A DNA stretch of 64,000 nucleotides from Bacteroidales bacterium (lineage in GTDB: Bacteria > Bacteroidota > Bacteroidia > Bacteroidales > F082): the NCBI GenBank assembly GCA_017461665.1, contig JAFTXI010000023.1, positions 20,108 to 84,107 on the forward strand. The letters are read 5' to 3'. Position numbers and translations under genes: made by a program. Below the pieces are notes generated by a model that had not been told where the DNA came from, did no database searches, and saw only the letters and a program-made list of their open reading frames with translations. The stretch's first letter is position 1. The number at the start of each line of letters is the position of its first letter. Shown here one piece after another: positions 1 through 64,000 of the stretch.

Positions 1-179
1 AATCTTACGACAATACAAACTTATATAAGGAAGCATATTATTTAGCGACTAATTTCTTCTGGTACGCAATGCCAAATGTTCAGATAGGAGCCGAATATCT
101 TTATGGAAAACGCGTCGATCAAAATGACGACTGGGGACAAGCAAACAGAGTACAGGTCATGCTACAATATAATTTTTAA
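1..179 (+). CDS. C-terminal end of an outer-membrane porin (partial)
   Basis: The reading frame enters from the left edge (first full codon at base 3) and gives 58 residues ending in QYNF followed by TAA. The alternating aromatic/polar pattern, the segment NVQIGAEYLYGKR and the terminal phenylalanine are typical of the last two or three strands of a 16-to-18-stranded beta-barrel that ends on the BAM recognition signature. The wording is closest to the DcaP-like porins common in Bacteroidota, but only the tail is visible, so substrate and full family cannot be judged. A terminator follows at once, which supports this as the true 3' end of the transcript. Confidence 0.7.
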   Translation, partial: SYDNTNLYKEAYYLATNFFWYAMPNVQIGAEYLYGKRVDQNDDWGQANRVQVMLQYNF

Positions 180-203
180 TTGATTACTGATTTTTTCATG
201 GTT

Positions 204-231
204 GGGCTGTTCATTGTGAGCAGCCTTTTTT
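204..231 (+). terminator. Rho-independent terminator after the porin
   Basis: A nine-pair stem (GGCTGTTCA with TGAGCAGCC, one G-T pair) closes on a three-base loop and is followed by six T. It starts 25 bases after the porin stop codon and ends 27 bases before the next start, so it separates the porin from the kinase gene. Confidence 0.8.
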
Positions 232-257
232 GTATGTTTGCAAAAAAATATATCAGA

Positions 258-1100
258 ATGAAATTAATTGTAGATTGCGGTTCAACAAAGGCTGATTGGG
301 TGATTTTAGAAAAAGAAAAAGTTGTTGTTTCTTTTCAAAGCGAAGGTTTTAATCCCAATTATACCGATAGAGATTCTATTTTAAGTATAATATTAAATGA
401 AGCTTCTTACAGAACTTATATTCAAGAAATTACAGAAGTTTTCTTCTATGGTTCTGGATGTGGTAATGAGAAGAATTGTAGTCTTATAAAAAATATTTTT
501 TCCTTAATTTTTATTAACGCAAAAATCGAAGTCACTCATGACATGATGGCAGCCTGTCATGCTGTCTTAGGAAAGAACAAAGGTATAGTTTGTATTCTCG
601 GCACAGGTTCTAATTCTTGTCTCTACGATGGAAAAGAAATTTTGTATAAAGCCACATCATTGGGATATATTTTAGGTGACGAGGGTAGTGGTTCTTATAT
701 TGGAAAAAAACTTGTGAGAGATTATTTCTACAAGAAGATGCCAGATGACTTGTCTTCAAAATTTGAACAAGATCACGAATTAAATATCAACACATTGATT
801 GACAATATTTATCATAAAAATCAAGCATCAAGATATTTAGCAGATTTTACAAAATTTGCTTTCAACAATCAAAGTCACGATTACATAAAAGAGGTCTGTT
901 TGAATAGTTTCGACGAATTTATTGAATATTTCGTCTTAAAATATGAAAACTCTAAAGATTACGAAGTAGGTTTTGTTGGTTCAGTGGCTTATTACTTCAA
1001 AGATATTTTAAATCAATCACTTGAGAATAAAGGATTAAAATTAGGAAAAGTAGTTAAGAATCCTATTGATGGACTTATTGAATATCATTATCTTTCTTAA
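258..1100 (+). CDS. BadF/BadG-family sugar kinase (N-acetylglucosamine kinase-like)
   Basis: A 280-residue cytoplasmic ATPase of the ASKHA fold. Visible motifs: phosphate-1 loop DCGSTKADW (residues 6-14), the catalytic-base segment THDMMAA (Asp95), the second phosphate loop GTGSNS (115-120) and GDEGSGSYIG (140-149). Family members phosphorylate N-acetylglucosamine or related amino sugars; a muramic-acid or GlcNAc recycling role is inference. The frame is open upstream to base 180, but that part crosses the porin terminator and would place hydrophobic residues before the phosphate loop, so the ATG at 258 is chosen. Its last 26 bases overlap tail-to-tail with miaA on the other strand. Confidence 0.8.
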   Translation: MKLIVDCGSTKADWVILEKEKVVVSFQSEGFNPNYTDRDSILSIILNEASYRTYIQEITEVFFYGSGCGNEKNCSLIKNIFSLIFINAKIEVTHDMMAACHAVLGKNKGIVCILGTGSNSCLYDGKEILYKATSLGYILGDEGSGSYIGKKLVRDYFYKKMPDDLSSKFEQDHELNINTLIDNIYHKNQASRYLADFTKFAFNNQSHDYIKEVCLNSFDEFIEYFVLKYENSKDYEVGFVGSVAYYFKDILNQSLENKGLKLGKVVKNPIDGLIEYHYLS

Positions 1101-1995
1101 TTTCAGTTTGAATGTAATCTAACATTTCATCGAGTTTGTCAGGTTCAAACCATTTATAATCATTGTTTCTTCTAAGCCATGTCATCTGGCGTTTAGCATA
1201 TTGGCGAGTATTGATTTTTATCTGTTCAATAGCTTCGTTTAAGGTTCTATTTCCATCAAAATAATCAAACAACTCTTTGTAACCCACTGTGTTTAAAGAA
1301 TTAAGATGTCGATATGGATACATCGACCTTGCTTCTTCGAGAAGACCATCGTTAACCATCATTTCAACTCTTTGGTTTATTCGAGAAATCAATTCGTTTC
1401 TTTCTCTAAGAAGAGCCACTTTGATGATTTTGAAGTCGCGAATTTTTGTTTTGTTGTTTCTAAAAGAAGAGTAAGGTCGATTTGTTTGATAACAGACTTC
1501 TATTGCTCTTTGTAATCTTCTTGGATTTTTCTTATCGACGATATTATAATATTCTGGGTCAAGTCGTTCCACCTCATTTTGCAGAGCTATCAATCCGCCG
1601 TTAACATATAAGTCGTTGACTAACTTTCTGTTTTCTTCTGAGATGTCAGGAATTGAGTCCAAACCATTGCACACAGTATCAATAAATAATCCGGATCCGC
1701 CAGTCATGACAACAACGTTGTGTTTTAAAAACAATTCTTTTAGAAGGATGAGAACATCTTTTTCATAGTCAGCCACATCATATTTATCTTCAACAGTGAG
1801 ATTATGAATCATATAATGTTGAACTTCAGACTGTTCATCTTTGGTAGGAGCGGCAGTTCCTATCGGTAATTCTTTATAAAATTGGCGACTGTCGGCTGAG
1901 ATAATTACAGTGCCGAGGGCTTTAGCGATTTTTATTGCAGCAGCTGTTTTGCCCGAGGCTGTGGGTCCCGCTATAACCACCAAAAAATTATCCAT
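1075..1995 (-). CDS. miaA: tRNA dimethylallyltransferase
   Basis: MiaA transfers a dimethylallyl group to adenosine 37 of tRNAs that read UNN codons. The 306 residues, the usual length, open with the P-loop AGPTASGKT (9-17), followed by SADSRQFY (33-40), which carries the conserved substrate-binding Asp and Ser, and the segment KNPRRLQRAIEV before the insertion domain; the C-terminal part has the typical RQYAKRQMTWLRR. A GTG one codon upstream is in frame, but the ATG at 1995 overlaps the TGA of the preceding cca gene (TGATG) and is the likelier, translationally coupled start. Both genes of this two-gene unit act on tRNA. Confidence 0.95.
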   Translation of the reverse strand: MDNFLVVIAGPTASGKTAAAIKIAKALGTVIISADSRQFYKELPIGTAAPTKDEQSEVQHYMIHNLTVEDKYDVADYEKDVLILLKELFLKHNVVVMTGGSGLFIDTVCNGLDSIPDISEENRKLVNDLYVNGGLIALQNEVERLDPEYYNIVDKKNPRRLQRAIEVCYQTNRPYSSFRNNKTKIRDFKIIKVALLRERNELISRINQRVEMMVNDGLLEEARSMYPYRHLNSLNTVGYKELFDYFDGNRTLNEAIEQIKINTRQYAKRQMTWLRRNNDYKWFEPDKLDEMLDYIQTEIKKDNDIQ

Positions 1996-3473
1996 CACTT
2001 CTCAATCTTATTAGGAACAGGTCCGTTGTGTTTAACCTCAACTGGTTCTGTAACTTCTTGTTTAACAACTAATCCTAACTTCAAGCCTTCGTTCTTCATA
2101 AACTCGTATGCTTCTTGGAAATTGTTTCCAATCACGCCGTCCAAAACAGCTTCTCGAATGGCAGTCTTGATAATTCCAACATTTCTTCCTTCATTGATTC
2201 CAAAAGTTGTCATGATAACCTCACCATTGACAGGAGGCTGCCAATTTCTGAGGTGGTCTTTTTCCTCTAATTCCTTAAGTTTCTTTCTAACTAATTGGAA
2301 ATTTTTATGATAACGATTTTTCTTTTCTTCATTTTTAGAAGTAATATCGGCATCGCAGAGTATCATCAAATCGTCAATATCATCGCCGGCATCAAATAGC
2401 AAACGTCTTACTGCTGAGTCAGTTACTTCATCTTGAACCAAAGCAATAGGGCGGAGGTGAAGAGAAATGAGTTTTTGAACATACTTCATCTTTTCGTTCA
2501 AAGGCAACTTCAAAGCCGCGAAAATCTTTGGTACCATCTTAGCGCCTTTTATCTCGTGACCATGGAAACTCCAGCCTATTTCTTTATCGTATTTTTTAGT
2601 CAATGGTTTTGCAATATCGTGTAATAAAGCTGCCCATCTCAGCCACAAATCACCACCGGCATTAGCAACATTATCAAGTACTTCCATAGTATGATAAAAG
2701 TTATCTTTATGACCTCTGCCATCTTGTACATCAACACCTTTTAATGCTGAAAGCTGTGGGAAAATAATTTTTAACAAACCGCATGCATCGAGTAATTTAA
2801 AGCCGATACTCGGTTTGGGAGAGAGTAAAATTTTATTAAGCTCCTCATTCACGCGTTCCATAGAGATTATCTTTATTCTCTCGATATTTCTCTTGATAGC
2901 GTTAAACGATTCTGTTTCAATATTAAAACAAAGTTGCGTTGCAAAGCGAATGGCTCTCATCATTCTCAAAGGATCGTCAGAATATGTTATATCTGGATCT
3001 AACGGAGTCCTTATTATTTTATCTTCCAAATCTTGAAGTCCACCAAACGGATCTATCAATTCCCCAAAGTTTTCTTCATTTAGACTTATTGCTAAAGCAT
3101 TGATAGTAAAGTCTCTTCTATTCTGGTCGTCTTCTATGGTTCCATTTTCTACCGTTGGTTTACGACTTGACGGATCGTATGATTCTTTTCTTGCCCCGAC
3201 AAACTCTATCTCTTTGTCGTTCAACCGAATCATAGCAGTGCCGAAACGTCCGTAATATTTTACTTCCTTTTTCTCACTTATAAGACTTGCTGTTTTCTTT
3301 GCCAATTCAATTCCGCTTCCAACCGTCACAATATCAATATCATTAGAAGGACGGTTTAGCAAAATGTCACGAACATAACCACCGATGACGTATGTCTCAA
3401 AATTAAGAGCTCGACTCGCTCTTGTGATAACCTTAAAAAAATTATTGTTTATATGTTCTCTCATTTCTTTCAT
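1995..3473 (-). CDS. cca: CCA tRNA nucleotidyltransferase / poly(A) polymerase with HD domain
   Basis: About 492 residues. The N-terminal class II nucleotidyltransferase head shows GGYVRDILL and the DIDIV metal-binding aspartates, then the RRDFTINALA motif and a long helical neck; the middle holds an HD domain (LLHDIAKP) of the type found in CCA-adding enzymes with phosphohydrolase activity. The product adds or repairs the 3' CCA of tRNA. The frame is open to 3524, but that stretch runs through the clpC terminator and a -7 promoter element, so the ATG at 3473 is taken; an ATG at 3464 is also possible. Coupled to miaA by a one-base stop/start overlap. Confidence 0.92.
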   Translation of the reverse strand: MKEMREHINNNFFKVITRASRALNFETYVIGGYVRDILLNRPSNDIDIVTVGSGIELAKKTASLISEKKEVKYYGRFGTAMIRLNDKEIEFVGARKESYDPSSRKPTVENGTIEDDQNRRDFTINALAISLNEENFGELIDPFGGLQDLEDKIIRTPLDPDITYSDDPLRMMRAIRFATQLCFNIETESFNAIKRNIERIKIISMERVNEELNKILLSPKPSIGFKLLDACGLLKIIFPQLSALKGVDVQDGRGHKDNFYHTMEVLDNVANAGGDLWLRWAALLHDIAKPLTKKYDKEIGWSFHGHEIKGAKMVPKIFAALKLPLNEKMKYVQKLISLHLRPIALVQDEVTDSAVRRLLFDAGDDIDDLMILCDADITSKNEEKKNRYHKNFQLVRKKLKELEEKDHLRNWQPPVNGEVIMTTFGINEGRNVGIIKTAIREAVLDGVIGNNFQEAYEFMKNEGLKLGLVVKQEVTEPVEVKHNGPVPNKIEK

Positions 3474-3479
3474 AGTCTG

Positions 3480-3487
3480 CAAAGGTA
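3480..3487 (-). promoter_or_regulatory. -7 promoter element of cca-miaA
   Basis: On the minus strand the sequence reads TACCTTTG, a full match to the Bacteroidota TAnnTTTG element. It ends seven bases before the chosen ATG at 3473, so the transcript would be leaderless or nearly so. No TTTG is present at the usual -33 distance. Confidence 0.55.
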
Positions 3488-3504
3488 GTAAATTTTTCCT
3501 TGTC

Positions 3505-3538
3505 TTAAAAAAGAAAAAGCGCACCCGATGATGCGCTT
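3505..3538 (-). terminator. Terminator of clpC
   Basis: Read on the minus strand, a seven-pair stem (AAGCGCA with TGCGCTT, eight-base loop) is followed by a run of T broken by a single C. It lies 23 bases beyond the clpC stop codon. Confidence 0.8.
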
Positions 3539-3560
3539 AGTATCATTGATTGTTAGATAA

Positions 3561-6119
3561 TTATTCTTTTAATATCCTTTCTGCAAGCGGAACGATGTTC
3601 ACTACAACGTCGTCTTTTTCCCCGTCATGGTCAATGATAATCTTTTCGCCGACCTTAATATTCGACTTGATGATTTCTTCTGCAAGAACATCTTCCACGT
3701 ATTTTTGAATAGCTCTCTTCAAAGGTCTCGCTCCAAATTGGTCGTCCCAACCTTTTTCTGCGATGAAATCATGAGCCTTTTCTGTGAGTTCCAAGGAGTA
3801 TCCCATCTCTTCGATACGCTTAAATACCTTCTTCAATTCAACATCAATAATCTTATGAATATCATCGCGTTCTAAAGAATTAAAGATTAAGACATCATCG
3901 ATACGATTAAGAAATTCTGGAGCAAAAGAACGCTTCAAAGCATTTTGTATCACGCTACGACTATATTCTTCTTTGCCTTCTTTTTTTGCCTGAGTTCCGA
4001 AGCCAACACCCTGACCAAAATCCTTCAACTGACGTGAACCGATATTCGATGTCATGATGATTATTGTATTCTTAAAGTCAACTTTACGACCTAAACTATC
4101 CGTAAGTTGTCCATCGTCAAGCACTTGAAGAAGCAGATGGAAAACATCAGGGTGAGCCTTTTCTATCTCGTCAAGAAGTACGATAGAGTAGGGCTTACGG
4201 CGAACCTTCTCTGTCAACTGACCGCCTTCTTCATAACCGACGTAGCCTGGAGGCGCTCCTACCAAACGAGACACTGCAAATTTCTCCATATACTCACTCA
4301 TATCGATACGTATTAAAGTATCTTCAGAATCAAAGAGATATTTCGCTAAGACCTTGGCGAGATATGTCTTGCCAACACCCGTAGGTCCTAAGAAAATGAA
4401 ACTTCCGATAGGTCTGTTAGGATCTTTCAAACCGGCTCTGTTACGACGAATGGCGCGTACTATCTTCTTAATGGCGTCGTCTTGTCCAATAACTGTACCT
4501 TGTAACTCAGATTCCATATTCAAAAGCCTATCGCTTTCGTTTTGCGCAATTCTCTGTACAGGAACGCCCGTCATCATAGCAACCACTTCAGCTACATTCT
4601 CTTTAGTAACAACCTCACGATTACTCTTTGCATTGTCTTCCCATTCCTTTTTATGAACTTCCAATTGGTCGATGAGTGTCAATTCTTCGCTACGCAACTG
4701 CCCAGCTTCCTCAAACTTCTGCTTTGTAATAGCAATACGTTTCAGTTCTTTAATTTTTTCCAATCTTGCCTCTAAATCAACTATTTTGGAAGGAACACTA
4801 ATGTTGCTGATATGAACTCTCGAACCGGCTTCGTCTAAAGCGTCGATAGCTTTATCGGGAAGACAACGATCTGAAACATAACGTTCTGTGAGTTTTACGC
4901 AAGCTTCGATTGCATCATCATCATATTTAACGAGATGATGTTCTTCGTATTTATCTTTAATATTATTAAGAATCTCTATTGTCTCTTCTGGACTTGTTGG
5001 TTCGACCAAGACCTTTTGGAAGCGGCGTTCCAAAGCACCGTCTTTTTCAATATATTGACGATATTCATCTAATGTCGTTGCTCCGATACATTGCAATTCG
5101 CCGCGAGCGAGAGCTGGTTTTAACATATTGCTTGCGTCAAGCGAGCCGTTGGCATTACCTGCTCCAACGATAGTATGTATTTCGTCAATAAATAAAATTA
5201 TGTCTGGATTTTTCTCCAACTCATTGAGTATGGATTTGATACGTTCTTCAAACTGTCCTCTGTATTTTGTTCCTGCTACCACTGAAGCGAGGTCAAGCAT
5301 CACGATGCGTTTGTTGAATAAGGCACGTGAGACTTTTCGTTGAACGATACGAAGTGCCAATCCTTCTGCGATAGCAGATTTTCCAACGCCAGGTTCACCT
5401 ATTAAGATTGGATTATTTTTCTTACGACGACTTAATATCTGAGCCACGCGTTCAAGTTCTTTCTCGCGACCTACGATAGGGTCGAGGCGATTTTCTTCAG
5501 CAGCGAGAGTTAAGTCTCTGCCAAAGTTGTCCAAAACCGGTGTCTTAGATTTAATATTAGATGTCTTTTTTGAAGATGGTTCTTTGGGTTTAACTTCATC
5601 AAATCCCTCATATTCATCATCATCGTCAAAGAAAACACTTTTTGGTTCTTCTATTATGTCATCATTCTTCGACAATGTCCCATCGATAGAATTTCTTCTT
5701 AATTTGTTTTTGAAAGTATCGTAATTGATACCTTCATATTCGAGACGTTGAGAAACTATATTGTTGTCGTCATGAAGTATTGCAAGCATAAGATGTTCTG
5801 GATCAACATACTCGCAATTAAATTCCTTTGCTACTATGTAAGTAAACTTCAAAGCTCTTTCAGTTTGCTTTGTCAGTGGGATATTATCGGTATTGTTTTT
5901 CTCAACAATATTAGATTTTATTGAGGCAACGAGTTTTTGTTTAAAGGCTTCGATATCAAGTTTTAATTCATCAAGAATATTTGTTACGTCATTATCCTTA
6001 CCGTCGATAATTCCTAAAAACAGATGTTCCAACCCGATGTAGGAGTTACCCAATTTCACTGCTTCTTCATGACTACGAAACATTATTTCACGAACTCTTG
6101 GAGAAAATTTTGCGTCCAT
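3561..6119 (-). CDS. clpC: ClpC-type AAA+ unfoldase, ATP-dependent Clp protease subunit
   Basis: An 852-residue class I Clp ATPase. Order of parts: double Clp-N repeat (1-145), an acidic linker with a [11 protein letters not shown] stretch (165-175), first AAA+ module with Walker A GEPGVGKS (241-248) and Walker B ILFIDEIH, a coiled middle region with a UVR-like segment ([14 protein letters not shown]), second AAA+ module with Walker A GPTGVGKT (about 580) and the C-terminal D2 domain. The short middle domain and UVR segment fit ClpC rather than the disaggregase ClpB. It would hand unfolded proteins to ClpP; no clpP is in this window. The upstream region has repeated motifs that may be regulator sites. 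It is transcribed alone and ends on its own terminator. Confidence 0.95.
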
Positions 6120-6150
6120 ATATTTTGTTACTATTTCTTATTTCTACTAT

Positions 6151-6225
6151 TTCCATCTGTCACAACTGACACGAAAATTTTGTGCAAATATACAAACAAA
6201 ATCCAAACCATTTTTCCATCTGTCA
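6151..6225 (-). promoter_or_regulatory. clpC promoter region with repeated operator-like motifs
   Basis: The minus-strand -7 element TATATTTG lies at 6185-6192, about 66 bases before the clpC ATG. Two exact copies of TTCCATCTGTCA (plus strand 6151-6162 and 6214-6225) flank it, 63 bases apart, close to six helical turns. The proximal copy continues into a small palindrome TGTCA-CAAC-TGACA (6158-6172). The arrangement suggests a heat- or stress-responsive repressor site, but no known operator was recognised. Confidence 0.45.
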
Positions 6226-6297
6226 GCAATTAACATTTCATAAAAAATAGTGTCAAAAAATATTTCGAGAAGACAAAAAATCTAACGAAAAAAATAT

Positions 6298-6305
6298 TAT
6301 CTTTG
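6298..6305 (+). promoter_or_regulatory. -7 promoter element of gyrA
   Basis: TATCTTTG matches TAnnTTTG exactly and lies 38 bases before the gyrA ATG. The region upstream is A-rich with no clear TTTG at -33. Confidence 0.55.
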
Positions 6306-6343
6306 CTACTTAAAATTTAAAAAGATTTACTAAAAAATAAAAG

Positions 6344-8935
6344 ATGGAAGAACAATTAGGAGGAGAAAAAATTATTCCTATAAACATTGAGAATCACATG
6401 AAAACGTCGTACATCGACTATTCGATGTCTGTTATCGTTGCACGTGCTCTTCCAGATGTTAGAGATGGATTAAAGCCTGTACATCGTAGAATTTTGTACG
6501 GCATGATGGATATGGGATTGTTGTCAAACCGTCCGTATAAGAAGTCAGCCAAGGTCGTAGGAGAGGTTTTAGGTAAATATCACCCTCATGGTGATAGTTC
6601 CGTCTATGATGCCATGGTTCGTTTGGCTCAAGAATGGAATATGAGATATCCAATGGTTGACGGTCAGGGAAACTATGGTTCTATCGACGGTGACGGCGCG
6701 GCTGCAATGCGTTACACCGAAACACGATTGAGAAAAATTGCAGAAGAAATGCTTATCGACCTCGACAAAGACACTGTTGATTTTCAAAATAACTATGACG
6801 ATTCTGAGAAAGAACCTACAGTGTTGCCTGCATTGATACCAAATCTCTTGGTAAACGGAGCCAGCGGTATCGCCGTAGGTATGGCAACAAATATGGCACC
6901 ACACAACCTCGGAGAAGTCATCGATGGCGTAATAGCTTATATAAATAATAAAGATATAACAATCAGCGAGTTGATGCAATATATAAAGGCTCCTGATTTC
7001 CCGACAGGCGGTATTATTTATGGTTATGAAGGTGTAAAAGACGCGTTTGAAACAGGTCACGGACGTATCATCCTCAGAGCTGAAACCACTATAGAACAAC
7101 ACGGTAACCACGAGAGAATCATCGCAACATCAATACCTTACCAAACCAATAAGGCAGAAATGATTAAGAAAACAGCCGATCTTATCAATGAAAAGAAATT
7201 AGAAGGTATTGCCGACATACGCGACGAATCGGACCGTAAAGGTATGCGTATCGTATATGAATTGAAGAAAGACGCAGTATCGAGCGTGGTCCTTAACAAG
7301 TTGTTCCAAATGACAGGATTACAAAGTTCGTATTCTGTCAACAATGTAGCTTTGGTCAAGGGCCGTCCTTATACATTAAATTTAAAACAATTAATTCAGT
7401 ATTACGTCGAACATCGTCATGAAGTCGTCGTACGTCGTACCCAACACGACTTGAATGAAGCTAAGAAACGTGCTCATATATTAGAAGGTCTCGCAAGAGC
7501 CATCGATATCGTTGACGAAATCATAGCAACAATCAGAGCTTGTAAAGGCGGTTCATCAGAAGCAAAACAAGCTCTGATGGATCAATATGGATTCGACGAT
7601 CCTCAAGCAGCAGCGATCGTAGCATATCGTCTCGGGCAGTTGGCAGGCTTAGAAATCAAGAAAATATTGGATGAATTGGATCAACTGCATAAACTTATTC
7701 AACATTTACAAGAAATTCTTGACAACGAAGATATGCAGTTCGATATTATTAAGTCAGAACTTATTGCGATAAAAGAGAAATACGGCGATGAGAGAAAGAC
7801 AACTATTGTCCATTCAGCCGACGACATCAGAATTGAAGATTTGATTTCCGATGATCCTGTCGTTGTAACAATTTCTCACCTTAATTATATTAAGAGAACC
7901 AATCTCAGCGAATACAGAAGACAGAGTAGGGGAGGCAAAGGTTCTAAAGGTTCAGATGCACGCGACGAAGACTTTATCGAACATCTCTTCGTTGCAACAA
8001 ACCACAACTACATGTTGTTCTTCACAGAGAAAGGCAAGTGTTTCTGGCTTAGAGTGTTCTCAATTCCTGAAGGTACAAAGACAAGTAAAGGTCGCGCAAT
8101 TCAAAACCTCATTAACCTCGAACCTGGCGATAAAGTCAAAGCATTTATCAATGTACCAACATTGAGCGACGAAAACTTTATCAATAATAATTTCGTCATT
8201 ATGGCAACTAAGAAAGGTGTCATTAAGAAGACAACACTCGAGGCTTACTCACGTCCACGTGCAAATGGTATCATAGCGTTGACTGTCAGAGAAGGTGACG
8301 AATTATTATCAGTATGTCTCACCAATGGAAAACAAGAGATGTTGATGGCACTTCGCTCAGGTCGCGCAATCCGTTTCAACGAAAGTAATGTAAGACCTAT
8401 GGGAAGAAGCGCTTCCGGAGTACGCGGTGTGACTTTGGCAGATGAAATCACTGATGAAGTTGTTGGATTAATCTGCGTCGACCCAGAAGGAACGTCAGAT
8501 ATCTTGGTCGTTTCTGAAAAAGGTTACGGTAAACGTTCCGAACTAGCAGAATATCGCGTTACAAATAGAGGTGGCAAGGGTGTTAAGACACTTAACATCA
8601 CAGATAAGACAGGCGACTTAATTGCTATAAAAGATGTTAAAGACGGTGACGACTTGATGATTATCAACAAATCAGGTATTTTGATTCGTATTGCTGTCGA
8701 TACATTGAGAGTGATGGGTCGTGCCACACAAGGTGTACGTTTAATTAATTTACGAAGCAATGATGAAATAGCAGCTGTTACAAAAGTTAGTGCCGACATC
8801 ATCGAAAGCGAAGAAGAATTAATGGAAGAAGAAATGTTGAGTAATGAAAATGAATCGGTAAATTCAGAAGAAATAACAAATACCGATGAAAACAATGTTT
8901 CTCAAGTATTTAATGAAAATAGTGACAATCAATAA
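6344..8935 (+). CDS. gyrA: DNA gyrase subunit A
   Basis: The 863-residue breakage-reunion subunit introduces negative supercoils together with GyrB. Visible: the opening [14 protein letters not shown] (41-54), quinolone-determining region PHGDSSVYD (81-89) with the Ser and Asp that are usual in sensitive strains, catalytic tyrosine Tyr124 in AMRYTET, and six-bladed C-terminal pinwheel repeats. The GyrA box, normally QRRGGKG, reads QSRGGKG near residue 530, as is common in this phylum. The last about 45 residues are a very acidic Glu/Asn/Ser tail. The start is the first ATG after the promoter. The next gene begins 26 bases downstream and is probably co-transcribed. Confidence 0.97.
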
Positions 8936-8961
8936 TTAATTTAACACAAAAATTTACAAAG

Positions 8962-10200
8962 ATGAAAAAAGTGACATTATTAGTAGTTATGTTGGCTTTC
9001 TTTGCCAATATCTCTATGGCACAAAACAAAGAGCGTGTTAACGCTTTCAATTACAACAAAAATGCTCAGGCATACATAACATCAGCAGAGCAGTACACAG
9101 CACAAAACAGAACCGATAAAGCTGCAAAAGAAATGAACAACGCCAAGATTATGCTTCAAAGAGCAAAGACATCTATCGATTTGGCTGCAGCTCATGATGA
9201 AACTAAAAACGATGCAAAAACATGGCACTACTACGGAATAGTTTATTACAAAATCGCTGCTTATCCTGAATTCAACGACATTGATACAGAAGCATTGACA
9301 AAATGTGCAGACGCTTTTAAGAAAATCGGTGAACTCGACATGGATTACTACAAAAACAACTATGGAGATATTTTCCAACATGTTAATTCAATAACATCAA
9401 ACTACTTCAATCAAGGTGCTATCAGCTATGAAGCTGGTGATTATATTAAAGCAATTGAGAGCTACAGAAAAGCTTACGAAACAATGGCAATCATTGGTCA
9501 AAAAGACAATGAAGCTCTGTTAGTTGCAGCACAAATCTCTGTCATGGCAAAAGAATACAATACTGCAATTGAACTTTGCAACACATTACTTAATAATTCA
9601 TACGAATCACCACAGGTTTATCAATATATGGCAATTGCTCAAGGTGGTTTAGAAAATAACGATGCTATGGTTCAATATATACAAACTGGCAGAGAAAAAT
9701 TCCCAGAAGATGAGAACCTTATAAACGAACAAATCAATGCTTTCTTGAAATTGAAGAGAGAAGCTGAAATTATTGACCAAATTAAAGAGATGGCAAATAA
9801 AAATAAAGAAAACTCAGTTTATTGCTTTATTTTAGGTACAATCTACGGCAACTCAGAATCAGCAATTCACAGCATTGACTCCGCAATGGTTTATTACAAC
9901 AGAGCTATTGAAATCAATCCAAACGATGAAAATGCATACATTAACATTGGAAGTATGTTCATCGACAAATCAGCTGCTTTATACAACGCTGCAAATGAAT
10001 TAGGTTTCGATGCAGAATCACAAAAGAAATATGATATCATGGTAGCTGAAGCAAAGGCATTCGACGAACAAGCTTTACCTTTCGTTGAAAAAGCATATGA
10101 ATTGGTTCCTGGCGACGAAGCAATCAAACAAGCATTGAGAACATTATATGTTCGCTTAAAGATGATGGATAAAGCTAAAGAATTAGAATCAGCTGAATAA
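8962..10200 (+). CDS. Exported tetratricopeptide-repeat protein
   Basis: A 412-residue protein with a signal peptide (MKKVTLLVVMLAFFANISMA, cleavage after AQ-like site near residue 21) and no lipobox cysteine. The rest is helical and rich in Ala, Tyr and Asn, with TPR-like segments near residues 85-105, 150-175, 205-235 and 285-325 (for example VYYNRAIEINPNDENAYINIGSMF). It is likely periplasmic and acts as a protein-binding scaffold; no enzyme motif is visible. It follows gyrA closely and ends at a strong terminator, so it appears to be the second gene of the gyrA transcript. Family members in Bacteroidota remain without a known role. Confidence 0.8.
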   Translation: MKKVTLLVVMLAFFANISMAQNKERVNAFNYNKNAQAYITSAEQYTAQNRTDKAAKEMNNAKIMLQRAKTSIDLAAAHDETKNDAKTWHYYGIVYYKIAAYPEFNDIDTEALTKCADAFKKIGELDMDYYKNNYGDIFQHVNSITSNYFNQGAISYEAGDYIKAIESYRKAYETMAIIGQKDNEALLVAAQISVMAKEYNTAIELCNTLLNNSYESPQVYQYMAIAQGGLENNDAMVQYIQTGREKFPEDENLINEQINAFLKLKREAEIIDQIKEMANKNKENSVYCFILGTIYGNSESAIHSIDSAMVYYNRAIEINPNDENAYINIGSMFIDKSAALYNAANELGFDAESQKKYDIMVAEAKAFDEQALPFVEKAYELVPGDEAIKQALRTLYVRLKMMDKAKELESAE

Positions 10201-10222
10201 ATAAGCATTTTATTAAATAAAG

Positions 10223-10260
10223 TAACCGTGAAGCATAAAACACTTCACGGTTATATTTTA
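10223..10260 (+). terminator. Terminator after gyrA and TPR gene
   Basis: An eleven-pair perfect stem (TAACCGTGAAG with CTTCACGGTTA) with a nine-base loop, followed by TATTTTA. The longest perfect terminator stem in this part of the window. Confidence 0.85.
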
Positions 10261-10490
10261 CAAACTCCATTTAACATAATGTTTATTATATGCTAAAAGA
10301 ACATAAAATATTTTAAATAGAAAATAACATTAAATCAAGTGATTATAAATATTGAATATGATAATTTACTTTCTATTTAACATAACAAACTTCTGAAACC
10401 TTATAATTTAGATAATATTCTCAAAAGTTAATTATTCTTAATTGTTTAAAAGTTCTCTCCCTTAAATAATCTGATGTCAATATTTTTTGC

Positions 10491-10527
10491 TATTTTTGCT
10501 TATGAGAATCATGATAAAATCATTCTC
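10491..10527 (+). promoter_or_regulatory. Promoter and 5' leader hairpin of the DUF3127 gene
   Basis: TATTTTTG (10491-10498) matches TAnnTTTG. The leader begins with a small hairpin, GAGAAT pairing with ATTCTC (10504-10509, 10522-10527), before a 37-base A-rich stretch to the ATG. The rest of the 300-base gap between 10261 and 10490 is A+T-rich, with no gene or RNA that I can recognise. Confidence 0.5.
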
Positions 10528-10564
10528 TTAATTATTTAGTAATCAATAATAAAAAAATAAGAAC

Positions 10565-10975
10565 ATGGAAATTGTAGGTAAAGTGGTTCGCTTAGGAAAT
10601 TTAACCGAAGGAACAAGCGCACGCGGTGCATGGAGAAAACAGGAATTAATTATTGAAACACTTGAACAATACCCTAAACAAGTTTGTTTGGTTTGCTGGG
10701 GCGACAGAGTTGCTGAAGCTCAGAATTTTATTCCAGGTCAGACAATCAAAGCTCAAATAAGCGTCGAATCAAGAGAATTTAATGGCAAATGGTACACCGA
10801 TGTCAGACCTTTCAGATTTGATATCGAAGCACCACAACAAAATCAATCATTCCAACAGACAATACAACAACCTGTACAAAATCAACAATTCGCACAACAA
10901 TATGAACAACCAGTAAATAATATTCCCGTAACTGAATATTTTGAAACAGACAATGGCGATGACTTGCCATTCTAA
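10565..10975 (+). CDS. DUF3127 protein with an SSB-like C-terminal tip
   Basis: A 136-residue protein. Residues 1-95 look like an OB-fold domain (EIVGKVVRLGNLTEGTSARG, then KQELIIETLEQYPKQV) that I recognise as the Bacteroidota DUF3127 family. Residues 96-125 are a Gln/Asn/Pro-rich flexible linker, and the protein ends in DNGDDLPF. This layout, OB domain plus disordered linker plus an acidic tip ending Pro-Phe, is that of single-stranded DNA-binding protein, whose tip recruits repair and replication partners. A single-stranded DNA-binding accessory role is therefore inferred. Single-gene transcript between its own promoter and a bidirectional terminator. Confidence 0.8.
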   Translation: MEIVGKVVRLGNLTEGTSARGAWRKQELIIETLEQYPKQVCLVCWGDRVAEAQNFIPGQTIKAQISVESREFNGKWYTDVRPFRFDIEAPQQNQSFQQTIQQPVQNQQFAQQYEQPVNNIPVTEYFETDNGDDLPF

Positions 10976-10990
10976 AAGATTAGAATCAAT

Positions 10991-11020
10991 AACAAAGGAC
11001 GCTCAATGGCATCCTTTGTT
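10991..11020. terminator. Bidirectional terminator
   Basis: AACAAAGGA (10991-10999) pairs with TCCTTTGTT (11012-11020) around a twelve-base loop; it sits between two convergent genes and is flanked by T-rich sequence on the plus side and A-rich on the other. Confidence 0.65.
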
Positions 11021-12108
11021 TATTCTTTAATAATCGAAATAATCTGACCTGTGTTCGAGTCAAAAGTCAATTTCATCTTATCTATAGGAATCATTATAAC
11101 ATTTCCAAACTGACTAATCTTAATTCTATTTTCAAGCAATTTGCTATCACCAAATATTACTTGAACTGTTACATTTGCCGGATTTCTATAGAATATCTTA
11201 TTATTATGTGTCATATTCTCAATATCATCCTTTGATAACTTATTGACATATGCACCAATTGAAGTATCAGCAAAATTAATCTTCACCAACTCCCCTACTT
11301 TCTGATTAAAACCTTCTGTATCAGAGAATTTTCCTAAAGTTATAGTTGTTTTTCCCTCTTCGGGAATAATATAGAACGTTTGAGTAAATGTATGCTTTTC
11401 ATTTTTTCCTAAAAATAGACTCAAATATTCATTTTCTAAATTCTTAATTTGATCTACCATGTAATTTATTGTCGTTCCATATTTTACCTCTTGATAACCC
11501 GTAATTAAATCAAAATAAGCGACTCTTAAGTTCTTGATTTCTTCTATAATCGCTAATGCCATATCTTTTTCAGAGATCTTTGTTTCTGATGTTTCCTCTT
11601 CTTCGTCATATTCATCTTCCTCTCTAATTGGAATGAAATGATACTCAGACAATTCATCTTCATAATTCAATGCATTAGAAACCGAATATAAATTAGACGT
11701 AACAGCATCATGATTCTTATATCCAAAAGATTCTATCACTCCATCTGATGTTAATTTTAAATTTATATTAAGATTATCTTTACTCTTCTCATCTGCCGAA
11801 ATAAAAAATACATAGTTTGGATCTGCCTCCGTTAAAGTATTAATGTTAACTGATTTTATTCTGTAAGAAGTCTTATTTTCTTTGATATAATCATCAGTGC
11901 CTAATAGTTCTCTTGTAAAAGAACTATATTTTCCTTTGACATCTTGATTCTTTTCAACAACAAAATCGACACGGACAATATTACGTGGTAAATGGTAATA
12001 AAACCCATCTACTTCCTTATTGTTAACATTCTTTGCATGATTTGTAACATGTTGTGCATTAAGACTTAATGACACAAAAACAAATAAAACAATTAATAAC
12101 TTTTTCAT
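11020..12108 (-). CDS. DUF4831 family exported protein
   Basis: A 362-residue protein with a signal peptide (MKKLLIVLFVFVSLSLNAQ). Residues 35-130 include the typical run YYHLPRNIVRVDFVVEKNQ and TRELLGTDDYIKENKTSY, by which I recognise the Bacteroidota DUF4831 family; function unknown. The middle has an acidic stretch (EEDEYDEEEETSE, about 180-192) and the C-terminus is beta-rich with a final segment KLTFDSNTGQIISI. It is the last gene of a four-gene leftward unit with gmhA, gmhB and a symporter, only 11 bases after the symporter stop, so it is co-transcribed; a link to heptose metabolism is not shown. Confidence 0.75.
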   Translation of the reverse strand: MKKLLIVLFVFVSLSLNAQHVTNHAKNVNNKEVDGFYYHLPRNIVRVDFVVEKNQDVKGKYSSFTRELLGTDDYIKENKTSYRIKSVNINTLTEADPNYVFFISADEKSKDNLNINLKLTSDGVIESFGYKNHDAVTSNLYSVSNALNYEDELSEYHFIPIREEDEYDEEEETSETKISEKDMALAIIEEIKNLRVAYFDLITGYQEVKYGTTINYMVDQIKNLENEYLSLFLGKNEKHTFTQTFYIIPEEGKTTITLGKFSDTEGFNQKVGELVKINFADTSIGAYVNKLSKDDIENMTHNNKIFYRNPANVTVQVIFGDSKLLENRIKISQFGNVIMIPIDKMKLTFDSNTGQIISIIKE

Positions 12109-12119
12109 CTTAATTAATA

Positions 12120-13592
12120 TTATTTAACAATCTGTTTTTTACTGACTAACAAAAGGGCTACAAAAGTTAACAAGCCATTAAGAATTAATATCTCAAATCC
12201 GAACTGGTAGCCGAAAAATAATTCTTTAGAGAAATGATTTATTACGTAGCTTATTATTGGAGAAGCTATTGCAATAAACGGAACGTATTTGTCATTTGGT
12301 TTTCTGTTTTTAACAAATAATCCGAAGCTATAAAGTCCGAGTAAAGGTCCGTAAGTGTAACCGGCAATTTCAAAAATTTTATCTATAAGTGATTCATTAT
12401 GAATAGGTCTGAACATTATTATCACAAGTAAGTACAATAAGGCAAAACCTATATGGATAAATTTTCTATATCTTACTTTATCATCTTCAGATATTTTTTT
12501 ATTCTTATCAAAGTGCAGGAAGTCAAAACAAAATGTAGTTGTTAATGCCGTTAATGTTCCGTCAGCGCTTGAATATCCTGCAGCAATCAATCCTACAATA
12601 AAGATTACACTTGTTAATTTACTGAGGGAGAATGCAATTGCAGGGAAAATTTTATCATTGATAACTACTCCACTTTCGTTCCTTGGCAATATAAAACCAG
12701 TTTCTTGTGCATAATAAATTAAGACTGCACCCAATGACATGAATAGAACGTTTACAATTACAAATAACAAACTCGACGTAAGGACGTTCTTCTGAGCATC
12801 TCTCAATGATTTGCAAGTAAGATTTTTTTGCATCATATCTTGATCCAAACCCGTCATCGCTATTGTGATAAATGCACCGCTAAGTATTTGTTTTACATAG
12901 AATTTACTATGCGACCAATCAGTTTCAAAAAGTTTGGTATAGCCTCTTTCGGTAGAGATTGACATTAACTCTGCAAAAGAGATGTCCATTGTTTTAAGAA
13001 TAATAACTACTGTCATGATAGCCGCGAGCAACAGAAACGTGGTTTGTAAAGTATCGGTCCATACGACAGTTTTTATTCCACCTTTGAATGTGTAAAGTAA
13101 AATCAATGCTATGAAAAATAGAGCTGGTACCCAAAATGGGATTCCCCAAGATTTAAAGACAAATTCGTAAAGTACGAAGACTACCAAGTACATACGAATT
13201 GCTGAACCAACCAATCTGGAGATTATGAACAATAAAGCACCAGTTTTTTCCGAGTTTTTACCGAACTTTATTTCCAAATATGAATAAATAGAAGTGAGAT
13301 TTAATTTATAATATAAAGGTAGAAGCAAAAATGCAATTACTGCGTAACCTATAATATAACCCAAAACAATTCCAAAATATGTGAATTGACTGGAATAGAC
13401 TCCTCCTGGCACCGACATAAAAGTCACGCCCGACAAAGACGCTCCTATCATTCCGTAAGCTACAATAAACCAAGGAGATTTCCTATTTCCTGCAAAAAAA
13501 ATTGAATTATTGGATTTTCTCGATGTCAAATGTGCAATCGTTAAAATCACTATAGTATAAATTATAAATACAATTAATATGAGACTTTCCAT
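12120..13592 (-). CDS. Sodium:solute symporter (SSS family)
   Basis: A 490-residue integral membrane protein with about 13 hydrophobic segments. The segment GASLSGVTFMSVPGGVYSSQFTY (about 50-72, first sodium-site helix) and GLDQDMMQKNLTCKSLRDA (about 250) are typical of the SSS/LeuT-fold family that couples sodium to uptake of sugars, amino acids or vitamins. The Bacteroidota branch next to gmhAB is common, but its substrate is unknown. Start ATG follows the gmhB stop with one base between, so translation is probably coupled. Confidence 0.88.
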   Translation of the reverse strand: MESLILIVFIIYTIVILTIAHLTSRKSNNSIFFAGNRKSPWFIVAYGMIGASLSGVTFMSVPGGVYSSQFTYFGIVLGYIIGYAVIAFLLLPLYYKLNLTSIYSYLEIKFGKNSEKTGALLFIISRLVGSAIRMYLVVFVLYEFVFKSWGIPFWVPALFFIALILLYTFKGGIKTVVWTDTLQTTFLLLAAIMTVVIILKTMDISFAELMSISTERGYTKLFETDWSHSKFYVKQILSGAFITIAMTGLDQDMMQKNLTCKSLRDAQKNVLTSSLLFVIVNVLFMSLGAVLIYYAQETGFILPRNESGVVINDKIFPAIAFSLSKLTSVIFIVGLIAAGYSSADGTLTALTTTFCFDFLHFDKNKKISEDDKVRYRKFIHIGFALLYLLVIIMFRPIHNESLIDKIFEIAGYTYGPLLGLYSFGLFVKNRKPNDKYVPFIAIASPIISYVINHFSKELFFGYQFGFEILILNGLLTFVALLLVSKKQIVK

Positions 13593-13593
13593 T

Positions 13594-14130
13594 TTATATT
13601 ATTTTTGCAAAATCGTAAAGAGAGTTAAATCTGTCATCTGGATTGAGTATCAATTCATTATCTCCAACAAAGATTGTTTTCATTCCTGCATTTTTCCCAA
13701 ATTCAATATCGGAGTTCATATCACCTATCATTATAGATTTCTCAAAATCAATTTCTGGGAAATCGTTTTTTGCGAAGAATGCCATCTTCGGACTTGGTTT
13801 TCTATAATTATCTACGTCCGATTTTAATTGAGGACAAAAATAAATCTTATCAACTTTTCCACCGTGATTCTCAATCATCTGAATCATAAAATTATGAACA
13901 TTCTCAACATCTTTATATCTCATTATACCTTTCCCCACTCCTTGCTGATTCGTTACTATGATAACTCTTTTAAATCTGTTTTTAAAAATTTTAAATGCTT
14001 CCAAAACATTTGGGAGAAAAACAAACTCTTCTATTTGGGTGACGTAACCATCAATAATTCTGTCGTTTATGACCCCATCGCGGTCTAAGAAAAGAGTCCA
14101 TTCCTTGGTAATAATGTTTTTCCAATACAT
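13594..14130 (-). CDS. gmhB: HAD phosphatase, heptose-bisphosphate phosphatase-like
   Basis: A 178-residue HAD-IIIA enzyme: nucleophile motif FLDRDGVIND (14-23), motif II VTNQQGVGKG (about 59-68), motif III Lys in YRKPSPKM and acidic motif IV MIGDMNSDIEFG. Next to gmhA this fits removal of the 7-phosphate of glycero-manno-heptose 1,7-bisphosphate on the route to ADP-heptose for lipopolysaccharide core. The zinc-binding loop of classical GmhB (Cys-x-His and a Cys-x-Cys pair) is mostly missing: only one Cys remains in YFCPQLKSDVDNYRK. So either a zinc-free variant or a related histidinol-phosphatase-like enzyme. Two bases separate it from gmhA. Confidence 0.8.
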   Translation of the reverse strand: MYWKNIITKEWTLFLDRDGVINDRIIDGYVTQIEEFVFLPNVLEAFKIFKNRFKRVIIVTNQQGVGKGIMRYKDVENVHNFMIQMIENHGGKVDKIYFCPQLKSDVDNYRKPSPKMAFFAKNDFPEIDFEKSIMIGDMNSDIEFGKNAGMKTIFVGDNELILNPDDRFNSLYDFAKII

Positions 14131-14132
14131 AA

Positions 14133-14705
14133 CTATCTAGGAAAAATTGTTGATTCTATGATTTCACAAATAATATGTCCTATTAAAATATGTGACTCCT
14201 GGATTCGAGGCGTACAAGTACTTGGTACATTAAGTAACACATCACATAGAGAAGCCATCTTTCCACCTGTCTCTCCAGTCAATCCAATGACAATCATTCC
14301 ATTGCTGCGAGCTACTTCTATTGCTTTTAAAATGTTTGACGAATTACCTGAAGTACTTATTGCAAAAAGAACATCATTTTTATTAGCTGAAGCCTGTAAC
14401 ATTCTCGCATAAATCATGTCGTAAGAATAATCGTTAGCCACTGCTGTAAGATAGCTTGTATTAACATGCAGAGCCTCAGCATTTAAAGGTACTCTGTCAT
14501 AATAGAAACGACCGCTTAATTCAGCAGCAAGATGTTGGGCATCAGCAGCACTGCCTCCGTTTCCACAGAAATGAATCTTACCTCCATTTTGTAATGAATT
14601 GACACACAAATGTGCCGCCTTTTCAATTCTTTCAAGAAAATCGCTGTCGGATAAAATCTTTTCTTTTACAATAATCGAATCTTTGATGATATTTTTTACA
14701 GACAT
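14133..14705 (-). CDS. gmhA: Sedoheptulose 7-phosphate isomerase
   Basis: A 190-residue SIS-domain enzyme that makes glycero-manno-heptose 7-phosphate, the first step of ADP-heptose synthesis. Visible: FCGNGGSAADAQHLAAELSGR (about 46-66), which holds the phosphate-binding serine, the second phosphate loop AISTSGNSSNI and the C-terminal RIQESHILIGHIICEIIE with catalytic Glu and His. The frame continues five codons upstream to a TTG, but the ATG at 14705 lies correctly behind a -7 element and is used. First gene of the gmhA-gmhB-symporter-DUF4831 unit. Confidence 0.93.
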   Translation of the reverse strand: MSVKNIIKDSIIVKEKILSDSDFLERIEKAAHLCVNSLQNGGKIHFCGNGGSAADAQHLAAELSGRFYYDRVPLNAEALHVNTSYLTAVANDYSYDMIYARMLQASANKNDVLFAISTSGNSSNILKAIEVARSNGMIVIGLTGETGGKMASLCDVLLNVPSTCTPRIQESHILIGHIICEIIESTIFPR

Positions 14706-14717
14706 ATTATTTTTTTG

Positions 14718-14725
14718 CAAAAATA
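14718..14725 (-). promoter_or_regulatory. -7 promoter element of the gmhA operon
   Basis: Minus strand TATTTTTG, a full match to TAnnTTTG, 12 bases before the gmhA ATG; it overlaps the upstream TTG codon and so decides the start. Confidence 0.6.
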
Positions 14726-14812
14726 ATAAAATTAAATCACAAAATTACTGATATTTGCACACAATTTCAAAAGAAGAAAACTTAATGATTTTTAACAAAT
14801 AAATGTTTCATT

Positions 14813-15181
14813 ATGAAAGGAATCTATACAATATTATTGTTAATTGTTTCTAACATTTTCATGACTTTCGCTTGGTACGGTAATCTTAAATTGTCGGAGA
14901 TGAAAGTCATAACCGATTGGCCCCTGATTTTAATTATTCTATGTAGCTGGGGTTTAGCATTTTTTGAATATTCTTTTATGATTCCAGCAAATCGAATTGG
15001 TTCCGAAATCAATGGAGGTCCATTCTCGTTGGTTCAACTTAAAGTTATTCAGGAGGTTATATCTCTTACTGTCTTTATGATTATAAGTGTAACGATATTT
15101 AAAAATGAAACTCTAAGATGGAATCACTTAATAGGCTTCTCATTTTTAGTACTTGCAGTGTATTTTATTTTCAAAAAATAA
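14813..15181 (+). CDS. DMT family (DUF486) small membrane protein
   Basis: A 122-residue protein with four hydrophobic helices (about 3-22, 37-55, 75-95, 101-120). The segment FEYSFMIPANRIGSEINGGPFSLVQLKVIQE, split here by position 52-82, is the hallmark of DUF486, a short branch of the drug/metabolite transporter superfamily that probably works as a dimer. Substrate unknown. It is divergent from gmhA; the 107-base gap has a one-mismatch -7 element (GATATTTG, 14750-14757). Confidence 0.85.
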   Translation: MKGIYTILLLIVSNIFMTFAWYGNLKLSEMKVITDWPLILIILCSWGLAFFEYSFMIPANRIGSEINGGPFSLVQLKVIQEVISLTVFMIISVTIFKNETLRWNHLIGFSFLVLAVYFIFKK

Positions 15182-15213
15182 CGAAAAAGGCTTACATATT
15201 TGAAAAAAAGATA

Positions 15214-15221
15214 TATCTTTG
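15214..15221 (+). promoter_or_regulatory. -7 promoter element of the acidic protein gene
   Basis: TATCTTTG, exact TAnnTTTG match, 22 bases before the ATG at 15244. Confidence 0.5.
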
Positions 15222-15243
15222 AAAAAAATAAAAATTAAGAGTT

Positions 15244-15627
15244 ATGAAATTTTACGACATTGATTCTGTGTTTATTTCCGGTAAGTATGCAGGAGAAACA
15301 TTAGCCGAGGTTTTTGAAAAGGATCCGAAATATATTAATTATTGTCAAGAAAACGATGATGATTTCTACGTGTCTCCTGAGGTAATGAAAGAATTGAGAG
15401 CTCTTGCTCGCGACCATAAATTGTTAACTCAAGATTTGGATAAGATGACCGATGATGAATTGGCTGAATTTATGGAAGAAATGAAAGATATCGACGTCTT
15501 CGACGAGAATAATTTCGACGACGACTTTGATTGGGATGCTGAAGAAGACTTGTTTGCAGAGTTCGAAGATGAATATGATATTGAAGATGAAGATTATAAT
15601 ATCGAAGATTTTGAAGATAGTTTCTAA
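15244..15627 (+). CDS. Very acidic small protein of unknown function
   Basis: 127 residues. The first 35 (VFISGKYAGETLAEVFEKDPKYI spread over 9-31) resemble the short beta-hairpin/helix unit GKYxGxxLxEVxExDPxYI seen at the end of some exonucleases and in DUF3820-like proteins. From residue 75 on nearly every second residue is Asp or Glu (for example DFDWDAEEDLFAEFEDEYD), giving a strongly negative tail. Cytoplasmic, no signal peptide. Such tails act as DNA mimics, chaperone-like linkers or metal/histone-like buffers; none can be chosen here. Single-gene transcript with its own promoter and terminator. Confidence 0.75.
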   Translation: MKFYDIDSVFISGKYAGETLAEVFEKDPKYINYCQENDDDFYVSPEVMKELRALARDHKLLTQDLDKMTDDELAEFMEEMKDIDVFDENNFDDDFDWDAEEDLFAEFEDEYDIEDEDYNIEDFEDSF

Positions 15628-15652
15628 TTTCTCTCAATCATGAAGAAGAAAA

Positions 15653-15684
15653 AAAGCAGGTGAATTTCTCATCTGCTTTTTTTT
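15653..15684 (+). terminator. Terminator of the acidic protein gene
   Basis: AAAGCAGGTGA pairs with TCATCTGCTTT (one G-T) around a five-base loop, followed by TTTTTTTT; stem begins 25 bases after the stop codon. Confidence 0.85.
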
Positions 15685-15701
15685 ATCATTACATTCTATC
15701 T

Positions 15702-16646
15702 TTATTCATCAGAAATTCGCTCTGATATTCCGTATTGTTTCTTGTTTTGAGAATTTGTCTGAATCAACTCTGCTATAAATCCTATCAAGAAAAATTGAGT
15801 TCCAATAATCATGCAAATTAGAGCTAAGTAAAATAAAGGACGATCGGTCATTCCATAGACCGAGTTAACTAATTTTTGGAAAACTAAATATGCTCCCATG
15901 ATGAAACCTGCAATGAACAAGACAGTTCCGAGACTTCCGAAAAGGTGCATTGGACGTTTGCCAAATTTCGATATGAATGTTATTGTTAATAAATCTAAAT
16001 AACCTCTGACGAATCTGCTCATACCGAATTTCGTCGTTCCATATTTTCTTTTCTGATGCTGCACTACTTTCTCACCTATACGAGAAAATCCAGCTGCTTT
16101 GGCTATTACAGGAATATAACGATGCATTTCGCCATATACTTCAATATTCTTTATCACATCGTTGCTATAGGCTTTAAGGCCGCAGTTGAAGTCATGAAGT
16201 TTTATTCCTGTCATCAGACGCGTTGTGAAATTGAAGAATTTTGAAGGAATATTTTTCGCGACTTTTGAGTCGTAGCGTTTTTTCTTCCATCCAGATACAA
16301 GATCATAACCTTGATTTTTAATCATATCGAAAAGTTCCGGTATTTCATCCGGACTATCTTGAAGGTCTGCATCCATCGTGATTACCACATCACCATTTGC
16401 TATTTTGAAACCTTCATTTAAAGCTGGTGACTTGCCGTAGTTTCTTCTGAAACGTAAAGCCTTGATGTTCTTGTTATTCTCAGAAAGGCGTTGAATTATT
16501 TTCCACGAAGAGTCGGTTGAACCATCATCTACAAAAATAATCTCGTACGAGAAATCATTTGCCTCCATGACGCGTCTTATCCATGCTTCCAATTCCGGAA
16601 GTGATTCCTCTTCATTCAAAAGTGGTATAACGACTGAAATATCCAT
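15702..16646 (-). CDS. Family 2 glycosyltransferase, polyprenyl-phosphate sugar transferase type
   Basis: A 314-residue enzyme: GT-A domain (1-220) with SVVIPLLNEEESL (4-16), FVDDGSTDSSW (39-49) and the metal-binding TMDADLQDSPDE, then two membrane helices (about 232-255 and 270-293). This layout is that of DPM1/ArnC/GtrB-like enzymes, which move a sugar from a nucleotide carrier to undecaprenyl phosphate on the inner face of the membrane. The sugar is unknown. The ATG overlaps the stop of the upstream DUF4199 gene by one base (TAATG), showing coupling. Confidence 0.88.
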   Translation of the reverse strand: MDISVVIPLLNEEESLPELEAWIRRVMEANDFSYEIIFVDDGSTDSSWKIIQRLSENNKNIKALRFRRNYGKSPALNEGFKIANGDVVITMDADLQDSPDEIPELFDMIKNQGYDLVSGWKKKRYDSKVAKNIPSKFFNFTTRLMTGIKLHDFNCGLKAYSNDVIKNIEVYGEMHRYIPVIAKAAGFSRIGEKVVQHQKRKYGTTKFGMSRFVRGYLDLLTITFISKFGKRPMHLFGSLGTVLFIAGFIMGAYLVFQKLVNSVYGMTDRPLFYLALICMIIGTQFFLIGFIAELIQTNSQNKKQYGISERISDE

Positions 16647-17122
16647 TATTCTTTAATTTTTCTTTTTGCAAAGATAGCAATTATCAATGAGTAAATAAAT
16701 GACAAAGTGATATTAATAATAAACATCGACAATGATATTGCACGAGGCGACATAAAACGTTGAAGCTTTTCATTATCTATATTTCCAAACAAATCAACAC
16801 GTGACTCTATTACAAAAGAATATACAACTAAAAGAAATAGACTTAATAACAGAGCAGATATAAGTCCTACCGCGAACGACATCAGAAATGCACTTTTGTA
16901 AGTAAATTCGTTCCACACATATTTGTGTCTGAAGAAAAATAAGCAAATCGTGGAACCGAGAAGAGGAAGTAAATAAATGAGAGAGAAAATGTAAGATTGT
17001 TGAACGTAAAGCAACCAATATAAAATATAATATACAACTGATGACAAGATACCTATTATAAATCCTGCCGTTAGTATTGAGAACCAATACTGTCTGTGCG
17101 TATATGTAGGTTGTATGAGCAT
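16646..17122 (-). CDS. DUF4199 membrane protein
   Basis: 158 residues with four hydrophobic segments (about 13-35, 42-60, 75-98 and 128-150) and a basic C-terminus (FAKRKIKE). I recognise the DUF4199 family of Bacteroidota, usually found just upstream of a family 2 glycosyltransferase as here. Function unknown; a role as helper of the lipid-linked sugar transferase is inferred only from this pairing. The frame is open to 17158, but that part lies inside the SRP RNA gene, so the ATG at 17122 is chosen, 17 bases from the RNA 3' end. Confidence 0.82.
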   Translation of the reverse strand: MLIQPTYTHRQYWFSILTAGFIIGILSSVVYYILYWLLYVQQSYIFSLIYLLPLLGSTICLFFFRHKYVWNEFTYKSAFLMSFAVGLISALLLSLFLLVVYSFVIESRVDLFGNIDNEKLQRFMSPRAISLSMFIINITLSFIYSLIIAIFAKRKIKE

Positions 17123-17138
17123 GATTAGATATAAAAAA

Positions 17139-17231
17139 GGGTAAGCTTGATATCGCACCGCTCAACCATCTACCCTTGCTACCTTCCGGTCCTGGGGGAT
17201 TTGACAGGAGCTGGTCGTATAAGACTTACCC
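17139..17231 (-). ncRNA. ffs: Signal recognition particle RNA, small bacterial type (4.5S)
   Basis: Read on the minus strand, 93 bases begin GGGTAAG and end CTTACCC, so the ends pair. The centre holds the conserved SRP domain IV tip: CCCAGGACCGGAAGGTAGCA, with the GGAA tetraloop and the asymmetric internal loop that bind Ffh. A run of six T follows the closing stem, giving a terminator. It guides nascent membrane and secreted proteins with Ffh to FtsY. The upstream promoter has both elements at proper spacing and predicts a start right at base 17231. No protein gene fits here. Confidence 0.95.
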
Positions 17232-17235
17232 ACTG

Positions 17236-17265
17236 CAAAAATACAATTTTTTTTCATAGTTCAAA
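17236..17265 (-). promoter_or_regulatory. Promoter of the SRP RNA gene
   Basis: Minus strand TTTG (17262-17265), an 18-base spacer and TATTTTTG (17236-17243). The -7 element ends five bases before the first base of the RNA, as expected for this phylum. Confidence 0.8.
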
Positions 17266-17325
17266 CAGTGTAAAGCATTTTTTTTTGATGGCATAAAAGC
17301 GTTTGATATTCTTTGTCTTATCTAT

Positions 17326-18519
17326 TTATTCATTACCTATTTTGTTCTGTCCACTTCCCATTTCAATGATTTTATTAGCAGCTTTCACGACACTTTGATT
17401 TCCAGAATACAATTTTTTCTTCGTATCATCATAACTTCCTTGAAGACTATCTATCTTCTTTCCTAAATCTTCATATCTCTTGACAAAATCAGTAACTCTG
17501 TCCAACAACTTATTTACTGCCTCAAAAATTTCCTGTTGATTACGAGCCTGTTGTACCTGCGACCAAGCTAATTGTATCATTCTCAAAAGTGCCAAAAGAT
17601 TTTGTTCGCTTGTTATGAAAACACCATTTTCAAAAGATTCTCTCCACAACTTACTGTCTTCATAAAGAGCTAATTGCATTGCCGATTCATTTGGGACAAA
17701 CATTATAACATAATCTAAACTGACTCGAGGAGCCTTGATATACGACGAATAGTTCTTTCTTTGCAACTCCTTACAATGGTTTCTCAGACTTTGCAGATGT
17801 CGTTTCAGAGCCTTTGCTTTTTCATTTTCATCATCTGCATTACAATAATCTACAAAAGCAGTAAGAGAAACCTTCGAGTCAATAATAAGATCCTTATTAT
17901 CAGGATAATGAATAACGACATCTGGAATTAGTCGCGATCCTGTCTCATCATGAAAAACACCATTACCTCTCGAATCTTTCAGACTCGTTTGTTTTTCATA
18001 ATGCTCTCCTTCTGTCAATCCCGATTTCTCCAAAATATTTTCTAAAATCAGTTCGCCCCAGTTTCCTTGTGTCTTACTTTCATTTTTTAAAGCTTTAGCA
18101 AGATTATTTGCATCATTACCAATATCTTGAGTACGCTTCATTAATTCTTCTATTGCTTTTTCCAGACTTGCCTTATTCTCCGAATTTGTCCTAATATTGT
18201 CAGTCATCGATTTTTTCATTCCTTCAATTTCATTCTTTAAAGGACTTAAAACTGCATTTATCTGAATGCTATTTGATTTAACCAAAGAAGCCTCTCTTTG
18301 TTCTAATAATTTTTCTGTAGCGTTCTGAAGTTCGTTTTTTAATGCATTTATCTGATTCTCAAATTGTTTATTCTTAATTTCTTCATTTTTGAGTTCCTGT
18401 TCCTTCATTAAATCAATCTGCGTTATAAGGCTGCTATTCTTTGATTGAAGAAAGAATCCAACCAACAATGCTCCAATTATAAAGCCAATTACTGCAAAAA
18501 CTACGTAATCAATAATCAT
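17326..18519 (-). CDS. rmuC: DNA recombination protein RmuC
   Basis: 397 residues from the ATG at 18519 (a GTG nine codons upstream, just past the sbcC stop, is an alternative). Layout: one N-terminal membrane helix (about 4-26), a coiled coil (35-85 and 100-150), then the RmuC nuclease-like domain with GNWGELILENILEKSGL, RLIPDVVIHYPDNKDLIIDSKVSL in two conserved blocks and the later ARVSLDYVIMFVPNE-like block. RmuC limits inversion at short inverted repeats and is a PD-(D/E)xK-related protein. It is last in a leftward unit behind sbcC and sbcD, all handling DNA ends or hairpins. Confidence 0.93.
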   Translation of the reverse strand: MIIDYVVFAVIGFIIGALLVGFFLQSKNSSLITQIDLMKEQELKNEEIKNKQFENQINALKNELQNATEKLLEQREASLVKSNSIQINAVLSPLKNEIEGMKKSMTDNIRTNSENKASLEKAIEELMKRTQDIGNDANNLAKALKNESKTQGNWGELILENILEKSGLTEGEHYEKQTSLKDSRGNGVFHDETGSRLIPDVVIHYPDNKDLIIDSKVSLTAFVDYCNADDENEKAKALKRHLQSLRNHCKELQRKNYSSYIKAPRVSLDYVIMFVPNESAMQLALYEDSKLWRESFENGVFITSEQNLLALLRMIQLAWSQVQQARNQQEIFEAVNKLLDRVTDFVKRYEDLGKKIDSLQGSYDDTKKKLYSGNQSVVKAANKIIEMGSGQNKIGNE

Positions 18520-18539
18520 AATCAAAATTTTAACAAAAA

Positions 18540-21500
18540 CTAACACCTTGTAACTACTACTCTACTCGATGATTTTCCATTTCTAACTAATTGTATCTGA
18601 GCCGGAATACGTTCTTTTAAGGCATCGACATGGGAAATGATTCCAACTTTTTTACCAAAGTTATGGAGGTTTTCCAAAGTGTTCATTACCATATCAAGCG
18701 ATTCAGAATCAAGTGTTCCAAAACCTTCATCAATAAAAAGCATATCAATGTTAAAATGAATGTCGTTTAATGATGTCAGGCCAAGAGCGAGCGACAAAGA
18801 AACAAGGAAAGTCTCGCCTCCCGAAAGTGAACTTGCCGTCCTTAACTCCCCTCCCATTTCCATGTCACGAACCATAATTGCAAGAGAATCAGGATAATTT
18901 GTAAGTAAGTATCGAGAACTTAATTGCTTTAAATAATAATTCGCTCTGTCAAGCAGAATGCCCATCGTATATGCCTGAGCCACATCACGGAAATTATTGT
19001 TACTCGAAACACCAATGGCTTTAGCAAGCTGTTCCCATAAATGATAAATTCTGTCTTTTTCTTCCAAGTCCTTTTTATAACTATTTAATTTTGAATTATT
19101 TTGCTTATTGGTTTCCAATTTAAATTTTATCTCAGATAAATTATTCTCATCAGATTTAATCTCATTTTTCAACAAAAGTAATTTCTGATTCAAAACGTTT
19201 AAATCAATTTCTTCTATTGGTTTATCCTCACTATTTTGATGAGTTGCTAATTCTTCTTCTTTTATCGTCAATGCGTTCTTTGCCTTAAGAACATCTTCTT
19301 CAAGCTTGTTATTTTTACTTATTATAGTCTGAATATCAACAATCTTATTCAAAAATAGCAAACGTTCATTATTTATATTTTCGTTAGCATCTATAAAGTC
19401 GTTGATGTTATTTTTTAAAGTTTGTATCTTATCACATATTGATTTCTGCTTCTCAATTCTTTCTTTAACTTTTTCTAAAATAGCTGAAAGTGTTGGAACA
19501 ATATCTTCATTATCAATATTTTGATTCTCGGTTACTACATCTAGATTAAAAGAATATGTGTTTAAAATCATAGAAATAAATTTATCAGATTGCATAAGAA
19601 TGTTATCAATATTAACAATCTGACTTTCAATATTTTTATATATATTAACATTGTCATTCCATTTAATCGACGATTTTTTCAACTCATTGATAAAATCCGT
19701 AGGATTGTTTTTCCAATTAGTAAACCAATCATCACGATTCAAATTATCTTCAATATTTTTTTTCTTTTGTTCAAGTTGGTTCTCCAATGCAGAAATATTG
19801 GTTTTATGAGTTATAGATAAAAGCTCAATTTGTTGATATTCCACATGCTTATCAACAGATTTCTTTTCTAAATCTTTTAAATTATTTTCGATTTTCTTGT
19901 GGATCGATTGTGTCTCGTCAATTTTATTCTTTATCAAAGATAATCCTTTAAGAATTTCTGTTATCTCATGAATTTCAGCATCATAGTTTTGTATCAAGAG
20001 TTCATGTTTATTTATGTTTGCGTCAATCTTTTCAACATCAAACACAGGTTTACCATCACATTTATTATTTAAGTCGGAAAGTAAAAGCTCTAATCTACGT
20101 TTATTTAAAGTTATATTTTTTGATGTTGTATTCAATTGAGCTTCAATCTTATTTAGAGTATCTTTAGCATCTTCATGTTCTTTCTTCAAGTTATTCCATT
20201 CCGATTCGAGACTTGTAAAAAGATTATTAACTATTTCTTCATTCTCAAAATAATGCTGACGACTACCACAAACAGGACAAGCATCACCTTCTTTGAGCTT
20301 TCTTCGAAGTTCTACAGCCCACTCCTCTACCATATTTTTTTGCTTCTGAAACTCTAAATCTTTTATATCAAACTTCAACTTTAAGGCTTGTGCCTCTTCA
20401 ATTTTTATATTTAATAATAACTTTAAATTATTAAAATCAACGGTTTCTTTTTCAACATCTTTAAATAAATCTAAATATTGAACCAGGACAGACTTTATTA
20501 AGTTTAATTTATTTATTCTTTCTAAAGAAATTCTTTTTTTTTCATTAAGTTCCTGCTCGTTCGCAAGTAAATTGTCATATTCATTAGAGTCAAATTTCTC
20601 AAACAAATTATTCAATTTATCTTCAACAACAAGTTTTTCATTTTTAATATTTTCCAATGAATCTGAAATCGTCTTTATATGAATCTGAATATTATTTTTT
20701 GAAGTTTCAACATTTTGAAGTTCAGATTTTTTATTGATAATAGAATTAATCGTATTTGACAGTTCGTAAAAAAGTGAGATGATATAATCAATATTATTAT
20801 ATACGAACTCGTTATCTCTATGAGATTCAATCCATTTTTCTAAATTAGAGAGATTACTTAACAGTTGAGTTTTATTATTTTTGATTTTACTTAATGAAAA
20901 TAAAATATTAGAAAATAACTTTTCGTCCTCGATAAATTGTTGATTTATATTTGTTAAATCCAGATCAATCTTATCTAAATCTTTAAGTTTTTCTCTTACG
21001 TCAGCCGTCTTAAAATAATCTTCAATTATTGATTTTCTTTCTATATATTCATCAGAAAGAATTTGTTGCAATGAATTATCATACAGTTGCTTAAATCTAT
21101 TACATTCGTTTTGAAGCTGATTGTTTTTATTATACCAATTAATATAGGTATTAATTATATGCAACTCCTTTTCCTTTTGAGGAATTGCAGATTCTATCGT
21201 ATTTTTTTTATCATCTAACTCAGAACATTCTTCATCAGATAAAATATTGATTCTTTGATTATTGTATAATAATTCCGCATTTTTCTTCTCTTGATTTGCA
21301 ATACTTTTCTTAGTTGCAATCGACTCTGAAATTTCCGAATAGATTTCAGTACCCGTAAGCATTTCCAATATTTCCGATTGCTGACTTTTCTTTGAAACAA
21401 GGAAGGTGTTAAACTCTCCTTGAGCGAGCATAACCGACCGAATAAATTGTTCGTAGGTTAGACCTAATAACTCCTCAATCTTTTTATTGACTTCGGTTAT

Positions 21501-21917
21501 GTTATTAGAAATTACAGTCCTCACCTCAGAATCAACAATTTCCAACTTACGTCTATTAGTATTCGAATATTTATTCGTTTTAGTCTTATGCACACACCAA
21601 GTCGCAATATAATGATTATTTTTTACAGAAAAATACACTTCAGCCTTTCCGTCCGTCTTTCCTTTACGTAAAATATTTGAAGTATCTTTTGTGTCACTCG
21701 CACCGTTTTCTGTTTGTTCTTTATTCATAACATTCTCATAACGAGAAACTTTATCGTACAAAGCAAGCGAAATAGCATCAAGTATCGTTGATTTTCCCGA
21801 GCCTGTATCTCCACATATCAAAAAGAGAGGTTCTTTAGACAAAACACCCTCCGAAAAATCAATTTCAGCTTCTTCTATAGAATTAAGGTTTTGTATTATA
21901 ACTTTCTCTATATTCAT
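18540..21917 (-). CDS. sbcC: Exonuclease subunit SbcC (Rad50-like ATPase)
   Basis: 1125 residues. N-terminal ATPase half with Walker A GDTGSGKST (36-44) and the Q-loop YEQFIRSVMLAQGEF; two long coiled coils rich in Lys, Asn and Glu; the zinc hook CPVC near residue 546; C-terminal half with signature LSGGE and Walker B MLFIDEGFGTLD. With SbcD it cuts DNA hairpins and protein-blocked ends. The frame opens two codons earlier with TTG, but the ATG at 21917 lies six bases after the sbcD stop and gives the usual MNIEKVIIQN start. Confidence 0.95.
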   Translation of the reverse strand: MNIEKVIIQNLNSIEEAEIDFSEGVLSKEPLFLICGDTGSGKSTILDAISLALYDKVSRYENVMNKEQTENGASDTKDTSNILRKGKTDGKAEVYFSVKNNHYIATWCVHKTKTNKYSNTNRRKLEIVDSEVRTVISNNITEVNKKIEELLGLTYEQFIRSVMLAQGEFNTFLVSKKSQQSEILEMLTGTEIYSEISESIATKKSIANQEKKNAELLYNNQRINILSDEECSELDDKKNTIESAIPQKEKELHIINTYINWYNKNNQLQNECNRFKQLYDNSLQQILSDEYIERKSIIEDYFKTADVREKLKDLDKIDLDLTNINQQFIEDEKLFSNILFSLSKIKNNKTQLLSNLSNLEKWIESHRDNEFVYNNIDYIISLFYELSNTINSIINKKSELQNVETSKNNIQIHIKTISDSLENIKNEKLVVEDKLNNLFEKFDSNEYDNLLANEQELNEKKRISLERINKLNLIKSVLVQYLDLFKDVEKETVDFNNLKLLLNIKIEEAQALKLKFDIKDLEFQKQKNMVEEWAVELRRKLKEGDACPVCGSRQHYFENEEIVNNLFTSLESEWNNLKKEHEDAKDTLNKIEAQLNTTSKNITLNKRRLELLLSDLNNKCDGKPVFDVEKIDANINKHELLIQNYDAEIHEITEILKGLSLIKNKIDETQSIHKKIENNLKDLEKKSVDKHVEYQQIELLSITHKTNISALENQLEQKKKNIEDNLNRDDWFTNWKNNPTDFINELKKSSIKWNDNVNIYKNIESQIVNIDNILMQSDKFISMILNTYSFNLDVVTENQNIDNEDIVPTLSAILEKVKERIEKQKSICDKIQTLKNNINDFIDANENINNERLLFLNKIVDIQTIISKNNKLEEDVLKAKNALTIKEEELATHQNSEDKPIEEIDLNVLNQKLLLLKNEIKSDENNLSEIKFKLETNKQNNSKLNSYKKDLEEKDRIYHLWEQLAKAIGVSSNNNFRDVAQAYTMGILLDRANYYLKQLSSRYLLTNYPDSLAIMVRDMEMGGELRTASSLSGGETFLVSLSLALGLTSLNDIHFNIDMLFIDEGFGTLDSESLDMVMNTLENLHNFGKKVGIISHVDALKERIPAQIQLVRNGKSSSRVVVTRC

Positions 21918-21923
21918 AATCAA

Positions 21924-23171
21924 TCATTTACTTTTTAAAACCTCATCACAAACCTCTTTAAACATTGCCTTCATTTCTTCAGGCATTTCTGCATTGTTCT
22001 TTTTTAAATAAACCGAGCAGCCCAGTTCATACGGAGAAATAGATTTAAAATCCTCTATGGTCTTTATTTCCCTGCATGAATCGGAGAAAGAACTTTCTGG
22101 CAGATAAACCTGAACTCCGCAGAATCGTGCTTTTTTGTCCTTAAACTTATCCAAAATAGTCGCATTTGCCACTTCCGAAAGACTTAAATCAGATTTGAGA
22201 TGTAAGCGTATATATATATCTTTATCAAGGATATCCGTCAACTTATCGAGAACCAAATCTAAAGATTCTGCATCATTATATGAATTAGGTTTTGATGGAA
22301 AGTCTAACAGCGGTATCAAAGGTTCAATTTCCTTAATTTTAACATTAGGTTGATGATTATTCATCTCGACAATTGAAATCGAATGCGGATAATCTTCGTT
22401 GAAATTCATAGCAAATGGCGAACCAGAATATCTCATATTATTATTCGAACCAACATACTGCGGATGATGAATATGTCCCAAAGCCCAATAATTTATTTCC
22501 GTTAAAGAAGAAATTTCCGAAGCGTTAACAGATTCAATTCCACCAACAATTTTTTCGTAACCTTTCACATTTGCACCATCCAACATAAAATGTCCTGTTG
22601 CAACTATATGTTGATTTTCATTATATTTCGGATTTAACTTTAAGTTATCCTTTAGATTATTATAGAAAGAGAAAACTCTGTTTGAATAAGAATCATTTTC
22701 TTTTAGAGAGGGATAATTTCCTGCATTAATGAAAGGTACTGCAAGAACCCAACCCAAAATCTCATCTTTTCTTTTAATTGGAATTTCAATTTTAGAAGCG
22801 TCGTACGACAAATTCTTTTCCTCTGCGTTTTTGTAGAAATCAAGACTACCAATCACATATACATTAAAAGCATTCCACAATTCGCGAGGTGCTTCCAATC
22901 TTGAAGGAGAATCGTGATTTCCTGCCACTATAATTATTTGTAAATCATCATCTAACTTAGAAAGTTCAACTAAGTTATGATAATAAATTCTTTGAGATAT
23001 CACATTAGGCGTAGCCGAATGAAAAATATCACCTGAGACTATAAGAGCGTCCGGCTTCTCTTCTATAATAATATCTTTCAATTGATTAAAGAAATGTATA
23101 TGTTCCTCGTCTCTTGAATACTGATATAATGTCTGACCTATATGCCAATCACTTGTGTGGATTATCTTCAT
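21924..23171 (-). CDS. sbcD: Exonuclease subunit SbcD (Mre11-like nuclease)
   Basis: 415 residues. Calcineurin-like phosphoesterase motifs in order: TSDWHIGQ (5-12), VSGDIFHSATP, AGNHDSPSR, and later ATGHFML and GHIHHPQ; a C-terminal capping domain follows. The manganese nuclease partner of SbcC. The start MKIIHTSDWH at 23171 is chosen over the ATG four codons earlier because the motif then begins at the usual distance. It overlaps the end of the upstream esterase gene by 23 bases. Confidence 0.95.
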   Translation of the reverse strand: MKIIHTSDWHIGQTLYQYSRDEEHIHFFNQLKDIIIEEKPDALIVSGDIFHSATPNVISQRIYYHNLVELSKLDDDLQIIIVAGNHDSPSRLEAPRELWNAFNVYVIGSLDFYKNAEEKNLSYDASKIEIPIKRKDEILGWVLAVPFINAGNYPSLKENDSYSNRVFSFYNNLKDNLKLNPKYNENQHIVATGHFMLDGANVKGYEKIVGGIESVNASEISSLTEINYWALGHIHHPQYVGSNNNMRYSGSPFAMNFNEDYPHSISIVEMNNHQPNVKIKEIEPLIPLLDFPSKPNSYNDAESLDLVLDKLTDILDKDIYIRLHLKSDLSLSEVANATILDKFKDKKARFCGVQVYLPESSFSDSCREIKTIEDFKSISPYELGCSVYLKKNNAEMPEEMKAMFKEVCDEVLKSK

Positions 23172-24780
23172 CTTCTCTAACATCTTTATTTACAAATACG
23201 TCATCAAATCCGGCTCCATTTTTATAACAACCTCTCACTCTCAATTCTTGTTGAAACTCATCATCAAACCACGAAACCACAACCTTCCCCTTCGATTCAT
23301 TTATTATATATCCACCCAAAACAGTCCAATCTGAAGCACTAACGTATGTAGTATCTATTTCAAACATTTGATTTTCAATTTTATTTTGTTTGATATATAC
23401 CGGATATGGAATCAATTCGTCATAGAAGAAATCGACAATATTATTTTGTATTGTATAAAAATTATTATTCAACTGTCTATTTTCATCCAGGTGTAATGTA
23501 TGTCCTTGACCTTTAAATGTATGCAATTCAGATCGAATTCCCAATTCCTCAGCTTTTTCGTGAATATAGGAAGAACCATACATCTCATCAAAAAACACTT
23601 TGTTAAATTCCCCCAAAGCTCTAAAAGGATATCCAAATCTATAAGGAAGAATTACATCCTTGTCACCATGAAATGAAATTATAGCCGCTTTGGAATTTTT
23701 TAAAATATTTAAATCATAAACACTACCCCATAAATTAGCTACAGCCTTGATTTTAAATTTATTGTATATTTTATTACCAGAAGTTTCCAAGTTACCCAGA
23801 TCCTCTAAAAACAATGAGGAATATGAAGATTCTGGCCTATTCTCATTACGCATGTATGTCAAGTTCATTGCTGTAATACTACCAGCACTTGCGCCGCCTA
23901 CGAACAAATTATCAGGATCAATTCGATAAATATCCTTTTTCGACAACAAAAATCTCATTGCAGCATGAGCATCTTGTGTTGCCTGGTAAGCAGTTCTTTC
24001 TATAGCTTTTGAATTAACCCTAAATCCCATTCTGTAATTTATTGACACACAAACATAACCTAATGAAGCGAAATGAGTACACCATCTTTGATAAGGCTCA
24101 GTCGCCTTGTCGCCGATAAAGAACGCACCTCCGTGAATAAACATCATAAGTGGACGCTGAGAAAGAGTATCGTCTTTTGGAATATATATATCCATATCTA
24201 AGACTAAATCTTTCTTTTTCAAAGAATTAAAAAGACCTATTTTAACTATACTTCCCACATCAATTGTATCGTCAGGAATAGACGTCCAAAAACCTTTGGC
24301 TTCAGCATATTCTACATTCGTAATTCTCTCAACATCAAATAGTTTTTGTTTATATCTATTCAAATTGAAAGTCTGTTTTTCATCACTAAGATAAGGATAA
24401 AGGGAGAATTTTTTCCTTTTTGAAAAACCGTGACTTAAAATAAAGCCCTCGTATTTATTGTCAGATTGCGACTTTATCTTAAAAGTTACAACATCATCAT
24501 TAGGCAGGGTTAACTTACATTTGTTTTTATGCAGAACAGCCTCAAAGATTCTTGGGCGTAAAGTCAAGCCATTGTCAATAAGATAGAAACGTCCTTTAGC
24601 ATACGATTTGTTTATCGAATCCAACTTTACGAAATAAGATTTAGAGTCAGTTTTGTTTTCAAAAATATATGTAGAATATTCATTACTAATATCTTCACCT
24701 GTATTACATGCAAACAAGCAAACAAGCAAAATAAACGATACTAAAATCAGGAAATAACGTAAAAAAACACTTTGTTTCAT
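23149..24780 (-). CDS. Exported alpha/beta-hydrolase (carboxylesterase-like lipoprotein)
   Basis: 543 residues. The N-terminus MKQSVFLRYFLILVSFILLV followed by CLFAC gives a signal with a lipobox cysteine near residue 25, so the protein is probably lipid-anchored. Residues 30-140 form a beta-rich domain without known motif. The hydrolase part shows the oxyanion segment FIHGGAFFIGDKA (about 214-226), the nucleophile GGASAGS (about 293-299), a late Asp in FHGDKDVILPY and a His in GQGHTLHLDE. This suits an esterase or peptidase of the hormone-sensitive-lipase type; the substrate is unknown. Its stop lies 22 bases inside sbcD, so the four genes form one leftward unit, though its role looks unrelated to DNA repair. 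Confidence 0.8.
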   Translation of the reverse strand: MKQSVFLRYFLILVSFILLVCLFACNTGEDISNEYSTYIFENKTDSKSYFVKLDSINKSYAKGRFYLIDNGLTLRPRIFEAVLHKNKCKLTLPNDDVVTFKIKSQSDNKYEGFILSHGFSKRKKFSLYPYLSDEKQTFNLNRYKQKLFDVERITNVEYAEAKGFWTSIPDDTIDVGSIVKIGLFNSLKKKDLVLDMDIYIPKDDTLSQRPLMMFIHGGAFFIGDKATEPYQRWCTHFASLGYVCVSINYRMGFRVNSKAIERTAYQATQDAHAAMRFLLSKKDIYRIDPDNLFVGGASAGSITAMNLTYMRNENRPESSYSSLFLEDLGNLETSGNKIYNKFKIKAVANLWGSVYDLNILKNSKAAIISFHGDKDVILPYRFGYPFRALGEFNKVFFDEMYGSSYIHEKAEELGIRSELHTFKGQGHTLHLDENRQLNNNFYTIQNNIVDFFYDELIPYPVYIKQNKIENQMFEIDTTYVSASDWTVLGGYIINESKGKVVVSWFDDEFQQELRVRGCYKNGAGFDDVFVNKDVREDEDNPHK

Positions 24781-24873
24781 AAACTACAATTTGGCTGTAA
24801 AGTTATAAAAAATACTTGAATTATTCGTTGTATTTTCTTAATTTCGCGAACTAAAAAATTGTTTGTTAAAATT

Positions 24874-27201
24874 ATGAAAATTATGATTAGAAAATTTGTT
24901 ACCGTATGTTTAATTGCGATAGCATTGACATCATGTTCAAAGAAATTACAACAAGCTGACTACAATGTTATTCCCCTTCCCAAAACTGTCACAGAAAGTA
25001 CTGAAAGCCCATTCGTTCTTTCAAAAAATGTCAGTATTACCTATCCAAATTCACAAGTTGAATTGTTAAAAGAGGCAAACTTTTTGTCGGAATATCTTAA
25101 TGAAATGTTAGGATATTCTTTAAAAGTTGAAGAAGTCGATGAAAGTAAAAACGCCTCTATAAACTTAGTTGTAGATCCATCTGCCTTTACAGAAGATGAT
25201 TCTTATAAAATCATTGTAAATAAAGATAATATACACATTATTGGAAGTAACACTTCAGCTGTTTTTTATGGCGTTCAAACGTTAAGAAAGAGTCTTCCTT
25301 TCAATGCAAGAGGAGAAAAAATTGAGTTACCTGCAGCTGAAATTTATGACTATCCTCGTTTTAGTCACAGAGGTATGATGCTCGATGTCAGCCGTCATAT
25401 TTTCGACCTTGACTCCATCAAAGAATTTATCGACGTGATGGCGTTACACAACATGAACAAGTTCCATATTCACCTCACCGACGACCAAGGATGGCGTGTT
25501 GAGATAAAGAAATATCCAGAGTTGACAAAAGTTGGTGCATGGCGTTCAGGAACAAAGATTGGTAAAAGTGAAGAATTTGATACTATTCGTTACGGCGGTT
25601 TTTACACACAAGATGAACTCCGCGACTTGGTTCAATATGCAGCAGATCGTCACATTACCATTATTCCAGAAATAGATTTGCCTGGACACCAATTAGCTGC
25701 ATTAGCAACATATCCTGAATTCGGTTGTACAGGCGGTCCTTACGAAGTTTGGAAACAATGGGGAGTTGCCGACGACGTCATTTGTGCTGGCAATGAAGAC
25801 GCTATGCGTTTCTTAGAAGATGTTTTGACAGAAATCATGGATATTTTCCCAAGCGAATACGTTCACATCGGTGGTGACGAATGTCCTAAAGTTCGCTGGG
25901 AACAATGTCCAAAATGTCAAGCCAGAATAAAAGAATTAGGATTTAAAGACGATGAACATTTCAAAGCTGAGAACTATCTTCAAAGCTATGTTATGAAGAG
26001 AATGGAGAAATTCGTTGAAGATCATGGACGTAAAGTGATTGGCTGGGACGAGATTCTCGAAGGTGGACTCGGACCTAACGTGACAATAATGAGTTGGAGA
26101 AGCAGCGATGGTGGAAAAGAAGGCGCTAAACAACATCATGATGTAATAATGACACCTTGTTCGCATCTCTACTTCGATTATTATCAGACAGATAACACCG
26201 ATGATGAACCGATAGCTATCGGCGGTTATATTCCAGTTAACAGAGTTTATGAGTTTGAACCTATTCCATCTGGATTGACAAAAGAAGAAGCGAAACACAT
26301 TTTGGGACCTCAAGCAAACCTCTGGAGCGAATATATCAAGGATATGAACACAGTATTTTACAGAGTGTTACCAAGAATGGACGCACTCACAGAAATACAA
26401 TGGGTTATGCCAGAACAAAAGAACTACGACGACTTCCGCAGTAGAGCTTATAAAATGGTTGAATTATACGACTTAAAAGGATGGAATTATGCTAAACACA
26501 TTTTTGATATAGACGTAGATATTGAACCAAATGTTGAAGCTAAATGTATTGACATAACAATGTCTGAATTCGGAGATGGCGATATTTTATATACCTTAGA
26601 CGGAACAGATCCTTTGACAAACGGAACGAAATACACAGGACCTCTTAAAATTACAGAAAGTGCAAAATTAAGAGCTATTGTAAAAAGAAGAACAAGTGTT
26701 GGCAAAGAATTTAAGACCGATATCGAACTCAGCAAGTCATCGATGAAAGCAATCAGTTTGAAACAAGAACCACACGAAAATTATCGTTACGAAGGAGCTC
26801 AGACTTTGATTGATGGATTGTCAGGCGGTAAGAATTACAAGACAGGAAGATGGATTGCATTCTTTGGTGAGAATTTAGATGCAACTATCGACTTGGGAGA
26901 AGAGCAAGAAATTAGTAATTTGAAGTTCAACTGTAACTTAACCAAAGGCGATTGGATTTTCAACGCTAAATCTGTAAAGATATTAACATCTGCTGATGGA
27001 AATAATTTTGAAGAAATCCATTATCAAGAGTTCCCTATTGAGACTGTAAAAGAAGACGGTGTTGTTTCTTACAATATTGATTTTGAAAAAAATAAGGCAA
27101 AGTTTGTTAACGTTATCATCGAACCATTTATGTGTCCAGAAGGACATTCTGGTTATGGTTATCCAGCCTGGATTTTCGTTGATGAATTAAAAATTAACTA
27201 A
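24874..27201 (+). CDS. Beta-N-acetylhexosaminidase, GH20 lipoprotein
   Basis: 775 residues. Lipoprotein signal with lipobox LTSC (Cys near residue 21); GH20 N-terminal domain (30-155); catalytic barrel with HIHLTDDQGWR and the catalytic pair Asp335-Glu336 in HIGGDECPK; a chitobiase C-terminal-like domain (about 545-625) and a discoidin-type F5/8C domain (about 640-775). It would release terminal GlcNAc or GalNAc from host or wall glycans at the cell surface or in the periplasm by substrate-assisted retention. The start at 24874 is the second in-frame candidate after a leader that has a one-mismatch -7 element (TAATTTCG, 24839-24846). Single-gene transcript. The GlcNAc-type kinase at the left end could act on its product. 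Confidence 0.95.
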   Translation: MKIMIRKFVTVCLIAIALTSCSKKLQQADYNVIPLPKTVTESTESPFVLSKNVSITYPNSQVELLKEANFLSEYLNEMLGYSLKVEEVDESKNASINLVVDPSAFTEDDSYKIIVNKDNIHIIGSNTSAVFYGVQTLRKSLPFNARGEKIELPAAEIYDYPRFSHRGMMLDVSRHIFDLDSIKEFIDVMALHNMNKFHIHLTDDQGWRVEIKKYPELTKVGAWRSGTKIGKSEEFDTIRYGGFYTQDELRDLVQYAADRHITIIPEIDLPGHQLAALATYPEFGCTGGPYEVWKQWGVADDVICAGNEDAMRFLEDVLTEIMDIFPSEYVHIGGDECPKVRWEQCPKCQARIKELGFKDDEHFKAENYLQSYVMKRMEKFVEDHGRKVIGWDEILEGGLGPNVTIMSWRSSDGGKEGAKQHHDVIMTPCSHLYFDYYQTDNTDDEPIAIGGYIPVNRVYEFEPIPSGLTKEEAKHILGPQANLWSEYIKDMNTVFYRVLPRMDALTEIQWVMPEQKNYDDFRSRAYKMVELYDLKGWNYAKHIFDIDVDIEPNVEAKCIDITMSEFGDGDILYTLDGTDPLTNGTKYTGPLKITESAKLRAIVKRRTSVGKEFKTDIELSKSSMKAISLKQEPHENYRYEGAQTLIDGLSGGKNYKTGRWIAFFGENLDATIDLGEEQEISNLKFNCNLTKGDWIFNAKSVKILTSADGNNFEEIHYQEFPIETVKEDGVVSYNIDFEKNKAKFVNVIIEPFMCPEGHSGYGYPAWIFVDELKIN

Positions 27202-27247
27202 TTGAAAAATAATTTTATAGGAAGTAATTTTGTAAAAAATATTTTAT

Positions 27248-27255
27248 TATCTTTG
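27248..27255 (+). promoter_or_regulatory. -7 promoter element of rpsP
   Basis: TATCTTTG, exact TAnnTTTG match, with TTTG 15 bases upstream (27229-27232). The leader to the ATG is 66 bases and contains ACCTCGGGTAGGTTTAGGT, a small imperfect hairpin. Confidence 0.55.
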
Positions 27256-27321
27256 CACTCGCAAACCTCGGGTAGGTTTAGGTTAAATAATTATTTATAA
27301 ATCAATTAAAAAGAAGAAATT

Positions 27322-27864
27322 ATGTCAGCAAAAATGAGATTACAAAGACATGGTAAAAAAGGTCAACCATTTTATCACATTGTAATTGCAGACGCTCGCG
27401 CACCACGTGATGGTCGTTTCATTGAAAAAATCGGTACCTACAATCCAGTAGCACAACCAGCACAGATCAACATCAACTTTGACAAAGCTTTAGATTGGCT
27501 CAACAAAGGTGCTCAACCAACAGACACAGTACGTTCAATTCTTTCACAAAAAGGCGTTTTGTTAAAGAAACACTTATTGGTTGGTGTTAAGAAAGGTGCT
27601 ATGACAGCTGAACAAGCAGAAGTCAAGTTCCAAAATTGGATGAAAGAAAAAGAAGCTAAAGCAGCTGAATCAGCAAAAGCTACAGCAGAACAAAAGAGAG
27701 CTGCTCAAAAAGAAAGATTAGAAGCAGAAGCTAAAGTTAACGAAGCACGTATCGCTGAGTTGGCAAAAAGAAGAGCTGAAGCCACAGCAGCAGAAGCAGC
27801 TGAAAACGCAGAAGCTACAGAAGAAGCTCCAGCAGCTGAAGAAACAACAGAAGCAGAAGCTTGA
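27322..27864 (+). CDS. rpsP: 30S ribosomal protein S16 with Ala/Glu-rich extension
   Basis: 180 residues, about twice the usual bacterial S16. Residues 1-80 are canonical S16 ([20 protein letters not shown] at 5-24, [13 protein letters not shown]). The remainder is a charged helix ([20 protein letters not shown]) and then a low-complexity Ala/Glu tail. Such extended S16 proteins are normal in Bacteroidota. It binds 16S rRNA early in 30S assembly. Monocistronic: own promoter upstream, strong terminator downstream. Confidence 0.97.
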
Positions 27865-27889
27865 GATTCTAAGTCTTGATAAAATAATA

Positions 27890-27921
27890 AAACTCCGTCA
27901 GAATATCGGCGGAGTTTTTTT
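27890..27921 (+). terminator. Terminator of rpsP
   Basis: AAACTCCG pairs with CGGAGTTT around a twelve-base loop, followed by TTTT; begins 25 bases after the rpsP stop. Confidence 0.88.
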
Positions 27922-28002
27922 GTTTTAAAACCATTTCTAAAATAAACTTTATACGACACTAATTTTGTGTTTTGTAATATACTCTCCTGCTTATTTTTTT
28001 TG

Positions 28003-28010
28003 TAACTTTG
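28003..28010 (+). promoter_or_regulatory. -7 promoter element of the metal exporter gene
   Basis: TAACTTTG matches TAnnTTTG and lies 71 bases before the ATG. No manganese riboswitch fold was seen in the short leader. Confidence 0.5.
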
Positions 28011-28081
28011 TAAGGTCAACAATGTTATTACAGACGACATTAAATTAAAAATACGAAACAAACAATAAAGATTATTAAAGA

Positions 28082-29287
28082 ATGACTCTAAATACTTTCT
28101 ATATTATTCTACAACAAACTCTTATAATCACGACATTGGTGATAGGAATGATGATGGTGATTGAATTTATCAATGTCAGGACAGGTGGAATATGGTCCAA
28201 TAAGTTACAAAAGTCACCAGCAATTCAAATTATTTTTTCAATCATCATGGGAATCATCCCGGGCTGCCTCGGAACATATACGGTAGTCTCACTATACGTT
28301 CATAGAGTTCTCAACTTTCCCGCATTGATGGCGGCACTGATAACAACAACAGGTGATGAAGCGTTCTTTATGTTTTCGTTATTCCCCGAAAAAGCATTGA
28401 TAATAAACCTTATAATTGTAGCTATCGCTCTAATTGTTGCTGTGACACTACAATTAACGATGAAAAATAAATTCATCGGTTTGCATAGAGAAATGTCCTT
28501 CCCCATTCATGAAAACGAATCTTGTAGTCACAATCATCATAAACATTATAATGTCAAGTCTAATATAAAGAACATAAGTTTTGTTCGTGCCTTGCTAATA
28601 ACATTTTGTGTCGGTGTATTGATATTAGTTTTCAGTGGTATTGTCGATGGATCTCATCAACTTAACCTTCTTATGGGAGGTCAGACTGAAGAAAGTGTAA
28701 TTCATTCTCTCGATAATGAGACCACATGCAAACACAATCACGAGACAACAAATTGCGAAGGATTTCACAATCATTGCCACGATACACATCATCATGAGGC
28801 AGAACATCATCACGATCATGGAGGCGAAGCCGATTGGATTAGATTTATCCTTATAGTATTGTTTGTCACGATATTGATAATTGTTATCGTTGCAGAAGAA
28901 CACTTCTTAGAAGAACATCTATGGGAACACGTCATTAAAGTTCATCTTCCGAAGATATTCTTGTGGACTTTTGGAGTTATCTTATGTCTGACTATTATAA
29001 ACAACTTTGTCAATATTCAGGATTTGATTCACTCCAAACCATTTGTAGTGTTATTGTTAGCAATATTAATAGGAATCATTCCGCAGTCGGGACCGCATTT
29101 GTTATTCGTTCTATTGTTTGCACAAGGCAGTCTTCCATTAGGAATATTTCTTGCAAACTGTATTGTTCAAGACGGACATGGCGCGCTTCCTTTGTTAGCT
29201 GAATCAAGAAAGGCATTCTTAGTTTCAAAAGGAATCAAGATTGCCATTGCTTTGATTGTAGGAACAATTGGAATCTTGGTATCTTAA
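28082..29287 (+). CDS. Putative 10-TM heavy-metal (manganese-type) exporter, ArsP_2 family
   Basis: 401 residues with about ten membrane segments arranged in two similar halves: the segment GIIPGCLGTYTVVSLYVHR (about 59-77) is echoed by GIIPQSGPHLLFVLLFAQG (about 336-354), a duplicated Gly-Ile-Ile-Pro motif likely at the substrate path. Two soluble loops are rich in His: ESCSHNHHKHY (near 143-153) and a long loop at about 212-256 with CKHNHE and HHHEAEHHHDHGGE. The pattern fits the putative manganese transporter/ArsP_2 family. Export of a divalent metal is inferred from the loops. Alone on its transcript. Confidence 0.78.
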   Translation: MTLNTFYIILQQTLIITTLVIGMMMVIEFINVRTGGIWSNKLQKSPAIQIIFSIIMGIIPGCLGTYTVVSLYVHRVLNFPALMAALITTTGDEAFFMFSLFPEKALIINLIIVAIALIVAVTLQLTMKNKFIGLHREMSFPIHENESCSHNHHKHYNVKSNIKNISFVRALLITFCVGVLILVFSGIVDGSHQLNLLMGGQTEESVIHSLDNETTCKHNHETTNCEGFHNHCHDTHHHEAEHHHDHGGEADWIRFILIVLFVTILIIVIVAEEHFLEEHLWEHVIKVHLPKIFLWTFGVILCLTIINNFVNIQDLIHSKPFVVLLLAILIGIIPQSGPHLLFVLLFAQGSLPLGIFLANCIVQDGHGALPLLAESRKAFLVSKGIKIAIALIVGTIGILVS

Positions 29288-29291
29288 CACG

Positions 29292-30332
29292 CTATTTACT
29301 TAAGTCAATGTAAATAGGTAAATGATCACTATATCCGCCTTGATATTTAGGACCGATATAAGTGCGAAACAACTTTTTTCCACCGTATGGCCTATCTTCT
29401 ACAAATAGGAAATCAGCATGGAATATTGACGCAGATTTCTTATTGTAACACAACGATTTATTTTCTTTATATAAAGCATTACTTATTATTATCTGATCGA
29501 ATGTTTGCCACTTATATTGATGTTTCAAAGTACCTTCAAATCCCAACTTTTTCTCATCAGAAAACAGATTTATCAATGTGTCATTTTTAGAATAACGATG
29601 TTCTGGTTTTGCACGTAAAACATTTATGATACTATTGTCAAAAGGAGTATCATTATAATCTCCCATTATCACAATTTTGGGAATCTCCTTGCTAACCAAT
29701 ATCAAAGAATCAACTTTTTCTCTAAGAGTCTTTGCATTCAATTCTCTCAAATACATAGTCTCCTTTTCGCCACCATATCTTGAAGTCCAATGATTTACAA
29801 AACAATGAAGAGTATCGCTATTTCTATCATAAAACTTAGCATACAAAATATCTCTTGTCTTAATAATTGTATTATTGGGACTTCTTATTTTTATCGCCTC
29901 ACTTTCTATAAGTTGCAACTTATCAATAGAATATACCATCGCAACATCGATTCCCCTCCTATCATCACCTTCGTAATGAATAATTCTATAATTATGTTTT
30001 TTTAAAGGAGTTTCTTGAAAAATCATCTTCGCCACGTATGCATTTTCAATTTCGCATAATCCAAGAATGCCAAGCGGTTCACCATCGGAAAGAGACAAAA
30101 TCGCTTTATAAATATTGTTTCGTTTTCGATAAAAACGCGATAAAGTCCAATGTTGATCGCCATCTTCCGTAAATTCATTATAAACTCTTGTAGAATCGAC
30201 AAAAGGATCAAAGAAATTTTCAAGATTCCAGAATGCAATTCTAATAGATTTATCATTCTGAGAAAATAAAACATTCTCACTAAATATTTGTATTACAATA
30301 AAGAATGTGAATATGGATAATATTTTCTTCAT
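29292..30332 (-). CDS. Exported endonuclease/exonuclease/phosphatase-fold protein
   Basis: 346 residues with an N-terminal signal peptide (1-25, ending near NVLFSQ). EEP motifs: RIAFWNLENFFDP (about 31-43), LCEIEN for the metal-binding Glu, VNHWTSRYGG, IMGDYNDTPFD with the paired Asp/Asn, and SDHLPIYIDL at the C-terminus with the catalytic Asp-His. Periplasmic or secreted nuclease or phosphodiesterase, substrate unknown. The Bacteroidota members are often annotated simply as endonuclease. Divergent from the next gene; its -7 element TACTTTTG (minus strand 30362-30369) is 30 bases before the ATG. Its stop lies five bases from that of the exporter gene, convergent. Confidence 0.88.
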   Translation of the reverse strand: MKKILSIFTFFIVIQIFSENVLFSQNDKSIRIAFWNLENFFDPFVDSTRVYNEFTEDGDQHWTLSRFYRKRNNIYKAILSLSDGEPLGILGLCEIENAYVAKMIFQETPLKKHNYRIIHYEGDDRRGIDVAMVYSIDKLQLIESEAIKIRSPNNTIIKTRDILYAKFYDRNSDTLHCFVNHWTSRYGGEKETMYLRELNAKTLREKVDSLILVSKEIPKIVIMGDYNDTPFDNSIINVLRAKPEHRYSKNDTLINLFSDEKKLGFEGTLKHQYKWQTFDQIIISNALYKENKSLCYNKKSASIFHADFLFVEDRPYGGKKLFRTYIGPKYQGGYSDHLPIYIDLSK

Positions 30333-30361
30333 AATAAAAAGGTTTCAAAAGGTTTATGGCG

Positions 30362-30410
30362 CAAAAGTATATATTATTTTTGGTTTAAAAAAATATTCTG
30401 AGTATCTTTG
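30362..30410. promoter_or_regulatory. Divergent promoters between EEP and thioredoxin-like genes
   Basis: Plus strand: TTTG (30379-30382), a 20-base spacer and TATCTTTG (30403-30410), a full match in elements and spacing, the best promoter in the window. Minus strand: TACTTTTG (30362-30369). The two start regions lie back to back within 50 bases. Confidence 0.75.
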
Positions 30411-30431
30411 TTCACTTTTTTATAAGAATTA

Positions 30432-31700
30432 ATGATGAAATCGTTTTTTGGCTGTTTTTTATTCATAGTTTTGTTAACATTTCCTACTTTCGCATTATCA
30501 CAAATGAAGATTAAAGTCGATGTAGAAGAGCAAAATGATAGTATTTTTTATCTCATTAAATATAAAAGTGACAAAACGCACATTGTAATAGATACAACTT
30601 ACAACAACATTTTTAGTAATTCAGAGAATATTCCAGAAGGAATCTATGTCATAGCAGACAGCGAACAATATCCTATTTTTGAAATACTTATAGGTAAGGA
30701 CCAAAAATTTTCCATCAAAGTAAACGATTTGATGGATTTGAAATCATATAAGGTTAAAGGCAGCAAAGAAACATCTTCTTATTTTAAAGTTTATTCTCAA
30801 ACTGTTCATAACAATTTATATATTAAAGCTTTAAAAAGTGAAATAGAATATAATCCTAACAACATGGAAAAAATCGATTCATTAGAAAAATCGCTTTATG
30901 ATTATCAAGAATCGATGCTAAGTAAAGACAATAATTCTTTCCTGAACACCTATATCAAATCTATAGAAAAAGTTATTGTCCCTCAAGATGTTGAATTTAT
31001 TGAAAAATATATTATCGAACATTATTTTGACAATATTCCACTTTGTGACGTACGTATTTTAAATTCGAGATTGCTGAAAAACAAGTTAGATGATTTTTTC
31101 AATAATTATATGAAATTGCAATCACCGCTTTATATATCTGAGCAAATTGACAATCTAATTTCAAAAGTAAATGATTGTCATGAAGTTAGAGATTATATTC
31201 TTTGGTATTTGTATTCAAAGTATTTCAAAACAGATAATGTTGATGATGAGTTTGTATTTATCCATTTAGTTGACAATTATTTTTCAAAACTTGAAATTTC
31301 AAATCTCACTCAAAACATTAGAGATGAAATTGTTAAAAGAACCAATATTTTAAAAAACATTACGATTGGCCATACCGCACCTACTCTATTGTTTTTCGAT
31401 GATGAAGGCAATGAAGTAAATTTATATGATATTCAATCAAACTACATTGTTTTATTTTTTTACAAGCCTGAATGTCAGAGATGTATAAGAGATAAAAGGA
31501 TTTTAGGACTTGTTGAAAAAAGGAGAAAAGATTTAAAAGTGATAAGGATTGATATTTCTGATGAAGAGAAATATCAGGAAATAATTGAAACTTACGATTT
31601 GTCAACGACACCGGAGATTTTCATTCTCGACAAAGACAAAAAAATAATTGACAAAGACGTTAGTGCAGAAAGAATAGAATTTTACATAACTGAGAAATAA
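30432..31700 (+). CDS. Exported thioredoxin-like (TlpA-type) protein
   Basis: 422 residues with a signal peptide (1-24, ending TFALSQ). Residues 25-120 look like the DUF4369-type beta domain that often precedes TlpA domains in Bacteroidota; 120-305 are helical. The C-terminal thioredoxin fold begins at IGHTAPTLLFFD and holds a Cys-Gln-Arg-Cys active site (Cys348, Cys351) and the cis-proline segment TTPEIFILD. A periplasmic disulfide reductase or isomerase is likely. It starts the transcript that continues into mnmE 10 bases further on. Confidence 0.85.
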   Translation: MMKSFFGCFLFIVLLTFPTFALSQMKIKVDVEEQNDSIFYLIKYKSDKTHIVIDTTYNNIFSNSENIPEGIYVIADSEQYPIFEILIGKDQKFSIKVNDLMDLKSYKVKGSKETSSYFKVYSQTVHNNLYIKALKSEIEYNPNNMEKIDSLEKSLYDYQESMLSKDNNSFLNTYIKSIEKVIVPQDVEFIEKYIIEHYFDNIPLCDVRILNSRLLKNKLDDFFNNYMKLQSPLYISEQIDNLISKVNDCHEVRDYILWYLYSKYFKTDNVDDEFVFIHLVDNYFSKLEISNLTQNIRDEIVKRTNILKNITIGHTAPTLLFFDDEGNEVNLYDIQSNYIVLFFYKPECQRCIRDKRILGLVEKRRKDLKVIRIDISDEEKYQEIIETYDLSTTPEIFILDKDKKIIDKDVSAERIEFYITEK

Positions 31701-31710
31701 CAAATTAACA

Positions 31711-33219
31711 ATGAGTTACTTAACAAAGGAAACAATATGTGCCATTGCGACAGCTTCAGGCACAGCTGCGATGGCAATAGTTAGAATGTCGGGTGAAGAT
31801 AGTCTTAAGATTGCATTATCGAAGTTTGTCGGAAAAGGAAAAAAATTGACATCGGAGAATATTGTTCCAAACAGAATGTATTATGGCGAGATTGTCAATT
31901 CTGATGATAAAGTAGTTGATGATGTGATGTTTACTTATTTCAGAGCGCCACATTCCTACACAGGAGAAGATTCAGTTGAGATAGTTTGTCACGGTTCTCC
32001 GTATATTCAAAATAAGATATTGGAGATTATGATAAAATCGGGAGCAAGATTAGCAAAAGGTGGTGAATATAGTATGCGTGCTTTCATCAACAATAAAATG
32101 GATTTGACGCAAGCTGAAGCTGTTGCTGACCTTATCTCATCTCAAACAGAAGCAGAACATCGTATCGCGATGAATCAGTTGAAAGGCGGATTCTCCAAAG
32201 AATTACAGATTTTAAGAAGCAAGTTGTTGGACTTAACATCGCTGATGGAGTTGGAATTGGACTTTTCGGAAGAAGATGTGGAATTTGCCGACAGAAAAAA
32301 GTTGAATGCAATTGTTGACGAGTCGGCACATCATATCAACAAACTCACTGATTCATTTAAACTCGGAAACACCATAAAGAAAGGCATTCCTGTTGCTATC
32401 GTCGGCGACACCAATGCCGGGAAAAGCACGTTGTTGAATGCACTTGTTGGCGAAGAAAGAGCTATCGTTTCTGACATTGCCGGCACTACACGCGACACTA
32501 TAGAAGAAACGATGAATATCAATGGCAAGATGTTCAGATTCATTGATACTGCGGGAATTAGAGAGACAGACGACACAATAGAAAAGATTGGCATAGAAAG
32601 AGCGTTCAAAAAAATTTCCGAAGCTGATATTATCTTAGGTCTCCTCGACCTTAACCAATCGAATGACAAATACTTTGCTTCTGCGAGACAAATCATCTCT
32701 AATGTGGATTTATTGAAACAGAAACTCATCTTGATATTCAACAAAGTTGACTTAAACATGAGTGGTATGTGGATGGACTCGGAAGAGATTATAGACATGT
32801 TGAGAAGTTCTATAGAAAGAAGCATTGAGAAGAGCGGCGCATATATGATTGACGAATACAAATACAGCATAAGCGGAACAGACTGTTATGATATTAGAAA
32901 TCTCATCAAGTACAAATTTATTTCTGCCAAGAACGAGAGAGATATTGAAAGTCTAAAAAATGAAATCGAGTATTATGGCAGGAATCTTAATGTTGGTGAG
33001 AACGAGGTTCTTGTCACTAATTTACGTCATTACGAGGCATTAGTCAAAGCCGGCGATGCTTTATGTAAGGTTAAGGAAGGATTAGAATCAGGACTCTCGA
33101 CAGAGTTTGTTGCTCAAGATCTTAAATCTGTTTTATATCATCTTGGAGAAATAACAGGCGAAATAAGTAACACCGAGGTGCTCAACAACTTGTTCGGAAG
33201 ATTCTGCATCGGAAAGTAA
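31711..33219 (+). CDS. mnmE: tRNA modification GTPase MnmE
   Basis: 502 residues. N-terminal folate-binding domain (1-120, opening ETICAIATASGTAAMAIVRMSG), helical domain, inserted G domain with P-loop GDTNAGKST (about 229-237), DTAGIRE and NKVD, and the C-terminal FCIGK with the catalytic cysteine. With MnmG it modifies the wobble uridine of certain tRNAs. The gene looks intact to its last codon. The 18-bp segment at its 3' end (33202-33219) corresponds to the site at which SGI1-type islands integrate in other bacteria, and a recombinase stub follows at once. Confidence 0.97.
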   Translation: MSYLTKETICAIATASGTAAMAIVRMSGEDSLKIALSKFVGKGKKLTSENIVPNRMYYGEIVNSDDKVVDDVMFTYFRAPHSYTGEDSVEIVCHGSPYIQNKILEIMIKSGARLAKGGEYSMRAFINNKMDLTQAEAVADLISSQTEAEHRIAMNQLKGGFSKELQILRSKLLDLTSLMELELDFSEEDVEFADRKKLNAIVDESAHHINKLTDSFKLGNTIKKGIPVAIVGDTNAGKSTLLNALVGEERAIVSDIAGTTRDTIEETMNINGKMFRFIDTAGIRETDDTIEKIGIERAFKKISEADIILGLLDLNQSNDKYFASARQIISNVDLLKQKLILIFNKVDLNMSGMWMDSEEIIDMLRSSIERSIEKSGAYMIDEYKYSISGTDCYDIRNLIKYKFISAKNERDIESLKNEIEYYGRNLNVGENEVLVTNLRHYEALVKAGDALCKVKEGLESGLSTEFVAQDLKSVLYHLGEITGEISNTEVLNNLFGRFCIGK

Positions 33220-33220
33220 A

Positions 33221-33340
33221 TCAAGTATTTACACAGTATCGAAGATGCTTACGCATAAAAATGTGACTACCACCCAGATTTATGCCGACCTTGTGAACTC
33301 CAAGAAACACGAGACCGCCAACAAGATTTCGTTAAAGTAA
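33221..33340 (+). pseudogene. C-terminal stub of a tyrosine recombinase
   Basis: The frame from 33221 to TAA at 33338 gives 39 residues, with YTVSKMLTHKNVTTTQIYAD as the core. This is the end of a phage-type integrase: the His of HKN and the tyrosine nucleophile in TTQIYA are both present. Everything upstream of it (arm-binding and core-binding domains, first Arg and His) is missing; the frame meets the mnmE stop codon one base earlier. It therefore marks the edge of an integrated element that later lost most of its integrase. Confidence 0.82.
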
Positions 33341-33446
33341 GGAGAAAACTCAAAAAGTAGGGTGAAAATTGCAAAAGGTAGGGAGAAAAGTGCTATATTT
33401 GCACAAAAGTAGGGATATAATTCCTGAAAAGTAGGAAGAAACTATA
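33331..33446 (+). repeat. Five 21-bp direct repeats in the fic promoter
   Basis: Five copies of a unit near AAAAGTAGGGAGAAAACTC, with the GTAGGG core (or GTAAGG/GTAGGA) at 33337, 33357, 33378, 33409 and 33431. Spacings are 20, 21, 31 and 22 bases, that is 2, 2, 3 and 2 helical turns, so all cores face the same side of the DNA. The third lies between the -33 and -7 positions, the fourth and fifth just after the predicted start of transcription. The same unit occurs three times inside the fic reading frame. Confidence 0.75.
33394..33401 (+). promoter_or_regulatory. -7 promoter element of fic
   Basis: TATATTTG, exact TAnnTTTG match, set in the 31-base gap between the third and fourth GTAGGG repeats; 49 bases before the fic ATG. 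Confidence 0.6.
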
Positions 33447-33450
33447 AACG

Positions 33451-34467
33451 ATGAATGTTATGACTAACAAATTAGAACAACTTGTAACAAGATATCGGGA
33501 ACTGGGTATTGACAACCAGATAGACTATGATAAATTCTATCTCTACTCTTTGATTACCCATTCAACAGCCATAGAGGGTTCAACCATCACCGAACTTGAG
33601 AATCAGATAATGTTCGACCATGGTGTCAGCCTAAAAGGTAAGAGCATCGAGGAACAGAGTATGAACCTCGATTTGAAGGTTGCATACGAAAAGGCTATCG
33701 AACTTGCGAAACAACATAAGCCAATCACAATAGATATGCTCATTTCGCTATCTGCTCTTGTGATGAAGAACACAGGCAAGGAGTATAACACTGCTTTGGG
33801 CAATTTTTCATCGGCTCGTGGTGAGTTGCGTTTGCTCAATGTTACAGCAGGTGTTGCTGGTCGTTCATATATGAATTACAGCAAGGTTCCTACAAAGTTA
33901 ACTGAATTTTGCGATCAACTAAATGCTGAACGAGTAAAGGCATCTACAATGTCAATTGATGAGCTATATCAATTGTCGTTTGATGCTCACTACAATTTGG
34001 TGACAATTCATCCTTGGGCTGATGGCAATGGTCGTATGGCTCGTTTGGTGATGAATATGCTTCAATTTGAGTTTGGGCTAATCCCTACAAAGATTCTCAA
34101 AGAGGATAAAGAGGAATACATCAAAGCGTTAGTTGCCACACGAGAGGATGATGACCTCGATATTTTCAGAGGGTTTATGACCAATATGATGGAACAGAAT
34201 CTCCAAAATGAGATTACTACCTACTTAAAATCTATCGGAGACGAAGAAAGTAGGGATAAAACTCCAAAAGGTGGGGAGAAACCGACAAAAAGTAGGGAAA
34301 AAATCGTTGCATTGCTTGCCGAGAATGGTAAATTGAGTGCTACAGCACTCGCCGAGAAGATTGGTATTTCTGCTAAGGCTGTAGAAAAACAACTTGCCAA
34401 CCTTAAAGCCGATAGTATCATAGAGCGTATCGGTTCAGCCAAAGGTGGTTATTGGAAGGTAAAATAG
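33451..34467 (+). CDS. Fic family protein with N-terminal inhibitory motif and C-terminal winged helix
   Basis: 338 residues. The inhibitory helix motif STAIEGS (38-44) is of class II; the catalytic Fic loop HPWADGNGRMAR (187-198) has all active residues. Fic enzymes attach AMP or another nucleotide part to a hydroxyl side chain of a target protein. Residues 260-285 are a basic linker made of three seven-residue units (KSRDKTP, KGGEKPT, KSREKIV), encoded by 21-bp repeats, and 285-338 form a winged helix-turn-helix (LSATALAEKIGISAKAVEKQ). The DNA-binding end and promoter repeats suggest autoregulation. A second ATG at 33460 is possible. It sits in the island next to the integrase stub. Confidence 0.9.
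   Translation: MNVMTNKLEQLVTRYRELGIDNQIDYDKFYLYSLITHSTAIEGSTITELENQIMFDHGVSLKGKSIEEQSMNLDLKVAYEKAIELAKQHKPITIDMLISLSALVMKNTGKEYNTALGNFSSARGELRLLNVTAGVAGRSYMNYSKVPTKLTEFCDQLNAERVKASTMSIDELYQLSFDAHYNLVTIHPWADGNGRMARLVMNMLQFEFGLIPTKILKEDKEEYIKALVATREDDDLDIFRGFMTNMMEQNLQNEITTYLKSIGDEESRDKTPKGGEKPTKSREKIVALLAENGKLSATALAEKIGISAKAVEKQLANLKADSIIERIGSAKGGYWKVK
34247..34306 (+). repeat. Three 21-bp repeats inside fic
   Basis: GTAGGG, GTGGGG and GTAGGG cores at 34250, 34271 and 34292, exactly 21 bases apart, encoding three seven-residue units. The flanking bases (AAAAGGTGGGGAGAAA and the like) align with the promoter copies at 33331-33446. Confidence 0.75.
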
Positions 34468-34557
34468 CTTTATTATTTTTGCCTAATTATCATCATATAT
34501 GTGAAATGACATACAAATGTGGTAATGATGCTAAAAACGGCATCATTACCACTAAAA

Positions 34558-35484
34558 TTATCTATTTTGATTATGTATAAAGACTCCTATACCTTTATCA
34601 TTTTCAATCATTTTCACACAGTTAGTAATTTCAATTGTTAGAATAGATGCATGAAAAACAGATAATACATTTTCCTGCAACACTTGGTCATCCTCTAATT
34701 TTACAATTTTCAATCCTTTTGCAGATGCAGTTTTTATATCAATTGGGCGGCCATGCGTCAAATGATTATCGTATGTACCTAGCCATTCTGCAATATCGTT
34801 TGCCTTTTGATGAGCATCCTGTTCTCCATTAAACATATATGACTCTAACCACAATGCAACTTTTTCTTTTGCCAAACGGATTGTTTTTTCACATATGTCA
34901 AGAATACCTGCTGGCCATTGTGTTAGTTTGGGAATCCATATTGGAGCCAAATTTTGGTTTTGAGATATTTCAGATTTTGCCTGATTGAATTCGTTAATAA
35001 TAGAGTGTGCCGGGGCTGTAGTAATAATATTGTTAGCCATACGAAAAGTCATTTGTGGATCAATTGGTCCTATCGCTGAATGCTTACCCATTACAATTTC
35101 ATCACATGCACATGCAAGCATTGTTGCTGCCGACATAGCACTTTGGGGTACTATCGCACGAATGTGTGAATATTTAGAGCGGAGGTAATTGATAATCTGT
35201 TCAACAGCTTCCACATGTCCACCTGGACTATGTATAATTAAATCTAACTGATCTTTACTTTGCCCATGCATTGCAGTCATAAAACCTTGTATATCCTCTT
35301 GAACTAATGATAGTCCATTATTAGGCGCACCTTCTGCCTTAGATGTTGAATAAGCTGTACAGTACAATATAACATCTCTATTAGTATATTCAGAAAGGGA
35401 TTTTAGGTATTTACGCCTAATAGAGTCCTGTGCTGTATTCTTAATAGTAAGAATCTCTTCAGCTATTTCATGTTTAGTCGCCAT
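34558..35484 (-). CDS. SDH-family ClpP-fold serine proteinase
   Basis: 308 residues, no signal peptide. The ClpP/crotonase fold shows LIIHSPGGHVEAVEQI (82-97, oxyanion loop), SAMSAATMLACACDEIVMG with the probable nucleophile Ser118, and HSAIGPIDPQ (135-144) near the catalytic acid. This is the serine dehydrogenase proteinase family (PF01972). Cellular targets are unknown. It is the second gene of a pair: its ATG overlaps the end of a 57-residue ORF by 11 bases. It stands in the accessory island, so a role in defence or element maintenance is possible but unproven. Confidence 0.88.
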   Translation of the reverse strand: MATKHEIAEEILTIKNTAQDSIRRKYLKSLSEYTNRDVILYCTAYSTSKAEGAPNNGLSLVQEDIQGFMTAMHGQSKDQLDLIIHSPGGHVEAVEQIINYLRSKYSHIRAIVPQSAMSAATMLACACDEIVMGKHSAIGPIDPQMTFRMANNIITTAPAHSIINEFNQAKSEISQNQNLAPIWIPKLTQWPAGILDICEKTIRLAKEKVALWLESYMFNGEQDAHQKANDIAEWLGTYDNHLTHGRPIDIKTASAKGLKIVKLEDDQVLQENVLSVFHASILTIEITNCVKMIENDKGIGVFIHNQNR

Positions 35485-35647
35485 ATGAAGAACTATAAGT
35501 TATATATACACTATTTTCATTATTATCAAGGGTTTGATATGCCAATTCATTATATTTAGATATTTCATCATTGCTATACCTTGTTTTAATTTCGCATAGC
35601 AATTGATCAAATTGTTGCTGCAATGTGCATTCTATTAAGTCGTCCAT
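35474..35647 (-). CDS. 57-residue protein coupled to the SDH proteinase
   Basis: An ORF from ATG at 35647 to TAA at 35474, 57 residues starting MDDLIECTLQQQFDQLLCEI and ending in a Tyr/Ser-rich SSSYGD. Acidic, mainly helical in its first 45 residues, no signal peptide, family not recognised. Its last 11 bases contain the start of the proteinase gene in another frame, and a -7 element TAATTTTG (minus strand 35664-35671) lies 17 bases upstream, so the pair forms an operon. It may be an adaptor, inhibitor or substrate of the proteinase. Confidence 0.6.
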   Translation of the reverse strand: MDDLIECTLQQQFDQLLCEIKTRYSNDEISKYNELAYQTLDNNENSVYITYSSSYGD

Positions 35648-35873
35648 AGTTATAAAGTTTGTACAAAATTAATAATTATTTTATTTCTAATGTAGAGATA
35701 ATGCTAAATTTTATATAAAATAGTTCAAACCTCTTTTTTAGCAACTATATTAGTTTCCTCCTATTATGACACGACAGGACAACCTACGACATGTGCAGTC
35801 AAAAGGCGGGAAAGCCATTTTTCGTATTGATTATTCATATATCTTTGCTCACGAACGATTAACAAAGATGACT

Positions 35874-36275
35874 ATGAATAAGAGACATACGGAATATATT
35901 GCACTCTATTTGTTCGTGTTTGGAGCGATATTGCTCTTTGGTGTTTTGGCACGAAAATTTATGCTTGACAAGGGGTATGATGAATTTAGTGCGGCAGTTA
36001 CATTCTTCGCAACGGTGGTTGTGTTGTCGGCACTCTATATCAGTCTGCAAATGACGCTCAATGAGTTGTTGTTGCCCCGAATGGAGAAGTTTTTGATGCG
36101 TTTCCCTGCATTTCAAAAGTTGGAAGAGGTAGCAGTTGTTACCGAGACACCTACTATCGTAGCCGAGCCTATTGAGGAGGCAGCAGTTTGGAGACTACCC
36201 CACAGCCATCGGAGTATGAGACTATGCGAGCCAACGCCATTGCCGAACGAGAGCGAGCATCGCAAGCAAAGTTAA
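35874..36275 (+). CDS. Small membrane protein of the island, unknown function
   Basis: 133 residues from ATG at 35874. Two membrane helices (about 9-28 and 40-64) are followed by a cytoplasmic tail; the last about 25 residues (RLPHSHRSMRLCEPTPLPNE) look like out-of-frame reading of the next gene. A -7 element TATCTTTG lies at 35840-35847. The 34 codons upstream in the same frame cross this promoter and are left out. Base composition is clearly richer in G+C than the core genes. I do not recognise the family; a frame slip joining it originally to the following ORF is possible. Confidence 0.55.
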   Translation: MNKRHTEYIALYLFVFGAILLFGVLARKFMLDKGYDEFSAAVTFFATVVVLSALYISLQMTLNELLLPRMEKFLMRFPAFQKLEEVAVVTETPTIVAEPIEEAAVWRLPHSHRSMRLCEPTPLPNESEHRKQS

Positions 36276-36544
36276 AGCGTGTACTCGACTACACCAAGCA
36301 GACGTTGGTTGCTTATATGAGTGAGGCAGAGTTAGACCGCTTGTGTGGCTACATCACCGAATATAGTTTGGGCGACACCCCACGCGAGGTATCGCCCGTA
36401 TCGGTTGATTCAGCACTCAAAAGCATCGACCTGATGCACTTCGGCTGGAACATTGGCAAGGCATTCGGCAAAAGGCGCATCCACACCGCTACATTCATCA
36501 AGAATGTCTTTGCTCACTCCCTCCGCGACTTGGAGATCTCGTAA
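36188..36544 (+). CDS. G+C-rich island protein, unknown function
   Basis: 118 residues if the TTG at 36188 is the start (preceded by GAGGAGG, an unusually good Shine-Dalgarno for this genome); ATG at 36224 would give 106. It overlaps the previous ORF by 88 bases in another frame. The C-terminal half is the conserved-looking part: DLMHFGWNIGKAFGKRRIHT and then ATFIKNVFAHSLRDLEIS. Helical, charged, no signal peptide. The codon use and G+C content mark it as foreign. I have seen no function for such a protein and assign none. Confidence 0.55.
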   Translation: METTPQPSEYETMRANAIAERERASQAKLKRVLDYTKQTLVAYMSEAELDRLCGYITEYSLGDTPREVSPVSVDSALKSIDLMHFGWNIGKAFGKRRIHTATFIKNVFAHSLRDLEIS

Positions 36545-36591
36545 GATGTCGCACACCGAATCTGAATGCAGGATTAAATTGGATGGAAGTA

Positions 36592-37398
36592 TTACTTTCC
36601 TCTTACTGCATCATAATCAAACATAGCTTGATCCGACTCATTGTAGCTCTGTTTAGCACTTTGTCTTTCAACAATATTTTCTATTTCCTCTTTAGAAATA
36701 GGTTCTGTATCTGATATATTGAACCATTTTGGGCTTGCCACCTTTGTTCCTATTGGTTGCATATCTGAAACATCTAATCCAAGTCCAAATCTCAATAATT
36801 TTCTACCCAACTTAGATAAAATATATCTATTCCCAGTATCTTCATCAATAATAGTTTGTTGCAAAGCACCTGTGGCGAATAATAATTCAGAATCCCCCTC
36901 ATTATCGTAAAAATCTTGATTATATAGTTCTAATTTTGCCAAATCAACATACGGGATACGTTCTAACATAGAAGATAGTCTAAAAAAATCCTCAATTGAG
37001 ATTTTTCCTTTACCCTTTGCAACAACTAAATTAGCAAGTATTTTTTCTTTATTAATATTATCCAACCTATCTACAAGTCCCATTATGACATTTCCAGAAG
37101 CATCCTCCGCAACTCTTTCAACCTCGGCAACAAATTCAGTTCGTTGTTTATCTGTGAGTTCTCCTAACTCACAGACAAAACATGTGAATTTTCTAAAAAA
37201 TTCATAAGCTTTGTACTCAGCAACTGAATCTTTTATAGATTGTATTTCGGTGGACAATGAACCGCCAACATATGGAATTGCACTAACAACCGCACATAAT
37301 TGGTCCCACCATGAAGTAAAACTAAACTTACTTCTTGGCTCTATTGCTGATGAAATTAAACTTCCACTTACTATTTCTTGCATCAACTTATTATCCAT
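36592..37398 (-). CDS. Uncharacterised helical protein of a mobile-element-associated type
   Basis: 268 residues, low G+C. N-terminus with a hydrophobic stretch (QLCAVVSAIPYVGGSLSTEI, 33-52) that could insert in a membrane. A helical middle (60-165) carries LTDKQRTEFVAEVER, then VDRLDNINKEKILANLVVA and ISIEDFFRLSSMLERIPYVD, a pattern I associate with widespread unnamed proteins in accessory regions; the C-terminal part is winged-helix-like with YILSKLGRKLLRFGL. No catalytic motif. Possible roles are membrane-active effector or regulator. It faces the G+C-rich genes, separated by 47 bases. Confidence 0.65.
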   Translation of the reverse strand: MDNKLMQEIVSGSLISSAIEPRSKFSFTSWWDQLCAVVSAIPYVGGSLSTEIQSIKDSVAEYKAYEFFRKFTCFVCELGELTDKQRTEFVAEVERVAEDASGNVIMGLVDRLDNINKEKILANLVVAKGKGKISIEDFFRLSSMLERIPYVDLAKLELYNQDFYDNEGDSELLFATGALQQTIIDEDTGNRYILSKLGRKLLRFGLGLDVSDMQPIGTKVASPKWFNISDTEPISKEEIENIVERQSAKQSYNESDQAMFDYDAVRGK

Positions 37399-37625
37399 AT
37401 CTTACTTGTTTTTAAGTTACCAAATACAAAATTACCCAAAACTTTTCAGACTTAGCGTTTTACAAACATATTTTATCATCGCACATTCCACATTCTACGA
37501 AAATCAACACTTTGTCTCACTATCAACCACCATCAAAAAGTTATTTTGCAGTTATATTTTGGTGGGTGATTCCACATTATAACACCGATTTCCTTTGCCA
37601 ACGAAACATTAAAATTAATTCTCGT

Positions 37626-37910
37626 ATGGCAAATGAAATTACTTTTGATAAGCTGCCGCAGGCGGTGGGTTATCTGACAGAACAGGTGGAACGAATCTAC
37701 AAAATTGTGGCGGCATTGCAACCGCAAACCGCTATCGATAAGCATCGTATTGTCGAGATTGACGAGGCGTGTAAAATCACACGCAAGGGGCTGATTCCAG
37801 CATACAAGCGTGGCAAGAAACTCTACTTCTATGAAGATGAGCTCGCGGCACATCTGCCCCAACTGCCACCGCAAAAGTTGTTTCGCACGCTTGGTTTGGA
37901 ACTTCGTATC
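37626..37910 (+). pseudogene. Broken helix-turn-helix (excisionase-like) gene
   Basis: From ATG at 37626 the frame opens MANEITFDKLPQAVGYLTEQ and then IVEIDEACKITRKGLIPAYK and RGKKLYFYEDELAA. This is the layout of the small MerR-like HTH proteins of Bacteroidota mobile elements, but about 11 residues that should form the recognition helix between ITRK and GLIP are missing, and from about 37860 the frame runs into unrelated sequence and ends at 37970. Internal deletion plus fusion to the following ATPase fragment is the simplest reading. G+C content is high for this genome. Confidence 0.6.
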
Positions 37911-37914
37911 TCTG

Positions 37915-38133
37915 AGCAATACAATCATTATTGCTCCTCGTGGTTGGGGCAAGAGTTCGCTTGTGAATAAGGTGGCGAAGTTAGCGATGGAACAGGATCA
38001 CAAGTTGAGTATCTGTCATATCGACTTATTCAATGTGCGTAATGAGGAGCATTTCTATTCGTTGCTAGCTATAGAATACTTTCGTCGGTTTTTCGAGAGA
38101 TTTTTGTCACTTTTTGTCGCTATATACATATAA
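37915..38133 (+). pseudogene. Fragment of a P-loop ATPase
   Basis: In a different frame from the HTH remnant, NTIIIAPRGWGKSSLVNKVA gives a clear Walker A of the archaeal-type AAA ATPases that open with APRxxGKSSL, and the following ICHIDLFNVRNEEHF matches the next strand and helix. Homology ends near 38070; the tail to 38133 is out of context, and the N-terminal part before the P-loop is absent. Only about 52 of an expected 350 or more residues remain, so the gene is dead. Confidence 0.65.
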
Positions 38134-38212
38134 TTATACGTTCTTTAATATGTCTTAGGTCTTCGAAAAACGATCTCGTAAGAATCCATCATCCCGTATT
38201 GTGATTTTTTGT

Positions 38213-38254
38213 AAAAAAAAGGAACCGCCTAACTTTTGTTGTTAGACGGCCTCT
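38213..38254 (-). terminator. Terminator of efp-lpxD
   Basis: On the minus strand GCCGTCTAAC pairs with GTTAGGCGGT across a short loop and is followed by eight T within the next ten bases. The 134 bases between this and the ATPase fragment contain no gene; I see no att-like copy of the mnmE end there. Confidence 0.75.
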
Positions 38255-38267
38255 TTTTGTATAATTA

Positions 38268-39209
38268 TTATAACTTGTTAATCTTTGCTATGATGTCTGG
38301 CAGAGATTTCATTGTAGCAATCTCTTTCCATTTCTTTCTTACCTCATCGGCTGGGAGTCCGAAATAAGTGACACCTGGCAATGTGTCTTTATCGACAGCA
38401 GAATAAGCCAATACTGTTGTACCTTCAGCTATAATGAGATCTTTGTTGACAGCTGCAGAAGCCCAAATAGAAACGTTGTCTTTAACGACTGTCACTCCAC
38501 CTACTGAAGCGTGAGCTCCGAGGAAACAATTCTTTCCAAGTTTTGCATCGTGACCAATCTGTACAAAATTATCCATCTTAGTACCTTTACCTACGATAGT
38601 ATCGCTCGTAACACCAGCATCGACGCAGCAACATGCTCCTATTTCGACGTCGTCTTCAATAATAACTCTTCCGCAAGTCTCGAATTTTACGAATCCTTCA
38701 GGACGACGTTGGAAGTAACAAGCATCAGCGCCTATCACGCTACCACTTTGGATGATGACGTTGTCACCGATAACAACATGATTGTAGATTGTCACGTTAG
38801 CATGGATGATACAATTCTTTCCTATTTTAACTCTGTCGCCGACAAATGCGCCTGGTTGTATAATTGTACCTTCTCCTATATCGGCTTTAAGACCTATCAT
38901 AGCTGTGGCAGGTTCGAATCTGCGATACGACAAAATAAGTTTGTTGAAAGCATCCAAAGGATTGTCGTGAACAATCAATGCCTTTCCTTCTGGACATAAA
39001 ACCTCATCGGTATTTATGATTATAGTAGTTGCTTGAGAATTGAGAGCTTTGCTATAATATTTAGGATGGTCAACGAAAGTGATGTCGCCAGGTTCAACTT
39101 CGTGAATCTCATTAAGACCTGAAATCACGAAGTTGGGATCGCCGACCATTTTTTTAGCACCTACATAATCAGCAACACATTTAAGTGTTGTATGTGGATT
39201 TATTTTCAT
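38268..39209 (-). CDS. lpxD: LpxD-like UDP-3-O-acylglucosamine N-acyltransferase
   Basis: 313 residues. N-terminal domain (1-100) with the uridine-binding-like segment ISGLNEIHEVEPGDITFVDH, then a left-handed beta-helix of hexapeptide repeats (about 108-275: GLKADIGEGTIIQPGAFVGD onward) with the catalytic His in NFVQIGHDAKLG. LpxD adds the second acyl chain during lipid A synthesis. The protein is somewhat shorter than classical LpxD (about 340) and matches the second, LpxD-like paralogue common in Bacteroidota, so the exact acceptor is not certain. Lies 13 bases after efp, same transcript. Confidence 0.85.
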   Translation of the reverse strand: MKINPHTTLKCVADYVGAKKMVGDPNFVISGLNEIHEVEPGDITFVDHPKYYSKALNSQATTIIINTDEVLCPEGKALIVHDNPLDAFNKLILSYRRFEPATAMIGLKADIGEGTIIQPGAFVGDRVKIGKNCIIHANVTIYNHVVIGDNVIIQSGSVIGADACYFQRRPEGFVKFETCGRVIIEDDVEIGACCCVDAGVTSDTIVGKGTKMDNFVQIGHDAKLGKNCFLGAHASVGGVTVVKDNVSIWASAAVNKDLIIAEGTTVLAYSAVDKDTLPGVTYFGLPADEVRKKWKEIATMKSLPDIIAKINKL

Positions 39210-39222
39210 TACTTAGAAAAAA

Positions 39223-39786
39223 TTATTTTACTCTTTCTGTGTATTCTCCTGTACGAGTGTCTATTCTGATTTTATCGCCTGTATTGATAAATAATGGAAC
39301 TCTAACGACAGCGCCTGTTTCAACAGTAGCGTCTTTCATTGCATTAGTTGCAGTGTTGCCTTTTTCTCCTGGTTCTGTGTAAGTAACTTCCAAAACAGTC
39401 TTGATAGGTAATTCTGCATAGAGAACTGTCTCTGTTGATGTATCGAAAACAACTTCACATACATCGCCTTCTTTGAGGAAATCAACACCTGTGATTAAGT
39501 CGCCCATGAGAGGTATTTGTTCATAATCTTCTTGGTTCATGAAGATAAAATCTTCAGCTTCTTTATATAAATATTGGTATTGACGGCGTTCAACGCGTAC
39601 ATCTTCTAATTTTTCACTGATGTCGAAACGATGTTCCAAAGTACGACCGTCAACAATGCTCTTCAATGTTACACGCATGAATGTATTACCCTTACCTGGT
39701 TTTACGTGTTGGAAATCAACGCAGAAATAAAGTTTTCCGTTGAAACGGATACATGTTCCTTTTTTAATGTCTTGTGAGTTAATCAT
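39223..39786 (-). CDS. efp: Translation elongation factor P
   Basis: 187 residues in three beta domains. The tip loop KPGKGNTF places Lys32 at the site that enters the ribosome and may be modified. EF-P relieves stalling at polyproline. The C-terminus has the conserved block VRVPLFINTGDKIRIDTRTG. Usual length and start. First gene of the efp-lpxD transcript; -7 element TATTTTTG on the minus strand at 39827-39834. Confidence 0.96.
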   Translation of the reverse strand: MINSQDIKKGTCIRFNGKLYFCVDFQHVKPGKGNTFMRVTLKSIVDGRTLEHRFDISEKLEDVRVERRQYQYLYKEAEDFIFMNQEDYEQIPLMGDLITGVDFLKEGDVCEVVFDTSTETVLYAELPIKTVLEVTYTEPGEKGNTATNAMKDATVETGAVVRVPLFINTGDKIRIDTRTGEYTERVK

Positions 39787-39826
39787 ATAAACTAATTAAA
39801 TAAGTTACTAATTTTTGTTAATGCCA

Positions 39827-39864
39827 CAAAAATACAAAAAAAAAGTATTGAAACAACAATACTT
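39827..39864 (-). terminator. Terminator of the recF unit, overlapping the efp promoter
   Basis: On the minus strand AAGTATTG (39857-39864) pairs with CAATACTT (39843-39850) around six bases, followed by ten T (39833-39842 region). The efp -7 element TATTTTTG occupies 39827-39834, so terminator and promoter sit end to end. Confidence 0.75.
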
Positions 39865-39867
39865 ACA

Positions 39868-40155
39868 TTAAATAATTACAATATCTTTTAGTATTTCTAT
39901 GCCGGCTATTTTGTTAAGATTTCTTAACAGAATACTTTTGGAATAAAGTAATTCTGTTCTTAACGAATCGGCATCGACCTTTACATATAATATATTCTTC
40001 GTGATTCTCAAGTCGAGTGTATGCGTTGAAATAAAATCGCCTACTACAGAACGCCAACCTTTGAGTATCTTTGCTTCTTCCAAACTATTCTCTTTGTTGT
40101 GTCGCCTGTAAAACTCCTTAATCAATTCCCCCAATGTGTATCCGTCTTCATTCAT
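39868..40155 (-). CDS. DciA-like DUF721 protein
   Basis: 95 residues, the short single-domain form: LGELIKEFYRRHNKENSLEE at 8-27, then LKGWRSVVGDFISTHTLDLRI and DSLRTELLYSKSILLRNLN. DUF721/DciA proteins load the replicative helicase in most bacteria that lack DnaC. The ATG is eight bases inside the end of recF, which fits a replication and repair unit. Function inferred from family and neighbour. Confidence 0.85.
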   Translation of the reverse strand: MNEDGYTLGELIKEFYRRHNKENSLEEAKILKGWRSVVGDFISTHTLDLRITKNILYVKVDADSLRTELLYSKSILLRNLNKIAGIEILKDIVII

Positions 40156-41260
40156 TGTCTAATGTTATTACGCCTTTTTCAACCTTAAAAATCCTATGAT
40201 TCACTATAGTATTATCCATCAAATATTTGATTCTCTGTCGCTGCGTATCAGTAATAAACACTTGTCCGAAATGATTGTTACCAACAAGTTTCACCAACTG
40301 ACTAACTCTGTTGTCGTCCAACTTGTCGAAAATATCGTCTAACAACAATATAGGTTTATGACCGATCTTTTTATAATTGAAATCGAACTGTGCCAACTTA
40401 ATTGCAACAACGAACGACTTCTGCTGTCCCTGTGACGCGAACTGTTTTACTGTATGATTGTCAATATGAAAAACTAAGTCGTCTTTATGAATGCCGACGT
40501 TCGTATAAGTGCTGAATCTATCGTGTTCCAAACTTTCTGCCAATAAAACATCATACAATTTTTCATTTAGCGTAGAATTATATACTATCGAAACTTTCTC
40601 GTTCGTTCCCGATACAATTTCATAATACTTTTGGAAGACAGGGACAAACTCTTCAAGAAACTCTTTTCTCTTCTGGTTGATAGGTGTCGCATTTTGAACG
40701 AGTTGCATATTCCACATCTCAAGTAGTGTGCTATCCCAGAATCTGTTTTCTGAGAAAGATTTAAGTTGTTTGTTTCTTTGAAGAAGAGCCTTGTTGTAAT
40801 TCAAAAGCGCGTTAAGATAAGAAGCATCGAACTGAGAAATGACACCGTCGATGAACTTACGTCTCAGGTCGCTGCCTCCGTTTATCAAGTCGTTATCGTA
40901 AGGAGAAATCATCACCAAAGGAACCTTCCCAATATGATCGGCGAGTCGTTCATATTCCTTCTTATCGCATTTAAAAGATTTCTTAACATTTGATTTCTGC
41001 ACACACGAAAAAGTATGTAACTCTTCATTATCAAAATGAAAGTCGCCGTGAATCGCGAAAAACTCCTCTCCGTGTTTTATATTTTGCTTGTCTGTTAAGG
41101 AAAAATAACTTTTGCAAAAAGCGAGATAATATATTGAATCCAAGATGTTAGTCTTTCCTGCCGCATTCAATCCTACAAAACAATTTATTTTTTCCGATAA
41201 AGACAAATCGGCAGCAGCGCAATTCTTAAAATTGTTTAACTTTAATTCTTGAAGATACAT
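40148..41260 (-). CDS. recF: DNA replication and repair protein RecF
   Basis: 370 residues. Walker A GLNAAGKTN (30-38), segment SPYDNDLINGGSDLRRKFID with the conserved DxxRR, the signature FASQGQQKSFVVAIKLAQ and Walker B PILLLDDIFDKLDD. RecF loads RecA at gaps with RecO and RecR. It lies six bases after porQ and overlaps the DciA-like gene. Confidence 0.96.
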   Translation of the reverse strand: MYLQELKLNNFKNCAAADLSLSEKINCFVGLNAAGKTNILDSIYYLAFCKSYFSLTDKQNIKHGEEFFAIHGDFHFDNEELHTFSCVQKSNVKKSFKCDKKEYERLADHIGKVPLVMISPYDNDLINGGSDLRRKFIDGVISQFDASYLNALLNYNKALLQRNKQLKSFSENRFWDSTLLEMWNMQLVQNATPINQKRKEFLEEFVPVFQKYYEIVSGTNEKVSIVYNSTLNEKLYDVLLAESLEHDRFSTYTNVGIHKDDLVFHIDNHTVKQFASQGQQKSFVVAIKLAQFDFNYKKIGHKPILLLDDIFDKLDDNRVSQLVKLVGNNHFGQVFITDTQRQRIKYLMDNTIVNHRIFKVEKGVITLDNE

Positions 41261-41266
41261 TATCTG

Positions 41267-42313
41267 TTAATGTTTTTTGAAGCTGTCTAAGTTGGTAGTA
41301 ATTGTAATATAGTTAGGAGAACCATGAACATGCATCTCTGAACGAGAATAACTTATGTTAAACTTATAGACTTTAACAGCGATACCATACGACAATCCAA
41401 CCGCTCCTTTTTTGGTTGGAGATTTCATATTTTGGCGAAGTCCATAGTTATATCCGAGACGAAGACTGAGGTTCTTTCCGAGGTTCAACTCGCCGGCAAA
41501 AACAAAATGACTGAAAAAGTTCTTGGCAAACTTGTCCAACTTGCTTTTCTCCTGCATCTGTCCTGTCATTGGATCGTAATTTCCTTCTAAATCGAGAGGA
41601 TCGTCGTAACTCAAATCCCATCTCTGAAGATTGTCGTAAACGACTATTACCGTGAAAGGAAGATGTTCCAATCTCTTTGAAGCTCCGAGTTGCATTCTGA
41701 AAGGAAGCTCGTTTCTAAATCCTTGATAATTATTGTAAAGCTCCATGCCGATGTTACGTGCTGCAAATGAGAGATTCCAATCGGATTTGGTTTTATATGT
41801 TGCTGCCAAGTCAACAGTGAGAGCGAAAGTTGAATTTGCTTCATATTGAATTCCGGCAAACTTGATATTGGCACCAATAGAAATTCTCTCATTCAAACGA
41901 CGTCCCCAACCTACGTAAACAGAATAATCGGAGACATTAAACTCTGTATCATCTTGAAAACCTGTCTCGTCGGAATAAAAAAAATCTCCATAGTTATGAT
42001 ATTGTATGGTTGCAACAAAACTTCCTATTTTCTCGAAACTATGTCCATATTGAACTGTTGCGAAATTAATATCATTGAAATAATCGACGTACGAGAAAGA
42101 CATTGAGTTGTTCATCTCATTGTTAATTAAGGAAGGGTTGAATGTAGAAAGTTGAATGTCGGAATCATAAATTGGAATCATAGTGCCACCGAGAGCAGCC
42201 ACGCGCGCCGAATTTGTCGTGTTTAAAAAAGTATATGTACCATCTTTCTGTTGTGCATTCGCTCCAACAATAAACAGAAATGTTAAAAACAGTGTGTATA
42301 TCTTCTTATTCAC
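41267..42313 (-). CDS. porQ: Type IX secretion system protein PorQ
   Basis: 348 residues with a signal peptide (1-20, ending GANAQ) and a beta-barrel pattern of alternating strands to the C-terminus (SYSRSEMHVHGSPNYI near the end). The opening TYTFLNTTNSARVAALGGTM and STFNPSLINNEMNNSMSFSY are typical of PorQ, an outer-membrane partner of PorU, PorV and PorZ that handles cargo attachment at the surface. The start codon is GTG (42313); no ATG is near. Other T9SS genes are not in the window, but PorQ implies such a system in the genome. Confidence 0.88.
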   Translation of the reverse strand: MNKKIYTLFLTFLFIVGANAQQKDGTYTFLNTTNSARVAALGGTMIPIYDSDIQLSTFNPSLINNEMNNSMSFSYVDYFNDINFATVQYGHSFEKIGSFVATIQYHNYGDFFYSDETGFQDDTEFNVSDYSVYVGWGRRLNERISIGANIKFAGIQYEANSTFALTVDLAATYKTKSDWNLSFAARNIGMELYNNYQGFRNELPFRMQLGASKRLEHLPFTVIVVYDNLQRWDLSYDDPLDLEGNYDPMTGQMQEKSKLDKFAKNFFSHFVFAGELNLGKNLSLRLGYNYGLRQNMKSPTKKGAVGLSYGIAVKVYKFNISYSRSEMHVHGSPNYITITTNLDSFKKH

Positions 42314-42357
42314 GACTTAATATTTTTTTTCTAACGCAACATTACAATTAATATTAT

Positions 42358-43320
42358 TCAAGAATCCAATAATCCTATACCTTTTTTTACAATGACATTT
42401 TCTTCAGTAAGTTTCTTCTGCATTCTATCTAAAATACCATTGATAAAAATCTTACTCTTAGGCGTACTAAAATATTTTGAAATCTCAATATATTCATTCA
42501 TAGTGACTTTTACAGGAATATAAGGGAAGCAACACAACTCAGTCAGCGCCAATTTCAAGATAATCATATCCATCACACAGACTCGTTCCTTCTCCCAATT
42601 AGAAGTGTTTTCACCAACTAATTTTCCATATTCGTCGCTATGTTTGATAACTTCTCTAAACAAATTCTTGACAAATTCCTTATCTTCGTTAACTCTATCG
42701 TTCTCTGTCTTGTAGATTGTTGGAAGTAAAGAATCTTCATTGAAACTTGATTTAATTTCCAACAAGAATTTCACTAACATCGAAGAAACGAGATGATAAT
42801 CATCGACGAAGAAAATACTTTTCTCTTCATAAAAATCCTGAAGGAGTTCGAGTTCTGCGAAATACTCGTTTATCATCTTGACGATAAACTTCTTGTCTTG
42901 ATCGAAGTTATCAATATTGCTCGACATATATTCTTTATACTCAGGAGTGTTACGCATCATGTTATAATAGTTTCTTATTATATCTTGATGGTCAGCCCAA
43001 TTGATTTTCAGTAATTCTTCTTCTTTACGAAGGTCTCTGTTGTTTTCTAAAGCTGCAATCACGCGGTTGTTGACATAACGCATATTTGGATTCAGATCTT
43101 CCTCTGTTGGGAAGTTCTTGCGTTTGTTCTCCTCTATCCTATTCTCTGCAAAACGCTTTGTCTCAACGAGAAATGAAAGTTGCCAAACAAATAATTCTTT
43201 CATCTTGTCGATGCTGTCTAACAAATGCTTCACGCCGTTCTCAACAAAATCTTCACCTGATTCCAAATAAGCATAAACTGCTTGTAAAACTTTAACTCTT
43301 AAAAACCTTCTGTTAATCAT
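42358..43320 (-). CDS. nusB: Transcription antitermination factor NusB, long form
   Basis: 320 residues, twice the length of E. coli NusB, as usual in Bacteroidota: NusB fold split by an insertion. RRFLRVKVLQAVYAYLESGE at 4-23 is the start of the first half; the second half has ERVCVMDMIILKLALTELCC and PVKVTMNEYIEISKYFSTPK, SKIFINGILDRM. It binds boxA RNA with S10 in rRNA antitermination. -7 element TAAATTTG on the minus strand at 43346-43353, 25 bases before the ATG. Confidence 0.93.
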   Translation of the reverse strand: MINRRFLRVKVLQAVYAYLESGEDFVENGVKHLLDSIDKMKELFVWQLSFLVETKRFAENRIEENKRKNFPTEEDLNPNMRYVNNRVIAALENNRDLRKEEELLKINWADHQDIIRNYYNMMRNTPEYKEYMSSNIDNFDQDKKFIVKMINEYFAELELLQDFYEEKSIFFVDDYHLVSSMLVKFLLEIKSSFNEDSLLPTIYKTENDRVNEDKEFVKNLFREVIKHSDEYGKLVGENTSNWEKERVCVMDMIILKLALTELCCFPYIPVKVTMNEYIEISKYFSTPKSKIFINGILDRMQKKLTEENVIVKKGIGLLDS

Positions 43321-43361
43321 ATAAAATAATCTTTATTGTTGTTTGCAAATTTACATATATT

Positions 43362-45317
43362 TCACGACTTTCTCAGTGCTCTAAAGAAGAAATTTATGTC
43401 TTTCGATAAAGAGTAATCGCGTGCATACATCAGATTCAGCTGTTCTTTTTCTTCTTCCGTCAAACCGATACGGCTCATGTTTGTCGATGGGTCGAAGATT
43501 CCTTTTTTAATTTTTGGAAGCCTTAATTTTTCTACGTCCTTAACATCGCAATAACCTATCCAAGAATATTTTCCGAACAAGACTTTAAAACAGTTTTTTA
43601 GGAACGAGAACGGTTTGTTTATGAAGAAGAGCAAGAATATCCAGATGACCATTCCTGACACTGACGATATTATGTCGAAAAGACGCTTCTTTCTTCTGTT
43701 CGCGTTTGTATTTATCGTTTTTATATCTATTGTGTACAAGTCGCCTCGTGTGTTGATAGAGTTGCTTCCAATGATTGAGAGCGTATCTTCAGGTGCAATC
43801 TTATAATCTAAGGACGAATGCCACTCTTCCATCTTATCGATGATGAGTTGATGTGAAATATCTTTCGAGCAGAATATTATCTCGTTAATCTTATAAATCT
43901 CAATGATATCCGGAACCTGATGCATATTACCGAGGAAGTAATCTGGCACTTCTTTATCGTCGAAAGGCGACACCAATCCGATGAAGTCGGGTTTTATGGA
44001 AGTGCTTTGCAGCAGTTGTTCCACGCGTTTTGTTTCATCTTCGCTACCTATAACCAAGAATCTTCTTTTTGCGTTCTTACCATATTGAAAATTAGGACGA
44101 TTCAAGAGATAACCAATCCAGCGAGTGAGACTCATCTCTGCTGCCACCCAAATCATTCCGAGTAGAATTAAGGCGCGAGAGAATCGCAGCTGTTCAGGAA
44201 GCAAGGCGTAGAAAACTAAAATGAGCAGACTTCCTACGAACACGCCTCCCACTGCAGGAGCTATCTTGTAAGGCTTATCGTAACCTCCCGAGAAATAAGA
44301 TGTCAAAAGCCATATCAAAAGATATATAGGAAGGATTATAGCGAACAAGGTCATCGGATAAGAGCCTTCGCCTCCATAAATCATGGCGTTACCCCAGAAA
44401 TAACTTATCGCTGCAAGTCCGGAATAACCTAAGACCGCGTCTGTCAACGGCTGTATCGTCTTGCTAAAGAACTGCGACAAAAGCGCGAGGAAAGCCTTGA
44501 AATAAATCGCGATGTTAATGAAGAATGAGAATGTTTTAGCACCTTTATCGGCAAAATGTTTCTTGACAAAGATTTCCATTGCCTTATAAAAAACAAGAAC
44601 GTAATTGACGCTTGTCTTTTTGGTGCTTTCTCCTTTATAATGAATGATTCTTGTCTTAGGATAATAATAGTTTTTATAACCAGCAAGTGTTATCCTATAA
44701 GAAAGGTCGATGTCTTCGCCATACATGAAGAATGTCTCATCTAAGAGTCCGCATTTATCTAATGTAGTGCGACGCATAAGCATGAATGCGCCTGCTAGAA
44801 TCTCGACTTCATTAATTTCATCATTATCGAGATGTCCCATATAATAATGTGCGAATCTTTTTGAATGTGGGAAGAGTTTTGTGAGACCGAACATTTTGTA
44901 GAAGGCCGTTGCGGGAGTAGGGAGTCCGCGTTTTGACTCCGGAAGGAATCGCCCTTTTCCATCTACCATCTTGACGCCAAGACCGCCTGCATCGGGATGC
45001 GAGTCCATAAATTCAATAGTCTTGGTGAAAGTGTCATCTTCGACGACGGTGTCAGGATTTAGGAGAAGGACATATTCGCCCGTTGATATCCTTATTGCCT
45101 GATTGTTGGCGCGACTGAAACCGACGTTGTTTTTGTTAGCAATGACTTTTACTTCAGGAAATTTCTCTGCGAGCATCTTCAAGGAAGCATCAACGGAGTT
45201 GTTGTCAACGACGTAGACCTCAGCTTCAATATTAGCTATCGCTTTTCTCACCGAGAAAAGACACTGCTCAAGGAAGTGCTCGACATTATAATTTACTATG
45301 ACTATAGATAATTTCAT
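43362..45317 (-). CDS. Two-part glycosyltransferase: GT2 domain fused to a membrane sugar-transferase-like part
   Basis: 651 residues. The first about 290 are a WbbL-type GT2 enzyme (LSIVIVNYNVEHFLEQCLFS, VVDNNSVDAS, LLLNPDTVVE, GAFMLMRRTTLDKCGLLDE). Then come membrane helices (about 300-420), a Rossmann-like CoA_binding_3-type domain (RRFLVIGSEDETKRVEQLL, about 432-450) and a further helix; the end (MYARDYSLSKDINFFFRAL) resembles the tail of polyprenyl sugar-phosphate transferases, yet their catalytic domain is not evident. So a GT2 joined to a transferase scaffold. Likely adds rhamnose-like or other sugars to surface polysaccharide. Start MKLSIVIVNY at 45317; -7 element TACTTTTG at 45334-45341. 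Confidence 0.82.
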   Translation of the reverse strand: MKLSIVIVNYNVEHFLEQCLFSVRKAIANIEAEVYVVDNNSVDASLKMLAEKFPEVKVIANKNNVGFSRANNQAIRISTGEYVLLLNPDTVVEDDTFTKTIEFMDSHPDAGGLGVKMVDGKGRFLPESKRGLPTPATAFYKMFGLTKLFPHSKRFAHYYMGHLDNDEINEVEILAGAFMLMRRTTLDKCGLLDETFFMYGEDIDLSYRITLAGYKNYYYPKTRIIHYKGESTKKTSVNYVLVFYKAMEIFVKKHFADKGAKTFSFFINIAIYFKAFLALLSQFFSKTIQPLTDAVLGYSGLAAISYFWGNAMIYGGEGSYPMTLFAIILPIYLLIWLLTSYFSGGYDKPYKIAPAVGGVFVGSLLILVFYALLPEQLRFSRALILLGMIWVAAEMSLTRWIGYLLNRPNFQYGKNAKRRFLVIGSEDETKRVEQLLQSTSIKPDFIGLVSPFDDKEVPDYFLGNMHQVPDIIEIYKINEIIFCSKDISHQLIIDKMEEWHSSLDYKIAPEDTLSIIGSNSINTRGDLYTIDIKTINTNANRRKKRLFDIISSVSGMVIWIFLLFFINKPFSFLKNCFKVLFGKYSWIGYCDVKDVEKLRLPKIKKGIFDPSTNMSRIGLTEEEKEQLNLMYARDYSLSKDINFFFRALRKS

Positions 45318-45399
45318 GAACCAAATTGTTGTGCAAAAGTAATGAATTTTTACTCTCATTTAGCATAATGACAAGTTTTTTTTAATTGACAAATAATTC

Positions 45400-45430
45400 T
45401 TTCAAAATTGCTTATAAAATCATATCTTTG
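45400..45430 (+). promoter_or_regulatory. Promoter of the GINT1-like/flippase unit
   Basis: TTTC (45400-45403), 19-base spacer, TATCTTTG (45423-45430), a full -7 match. Start of transcription would fall about seven bases before the ATG. Confidence 0.6.
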
Positions 45431-45443
45431 CATAAAATGATTG

Positions 45444-47108
45444 ATGATGGAAAACAAGAGAAAATCGCTTCGTTTCGGACTGATGATTAACAGTTTAACT
45501 GTTGAACATTGGCAATACGACACCATCAAGATGTTGATGGATAACGGAATGAAGTTGTCGTTGATTATTCAGAACAGCGACAACACTCCTACCCCATCAT
45601 TCTTCAAAAAAATCAAAGATTATCCATTTAAGAGAATGCTTTTCAGAATATGGCACAGGTTTATATTCAAGCCGAGAAGCAAATATCCGACAGATTTAAC
45701 AGAACTCACTCAAGACATACCGACAATTTTCTGTACCCCTGTCATAAAAGGAATCTCTTCTTATTTCGAGGAGATTGACATTCAGGAGATACGCAATCAA
45801 AACTTGGATTTCATTCTTCGTTTTGGTTTCAATATTATCAGAGGTGAAGTTTTGAATGTTGCCAAATACGGAATATGGTCGTTCCACCACGACGACGAGC
45901 GAATAATCAGAGGAGGACCTCCCGGATTTTGGGAGTTTATGAAAGGAATACACAATAATGGTGTTATCCTTCAACGACTTACAAACACTCTAAGTAAAGG
46001 TATTATCTTAAAGAGGTATAATTTCCGAACAATACTTCATAGCTACAGATCTCATTTAGATCAGTTGTATTTTGGCTCTGTTCAGATGCCACTACAAGTA
46101 TGTAAAGACTTGATAAATAATGGCGTTTTAAAAGAAGAGCCTTCTGTTTCGGAAGCCGACATCATGCATCCTCCGACCAACTTCAAGATGATACAATATT
46201 TTGTAAAGTCGATCACGAGAAGAATTGGTTTTCATCTCAACGATTTGTTTCGTCAAGAAGACTGGAATGTTGGATACTGCGAATGTAATATTGAAAATTT
46301 CTTTAATGGAGAATTAAAACACAATAATATTCAATGGTTTAAGAAACCTAAGAAGAATTGTTATTTTGCAGATCCTTTCGTAATAAAAACAAAAAAGGAC
46401 ACATATATTTTCTTTGAATGGTATTCCTATTCAAAAGGTAGAGCTGATTTAGCAGTAGCGTTAAAGTCAGAGAATTTCGAGAAATATCATAAGCTAACTA
46501 ATTTTAAGGAACATCGCTCCTATCCTTTTGTTTTTGAACATGATGGTATAGTTTATTGTATGCCGGAAGCACATCAGACCAAGGAAGTTGTTTTGTATCG
46601 TTTTGATGAGGACAAACTGTGTTTTGAAAAAGACAGTGTTTTGCTAAGCGGTTTCCCTATCGTCGATGCGACATTATATCATCATGATAACAAATGGTTT
46701 ATGTTTTTGGTAAACCAAAGGGATTCGCACACGCATCTCGAGATTTATTATTCCGATAATTTAAAAGGTCCGTATCTTCCACATCTCAACAATCCTGTAA
46801 TGATTGACTGTAACAAAGCGCGTCCGGCAGGAAAACTATTTGAGTATCATGGGAAAGTTGTCAGACCATCGCAGAATTGTACTGAACATTACGGACAATC
46901 GATAACGTTGGAAGAAATTGTTTCTCTCACAGAAAAGGAATTTATTACTAATCCTTTCGGAGAAATTTTTCCTATAAAAGATTCGGAATACGACAAGGGA
47001 ATTCATACCATAAATTCAAATGACGAGATAACAGTCATCGATGGAAAGAGATTCATCTTCACTGTATCAGGATTAAAGCAACAATTTAAACAAAAGATAA
47101 ACAAATGA
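45444..47108 (+). CDS. Formyltransferase-like plus GINT1-like glycosyltransferase protein
   Basis: About 554 residues. N-terminal third resembles a formyltransferase fold: FGLMINSLTVEHWQYDTIKM at the start and GIWSFHHDDERIIRGGPPGF (about 142-161), where the HxxDxxxxRG pattern replaces the usual hydroxymethyl-THF site. The C-terminal half (about 280-545) looks like the N-terminal beta-propeller-like domain of glucosamine inositolphosphorylceramide transferase 1: FADPFVIKTKKDTYIFFEWY, SYPFVFEHDGIVYCMPEAHQ, KLFEYHGKVVRPSQNC. Role in glycolipid or polysaccharide decoration is inferred. The start could be ATG 45444 or 45447; an earlier TTG is unlikely. Overlaps the flippase gene by four bases (ATGA). 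Confidence 0.78.
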   Translation: MMENKRKSLRFGLMINSLTVEHWQYDTIKMLMDNGMKLSLIIQNSDNTPTPSFFKKIKDYPFKRMLFRIWHRFIFKPRSKYPTDLTELTQDIPTIFCTPVIKGISSYFEEIDIQEIRNQNLDFILRFGFNIIRGEVLNVAKYGIWSFHHDDERIIRGGPPGFWEFMKGIHNNGVILQRLTNTLSKGIILKRYNFRTILHSYRSHLDQLYFGSVQMPLQVCKDLINNGVLKEEPSVSEADIMHPPTNFKMIQYFVKSITRRIGFHLNDLFRQEDWNVGYCECNIENFFNGELKHNNIQWFKKPKKNCYFADPFVIKTKKDTYIFFEWYSYSKGRADLAVALKSENFEKYHKLTNFKEHRSYPFVFEHDGIVYCMPEAHQTKEVVLYRFDEDKLCFEKDSVLLSGFPIVDATLYHHDNKWFMFLVNQRDSHTHLEIYYSDNLKGPYLPHLNNPVMIDCNKARPAGKLFEYHGKVVRPSQNCTEHYGQSITLEEIVSLTEKEFITNPFGEIFPIKDSEYDKGIHTINSNDEITVIDGKRFIFTVSGLKQQFKQKINK

Positions 47109-48409
47109 TTAAGAAGATTTTTGGAACTTTTGGGACGCGTTTGTTAAATGCACTCGTCGGCTTTGTCACCTTGTGGTTCGGAACCAATTTTCTTGGCAGA
47201 GAAGCATGGGGAATCGGAGCTACCGTCTTGGTTGACGTTTCACTTCTTCTTATTGCTGTCGAACTTCTTTCTGGCAGTGGCTTGATATATTTCACTCCAA
47301 GAAAATCTTTTTCCACAATCTTCAGATTATCACACATCTGGATATTATTGATAACTTCCGCCATCTGCATGATATTCTACTTGTTATCTTTCTTCCCAAG
47401 AATATATCACAGTTTCGTTCCTGAAGGTTACGGCATTCATATCGTCATCATGGTTTTTCTGTATAGCCTTCACAATTTCAACATGAACGTATTGTTGGGA
47501 AAAGAAAGAGTCATGGCTCAGAATGTATTGTTTATCATACAATTCATGACACAGTTAATCTCAATGATTATTTACATATTTGTCTTCAAAATTCGCAATG
47601 CAAACGCCTTCGTCTATTCCTTGATAACAGGATATTTTGTAGTTAACATTCTTGGTTTCCTTTTTATTACACCTTATTTCAAAGACAAAAGCAAAGAAAG
47701 AGAATCGCTTGTTGCCACTGCAAAAGAAATGCTTAGCTTTGGAAGTATGATACAGCTATCTACTTTAGTTACAATGATTAACAGACGCATAAGTTATATA
47801 GTTATTAAAAATGTTTTTGGCGATGCAGACGTCGGAGTGTACACTTCCGGTACACAGGTTTCTGAGGCTACAAAGTTGATTGGCAACAGTATAGCATTGG
47901 TTCAGTTTTCTACTTTAAGTAATATGGACGACAAAGATAAGGCAGCAGCAATCACGGTGACGTTTTTGAAACTTGCAGTCATCGCAACAGCTGTCTGTAT
48001 GTTATTAATCTGTCTCATTCCCAAAGCCGTATTCGCTTGGATTTTTACGGAAGAATTTGTCGGAATAAAAGATGTGTTGGTGAGTCTAACTCCAGGAATG
48101 GTTTTCTTGTCTGCAGATATGATTTTCAGTCATTACTTCTCAGGAGTCAACAAACCAAAATATAATCTTTACGGAACTTTGGTAGGATTCGCCATCACAA
48201 TACCATCCATTGTAATATTGATACCGATGTACGGAATTGTTGGCGCAGGTATCTCTGTCTCCTTGACTTATTTTGGAACAATATTATACCAATGGTTAAT
48301 ATTTAAAAAGTTGACTGGAACGAAAACAATCGAACTCGTTCCTACGTTAAACGATTTTAAGACTTTAATAAATAGTATTAAGTCACAGTTATTTAAACAC
48401 GATTGTTAA
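47105..48409 (+). CDS. Polysaccharide flippase (MATE/MOP superfamily, Wzx-like)
   Basis: 434 residues with about 12 hydrophobic segments. The first helix pair RLLNALVGFVTLWFGTNFLG, the repeated GMIQLSTLVTMINRRISYIV block near 215 and the C-terminal IVGAGISVSLTYFGTILYQW are typical of oligosaccharide exporters that flip lipid-linked sugars. It would move the product of the neighbouring glycosyltransferases across the inner membrane. Start overlaps the preceding stop, so translation is coupled. Confidence 0.87.
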   Translation: MIKKIFGTFGTRLLNALVGFVTLWFGTNFLGREAWGIGATVLVDVSLLLIAVELLSGSGLIYFTPRKSFSTIFRLSHIWILLITSAICMIFYLLSFFPRIYHSFVPEGYGIHIVIMVFLYSLHNFNMNVLLGKERVMAQNVLFIIQFMTQLISMIIYIFVFKIRNANAFVYSLITGYFVVNILGFLFITPYFKDKSKERESLVATAKEMLSFGSMIQLSTLVTMINRRISYIVIKNVFGDADVGVYTSGTQVSEATKLIGNSIALVQFSTLSNMDDKDKAAAITVTFLKLAVIATAVCMLLICLIPKAVFAWIFTEEFVGIKDVLVSLTPGMVFLSADMIFSHYFSGVNKPKYNLYGTLVGFAITIPSIVILIPMYGIVGAGISVSLTYFGTILYQWLIFKKLTGTKTIELVPTLNDFKTLINSIKSQLFKHDC

Positions 48410-48427
48410 ATTTAAAAATTATAGATT

Positions 48428-49030
48428 ATGGATTTTTTATCACAGATTAATTTTGTAGAGATATTAAGTTCGTTTATCGTACTTTTTGTCATCATCGACG
48501 TAACAGGATCAATCCCGATTTTCATAAGTCTCAAGAGCGGCGATAAAAACATCAAGGCTGGTCAGGCTTGTCTTATCGCATTGATAATGTTTGTTGTATT
48601 CTTTTATGCCGGCGATCGACTTTTAGATTTATTTAGTATCGATGTTGCCTCGTTCGCCGTCGCTGGTTCTTTTGTAATATTCATACTCGCCTTGGAAATG
48701 GTTCTCGGTTTCGACATCATAAAATATGATAGTCAAGGCTCTAACGTTTCTGTTGTTCCTGTTGCCTTTCCTCTTTTGGCAGGTCCTGGAGCATTGACAG
48801 CATTATTGTCTTTGCGCGCCGATTACTCAGTCATCAATATTATGATTGGATTATTTTTAAATATTCTGTTAGCTTACGTAGTGATTCGTTTTGTTGGAAA
48901 GATTGAAAAATGGCTTGGCAAAGATTTTATTTTCATCTTACGTAAGTTCTTCGGAGTTATATTGTTAGCTTTGGCAGTTAAATTATTTGCAAGCAATTTG
49001 TCAATCGTTATTTCCGAGTTGGCAAAGTAA
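48428..49030 (+). CDS. MarC family membrane protein
   Basis: 200 residues, six membrane helices in two inverted halves. Family hallmarks: FIVLFVIIDVTGSIPIFISL at 16-35 and VVPVAFPLLAGPGALTALLS (about 114-133). MarC proteins were once tied to multiple antibiotic resistance, but the role is unknown. It follows the flippase by 18 bases and may share its transcript. Confidence 0.9.
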   Translation: MDFLSQINFVEILSSFIVLFVIIDVTGSIPIFISLKSGDKNIKAGQACLIALIMFVVFFYAGDRLLDLFSIDVASFAVAGSFVIFILALEMVLGFDIIKYDSQGSNVSVVPVAFPLLAGPGALTALLSLRADYSVINIMIGLFLNILLAYVVIRFVGKIEKWLGKDFIFILRKFFGVILLALAVKLFASNLSIVISELAK

Positions 49031-49073
49031 AGACTAAAGGTAAATATTACTTAAAGATTTAATTTATATTTAA

Positions 49074-49865
49074 ATGAATAACACGTTATTAATTGTAATA
49101 GGATTTTCCATTATTTTTCTCATGACGACATTGGGTGCGTCGTTAGTTTTCTTTTTTAAAAATGATATTTCTAAAAGAATCAATTCATTTTTGTTAGGAT
49201 TGGCAGGAGGTATCATGGTCGCTGCTTCCATCTGGTCGCTGATAATGCCTGCGATAGAGATGTCAGAAGAGAGTTTCGGAAAATACGCCTGGTTTCCTGC
49301 GGCGGCGAGTATCATCTTAGGAGGATTAGCTTTGGCTTTGTTAGACAAAGTCGTTCCTCACATTCATAACGGCACACATCAGGAGGAAGGTCCGCGTTCG
49401 CATTTCTCGAAGTCGATGAAATTATTTTTTGCTGTGACTTTACACAACATACCAGAAGGTTTAGCTGTTGGTTTCGCCTTTGGAGCTGCCGCTGTCGCCG
49501 GTGAACAAGCAGCGTTTATTTCTGCATTAGGATTGGCGATAGGTATCGGAATTCAAAACTTTCCTGAAGGAGCAGCCATCTCTTTGCCGATGCGACAAGT
49601 GACAGGCAGCAGGGGAAAAGCCTTTATCTTTGGCATGTGTAGCGGCATCGTTGAACCATTATCTGCTACAATAGGATTTTTCTTGGCATCGCACCTTATT
49701 GTCTTACAGCCTTGGCTCCTCGCCTTCTCCGCCGGAGCAATGTTGTTTGTTGTTGCTGAAGACCTTATTCCCGATGCTAATATAAGCGAAAATCCCCACA
49801 ACGGAACATGGGGATTTATGATTGGTTTTATAATAATGATGATATTAGACGTTGCATTAGGATAA
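49074..49865 (+). CDS. ZIP family divalent metal transporter
   Basis: 263 residues, about eight membrane helices. The metal-site helices show LHNIPEGLAVGFAFG (about 122-136) and GIGIQNFPEGAAISLPM (about 158-174), the two His/Asn-x-x-Pro-Glu-Gly motifs of the binuclear centre. Soluble loop with HIHNGTHQEE. ZIP proteins bring zinc, iron or manganese into the cytoplasm; specificity cannot be read from this. Starts 43 bases after marC. Confidence 0.92.
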   Translation: MNNTLLIVIGFSIIFLMTTLGASLVFFFKNDISKRINSFLLGLAGGIMVAASIWSLIMPAIEMSEESFGKYAWFPAAASIILGGLALALLDKVVPHIHNGTHQEEGPRSHFSKSMKLFFAVTLHNIPEGLAVGFAFGAAAVAGEQAAFISALGLAIGIGIQNFPEGAAISLPMRQVTGSRGKAFIFGMCSGIVEPLSATIGFFLASHLIVLQPWLLAFSAGAMLFVVAEDLIPDANISENPHNGTWGFMIGFIIMMILDVALG

Positions 49866-49933
49866 TCAAAATATCTTTTTCATACCACACAGATTTATAG
49901 ATAAATAGTTTAAAAAATAAGAATATTTTTACG

Positions 49934-49997
49934 TACTTTTGGGGATAATTATATTTGTCCCCAATTGTTTTTTGTATTACATTTTTTCGTACTTTTG
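49934..49997 (+). promoter_or_regulatory. Duplicated promoter and operator-like inverted repeat of the gal operon
   Basis: Two copies of CGTACTTTTG (from 49932 and 49988), each a TACTTTTG -7 element (49934-49941 and 49990-49997), are 56 bases apart. Directly after the first lies GGGGATAA-N6-TTGTCCCC (49941-49962), an imperfect 22-bp inverted repeat that looks like a repressor site. TTTG at 49971-49974 may serve the second promoter. The 175-base gap before galK holds no other feature. Confidence 0.6.
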
Positions 49998-50040
49998 AGG
50001 GTTTAATAATTTTATTCGTATAGAAATAAAACGTAATATT

Positions 50041-51189
50041 ATGGATACAAGAATCATAGAAGAAAAATTCAAATCTTTGTTTGGTGATGATTATATGGTT
50101 TACACCTCACCTGGACGCGTCAATTTAATTGGTGAACACACCGATTATAATGGCGGCTTCGTATTTCCAGGCGCTATCGACAAAGGTATTTACGCAGCTA
50201 TAAAACCTAACGGAACAGATAAAGTACGTGCTTATTCAGTCGATTACGACGGACAAGTAGAATTCGGTATGAACGAAGAAGACGCCCCACAAGAATCATG
50301 GGCAAGATATATCTTCGGTGTATGCCGCGAGATGAAGAAACGTGGTTTTGAACCCAAAGGATTTGACACTGTTTTCGTAGGCGACGTTCCACTCGGTGCC
50401 GGAATGTCATCATCAGCTGCCTTGGAAAGTACTTTCGCCAATGCCTTAAATGAAATCTTCAACCTCAACATCGACCGTTTTGAATTAGCAAGAATCGGTC
50501 AATCAACAGAACACAACTACTGCGGAGTTAAATGTGGCATCATGGACCAGTTCGCTTCTGTATTCGGAAAGAAAGGTCATCTCATGCGTCTCAACTGCGC
50601 CACCATGGAATTCGAATATTTCCCATTCAACCCAGAAGGTTATAAAGTCGTTTTATTAGACACTGTAGTAAAACACGAACTCGCATCATCGGCATACAAC
50701 AAACGTCGTGAGTCATGCGAAAACGCCTGTGCTCATATCAAGGCAAAACATCCTGAAGTAAATTACCTCAGCGACGCTACAATAAAGATGCTCGAAGAAG
50801 TTATATCTGAAATCTCTGAAGAAGACTACAAACGCGCCGTCTATGTCATTGGTGAGAAACAAAGAGTCTTAGACGTATGTGACGCTTTGGAAAAAGGCGA
50901 TTATGAAACAGTAGGCGACAGAATGTTCGGCACACATTACGGCATGAGCAAAGAATATGAGGTAAGCTGCGAAGAACTCGATTTCTTGAACGATGTCGCT
51001 AAGAAATGTGGTGTAACAGGTTCAAGAGTTATGGGCGGTGGCTTCGGCGGATGCACAATAAACTTAGTCAAAGAAGAGTTATACGACGAATTCATCGCTA
51101 CAGCAAAGAAAGAATATCTCGCAAAATTCAACCGCGAACCTAAAGTATATGACGTGGTAATTTCAGATGGAGCGAGACGTATTAAATAA
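50041..51189 (+). CDS. galK: Galactokinase
   Basis: 382 residues of the GHMP kinase family. Substrate-binding GRVNLIGEHTDYNGGFVFP (about 22-40), ATP loop GAGMSSSAALE (about 119-129) with the catalytic Asp in CGIMDQFAS, and the third motif GGGFGGCTINLV near the C-terminus. Converts alpha-galactose to galactose 1-phosphate. First gene of a four-gene galactose unit; promoter and operator-like repeat lie directly upstream. Confidence 0.97.
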   Translation: MDTRIIEEKFKSLFGDDYMVYTSPGRVNLIGEHTDYNGGFVFPGAIDKGIYAAIKPNGTDKVRAYSVDYDGQVEFGMNEEDAPQESWARYIFGVCREMKKRGFEPKGFDTVFVGDVPLGAGMSSSAALESTFANALNEIFNLNIDRFELARIGQSTEHNYCGVKCGIMDQFASVFGKKGHLMRLNCATMEFEYFPFNPEGYKVVLLDTVVKHELASSAYNKRRESCENACAHIKAKHPEVNYLSDATIKMLEEVISEISEEDYKRAVYVIGEKQRVLDVCDALEKGDYETVGDRMFGTHYGMSKEYEVSCEELDFLNDVAKKCGVTGSRVMGGGFGGCTINLVKEELYDEFIATAKKEYLAKFNREPKVYDVVISDGARRIK

Positions 51190-51245
51190 TTAGGAATTAG
51201 GAGTTAGGAATTAGGAATTGTAGGGACGTATGCGATACGTTCCCC
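51188..51245 (+). repeat. TAGGAATT tandem repeats and a short palindrome
   Basis: After the galK stop come four imperfect TTAGGAATTA units (51188-51219), then GGGACGTAT-GCG-ATACGTTCCC (51223-51244), an inverted repeat with one bulged base. These are intergenic filler sequences of a kind frequent in Bacteroidota; the palindrome could form a hairpin in the operon mRNA. Confidence 0.6.
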
Positions 51246-51264
51246 AAAAAATTAACAATTTGTA

Positions 51265-51317
51265 GAGATGCGTCGACGACACCAATATAAATAAACAATA
51301 TGTCGTTGACACGTCTC
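51265..51317 (+). repeat. Palindromic interspersed element, copy 1
   Basis: GAGATGCGTCGACGACAC at the left and GTCGTTGACACGTCTC at the right form 16-bp arms around a T/A-rich loop (53 bases in all). It lies between galK and the nucleotidyltransferase gene. Confidence 0.8.
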
Positions 51318-51338
51318 GGAAAAATTAAAATAATAAAA

Positions 51339-52241
51339 ATGAAACCAACATTATTAGTATTAGCAGCTGGTATGGGTTCTCGTTATGGAGCCTTGAAGCA
51401 AATGGACGGCGTAGGTCCTAACAACGAAGCTATCTTAGATTATTCTATTTTCGATGCAAAAAGAGCAGGTTTCGGCAAAGTGGTTTTCGTAATCCGAAAA
51501 GATTTCGCCGAGGCATTTGAAAAAGTAAACAACACGGAACGTTTCGGCATTCCTGTAGAATATGTATATCAAGGTTTGGAATGTCTTCCTGAAGGTTATT
51601 CAGTACCAGAAGGCAGAGTGAAACCATGGGGAACATGCCACGCAGTTCTTATGGCAGCCGACACCATCAAAGAGCCTTTCGCAGTAATCAACGCCGACGA
51701 CTTCTACGGCAAAGAAGCTTACGAAGTGATGGCTAAATATCTCACCGAATGTGAAGGCAAAAGAGGCGCCTACAGCATGGTGGCTTATAAGTTAAGAAAC
51801 ACATTATCAGAATTTGGAACCGTATCAAGAGGTGTCTGCACACAAGACGAAAATCATTATCTACAGACAATCGTTGAACGTACTTCAATCGCCAAGACAG
51901 AAGACGGAGCAGCATACACCGATGAAGAAGGCTCTCACCCACTCGACTTAGAGACTTTAGTATCAATGAACTTCTTCGGATTCACTCCAGACTTCTTCGA
52001 ACATTCTACAGAAGGTTTCAAAGAATTTTTAGATACAGAAGCAAAGACAAATATCAAGGCTGAGTTCTTCATTCCTTTGATGGTAAACAAACTCATCAAC
52101 AATGGCGAAGCTAAGTTAAGAGTGCTTTCAAGCGATGCAGTTTGGTTCGGCGTGACATACAAAGAAGACAAACCAGACGTAGTCGCAAAAATTCAGAACT
52201 TGGTTGATAAGGGAGTTTATCCTAATGAACTTTGGAAATAA
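51339..52241 (+). CDS. Sugar-phosphate nucleotidyltransferase (GalU-like)
   Basis: 300 residues. Nucleotide-binding LVLAAGMGSRYGALKQMDGV at 5-24 with the signature Gly-x-Gly-x-Arg and Lys, a FAVINADDFYG metal site near 108-118, and later SEFGTVSRGV. It joins a sugar 1-phosphate to an NTP. In this operon galT is missing, so it may act on galactose 1-phosphate or supply UDP-glucose. The upstream frame from 51300 runs through repeat copy 1; the ATG at 51339 gives the family start MKPTLLVLAAG. Confidence 0.82.
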   Translation: MKPTLLVLAAGMGSRYGALKQMDGVGPNNEAILDYSIFDAKRAGFGKVVFVIRKDFAEAFEKVNNTERFGIPVEYVYQGLECLPEGYSVPEGRVKPWGTCHAVLMAADTIKEPFAVINADDFYGKEAYEVMAKYLTECEGKRGAYSMVAYKLRNTLSEFGTVSRGVCTQDENHYLQTIVERTSIAKTEDGAAYTDEEGSHPLDLETLVSMNFFGFTPDFFEHSTEGFKEFLDTEAKTNIKAEFFIPLMVNKLINNGEAKLRVLSSDAVWFGVTYKEDKPDVVAKIQNLVDKGVYPNELWK

Positions 52242-52309
52242 TTAACAATTTACAATGTACAATTGACAATTGTATGAAGTCTGTTGTCCGTTGACTAAAA
52301 ATAAGAACT

Positions 52310-53368
52310 ATGAATATCGAAAGAATAGAACACGGAACATTGGAAGACGGCGGTGCTATCTATGTTTACAAACTCACTAATGCCAATGGTGCGAGCGTGA
52401 CATTATGTAACATCGGTGCCGGTATCGTTTCTATTGTTGTTCCAGACAAAGAAGGCAAGATGACAGATGTCGTCTTAGGTTATAAAGATTTGAAATCATA
52501 CATCGGTGATGGTCCATGTGCCGGTAAAGTACCTGGACGTTTCTCAAATAGAATATGTCAAGGCAAGTTCAGCATCGACGGCAAAGAATATCAGTTGGTA
52601 CTCAACACTGGTGATGGCAAGCATCATCTTCACGGAGGTAATGATGGTTTTGCCAACCAGCTTTGGTGCGGAGAAATCAACGATAATGGTAATGTAGAAT
52701 TTACTTATTTCTCAGAAGACGGCGAATGCGGTTATCCTGGAGAGCTCCTCGCTAAAGCTGAATATCATTGGAGCGATGATAACGAACTCACTCTTACATT
52801 AAGAGCAGAAACTAATGAAGCCACAGTAGTAAATCTCACCAATCATGTTTATTTCAATTTAAAAGGCGAAGGCAACGGCAATATCTTAGACCATAATCTT
52901 AAGATTTATGCTCAGAACTACCTTCCTGCCACAGACGAGTTGATTACCACAGGAGAAATCGCTGCTGTCAAAGAAACACCGATGGATTTCACAGAAAGCA
53001 AACTTATCGGTCGCGACATCAAAGCCGACTTTCCTGCTTTGGTAAACGGCAAAGGCTACGACAGCTGCTGGGTGATAGACAATTATAATAAAGGTGTAAT
53101 AAATCCTGCTGCTACATTAAGCAGCGACGCTTCAGGTATCAAAGTCGATGTGTATACCACACAACCTGGACTTCAGATTTACACCGGTAACTGGTTGAGC
53201 GGATGTCCAGAAGGAAAATGCGGCAAGAGCTACGAAGATTATGAAGGCGTAGCGATGGAATGCCAAGCACTCCCCGACTCTCCCAACAAAACAAACTTCC
53301 CTAACACTGTCTTACGTCCAGGTGAAGAATACAAAGAAGTAATTAAATTTAAGTTTTCAACATTATAA
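52310..53368 (+). CDS. galM: Aldose 1-epimerase (galactose mutarotase)
   Basis: 352 residues, beta-sandwich. GRFSNRICQGKFSIDGKEYQ, HHLHGGNDGFANQLW with the substrate His, NLTNHVYFNLKGEGN with the catalytic His, and a late Glu in NKTNFPNTVLRPGEEY-type ending. Interconverts alpha and beta galactose before GalK. Third gene of the galactose unit, 68 bases after the nucleotidyltransferase. Confidence 0.94.
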   Translation: MNIERIEHGTLEDGGAIYVYKLTNANGASVTLCNIGAGIVSIVVPDKEGKMTDVVLGYKDLKSYIGDGPCAGKVPGRFSNRICQGKFSIDGKEYQLVLNTGDGKHHLHGGNDGFANQLWCGEINDNGNVEFTYFSEDGECGYPGELLAKAEYHWSDDNELTLTLRAETNEATVVNLTNHVYFNLKGEGNGNILDHNLKIYAQNYLPATDELITTGEIAAVKETPMDFTESKLIGRDIKADFPALVNGKGYDSCWVIDNYNKGVINPAATLSSDASGIKVDVYTTQPGLQIYTGNWLSGCPEGKCGKSYEDYEGVAMECQALPDSPNKTNFPNTVLRPGEEYKEVIKFKFSTL

Positions 53369-53380
53369 AAAATTAAAACA

Positions 53381-54670
53381 ATGGAAAAGAAAAAAGGTAA
53401 TTTCTTAGCAATCATCGTGATGATTCTTTTGTTTGGTATGATTTCATTCGTCACCAACCTTGCATCACCGATGGGAGACATCTTAAAAAATCAATTTAGC
53501 GTAGCCAACTGGATGGGAACACTCGGCGTTTTGATGAACTTCATCGCTTACGCAGTGATGGGAATCCCAGCAGGTAACATGTTACAAAAATATGGTTACA
53601 AGAAAACAGCTTTGGCTGCTGTTACAGTAGGTTTCGTCGGCGTCGGTATTCAAACCATCTCTGGTACTATCGACAGCAACGCTGCTTTCGGAGTATATCT
53701 CCTCGGCGCTTTCATCGCAGGTTTCTCAATGTGTATGTTGAACATCGTTGTCAACCCAATGCTTAACAAACTCGGCGGCGGCGGTAACAAAGGTAACCAA
53801 CTTATTCAAGTAGGTGGTTCTTTCAACTCATTGATGGGAACAGCATGTATCTTCTTGACAGGTGTTTTGATTCCTAACGGTATCTCTAACGCAGTCATCA
53901 GCGACGTATTCCCATTGATGTTCTTGGCACTCGGTATCTTTGCTTTGGCATTCGTTGTTATCTTCTTGACAGACATTCCAGAAAACCCAGTTCAAAAAAT
54001 CGAGAAAAAAGAAAATTCACAATATGGTCCAATGTCATTCCGTCACTTTGTTTTTGGAGCTATCGCAATCTTCATCTATGTTGGTGTTGAAGTCGGTATT
54101 CCTAACGTTTTACAAAAATGGTTACAAAACGGCGGTTTGAATGTTGCTACAGGAGCAGAAGCTATCGCTGGTACTGTTACTGCAACATATTGGTTCTTAA
54201 TGCTTGTCGGTCGTTTGTTAGGTGCAGCTGTCGGTGCTAAGGTCTCAGCAAAAGCTATGTTGACAACAGTGTCAGGTATCGGATTGATATTCGTTGTTTT
54301 AGCAATATTCTTAAACCCATCAACAGTTGTTGGTCTTCCAGTATTCAAAGGCACAGAAGGATTCGGAATCGCACAAGTTCCAGTCAACGCAGCATTGTTA
54401 GTATTATGCGGTCTCTGCACATCAGTCATGTGGGGCGGCATCTTCAACTTAGCTGTTGAAGGTCTTGGCAGATACACTGAAAAAGCTTCAGGTATCTTCA
54501 TGGCATTGGTTTGCGGTGGCGGTATCTTACCATTCGTACAAAACTTCGTCGTTGACTTGAGCGGCAACTACTTGGTAAGTTACTGGGTAGTAGCAGCAGG
54601 TCTCGCATTCTTGCTGTTCTACGCATTAGTAGGATCAAAGAACGTCAACAAAGACATTCCAGTGGAATGA
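53381..54670 (+). CDS. FucP-type sugar/proton MFS permease
   Basis: 429 residues with 12 hydrophobic segments. FGMISFVTNLASPMGDILKN at about 18-37 and YAVMGIPAGNMLQKYGYKKT (about 58-77) with the short loop between helices 2 and 3 are typical of the FucP branch. Together with galK, galM and the nucleotidyltransferase, galactose or glucose uptake is the likely task. Gap to galM 12 bases. Confidence 0.9.
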   Translation: MEKKKGNFLAIIVMILLFGMISFVTNLASPMGDILKNQFSVANWMGTLGVLMNFIAYAVMGIPAGNMLQKYGYKKTALAAVTVGFVGVGIQTISGTIDSNAAFGVYLLGAFIAGFSMCMLNIVVNPMLNKLGGGGNKGNQLIQVGGSFNSLMGTACIFLTGVLIPNGISNAVISDVFPLMFLALGIFALAFVVIFLTDIPENPVQKIEKKENSQYGPMSFRHFVFGAIAIFIYVGVEVGIPNVLQKWLQNGGLNVATGAEAIAGTVTATYWFLMLVGRLLGAAVGAKVSAKAMLTTVSGIGLIFVVLAIFLNPSTVVGLPVFKGTEGFGIAQVPVNAALLVLCGLCTSVMWGGIFNLAVEGLGRYTEKASGIFMALVCGGGILPFVQNFVVDLSGNYLVSYWVVAAGLAFLLFYALVGSKNVNKDIPVE

Positions 54671-54682
54671 TGAAATATTGTA

Positions 54683-54736
54683 GAGACGCGTCAATCACAC
54701 AAAAAAAAATAAACAATAATGTGATTGACACGTCTC
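54683..54736 (+). repeat. Palindromic interspersed element, copy 2
   Basis: Left arm GAGACGCGTCAATCACAC, right arm GTGATTGACACGTCTC, nearly perfect over 16 pairs. Here the arms read AATCAC where copies 1, 3 and 6 read ACGAC, changed on both sides. Follows the permease stop by 12 bases. Confidence 0.85.
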
Positions 54737-54750
54737 GTAAATAATAATTT

Positions 54751-54777
54751 GGAGAGGATTTTTCCTCTCCTTTTTTT
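54751..54777 (+). terminator. Terminator of the galactose operon
   Basis: GGAGAGGA pairs with TCCTCTCC around a TTTT loop and is followed by seven T. Confidence 0.92.
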
Positions 54778-54870
54778 GCTGTTTACTTGGGAATATAAAA
54801 ACGAAGTACACAAAATATATCAAATATCTGTGTACTTACTTTAATATAAATTATGTTATAGAGAATTTTT

Positions 54871-55326
54871 TCAATTGCCGTCAGCGATTTTTCCGTTATA
54901 ATAAAGGCTGAAAGGCACAAAAGTATAATAATCTAAGAAAGCATTTCCGGCAGCCGAAATTGTATAGACGTCGTTGGATAACGAAATGCTGATGTCTCCG
55001 GCAAGGACGTATTCCACTCCCGACCAAATCATCGTTATCTCACCATTATTATCACCGTTGAATGTTAGTTGTAGGTTTCCCGTTGGAATACTTTGTTTTT
55101 TGTCAAATTCCAAAATCAGTTCCATCGCGTCAGTGTTGACAATGATATAAGTATCATCGTTTTCTGTTTTGTTAAGAACCGATGTTATCGGAGAAATTGC
55201 ATCACCAATAGTGATGACATTGCTTGTAAGAATTACCTCATCAGGTCCGTCATTTTCATCGCAACTCGTGAAAATCAAAGGTAACGTAAGGATAAATAAT
55301 CCAATTAATAAAATAGTCTTTTTCAT
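54871..55326 (-). CDS. Small lipoprotein, beta-rich, unknown function
   Basis: 151 residues. Lipoprotein signal MKKTILLIGLFILTLPLIF followed by TSC (Cys near residue 22), then an acidic spacer DENDGPDE that may act as a surface-export signal in Bacteroidota. The remainder alternates polar and hydrophobic residues, as in a small beta barrel. No known family recognised. It stands alone between the gal operon and the broken fic gene. Confidence 0.7.
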   Translation of the reverse strand: MKKTILLIGLFILTLPLIFTSCDENDGPDEVILTSNVITIGDAISPITSVLNKTENDDTYIIVNTDAMELILEFDKKQSIPTGNLQLTFNGDNNGEITMIWSGVEYVLAGDISISLSNDVYTISAAGNAFLDYYTFVPFSLYYNGKIADGN

Positions 55327-55575
55327 AACTTTTGTTTTTTTTATTGATTAGAAAACAAACTGATGAAATAAATGTTGGAAATGATTTGTTAAAAATCTTT
55401 GTTTTTAACGACAACAATCAATGGACAATTGTCAACAGACTTTGACTATTCTCATTATTGATATAAAAAATGTCAGTTATTTTTTTGCCAAATTATACTC
55501 CTTTTATAAAACAGATTGGGTTTATTTTCGTAAATTTGTAAACTCTTGACAAGAACCTTACAACATATTCATTTT

Positions 55576-55970
55576 ATGAAAAACGGATATTTAGATTTTG
55601 AGGAATACATCAGACAAGACGAGCCTGAGAAAAAGAAACGTGCTGAAGCATGGCGCGTTGCTATTGGCGAACAAGCTAATCTGTCAAAACCCGAACAAGT
55701 ACCCGAACAAGTAAATAATCTATTGCATACAAATAATACATTAATTATTGGTTTGATAAATATTATTGGTTGTAATGAATTTTCTATTTCACAACTAATG
55801 GAGAAATTGGGATTAAAGCATCGTCCTAAATTCTTGGAATATCACCTCAACCCTGCCATCAAAGATGGTATATTCGTATGCTTTATCCAAATTCTCCCCG
55901 TCATCCAAAACAAAAATATCTTTTAACTGTAAAAGGATTAGCGTTATATAAAGAATTGACAAAAGAATAA
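55576..55970 (+). pseudogene. Remnant of a second Fic-family gene, core deleted
   Basis: From ATG at 55576 the start MKNGYLDFEEYIRQDEPEKK and then AEAWRVAIGEQ is the VbhA-like antitoxin segment that opens many Fic proteins. The whole catalytic core is absent: the frame jumps to PEQVPEQVNN, a linker typical of such proteins, and to a winged helix (FSISQLMEKLGLKHRPKFLE). Near 55875 the frame shifts: the other frame continues with MLYPNSPRHPKQKYLLTVKG to TAA at 55968. One large deletion and one frameshift therefore. -7 element TAAATTTG at 55531-55538. Confidence 0.75.
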
Positions 55971-55982
55971 AAAAATAATATT

Positions 55983-56513
55983 ATGCAAAATTTTGTAGAT
56001 CAATTAAAACAAATATTGTTACAATATTTAAGACAGGAAGGTGCTGTTGGCGAGCGTTTCCCTATTTGCCCTGACGTGGAAGACAAATGGAAGGTTCTTT
56101 TGGAAGCTTATCTCCCCGATGGCGTTAGAGAGTTCAACGAATATCCGATGGTCTCACTCGGCTGGACGATGTTCCTCGGAATGGCGATTGCCAAATTCTG
56201 GGACGAAGACTGGGTGAAATACGACAATATGACTTACTTGTACGAATATATCCGCGACAAAAGAGGATTCGATGAGATGGACGAATATATACTCGAAGAG
56301 ATTCTTAAATTCGATGAAGAGAAATGCAAGAAAACTACAGAACTCGTTGCGGAATGTTCAAGTATAACAAACACATTCTTACGCAATCAGAATATTGAAC
56401 CGGGAACAAAAGATGCTTTAGAAGCTTATCTAAAATGTATCAATCAGATGTATCTGATGGGAATGGCTGTTCAGCTCAACGAGATGGGATATAAGATGTT
56501 GGGATTGAATTAA
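55983..56513 (+). CDS. Conserved-type hypothetical protein
   Basis: 176 residues, helical, no signal peptide. FVDQLKQILLQYLRQEGAVG at 4-23; EYPMVSLGWTMFLGMAIAKF (53-72) is the most hydrophobic part but carries Gly and Met rather than a full membrane helix; KRGFDEMDEYILEEILKFDE and three further helices follow. I do not recognise a family and assign no function. It starts 12 bases after the fic remnant and converges on btuG, with repeat copy 3 in between. Confidence 0.65.
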   Translation: MQNFVDQLKQILLQYLRQEGAVGERFPICPDVEDKWKVLLEAYLPDGVREFNEYPMVSLGWTMFLGMAIAKFWDEDWVKYDNMTYLYEYIRDKRGFDEMDEYILEEILKFDEEKCKKTTELVAECSSITNTFLRNQNIEPGTKDALEAYLKCINQMYLMGMAVQLNEMGYKMLGLN

Positions 56514-56526
56514 AAGAATAAAAAAA

Positions 56527-56579
56527 GAGACGCAGCAACGACATTTTGATTATTTTTCATGGTGTCGTTGATACGTCTC
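56527..56579 (-). repeat. Palindromic interspersed element, copy 3 (also btuG terminator)
   Basis: Arms GAGACGCAGCAACGACAT and GTGTCGTTGATACGTCTC. On the minus strand the closing arm is followed directly by TTTTTTATT, 17 bases after the btuG stop, so the copy has the form of a rho-independent terminator for the B12 unit. Confidence 0.8.
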
Positions 56580-56596
56580 TAAGATGTATCTAAATA

Positions 56597-57706
56597 TTAA
56601 TTAAACATCATAAATCCTGGGATGATGCCAGCTTCAAATTTTGTGATGAAATTACCGTTGCTGTCGAAACGTAACACATCGCCGTTTTGAATATAGTCTT
56701 TCACATCAGTGAGATAGATGTCGCCATTTTCAGGTGAGACAGCTACATTAGTAAAGACGTGATTTACAACATCTCCGTTGTCGGTTGACTGTTGATAGTT
56801 AACAAAGATATTTGTCGGAAGCATCTCATCATCAATAGACATCTTATAAAGATTTAAAGTTCCAAAACCTCCGTTTAGAATATAAAGGTTTTCTTTCTCG
56901 TTGTCAATTGCCATCGATGAAGGATAGTCGCCTTCTGCAAAGTCGATACGTTTGAGGATTTCACGAGTGCTTGGATTGATACAGAACAACGATGGTTCAC
57001 ACGGTGGCAAATAACCTCCACTACATAAAACCCAGATATTGTTGTCCTTATCTAAAACGATACTATTAGGTTCTGCCGCTACTTCCACCTCATCAACGAG
57101 TTCGTCTGTCTCTACATTAACAAATTGAATGGTAGAATTAGATGTCTCTGGCTGATAGAAATTCGACCAGTTTGTCACAACGACTTCATTGCCAACACGC
57201 ACCATCTTTTCTGTAGTGTTACCTAATTCAATGAAACCTGTCTTTTGCATAGTCGATGGATTGAAAATCCAAAGTCCCGTCGATTCTTGGTCAGAAATAT
57301 AAGCCTTGTCTTTCGAGATAGAAACAATATGACGTGGTGAGGTAAGACCTTCCAACTTGGCTTCATATTTCATTGTCTTAGGATCGACTTTGTAGATGTA
57401 TTTGCTGTTATTCACAACGATATACATTCCTGTCTCGTCCATCATCATTGAGTTAGCCACATCTCCAAGTGGAGCGACATTCACCTTATAGAAAAGATTG
57501 TTTGTCACTGTGTCTGCTTCAGGATCGTAGAAAGTAAGCGACGAATTAGCGTAAGTGAAAGTTCCTTCATTCAAGATAAAAAGACCTTCTGCGATGTCGT
57601 TGTTTCCGTTATTTGAAGGTGGTGTAGGTGTTGGATCATCGCCTCTGCATGAGACAAATGTTAACAAGATGCTAATAAAAATTAGCGATAATACTGATTT
57701 TTTCAT
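56597..57706 (-). CDS. btuG: Surface cobalamin-binding lipoprotein, BtuG-like
   Basis: 369 residues. Lipoprotein signal with lipobox VSC (Cys20) and the spacer RGDDPTPTPPSNNGN. The rest is a beta propeller with recurring blocks such as LFILNEGTFTYANSSLTFYD (43-62), RHIVSISKDKAYISDQESTG and PNSIVLDKDNNIWVLCSGGY, as in the DUF5074/YncE-like proteins. BtuG of Bacteroides captures vitamin B12 with very high affinity and passes it to BtuB. The assignment rests on this fold, its place after btuB, and the cobalamin riboswitch upstream. Confidence 0.85.
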   Translation of the reverse strand: MKKSVLSLIFISILLTFVSCRGDDPTPTPPSNNGNNDIAEGLFILNEGTFTYANSSLTFYDPEADTVTNNLFYKVNVAPLGDVANSMMMDETGMYIVVNNSKYIYKVDPKTMKYEAKLEGLTSPRHIVSISKDKAYISDQESTGLWIFNPSTMQKTGFIELGNTTEKMVRVGNEVVVTNWSNFYQPETSNSTIQFVNVETDELVDEVEVAAEPNSIVLDKDNNIWVLCSGGYLPPCEPSLFCINPSTREILKRIDFAEGDYPSSMAIDNEKENLYILNGGFGTLNLYKMSIDDEMLPTNIFVNYQQSTDNGDVVNHVFTNVAVSPENGDIYLTDVKDYIQNGDVLRFDSNGNFITKFEAGIIPGFMMFN

Positions 57707-57779
57707 TTTTACTTAATTTTTGTTAATTTTACTTAATTTTTATTTAGATGTAATTGATATTTATTCATTTCTATTTGTT

Positions 57780-57833
57780 GAGACGTATCAATGACATATT
57801 GTTTATTTTTGTTAGGTGTCATTGGTGCGTCTC
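57780..57833 (-). repeat. Palindromic interspersed element, copy 4
   Basis: Arms GAGACGTATCAATGACAT and TGTCATTGGTGCGTCTC; the centre reads AATGAC on the left and GTCATT on the right, a third variant kept complementary. Between btuB and btuG. Confidence 0.82.
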
Positions 57834-57853
57834 TACCATCATTCCTAATTAAT

Positions 57854-59776
57854 TTATAGTTTAAATTCCAAATATATTTCATAACTGCGTCCTGGCATTG
57901 CTCTCCAGAGAATAGTCTGATAATCTTTATCTGTTAAATTATTTATTTTAAACTCTATCCTAAATTTATTTAATTGTTTACCAAACGAGATATGATGTAA
58001 GGTATATGCCGGTAAATTAAAAGCAAAGAAATCTTCATCGTTCATAGAGGTTTTTCTTTCTCCTGTAAATTCAAAAGTATAGTTAAGATTCCATGTCTTC
58101 CACTTCATTTCGGCAAAGGCATTAGCATGATGTATTGGAATATAAATCAGTTGTTTTCCATCAGAGTCGTATTGTTGTGCGTACTCACTTTCATCGGTGG
58201 TGTGGCTATAAACGTAATTTCCTGACAAGGAGAAATTCCAAAGATTATATTTGTAATTTGCCCTAAGATGAAGTTCGAGACCGCGAGCAAGTACTTCCGA
58301 GACATTCTTTGGCATCCAATATCTATAAGTTGTTGGAACCCATTGTATCCAGTCATTGACTCTTGAATAATATAATCCCGACTTAAAGTCAAAGGTGAAG
58401 TTCTGATTTTCAAAAAGATAATTAACATCTAAATCGAATGTCTTACCTTTTTCTGCTTTAAGATTTTCATTACCTCCTGGGTACCAATACAAATCGTTTA
58501 AAGTAGGATTTCTATAGTTATGACTATAACCAGCATTGAAAGTCAAGCCGTTGACGAATGGCATTCCATAAGTCAGTGTCGCTGTTGGAAAGAATCCTGC
58601 TGATTTATCATCGACATAATCGTTACGTAGTGTCAGCCTTAAATCTAAATCTTTGTAAATTTCTCCATCGACAGCTGCGTATAAAGAAACGATATTTCTA
58701 TCTTTTATTCCATCATAATTTGAAGAAGTCACGCTTTCGTAATCACATTGTACTTTCGCATATAAATTCCAAGATTTATACAAATCCTGTTGTAAGTCAA
58801 CAATCTGACGAAAGACATCCGACTTATTCAACGTATTGATTTGCGTCACGGGATAGTTGTTAGAAGTATATGATTCCAAGAAATAATTTTGTTTCTCATA
58901 GAAATAGGCCGACTTCACTTCTACCCTACCCGTATTCCAATAATATTTATAAGAAATAAAGTTACGTGAGAAATCATTGTCGGCATATTCCTTAGTGTTA
59001 TTGAATGCGTTAGGCATTATCTGCGGATAATTTCTGTGGCTCCACTGGTTCCATGAGACTAATGTAATAAGAGAATTTTTAAAGCGTAACTGCATCTCCG
59101 GCATTAATCCATAATCGACGAAATCGGCGTTTTTCTGTTTCATCTCCTGATGTGGAATCGTTGCTATGTTGTTATATGTAAAGTCGTTATCGCTGGAGTT
59201 ACGATAAGCTTTAATTCTTGTCATGAAATTATTTCCAGAATAACCAACCGTTATGTAGCTTCCCCATGTATTGAAACTGCCGTAAGTCTGTTTCACATCT
59301 AACAAAAGTCCCTCATTGAATTTCTGGGTGTTGGAGATATTGACTGCACCACCGAGTCCGCCGCTGTTGGCAGAAGTCTTGCTTCCCCATTGCAGAGATA
59401 TTTCGTCGGTAAAGAAAACAGGTATAGTGCTAAAATCGACTTCACCGAGTGATGGCGAATTTAACTGAAAACCATTCCAAAGCACAAGAGTATGACTCGA
59501 TGTCGTTCCACGGAATGAAGCCGACGCTGTTCCTCCCGGGCCGTATGTCTTTATGAAAACAGGTGAATGCTGAATTAGGAGTTGAGAGAGTGAAACGGTT
59601 TTAAGTCGTTTGATGAGTGCTGTGTCGATTTTGCGTTCCATTGCTTTTTCCTGCACATTCTTATATATATGCGTCGAACTTATCTCAACAGATTCAAGAA
59701 CTATAGTATCGTTCTGCGCTAAGCACGTGACACTTAGCGCTAAGAATAATATCAGTATCAATTCTTTGTTTCGCAT
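57854..59776 (-). CDS. btuB: TonB-dependent vitamin B12 receptor
   Basis: 640 residues. Signal peptide MRNKELILILFLALSVTCLA; TonB box region NDTIVLESVEI (about 23-33); plug with GPGGTASASFRGTTSSHTLV (about 84-103) and LGGAVNIS; then a 22-strand barrel ending LEFKL. Of the short BtuB/FhuE-like class rather than the long SusC class. Cobalamin is the probable substrate because of the riboswitch and btuG. The ATG at 59776 is chosen; seven further codons upstream are open but lack a signal-peptide logic and reach toward repeat copy 5. Confidence 0.9.
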   Translation of the reverse strand: MRNKELILILFLALSVTCLAQNDTIVLESVEISSTHIYKNVQEKAMERKIDTALIKRLKTVSLSQLLIQHSPVFIKTYGPGGTASASFRGTTSSHTLVLWNGFQLNSPSLGEVDFSTIPVFFTDEISLQWGSKTSANSGGLGGAVNISNTQKFNEGLLLDVKQTYGSFNTWGSYITVGYSGNNFMTRIKAYRNSSDNDFTYNNIATIPHQEMKQKNADFVDYGLMPEMQLRFKNSLITLVSWNQWSHRNYPQIMPNAFNNTKEYADNDFSRNFISYKYYWNTGRVEVKSAYFYEKQNYFLESYTSNNYPVTQINTLNKSDVFRQIVDLQQDLYKSWNLYAKVQCDYESVTSSNYDGIKDRNIVSLYAAVDGEIYKDLDLRLTLRNDYVDDKSAGFFPTATLTYGMPFVNGLTFNAGYSHNYRNPTLNDLYWYPGGNENLKAEKGKTFDLDVNYLFENQNFTFDFKSGLYYSRVNDWIQWVPTTYRYWMPKNVSEVLARGLELHLRANYKYNLWNFSLSGNYVYSHTTDESEYAQQYDSDGKQLIYIPIHHANAFAEMKWKTWNLNYTFEFTGERKTSMNDEDFFAFNLPAYTLHHISFGKQLNKFRIEFKINNLTDKDYQTILWRAMPGRSYEIYLEFKL

Positions 59777-59798
59777 CAATATTTGTTTTGTCCACAAT

Positions 59799-59845
59799 GA
59801 GACGCATCAATGTGTGTGAATTGGCAGGAAACATTGGTACGTCTC
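59799..59845 (-). repeat. Palindromic interspersed element, copy 5
   Basis: Arms GAGACGCATCAATGT and ACATTGGTACGTCTC with a shorter centre (47 bases in all). It sits 23 bases before the btuB ATG, inside the leader that follows the riboswitch. Confidence 0.75.
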
Positions 59846-59932
59846 TACTTTCTAATCAAAATACTTTGGGAGAAAACATCAATGCTTTTTTTGTTGTAGC
59901 GACCGACTTTTATCCCGAAAGTCCACTTTATG

Positions 59933-60006
59933 AAGTCTATAAGTCTACGAGTCTGTGAGTCTATGAGTTTGGACTTATAGACTTATAGTCTTATTGACTT
60001 ATTGTC
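59933..60006. repeat. 8-bp tandem repeats in inverted arrangement
   Basis: Four units of GTCTATRA type (GTCTATAA, GTCTACGA, GTCTGTGA, GTCTATGA) are followed by four of the opposite sense (GACTTATA, GACTTATA, GTCTTATT, GACTTATT). AAGTCTATAAGTC (59933-59945) and GACTTATAGACTT (59972-59984) form a perfect 13-pair stem. It lies between riboswitch and btuB. Confidence 0.8.
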
Positions 60007-60014
60007 TCTGATTC

Positions 60015-60172
60015 ATGGCAGGTCTTCTGACTTACTCCTTACGCCTGACGTCTTCCCATCTTCTTGGAAAAGACAGTGACTTTCTGTCGGGCGCTGCAAG
60101 AGATCACAGCAGCGGGAACTGTCCGAGATTCACACTCGGTTCCCTATTGAGTCCTAACGGACACCACTTATC
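60015..60172 (-). promoter_or_regulatory. Cobalamin riboswitch upstream of btuB
   Basis: On the minus strand the conserved parts follow in order: GGTGTCCGTTAGGAC, AATAGGGAACCGAGTGTGAA, a GCTGCTGTGA segment, the B12-box-like AGCGCCCGACAGAAAGTCAC, GGGAAGACGTC and the closing AAGTCAGAAGACCTGCC. Length and order match the adenosylcobalamin aptamer. It would shut off btuB and btuG when B12 is plentiful. The space from its 3' end to btuB is 238 bases and contains the inverted tandem repeats and repeat copy 5, so the switch part of the platform is not obvious. Confidence 0.93.
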
Positions 60173-60177
60173 AGTTG

Positions 60178-60185
60178 CAAAGATA
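60178..60185 (-). promoter_or_regulatory. -7 promoter element of the riboswitch-btuB-btuG transcript
   Basis: Minus strand TATCTTTG, exact match; a TTTG lies 23 bases upstream (60209-60212). The start of transcription falls just before the aptamer. Confidence 0.65.
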
Positions 60186-60266
60186 AAAAAAAGTCTAATG
60201 TCGGGCGACAAATGACTAAAGAAATTTTTCTTTTTTAATTTCATAACGCTATCAATTAATAACAAA

Positions 60267-60320
60267 AAGACGCATCAACGACACATTACTTGATTATCTT
60301 AGGTATCGTAAGTACGTCTC
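60267..60320 (-). repeat. Palindromic interspersed element, copy 6 (possible terminator of the radical SAM gene)
   Basis: Arms AAGACGCATCAACGACAC and TATCGTAAGTACGTCTC, the most diverged copy. On the minus strand it ends GCGTCTTTTTGTTATT, so it could end the radical SAM transcript, 36 bases after its stop. Confidence 0.65.
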
Positions 60321-60356
60321 TCGTATATCTGTAAACTTATTGAAAGTACATACCTC

Positions 60357-61667
60357 TTATATATCTGTTTTTAATTCAGTCATTCTTTTATACCATTTTT
60401 GTGCTATAATAGATTGTTTCAACCAATAACATTTATCCTCTCCAATTTCATTAATTTTCATATATGTTCTCAATGAGCACCCTCTGCAAAATGAAATATG
60501 TATACAATTACTACAAATATCGTCATTAGGAAGAGTAAGATTCGAATTTATTGTACATAAAGGGTTATTAAATATCTCCCTAGAACCATCTTTTGCTATA
60601 TTTCCAATTATACCATAATCCGTGTATGTTGCACACATTCTTACAACGCCTTGTGGATTCATTACATATGTTCTTGAACCAGCACCACAACCTCCATTTT
60701 TTTGCAATTCATTCATTGAGGTATCATCTAATAGATGTATGTAACCTGAATACTTCTCAATGATACTTGTCTCATAATTCATCACATCAATAGAATTAAT
60801 GTTTGTCCAAAATTGTTTTAATTTTTCTGCTCTTCCAATTGGTATTACAGGTGAATATGTAAATTTCATTGCTCCTAACGACTTTGCATAAAGCAGTGTT
60901 TCTTCAATATGATTCCAATTATATTCATCAATTGTCATTTAAGCTCTAACAATAAATCCATTCTTTGATAATAATTTTATACCTTCTGTAACTTTTTTAA
61001 AAGAACCTTTTATGCCACTTTTCTTTTCAAATTCTTTTTCATCGTAACTATCAAGACTTATAGAAAACACCAATTTTGATTTATATGGTAACATACTATA
61101 TACAAACTTCTCTGTAACCATTGTTCCATTTGTTAATATCGATATAAGGGAAAGTCTGTTAAAGCAAAAATCAATAATATCAATAAAATTTGGATGTAAC
61201 AATGGTTCACCACCTGTTAATTCTACAACACTCAATCCTTTCATTGATAATTCTGTTATAATTTCATATAATTTACTTGTTTCCATAGCAGATTCTTCAA
61301 TCGATAATCCAGAATTGTTGTAGCAATAATAACATCTTAAATTACATTTATTTGTTAATTCAAAATGCATACTTTCTGGATAAAAAATACCACTTTCATC
61401 AACTATTCTATAATCAATATTATAGTCTCTTGTCTGATGATATGACAAATTATCTTCTAACAACAATTGCATAATTCCAAAAAAAGTTTTTGTCTTATCA
61501 GAATTAACATATTCTAAAGCATCATATAGTGATAATCCATCATATATTTGCCTAATAACTTCTGCGATATTTTTATCAATTTTTATATAATCACCATTAG
61601 GTGATAAAATTGTACCATGCTTTTTGTATATATACAGGGTACAATTATTATTCAAGTATAGATACAT
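60357..61667 (-). pseudogene. Radical SAM/SPASM peptide maturase, interrupted by one stop codon
   Basis: Two in-phase parts, 242 and 193 residues, are split by a single TAA (60939-60941) between GFIVRA and MTIDEYNWN. Residues 1-75 look like a PqqD-type precursor-binding domain (IRQIYDGLSLYDALEYVNSD). The radical SAM core has the cluster motif CNLRCYYC (Cys108, 112, 115) and ELTGGEPLLHP. The second part has a SPASM-like set of cysteines: GGCGAGSRTY, MCATYTD, CSNCIHISFCRGC and DKCYWL. Such enzymes crosslink or otherwise modify ribosomal peptides. The stop makes this copy a probable pseudogene, unless read through or a sequencing error. Last in the unit, after a 162-base gap. Confidence 0.8.
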
Positions 61668-61709
61668 AACAATTTGTTTTAGTTTTAAAATAAATGCAAG
61701 AATTAGAAG

Positions 61710-61820
61710 CGACTAAAAAGTCATTCTATCTTCTGGAGAATTGAATATTTGAAAATCATTCTCAGACAAGGAATACGGATAAAATCGTCCTCAAAAGCTA
61801 AAATTTTGACTTTTTAGTCG
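61710..61820. repeat. Inverted-repeat element (MITE-like or large hairpin)
   Basis: CGACTAAAAAGTCA (61710-61723) and TGACTTTTTAGTCG (61807-61820) are perfect 14-bp inverted repeats around 83 bases without a gene. Beyond them the flanks remain loosely alike (AATTAGAAG against AATGAGGC). It separates the three-helix protein from the radical SAM gene, and may be a small non-autonomous insert or a terminator-like structure. Confidence 0.65.
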
Positions 61821-61829
61821 GCCTCATTT

Positions 61830-62168
61830 TTAATCTTTATTCACAATTAACAAATACATAACAGAATAAATCACCAAGAAAATATACGATGAAAATATAA
61901 ACCACAAACCATCTTTAAATATGTCTATAAATAAATACGTTATTAAACAAGATATTCCCCACATTAATAAAGAAAAGGCAGATATTATTCGTTTTGTTTT
62001 TATTTCTTTTGGCGAGAAATCTTTATGTATAACATTCTTCCTGACAAAGAAGACTGAGGTTATTCCTAAACCAATAGCAGGAAATACTGCATAAGATCCT
62101 TGAAATAAAAAGGAAAATATTACTCCCAATGCTCCCCATATCAGATACAAATACTCTATTGTTTTCAT
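61830..62168 (-). CDS. Three- to four-helix membrane protein of the peptide cluster
   Basis: 112 residues. Hydrophobic helices at about 6-24, 27-42, 64-83 and 88-108, with a basic loop KNVIHKDFSPKEIKTKR between the second and third. No known family. Its ATG overlaps the stop of the Cys-repeat protein by four bases (ATGA), so the two are made together. Transport, immunity or anchoring of the peptide are all possible. Confidence 0.7.
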   Translation of the reverse strand: MKTIEYLYLIWGALGVIFSFLFQGSYAVFPAIGLGITSVFFVRKNVIHKDFSPKEIKTKRIISAFSLLMWGISCLITYLFIDIFKDGLWFIFSSYIFLVIYSVMYLLIVNKD

Positions 62169-62533
62169 ATTTCATTGCTATTTATAGTTATAGCTGAATC
62201 GAAGATTTTTGACACATTAGCAACAGCAAGTACAGCTGACGCAGCATTGCCACCTGCACATAATGCGCATATATAACAAACACTGCAAGCAGGACATGGA
62301 TTTGAACTTTGTTGTACAGGTGCATATAGATTTGTTCGCATTGCTATTTTAACGGTATCTATAATTTTCTCGTCAACATCGAACACCAAATTTGATTCAT
62401 TAAATAATTGTTCTAATGTGACATTCTTTTTACCAGGATTACTTTTTGCATCCATAACAACATTAATTACTTTTTGATAAAACTTATCAAATTCTTCTTT
62501 TTGTAAATAATTTACATTCTTTTTGTTTTCCAT
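62165..62533 (-). CDS. Candidate ribosomal peptide precursor with a Cys-x2 repeat
   Basis: 122 residues. Residues 1-76 are a charged helical leader (EEFDKFYQKVINVVMDAKSN, then TLEQLFNESNLVFDVDEKII). Residues 80-92 read CPACSVCYICALC: five cysteines at exact spacing of three, with no other Cys in the protein. A Gly-Gly pair (94-95) and an Ala/Val/Ser-rich tail follow. Leader plus Cys-rich core, plus a radical SAM enzyme with a PqqD-like domain in the same unit, suggests a precursor for thioether or other crosslinks. An iron-sulfur or metal-binding peptide is the alternative. Not a known family to me. Confidence 0.65.
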   Translation of the reverse strand: MENKKNVNYLQKEEFDKFYQKVINVVMDAKSNPGKKNVTLEQLFNESNLVFDVDEKIIDTVKIAMRTNLYAPVQQSSNPCPACSVCYICALCAGGNAASAVLAVANVSKIFDSAITINSNEI

Positions 62534-62552
62534 AATACTATAATTTTAAATT

Positions 62553-62591
62553 AAGTCACAATTATTCTTATAATCATCAAGGTTGTGACTT
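62553..62591 (-). promoter_or_regulatory. Hairpin in front of the precursor gene
   Basis: AAGTCACAA (62553-62561) and TTGTGACTT (62583-62591) form nine perfect pairs around a 21-base loop, between the membrane-protein stop and the precursor ATG. Without a T-run; it may protect or set apart the precursor part of the mRNA. Confidence 0.5.
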
Positions 62592-63158
62592 TTAACCCTG
62601 ACAATCATCATTTATCAAATTAATTTCCCTTTTTATATTTGTATATCTCTTTATTATTTTTTTGCTTAAAGATATTTCTACAATCACAATAATAGGAATC
62701 AGCAATAAGTAAAATCTAAGTGTATTTGCGCATATAAATGGTAGAACTAACAATATTAGCGGAAGCATTATCCAAAGCCAAAATAATCTTTCATAAATAA
62801 AATATAACTGGTTATATAATTCTTGGATAATAAATTTATTTACGGATACATCATATTTCTTTTCTTTAAAATAAAATAATAATGTAAAAACTCCTTTTAC
62901 CAAACAAAAAATAGTGATTATAACTGTTATAACAACAATAACAATGTCACGCATTACAAATTGCAAGCAGCTTATTCTTGTTAATATTATGATTGACAAT
63001 ATTATAGATGATATTATGCACATAATCCCAGAAATTACATTTTTATTTTTGTAAAGAAAAGACTTACGCGCTAATAAAAACGACATGTCATTATCATAAC
63101 TATCAGCACAATTTATTGATTCTTTAAGTTTTTCCGCTAAATTATCGTTTCCCATCAT
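62592..63158 (-). CDS. Membrane protein overlapping the sigma factor gene (possible anti-sigma or transport role)
   Basis: 188 residues with four hydrophobic segments (about 38-58, 68-92, 122-140 and 145-165); cytoplasmic N-terminus of 35 residues with a Cys in SINCADSYDN. It overlaps the sigma gene by 14-17 bases, as anti-sigma factors often do, but no zinc-finger anti-sigma motif is seen, and the size and topology differ from the usual FecR or RsiW types. So the anti-sigma role is a guess from position. Confidence 0.6.
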   Translation of the reverse strand: MMGNDNLAEKLKESINCADSYDNDMSFLLARKSFLYKNKNVISGIMCIISSIILSIIILTRISCLQFVMRDIVIVVITVIITIFCLVKGVFTLLFYFKEKKYDVSVNKFIIQELYNQLYFIYERLFWLWIMLPLILLVLPFICANTLRFYLLLIPIIVIVEISLSKKIIKRYTNIKREINLINDDCQG

Positions 63159-63636
63159 TTAATATCTTTAATTTTGATTTAATTCTTTGAATTTTAGTTC
63201 CCACATTGGTAACACTGATTCCTAATATGTCGGAGATTTCTTTATGCGACTTACTTTCGATATACAGATATAAAAGCACTTGTTCTTCCTGATTTAATTG
63301 TTTGATTAGTTCGTATAAACGTAAGATTACTGTTTCGTTATCATTTTCATCAACTATATTACTGGCATCTTCGTCATCAATATTTGCAAACTTGAACTTG
63401 TTTTTCCTACATTGCGAAATAGATACATTTAACGCCACTCTATAAACCCATGTTGACTCTTTACAATTATCTTGTTTTATAAATTTTGGATAACTTCTCC
63501 ATAAACCTAAAACAATTTCCTGAAATAAATCATCTGCAGTCAGTATTTGATTAATACGAGAATAGTAGCGACATATACTCAGAATCTGTCGCTTATTAGT
63601 GCTTATGAGTTCATGAAATCGTTTTTCTATATTCAC
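63142..63636 (-). CDS. ECF-type RNA polymerase sigma factor
   Basis: 164 residues. Region 2: TADDLFQEIVLGLWRSYPKF (about 33-52) and STWVYRVALNVSISQCRK (about 61-78). Region 4: LNQEEQVLLYLYIESKSHKE (about 113-132) and ISDILGISVTNVGTKIQRIK, the helix-turn-helix for the -35 site. The start codon is GTG (63636). It probably turns on its own cluster in reply to an outside signal, through the membrane protein encoded next to it. Confidence 0.92.
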   Translation of the reverse strand: MNIEKRFHELISTNKRQILSICRYYSRINQILTADDLFQEIVLGLWRSYPKFIKQDNCKESTWVYRVALNVSISQCRKNKFKFANIDDEDASNIVDENDNETVILRLYELIKQLNQEEQVLLYLYIESKSHKEISDILGISVTNVGTKIQRIKSKLKILNDGKR

Positions 63637-63661
63637 AATGTTAGCTGAGATTTCTTTAGTT

Positions 63662-63694
63662 AAAAGTTACAATTTCTATACTATATATATCAAA
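63662..63694 (-). promoter_or_regulatory. Promoter of the sigma factor/peptide cluster
   Basis: Minus strand TTTG (63691-63694), 21-base spacer, TAACTTTT (63662-63669), one base off TAnnTTTG. It ends 25 bases before the GTG start. Confidence 0.55.
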
Positions 63695-63861
63695 GATTGT
63701 AAAAAAATCACATAATTTTGTCGAAAAAAATTACGAATATTTAGCTTGGTCTCAACTACTTATTAATACGTGTTAATGTATGTTAATATGTAGTAATCGT
63801 TAATGCAATTGTTCCTTCTTAATTTACATGGATTAAAAAGACACAACTTTTAATGACATAA

Positions 63862-63897
63862 AAAAGAGGCTGTCTAACAAGTTTAGATGGCCTCTTT
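63862..63897. terminator. Terminator-like hairpin near the right edge
   Basis: AAAGAGGCTGTCTAA pairs with TTTAGATGGCCTCTTT with two imperfect positions. The minus-strand reading has a six-T tail, so it probably ends a leftward gene beyond the window. The rest of 63695-64000 is A+T-rich; I see no gene in it. Confidence 0.6.
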
Positions 63898-64000
63898 TGC
63901 TATTGGGTTTCCAAATCACCGTTTATTATAGTTGACACATCACAGATTAAGACTGGTTATGTTCAATGTTTATTTATAAAAAAAAATAAGGCTTTTCCAT

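Follow-up and report, generated by a model that had tools for sequence, protein, structure and literature searches.

The five-gene unit found near one end of a 64,000-nucleotide stretch of Bacteroidales DNA (contig JAFTXI010000023.1; the whole stretch is referred to as the window) is probably a sactipeptide-type RiPP unit. Its precursor and maturase genes are linked in two genera, the maturase resembles sactisynthases, and the mechanism proposed below is, taken in whole, considered probable, if not strongly so. In this assembly, the unit is probably silent, since its radical SAM enzyme is split by a stop codon, unless the halves cooperate or an error in the assembly produced the stop.

As the initial annotation had it, all five genes lie together as one unit on the minus strand (region 60357-63694), read leftward from 63636 in the order ECF sigma factor, membrane protein, precursor, second membrane protein, and radical SAM/SPASM enzyme:

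63142..63636, minus strand: ECF sigma-70 factor, 164 aa, GTG start (Sigma70_r2 E 3.7e-14, Sigma70_r4_2 E 3.2e-12)
62592..63158, minus strand: 188-aa protein with four hydrophobic segments (Kyte-Doolittle), putative membrane anti-sigma factor or sensor judging from its position only
62165..62533, minus strand: precursor, 122 aa, with the five-Cys run CPACSVCYICALC (open frame, alignment)
61830..62168, minus strand: 112-aa protein with four hydrophobic segments (Kyte-Doolittle), putative immunity protein or export helper judging from its position only
61690..61832, minus strand: intergenic region where a long RNA hairpin is predicted (z-score -4.33) and a perfect 14-bp inverted repeat occurs
60939..61667, minus strand: radical SAM enzyme, first open piece, covering the N-terminal region plus the radical SAM domain half that carries CxxxCxxC (PF04055, E 5.8e-23)
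60357..60938, minus strand: radical SAM enzyme, second open piece, i.e., the remainder with the SPASM domain (SPASM PF13186, E 1.2e-5)

The assignment of the first gene to the ECF sigma factors holds, both domains scoring above the cut-off, and the membrane protein gene described as overlapping it shares 17 bases with the sigma gene. The start of the 112-aa gene and the stop of the precursor gene have 4 bases in common; the four hydrophobic segments of its product agree with the three to four helices expected initially. The stretch with the hairpin and the inverted repeat, present in a single copy in the genome, separates the precursor and membrane protein genes from the enzyme. The unit showed neither a transporter nor a protease gene. 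The window ends together with the contig, which is 84107 nucleotides long, and coverage upstream of the sigma gene stops at 64000.

The precursor consists of a putative leader (79 residues preceding the first Cys), the Cys run (residues 80-92), and a tail (93-122), with all five of its Cys inside the CxxCxxCxxCxxC run. This pattern occurs once among the 921 stop-to-stop frames of at least 30 residues in the window; it arose in none of 200 residue-shuffling rounds of the 234 frames of at least 60 residues and in none of 200,000 shuffled versions of the precursor. The exact three-residue spacing of the five Cys, pointed out earlier, is thus present and not due to chance as judged by shuffling. 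The five Cys are invariant in all three precursors recovered, and the suggested precursor alignment revealed that the segment of the Cys run is more conserved than the rest (window vs. its relative in genome G535: 11/20 identical residues, compared with 15/69 in the leader). The tail behind the Cys is weakly conserved (4/19 and 3/13 identical); only N96 and A98 are invariant there in the three precursors, so the acceptor register is not fixed by conservation. In all three, the donor Cys cluster at the N-terminal side of the assumed core (80-92 of 122 in the window, none in the tail). No NCBIfam or Pfam model was reached by the precursors at the cut-off; below the cut-off, the window precursor had matches to the models for pitrilysin (E 0.0026), PGF-pre-PGF (0.034), DUF2019 (0.097), and CinA (0.14), all regarded as chance.

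The enzyme was detected at E <= 1e-30 in two of the 173 genomes of the family, each time next to the precursor gene within the same gene run and strand, and both of these genomes belong to the three with a clear precursor. The chance of such an overlap would be 2e-4 if genomes were independent, which related genomes are not. One of the two is the window genome, where the radical SAM/SPASM maturase gene next to the precursor is broken by the stop; the other is Bacteroidales bacterium ZodW_Metabat.88 (G535, locus L021), where the sigma and membrane protein genes are not beside the precursor–enzyme pair. In the third (G456), sigma, membrane protein, precursor, and membrane protein genes follow in the same order, and the contig stops ~200 bases behind the second membrane protein gene; no enzyme orthologue was found in this assembly (best radical SAM match at E 1.9e-14). 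Hence, the search for co-occurrence called for initially found the enzyme in two of three precursor genomes, the third being cut by a contig end, and precursors mostly devoid of a radical SAM gene, which would have spoken against the reading, were not seen.

The other genes at the same place in G456 resemble those of the window: the sigma factors share 46% identity over 151 aa, the 188-aa protein and its counterpart 31% over 155 aa (E 1e-25), and the 112-aa protein and its counterpart 28% over 98 aa (E 2e-11). The 188-aa protein matched no Pfam or NCBIfam family at the cut-off. Its membership in a common anti-sigma family was considered and dropped: G535 encodes another sigma factor followed by a 218-aa protein, membrane-like by eye, without sequence similarity to the 188-aa protein.

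Beyond the family, neither a clear precursor nor the enzyme was found among 392 other genomes of the order. The comparison of the window precursor with genome contigs returned 114 stretches matching a pattern, none of them coding for a relative, and weak precursor matches in G213, G279, G491, and G519 (E 0.001-0.009) lacked a C..C..C..C run. A class-wide search of 395 genomes with the precursor profile gave six weak matches besides the window: the match in G713, CGICGICGICGICG, was rejected as a short frame made of a simple repeat (no radical SAM-like frame was noticed by eye in 6.5 kb), and a scan of the other five for a five-Cys run was without a match. Scanning genome contigs with the enzyme alignment yielded 35 loci, only L021 being close; in the stretches obtained for the others (L022-L055), no five-Cys run was present, and four spaced Cys appeared in just two short frames (L024 and L055). 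The scan of viral contigs gave one remote radical SAM protein, and that of plasmids with the DNA of the whole unit in distant mode gave no match; the precursor L013, compared with plasmids up to E 10, had a single match, which at E 2 was regarded as chance.

The enzyme gene (60357-61667) is split into its two open pieces by one in-frame TAA, directly followed by an ATG, which makes a split enzyme possible. Compared with the intact G535 enzyme, the first piece is 47% identical over 148 aa and the second 41% over 194 aa; the CxxxCxxC motif and seven Cys of the SPASM region are common to both enzymes. The second piece contains no additional stop or frameshift and keeps the SPASM Cys. A PqqD domain was not matched at E up to 1 in the window enzyme or in that of G535. 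In Firmicutes relatives, it scored below the cut-off (E 0.04-0.19). A profile–profile comparison with two PqqD rows yielded a probability of 18%, with E 0.0013 when counted for this one comparison, and an N-terminal profile found a PqqD structure at E 0.098, ranked behind two unrelated chains. The PqqD-like N-terminus of the initial annotation is not established by these results.

By profile scores, the maturase appears nearest to known sactisynthases (AlbA, SkfB), the tree being built without AlbA itself. Among 18950 NCBIfam models, AlbA is the best for the intact G535 enzyme (193.7 bits over residues 52-441; next model, 102.5) and for both window pieces (87.7 and 50.3 bits), all far from the curated AlbA cut-off of 850 bits (NF012164). 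It is also the best for the enzyme of Anaerococcus (101.5 bits; next, 66.7) and for one of Paraclostridium (110.2 bits; next, 70.5); no Cys-run peptide lies beside the two of three Paraclostridium enzymes looked at. The best PDB relative of the enzyme profile is SkfB (E 1.5e-25). As controls, AlbA was the top model for none of the four remote radical SAM loci scanned (of 34) and for neither of two other RiPP maturases; the NirJ2/AhbD-like protein of locus L022 matched the Anaerococcus enzyme in its AlbA score (103.5 bits), but 18 models rank higher there. A ranthipeptide maturase (SCIFF/PapB type) is not the closest to the G535 enzyme, since PapB reached 69 bits and the SCIFF model was absent among the best 25. 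The yardstick RumMC-type enzyme gave RumMC 465, PapB 160, and SCIFF 143 bits, with AlbA absent among its best 25.

Overall, the conserved linkage and the likeness of the enzyme to sactisynthases support the initial reading of a RiPP precursor with a radical SAM maturase. In the proposed mechanism, the N-terminal portion of the precursor would serve as the docking site for the enzyme, which would link all five Cys to backbone carbons further along, in the Ala/Val/Ser-rich region at approximately residues 96-111. The product would be a nested thioether hairpin resembling thurincin H but having five rungs where thurincin H has four. Expression of the unit would be turned on by the ECF sigma factor, the overlapping 188-aa membrane protein would restrain this factor or detect a signal, and the role of the second one would be to shield the producer or aid export.

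Several other explanations have to be weighed against this sactipeptide reading. It is very improbable that the 122-aa protein binds iron–sulfur clusters or metal and has a radical SAM gene as an accidental neighbour: although C-x2-C-x2-C runs occur in ferredoxins, neither Fer4 nor another metal or iron–sulfur Pfam family matched the three precursors at E up to 1. Moreover, the x2 spacing is repeated four times running in all three, the window precursor is without Cys elsewhere, and the linkage with the enzyme is kept across two genera. A radical SAM RiPP with a different chemistry, e.g., with Cys bonded via beta or gamma carbons (ranthipeptide-like) or with a C–C link and the Cys run serving otherwise, is unlikely rather than far-fetched, as the bond is not readable from the sequence and the PapB ranthipeptide model matches as well. 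On the other hand, AlbA leads by 91 bits, the RumMC-type yardstick behaves quite differently, and sactipeptide subfamily I has this very layout, with Cys grouped on the N-terminal side of its core, according to the part of PMC13239113 consulted.

A substantial possibility, falling somewhat short of an even one, is that the unit was acquired from elsewhere and is decaying, i.e., that a formerly working cluster has become a pseudogene and plays no role in the host, which is compatible with the sactipeptide reading of the family. The in-frame stop, the presence of the unit in few genomes, and its base composition point in this direction: its G+C content is 27.4% vs. 35.6% in the rest of the window, under the lowest sampled 3338-base stretch there (28.4%), and that of the G456 copy is 39.6% vs. 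52.3% in its flank. At the same time, the G+C content of the G535 pair is not reduced (54.6% vs. 49.8% for its 16-kb locus), the other window frames and the second enzyme piece are intact, and the ATG behind the TAA would permit a split enzyme.

Thurincin H is a known antibiotic. In this sactipeptide, Cys4/7/10/13 are bridged to residues 28/25/22/19; by the description in the part of PMC8172795 consulted, it (with its maturase ThnB; type I, Bacillus thuringiensis) resembles the window unit in the three-residue spacing of Cys where the core begins and in a radical SAM maturase with a SPASM/twitch region. According to the same part, its precursor has four Cys and 40 aa, whereas that in the window has five Cys and 122 aa, and the thn cluster includes protease and ABC transporter genes. 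The ECF sigma/membrane protein pair, in turn, is a feature of the window unit. Further differences concern AlbA, the subtilosin A maturase, and SkfB, which belong to a different host phylum, and the characterised sactipeptides named in that part of PMC8172795, whose hosts are Bacillus, Ruminococcus/Mediterraneibacter, and Streptococcus. Hence, the unit departs from known sactipeptides in the 79 residues before the first Cys, the fifth Cys, the order of the host, and the sigma/membrane protein pair.

The claim that no described family has this core was too strong, because the Cys spacing is shared by thurincin H (PMC8172795, in part) and by a peptide of Anaerococcus prevotii. So far, no report of an ECF sigma factor with a sactipeptide was found in a limited literature search, in line with the initial annotation. 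The novelty of the precursor family and of the sigma link stands, because of the lack of such reports and of NCBIfam or Pfam models at the cut-off. If true, control by an ECF sigma factor would be an uncommon mode of regulation among sactipeptides, and the intact G535 pair with its clear five-Cys core is a ready test case. A more speculative and rather doubtful extension is a Bacteroidales family of five-bridge, long-leader sactipeptides with a dedicated ECF sigma factor and a membrane partner sensing the envelope or the peptide, i.e., a self-induced or envelope-stress-coupled bacteriocin or signal; the window maturase may even act as two polypeptides via TAA-ATG stop-restart.

The Anaerococcus pair, unlabelled and located on plasmid pAPRE01 (APRE_RS09990 / APRE_RS09345), comprises an AlbA-type enzyme and, 212 bases before it, the gene of a 41-aa peptide with five x2-spaced Cys followed by G and a PAAG stretch. 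Only 11 residues precede its first Cys (79 in the window), and ABC transporter and two-component genes are found in the neighbourhood. In the enzyme tree, the Anaerococcus enzyme and the window pair are not sisters, a Bacilli radical SAM enzyme being closer by path; hence, the common five-Cys run may be convergent. The pair differs from the Apre_1837/1838 cluster described in PMC3132745 (part consulted); going by size and label, that cluster is located ~4.5 kb from it. Within Bacteroidetes, the same part of that source describes a predicted, thuricin CD-like sactibiotic cluster in Bacteroides sp. 3_1_19, likened here by description only, with two radical SAM genes, a predicted 54-residue peptide with a GG motif, and an ABC transporter.

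The five genes that the initial annotation read as a sigma-led RiPP cluster do lie in a single minus-strand run (window positions 60357–63636), and together they form a real and sensible RiPP unit of the sactipeptide type, arranged with its neighboring features as follows.

63142–63636, minus strand: ECF sigma factor
Minus strand: 188-aa protein with four hydrophobic segments, its gene overlapping the ECF sigma gene by 17 bases
62165–62533, minus strand: 122-aa Cys protein, the precursor
Minus strand: 112-aa protein with four hydrophobic segments, the start of its gene overlapping the precursor stop by 4 bases
61690–61832, minus strand: 143-nt stretch before the enzyme gene, with a long predicted hairpin (z −4.33)
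60357–61667, minus strand: radical SAM/SPASM enzyme, following the 112-aa protein gene after a 162-base gap
60000–60183, minus strand: cobalamin riboswitch (101 bits), with a 647-aa frame downstream

The 647-aa frame reads as a putative TonB-dependent receptor, and this frame and the riboswitch bound the unit on its downstream side; the sigma side is seen up to window base 64000, where the contig ends. The hairpin stretch comprises a perfect 14-bp inverted repeat, occurs as a single copy within the genome, and may have a role in setting the precursor-to-enzyme ratio. Neither a transporter nor a protease gene was recognized within the unit, and the sole C39 peptidase found in this genome belongs to another RiPP cluster on another contig; the same search returned none in Bacteroidales bacterium ZodW_Metabat.88 (G535, contig JAFGYB010000018.1).

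All five Cys of the 122-aa protein sit within CPACSVCYICALC. The pattern C..C..C..C..C occurs once among the 921 stop-to-stop frames of the window, i.e., in the precursor, and was never reproduced by shuffling. Clear relatives are few: in the order-level search (393 genomes, the window's own included) no other clear precursor was recovered, two matches with E of 0.006 and 0.009 being discarded since they lack the Cys run. The family search (173 genomes) yielded two more, one from the same genus (G456, E 2e-25) and one from a different genus (G535, E 6e-7), both keeping the five Cys at identical spacing. In the Cys-run segment (residues 80–99), 11/20 residues are identical between the window and G535 precursors vs. 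15/69 in the leader and 3/13 in the tail; for G456, the corresponding figures are 11/20, 31/76, and 4/19. Such conservation is typical of a precursor whose donor run is fixed while its tail varies freely.

The gene order in G456 (sigma, TM, precursor, TM) matches that in the window, with identities of 46, 31, 40, and 28%, respectively. The G456 contig stops about 200 bases past the second TM gene and no enzyme orthologue was found in this assembly, so the enzyme is either missing or unassembled. In G535, an intact 463-aa enzyme directly follows the precursor, and the sigma and TM genes are not beside this pair. With the G535 enzyme as the query (E ≤ 1e-30), only G535 and the window's genome were retrieved from the 173 family genomes; an enzyme profile (E ≤ 1e-35) retrieved only the window's own genome from the 393 of the order. 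Both enzyme-bearing genomes (2/2) fall among the three precursor-bearing ones, with a chance probability of 2e-4 if the genomes are assumed independent.

The type of the enzyme is indicated by NCBIfam: AlbA, the subtilosin sactisynthase, is the best of 18950 models for the G535 enzyme (193.7 bits over residues 52–441; next model 102.5) and also leads for both pieces of the window enzyme (87.7 and 50.3 bits; next models 74.6 and 32.9). The curated AlbA cut-off is not reached, hence the enzyme is not classed as AlbA. This model ranked top for none of the four remote radical SAM loci scanned as controls (out of 34); one of them (L022) scored 103.5 AlbA bits, yet 18 other models ranked higher. Nor was AlbA top for a RumMC-type maturase or for the maturase of the second cluster in the window's genome; it was top for an Anaerococcus and one Paraclostridium enzyme. 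The closest PDB relative is the sactisynthase SkfB, and the expected leader-binding domain was not confirmed by sequence comparisons.

The precursor family is clear in three genomes; the unit itself is broken in the window's genome. There, one in-frame TAA, immediately followed by ATG, splits the enzyme into two open pieces and falls within the radical SAM domain; frame and Cys are retained in the second piece. The ATG (60936–60941 with the TAA, minus strand) corresponds to a Met also present in the intact G535 enzyme (M265), hence a translation restart is possible. The stop is equally compatible with a recent nonsense mutation, an error of assembly, or a split enzyme; the G535 relative is intact. 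The G+C content of the unit is low in the window (27.4 vs. 35.6% in the surroundings) and in G456 (39.6 vs. 52.3%), which suggests that the two sigma-bearing copies were gained from elsewhere; the G535 pair bears no such sign (54.6 vs. 49.8%).

The core is not without precedent. In thurincin H, according to PMC8172795, Cys4, 7, 10, and 13 are linked by thioethers to residues 28, 25, 22, and 19, with the same every-third-residue spacing but one Cys fewer. A search of 72,556 plasmids with the enzyme gave 292 with a match; among the 30 matches listed, pAPRE01 of Anaerococcus prevotii had the lowest E-value (3e-22). On this plasmid, an unlabelled gene pair spans L063:4333-6032: the matching enzyme gene, of AlbA type, begins 212 bases behind the gene of a 41-aa peptide, MKPEIVAMGNGCKLCAGCTGCMFCGPSPAAGVGVAGFVGFF, whose five Cys are x2-spaced. 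By position, this pair is distinct from the Apre_1837/1838 cluster that PMC3132745 names; it lies about 4.5 kb from the labelled sactipeptide gene Apre_1838, and the plasmid apparently harbors two sactipeptide-type clusters. In a 25-row tree, the Anaerococcus enzyme is not sister to the window/G535 pair, hence common descent of both five-Cys cores is not established. The initial view that the core belongs to no described family therefore needs narrowing: the x2 spacing recurs in thurincin H (four Cys) and the pAPRE01 peptide (five), and the precursor family, with its long leader, fifth Cys, and uncommon regulator, is new. The class itself is not new to Bacteroidota as an idea, since a sactibiotic-like cluster was predicted in 2011 for Bacteroides sp. 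3_1_19 (PMC3132745). In the openly licensed PubMed Central literature, no report was found of a sactipeptide with an ECF sigma factor or of AlbA and sactipeptides together in Bacteroidota; RiPP, ECF sigma factor, and radical SAM combined matched only work on methanobactins.

From the observed gene order, linkage, conserved Cys run, and enzyme type, a route can be proposed. By analogy with known sactisynthases, the enzyme would bind the precursor leader and abstract a hydrogen at the alpha carbon of acceptor residues C-terminal to the Cys run; up to five thioethers could then form as a nested ladder, in an acceptor register that the sequence does not fix. Judging by gene position, the ECF sigma factor may drive the unit, the overlapping 188-aa TM protein may restrain it, and the 112-aa TM protein might serve immunity or aid export.

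The layout of sigma and membrane protein recurs elsewhere in G535 (L088:1459-2623), where another ECF sigma gene is directly followed by that of a 218-aa membrane-like protein sharing no sequence similarity with the membrane protein of the unit. The second RiPP cluster of the window's genome (G000:C2, L079:2720-9085, minus strand) encodes a 68-aa precursor ending in CKFVCTSCTACTTCTVCTTEVGGGSGNIGGNPIS, with six Cys, the last five x2-spaced, and without an NCBIfam match at E up to 0.1. It also includes a 489-aa radical SAM/SPASM enzyme with little likeness to the relative of the window enzyme, a 713-aa frame resembling, by eye, a TonB-type receptor, and a 750-aa C39 peptidase ABC transporter.
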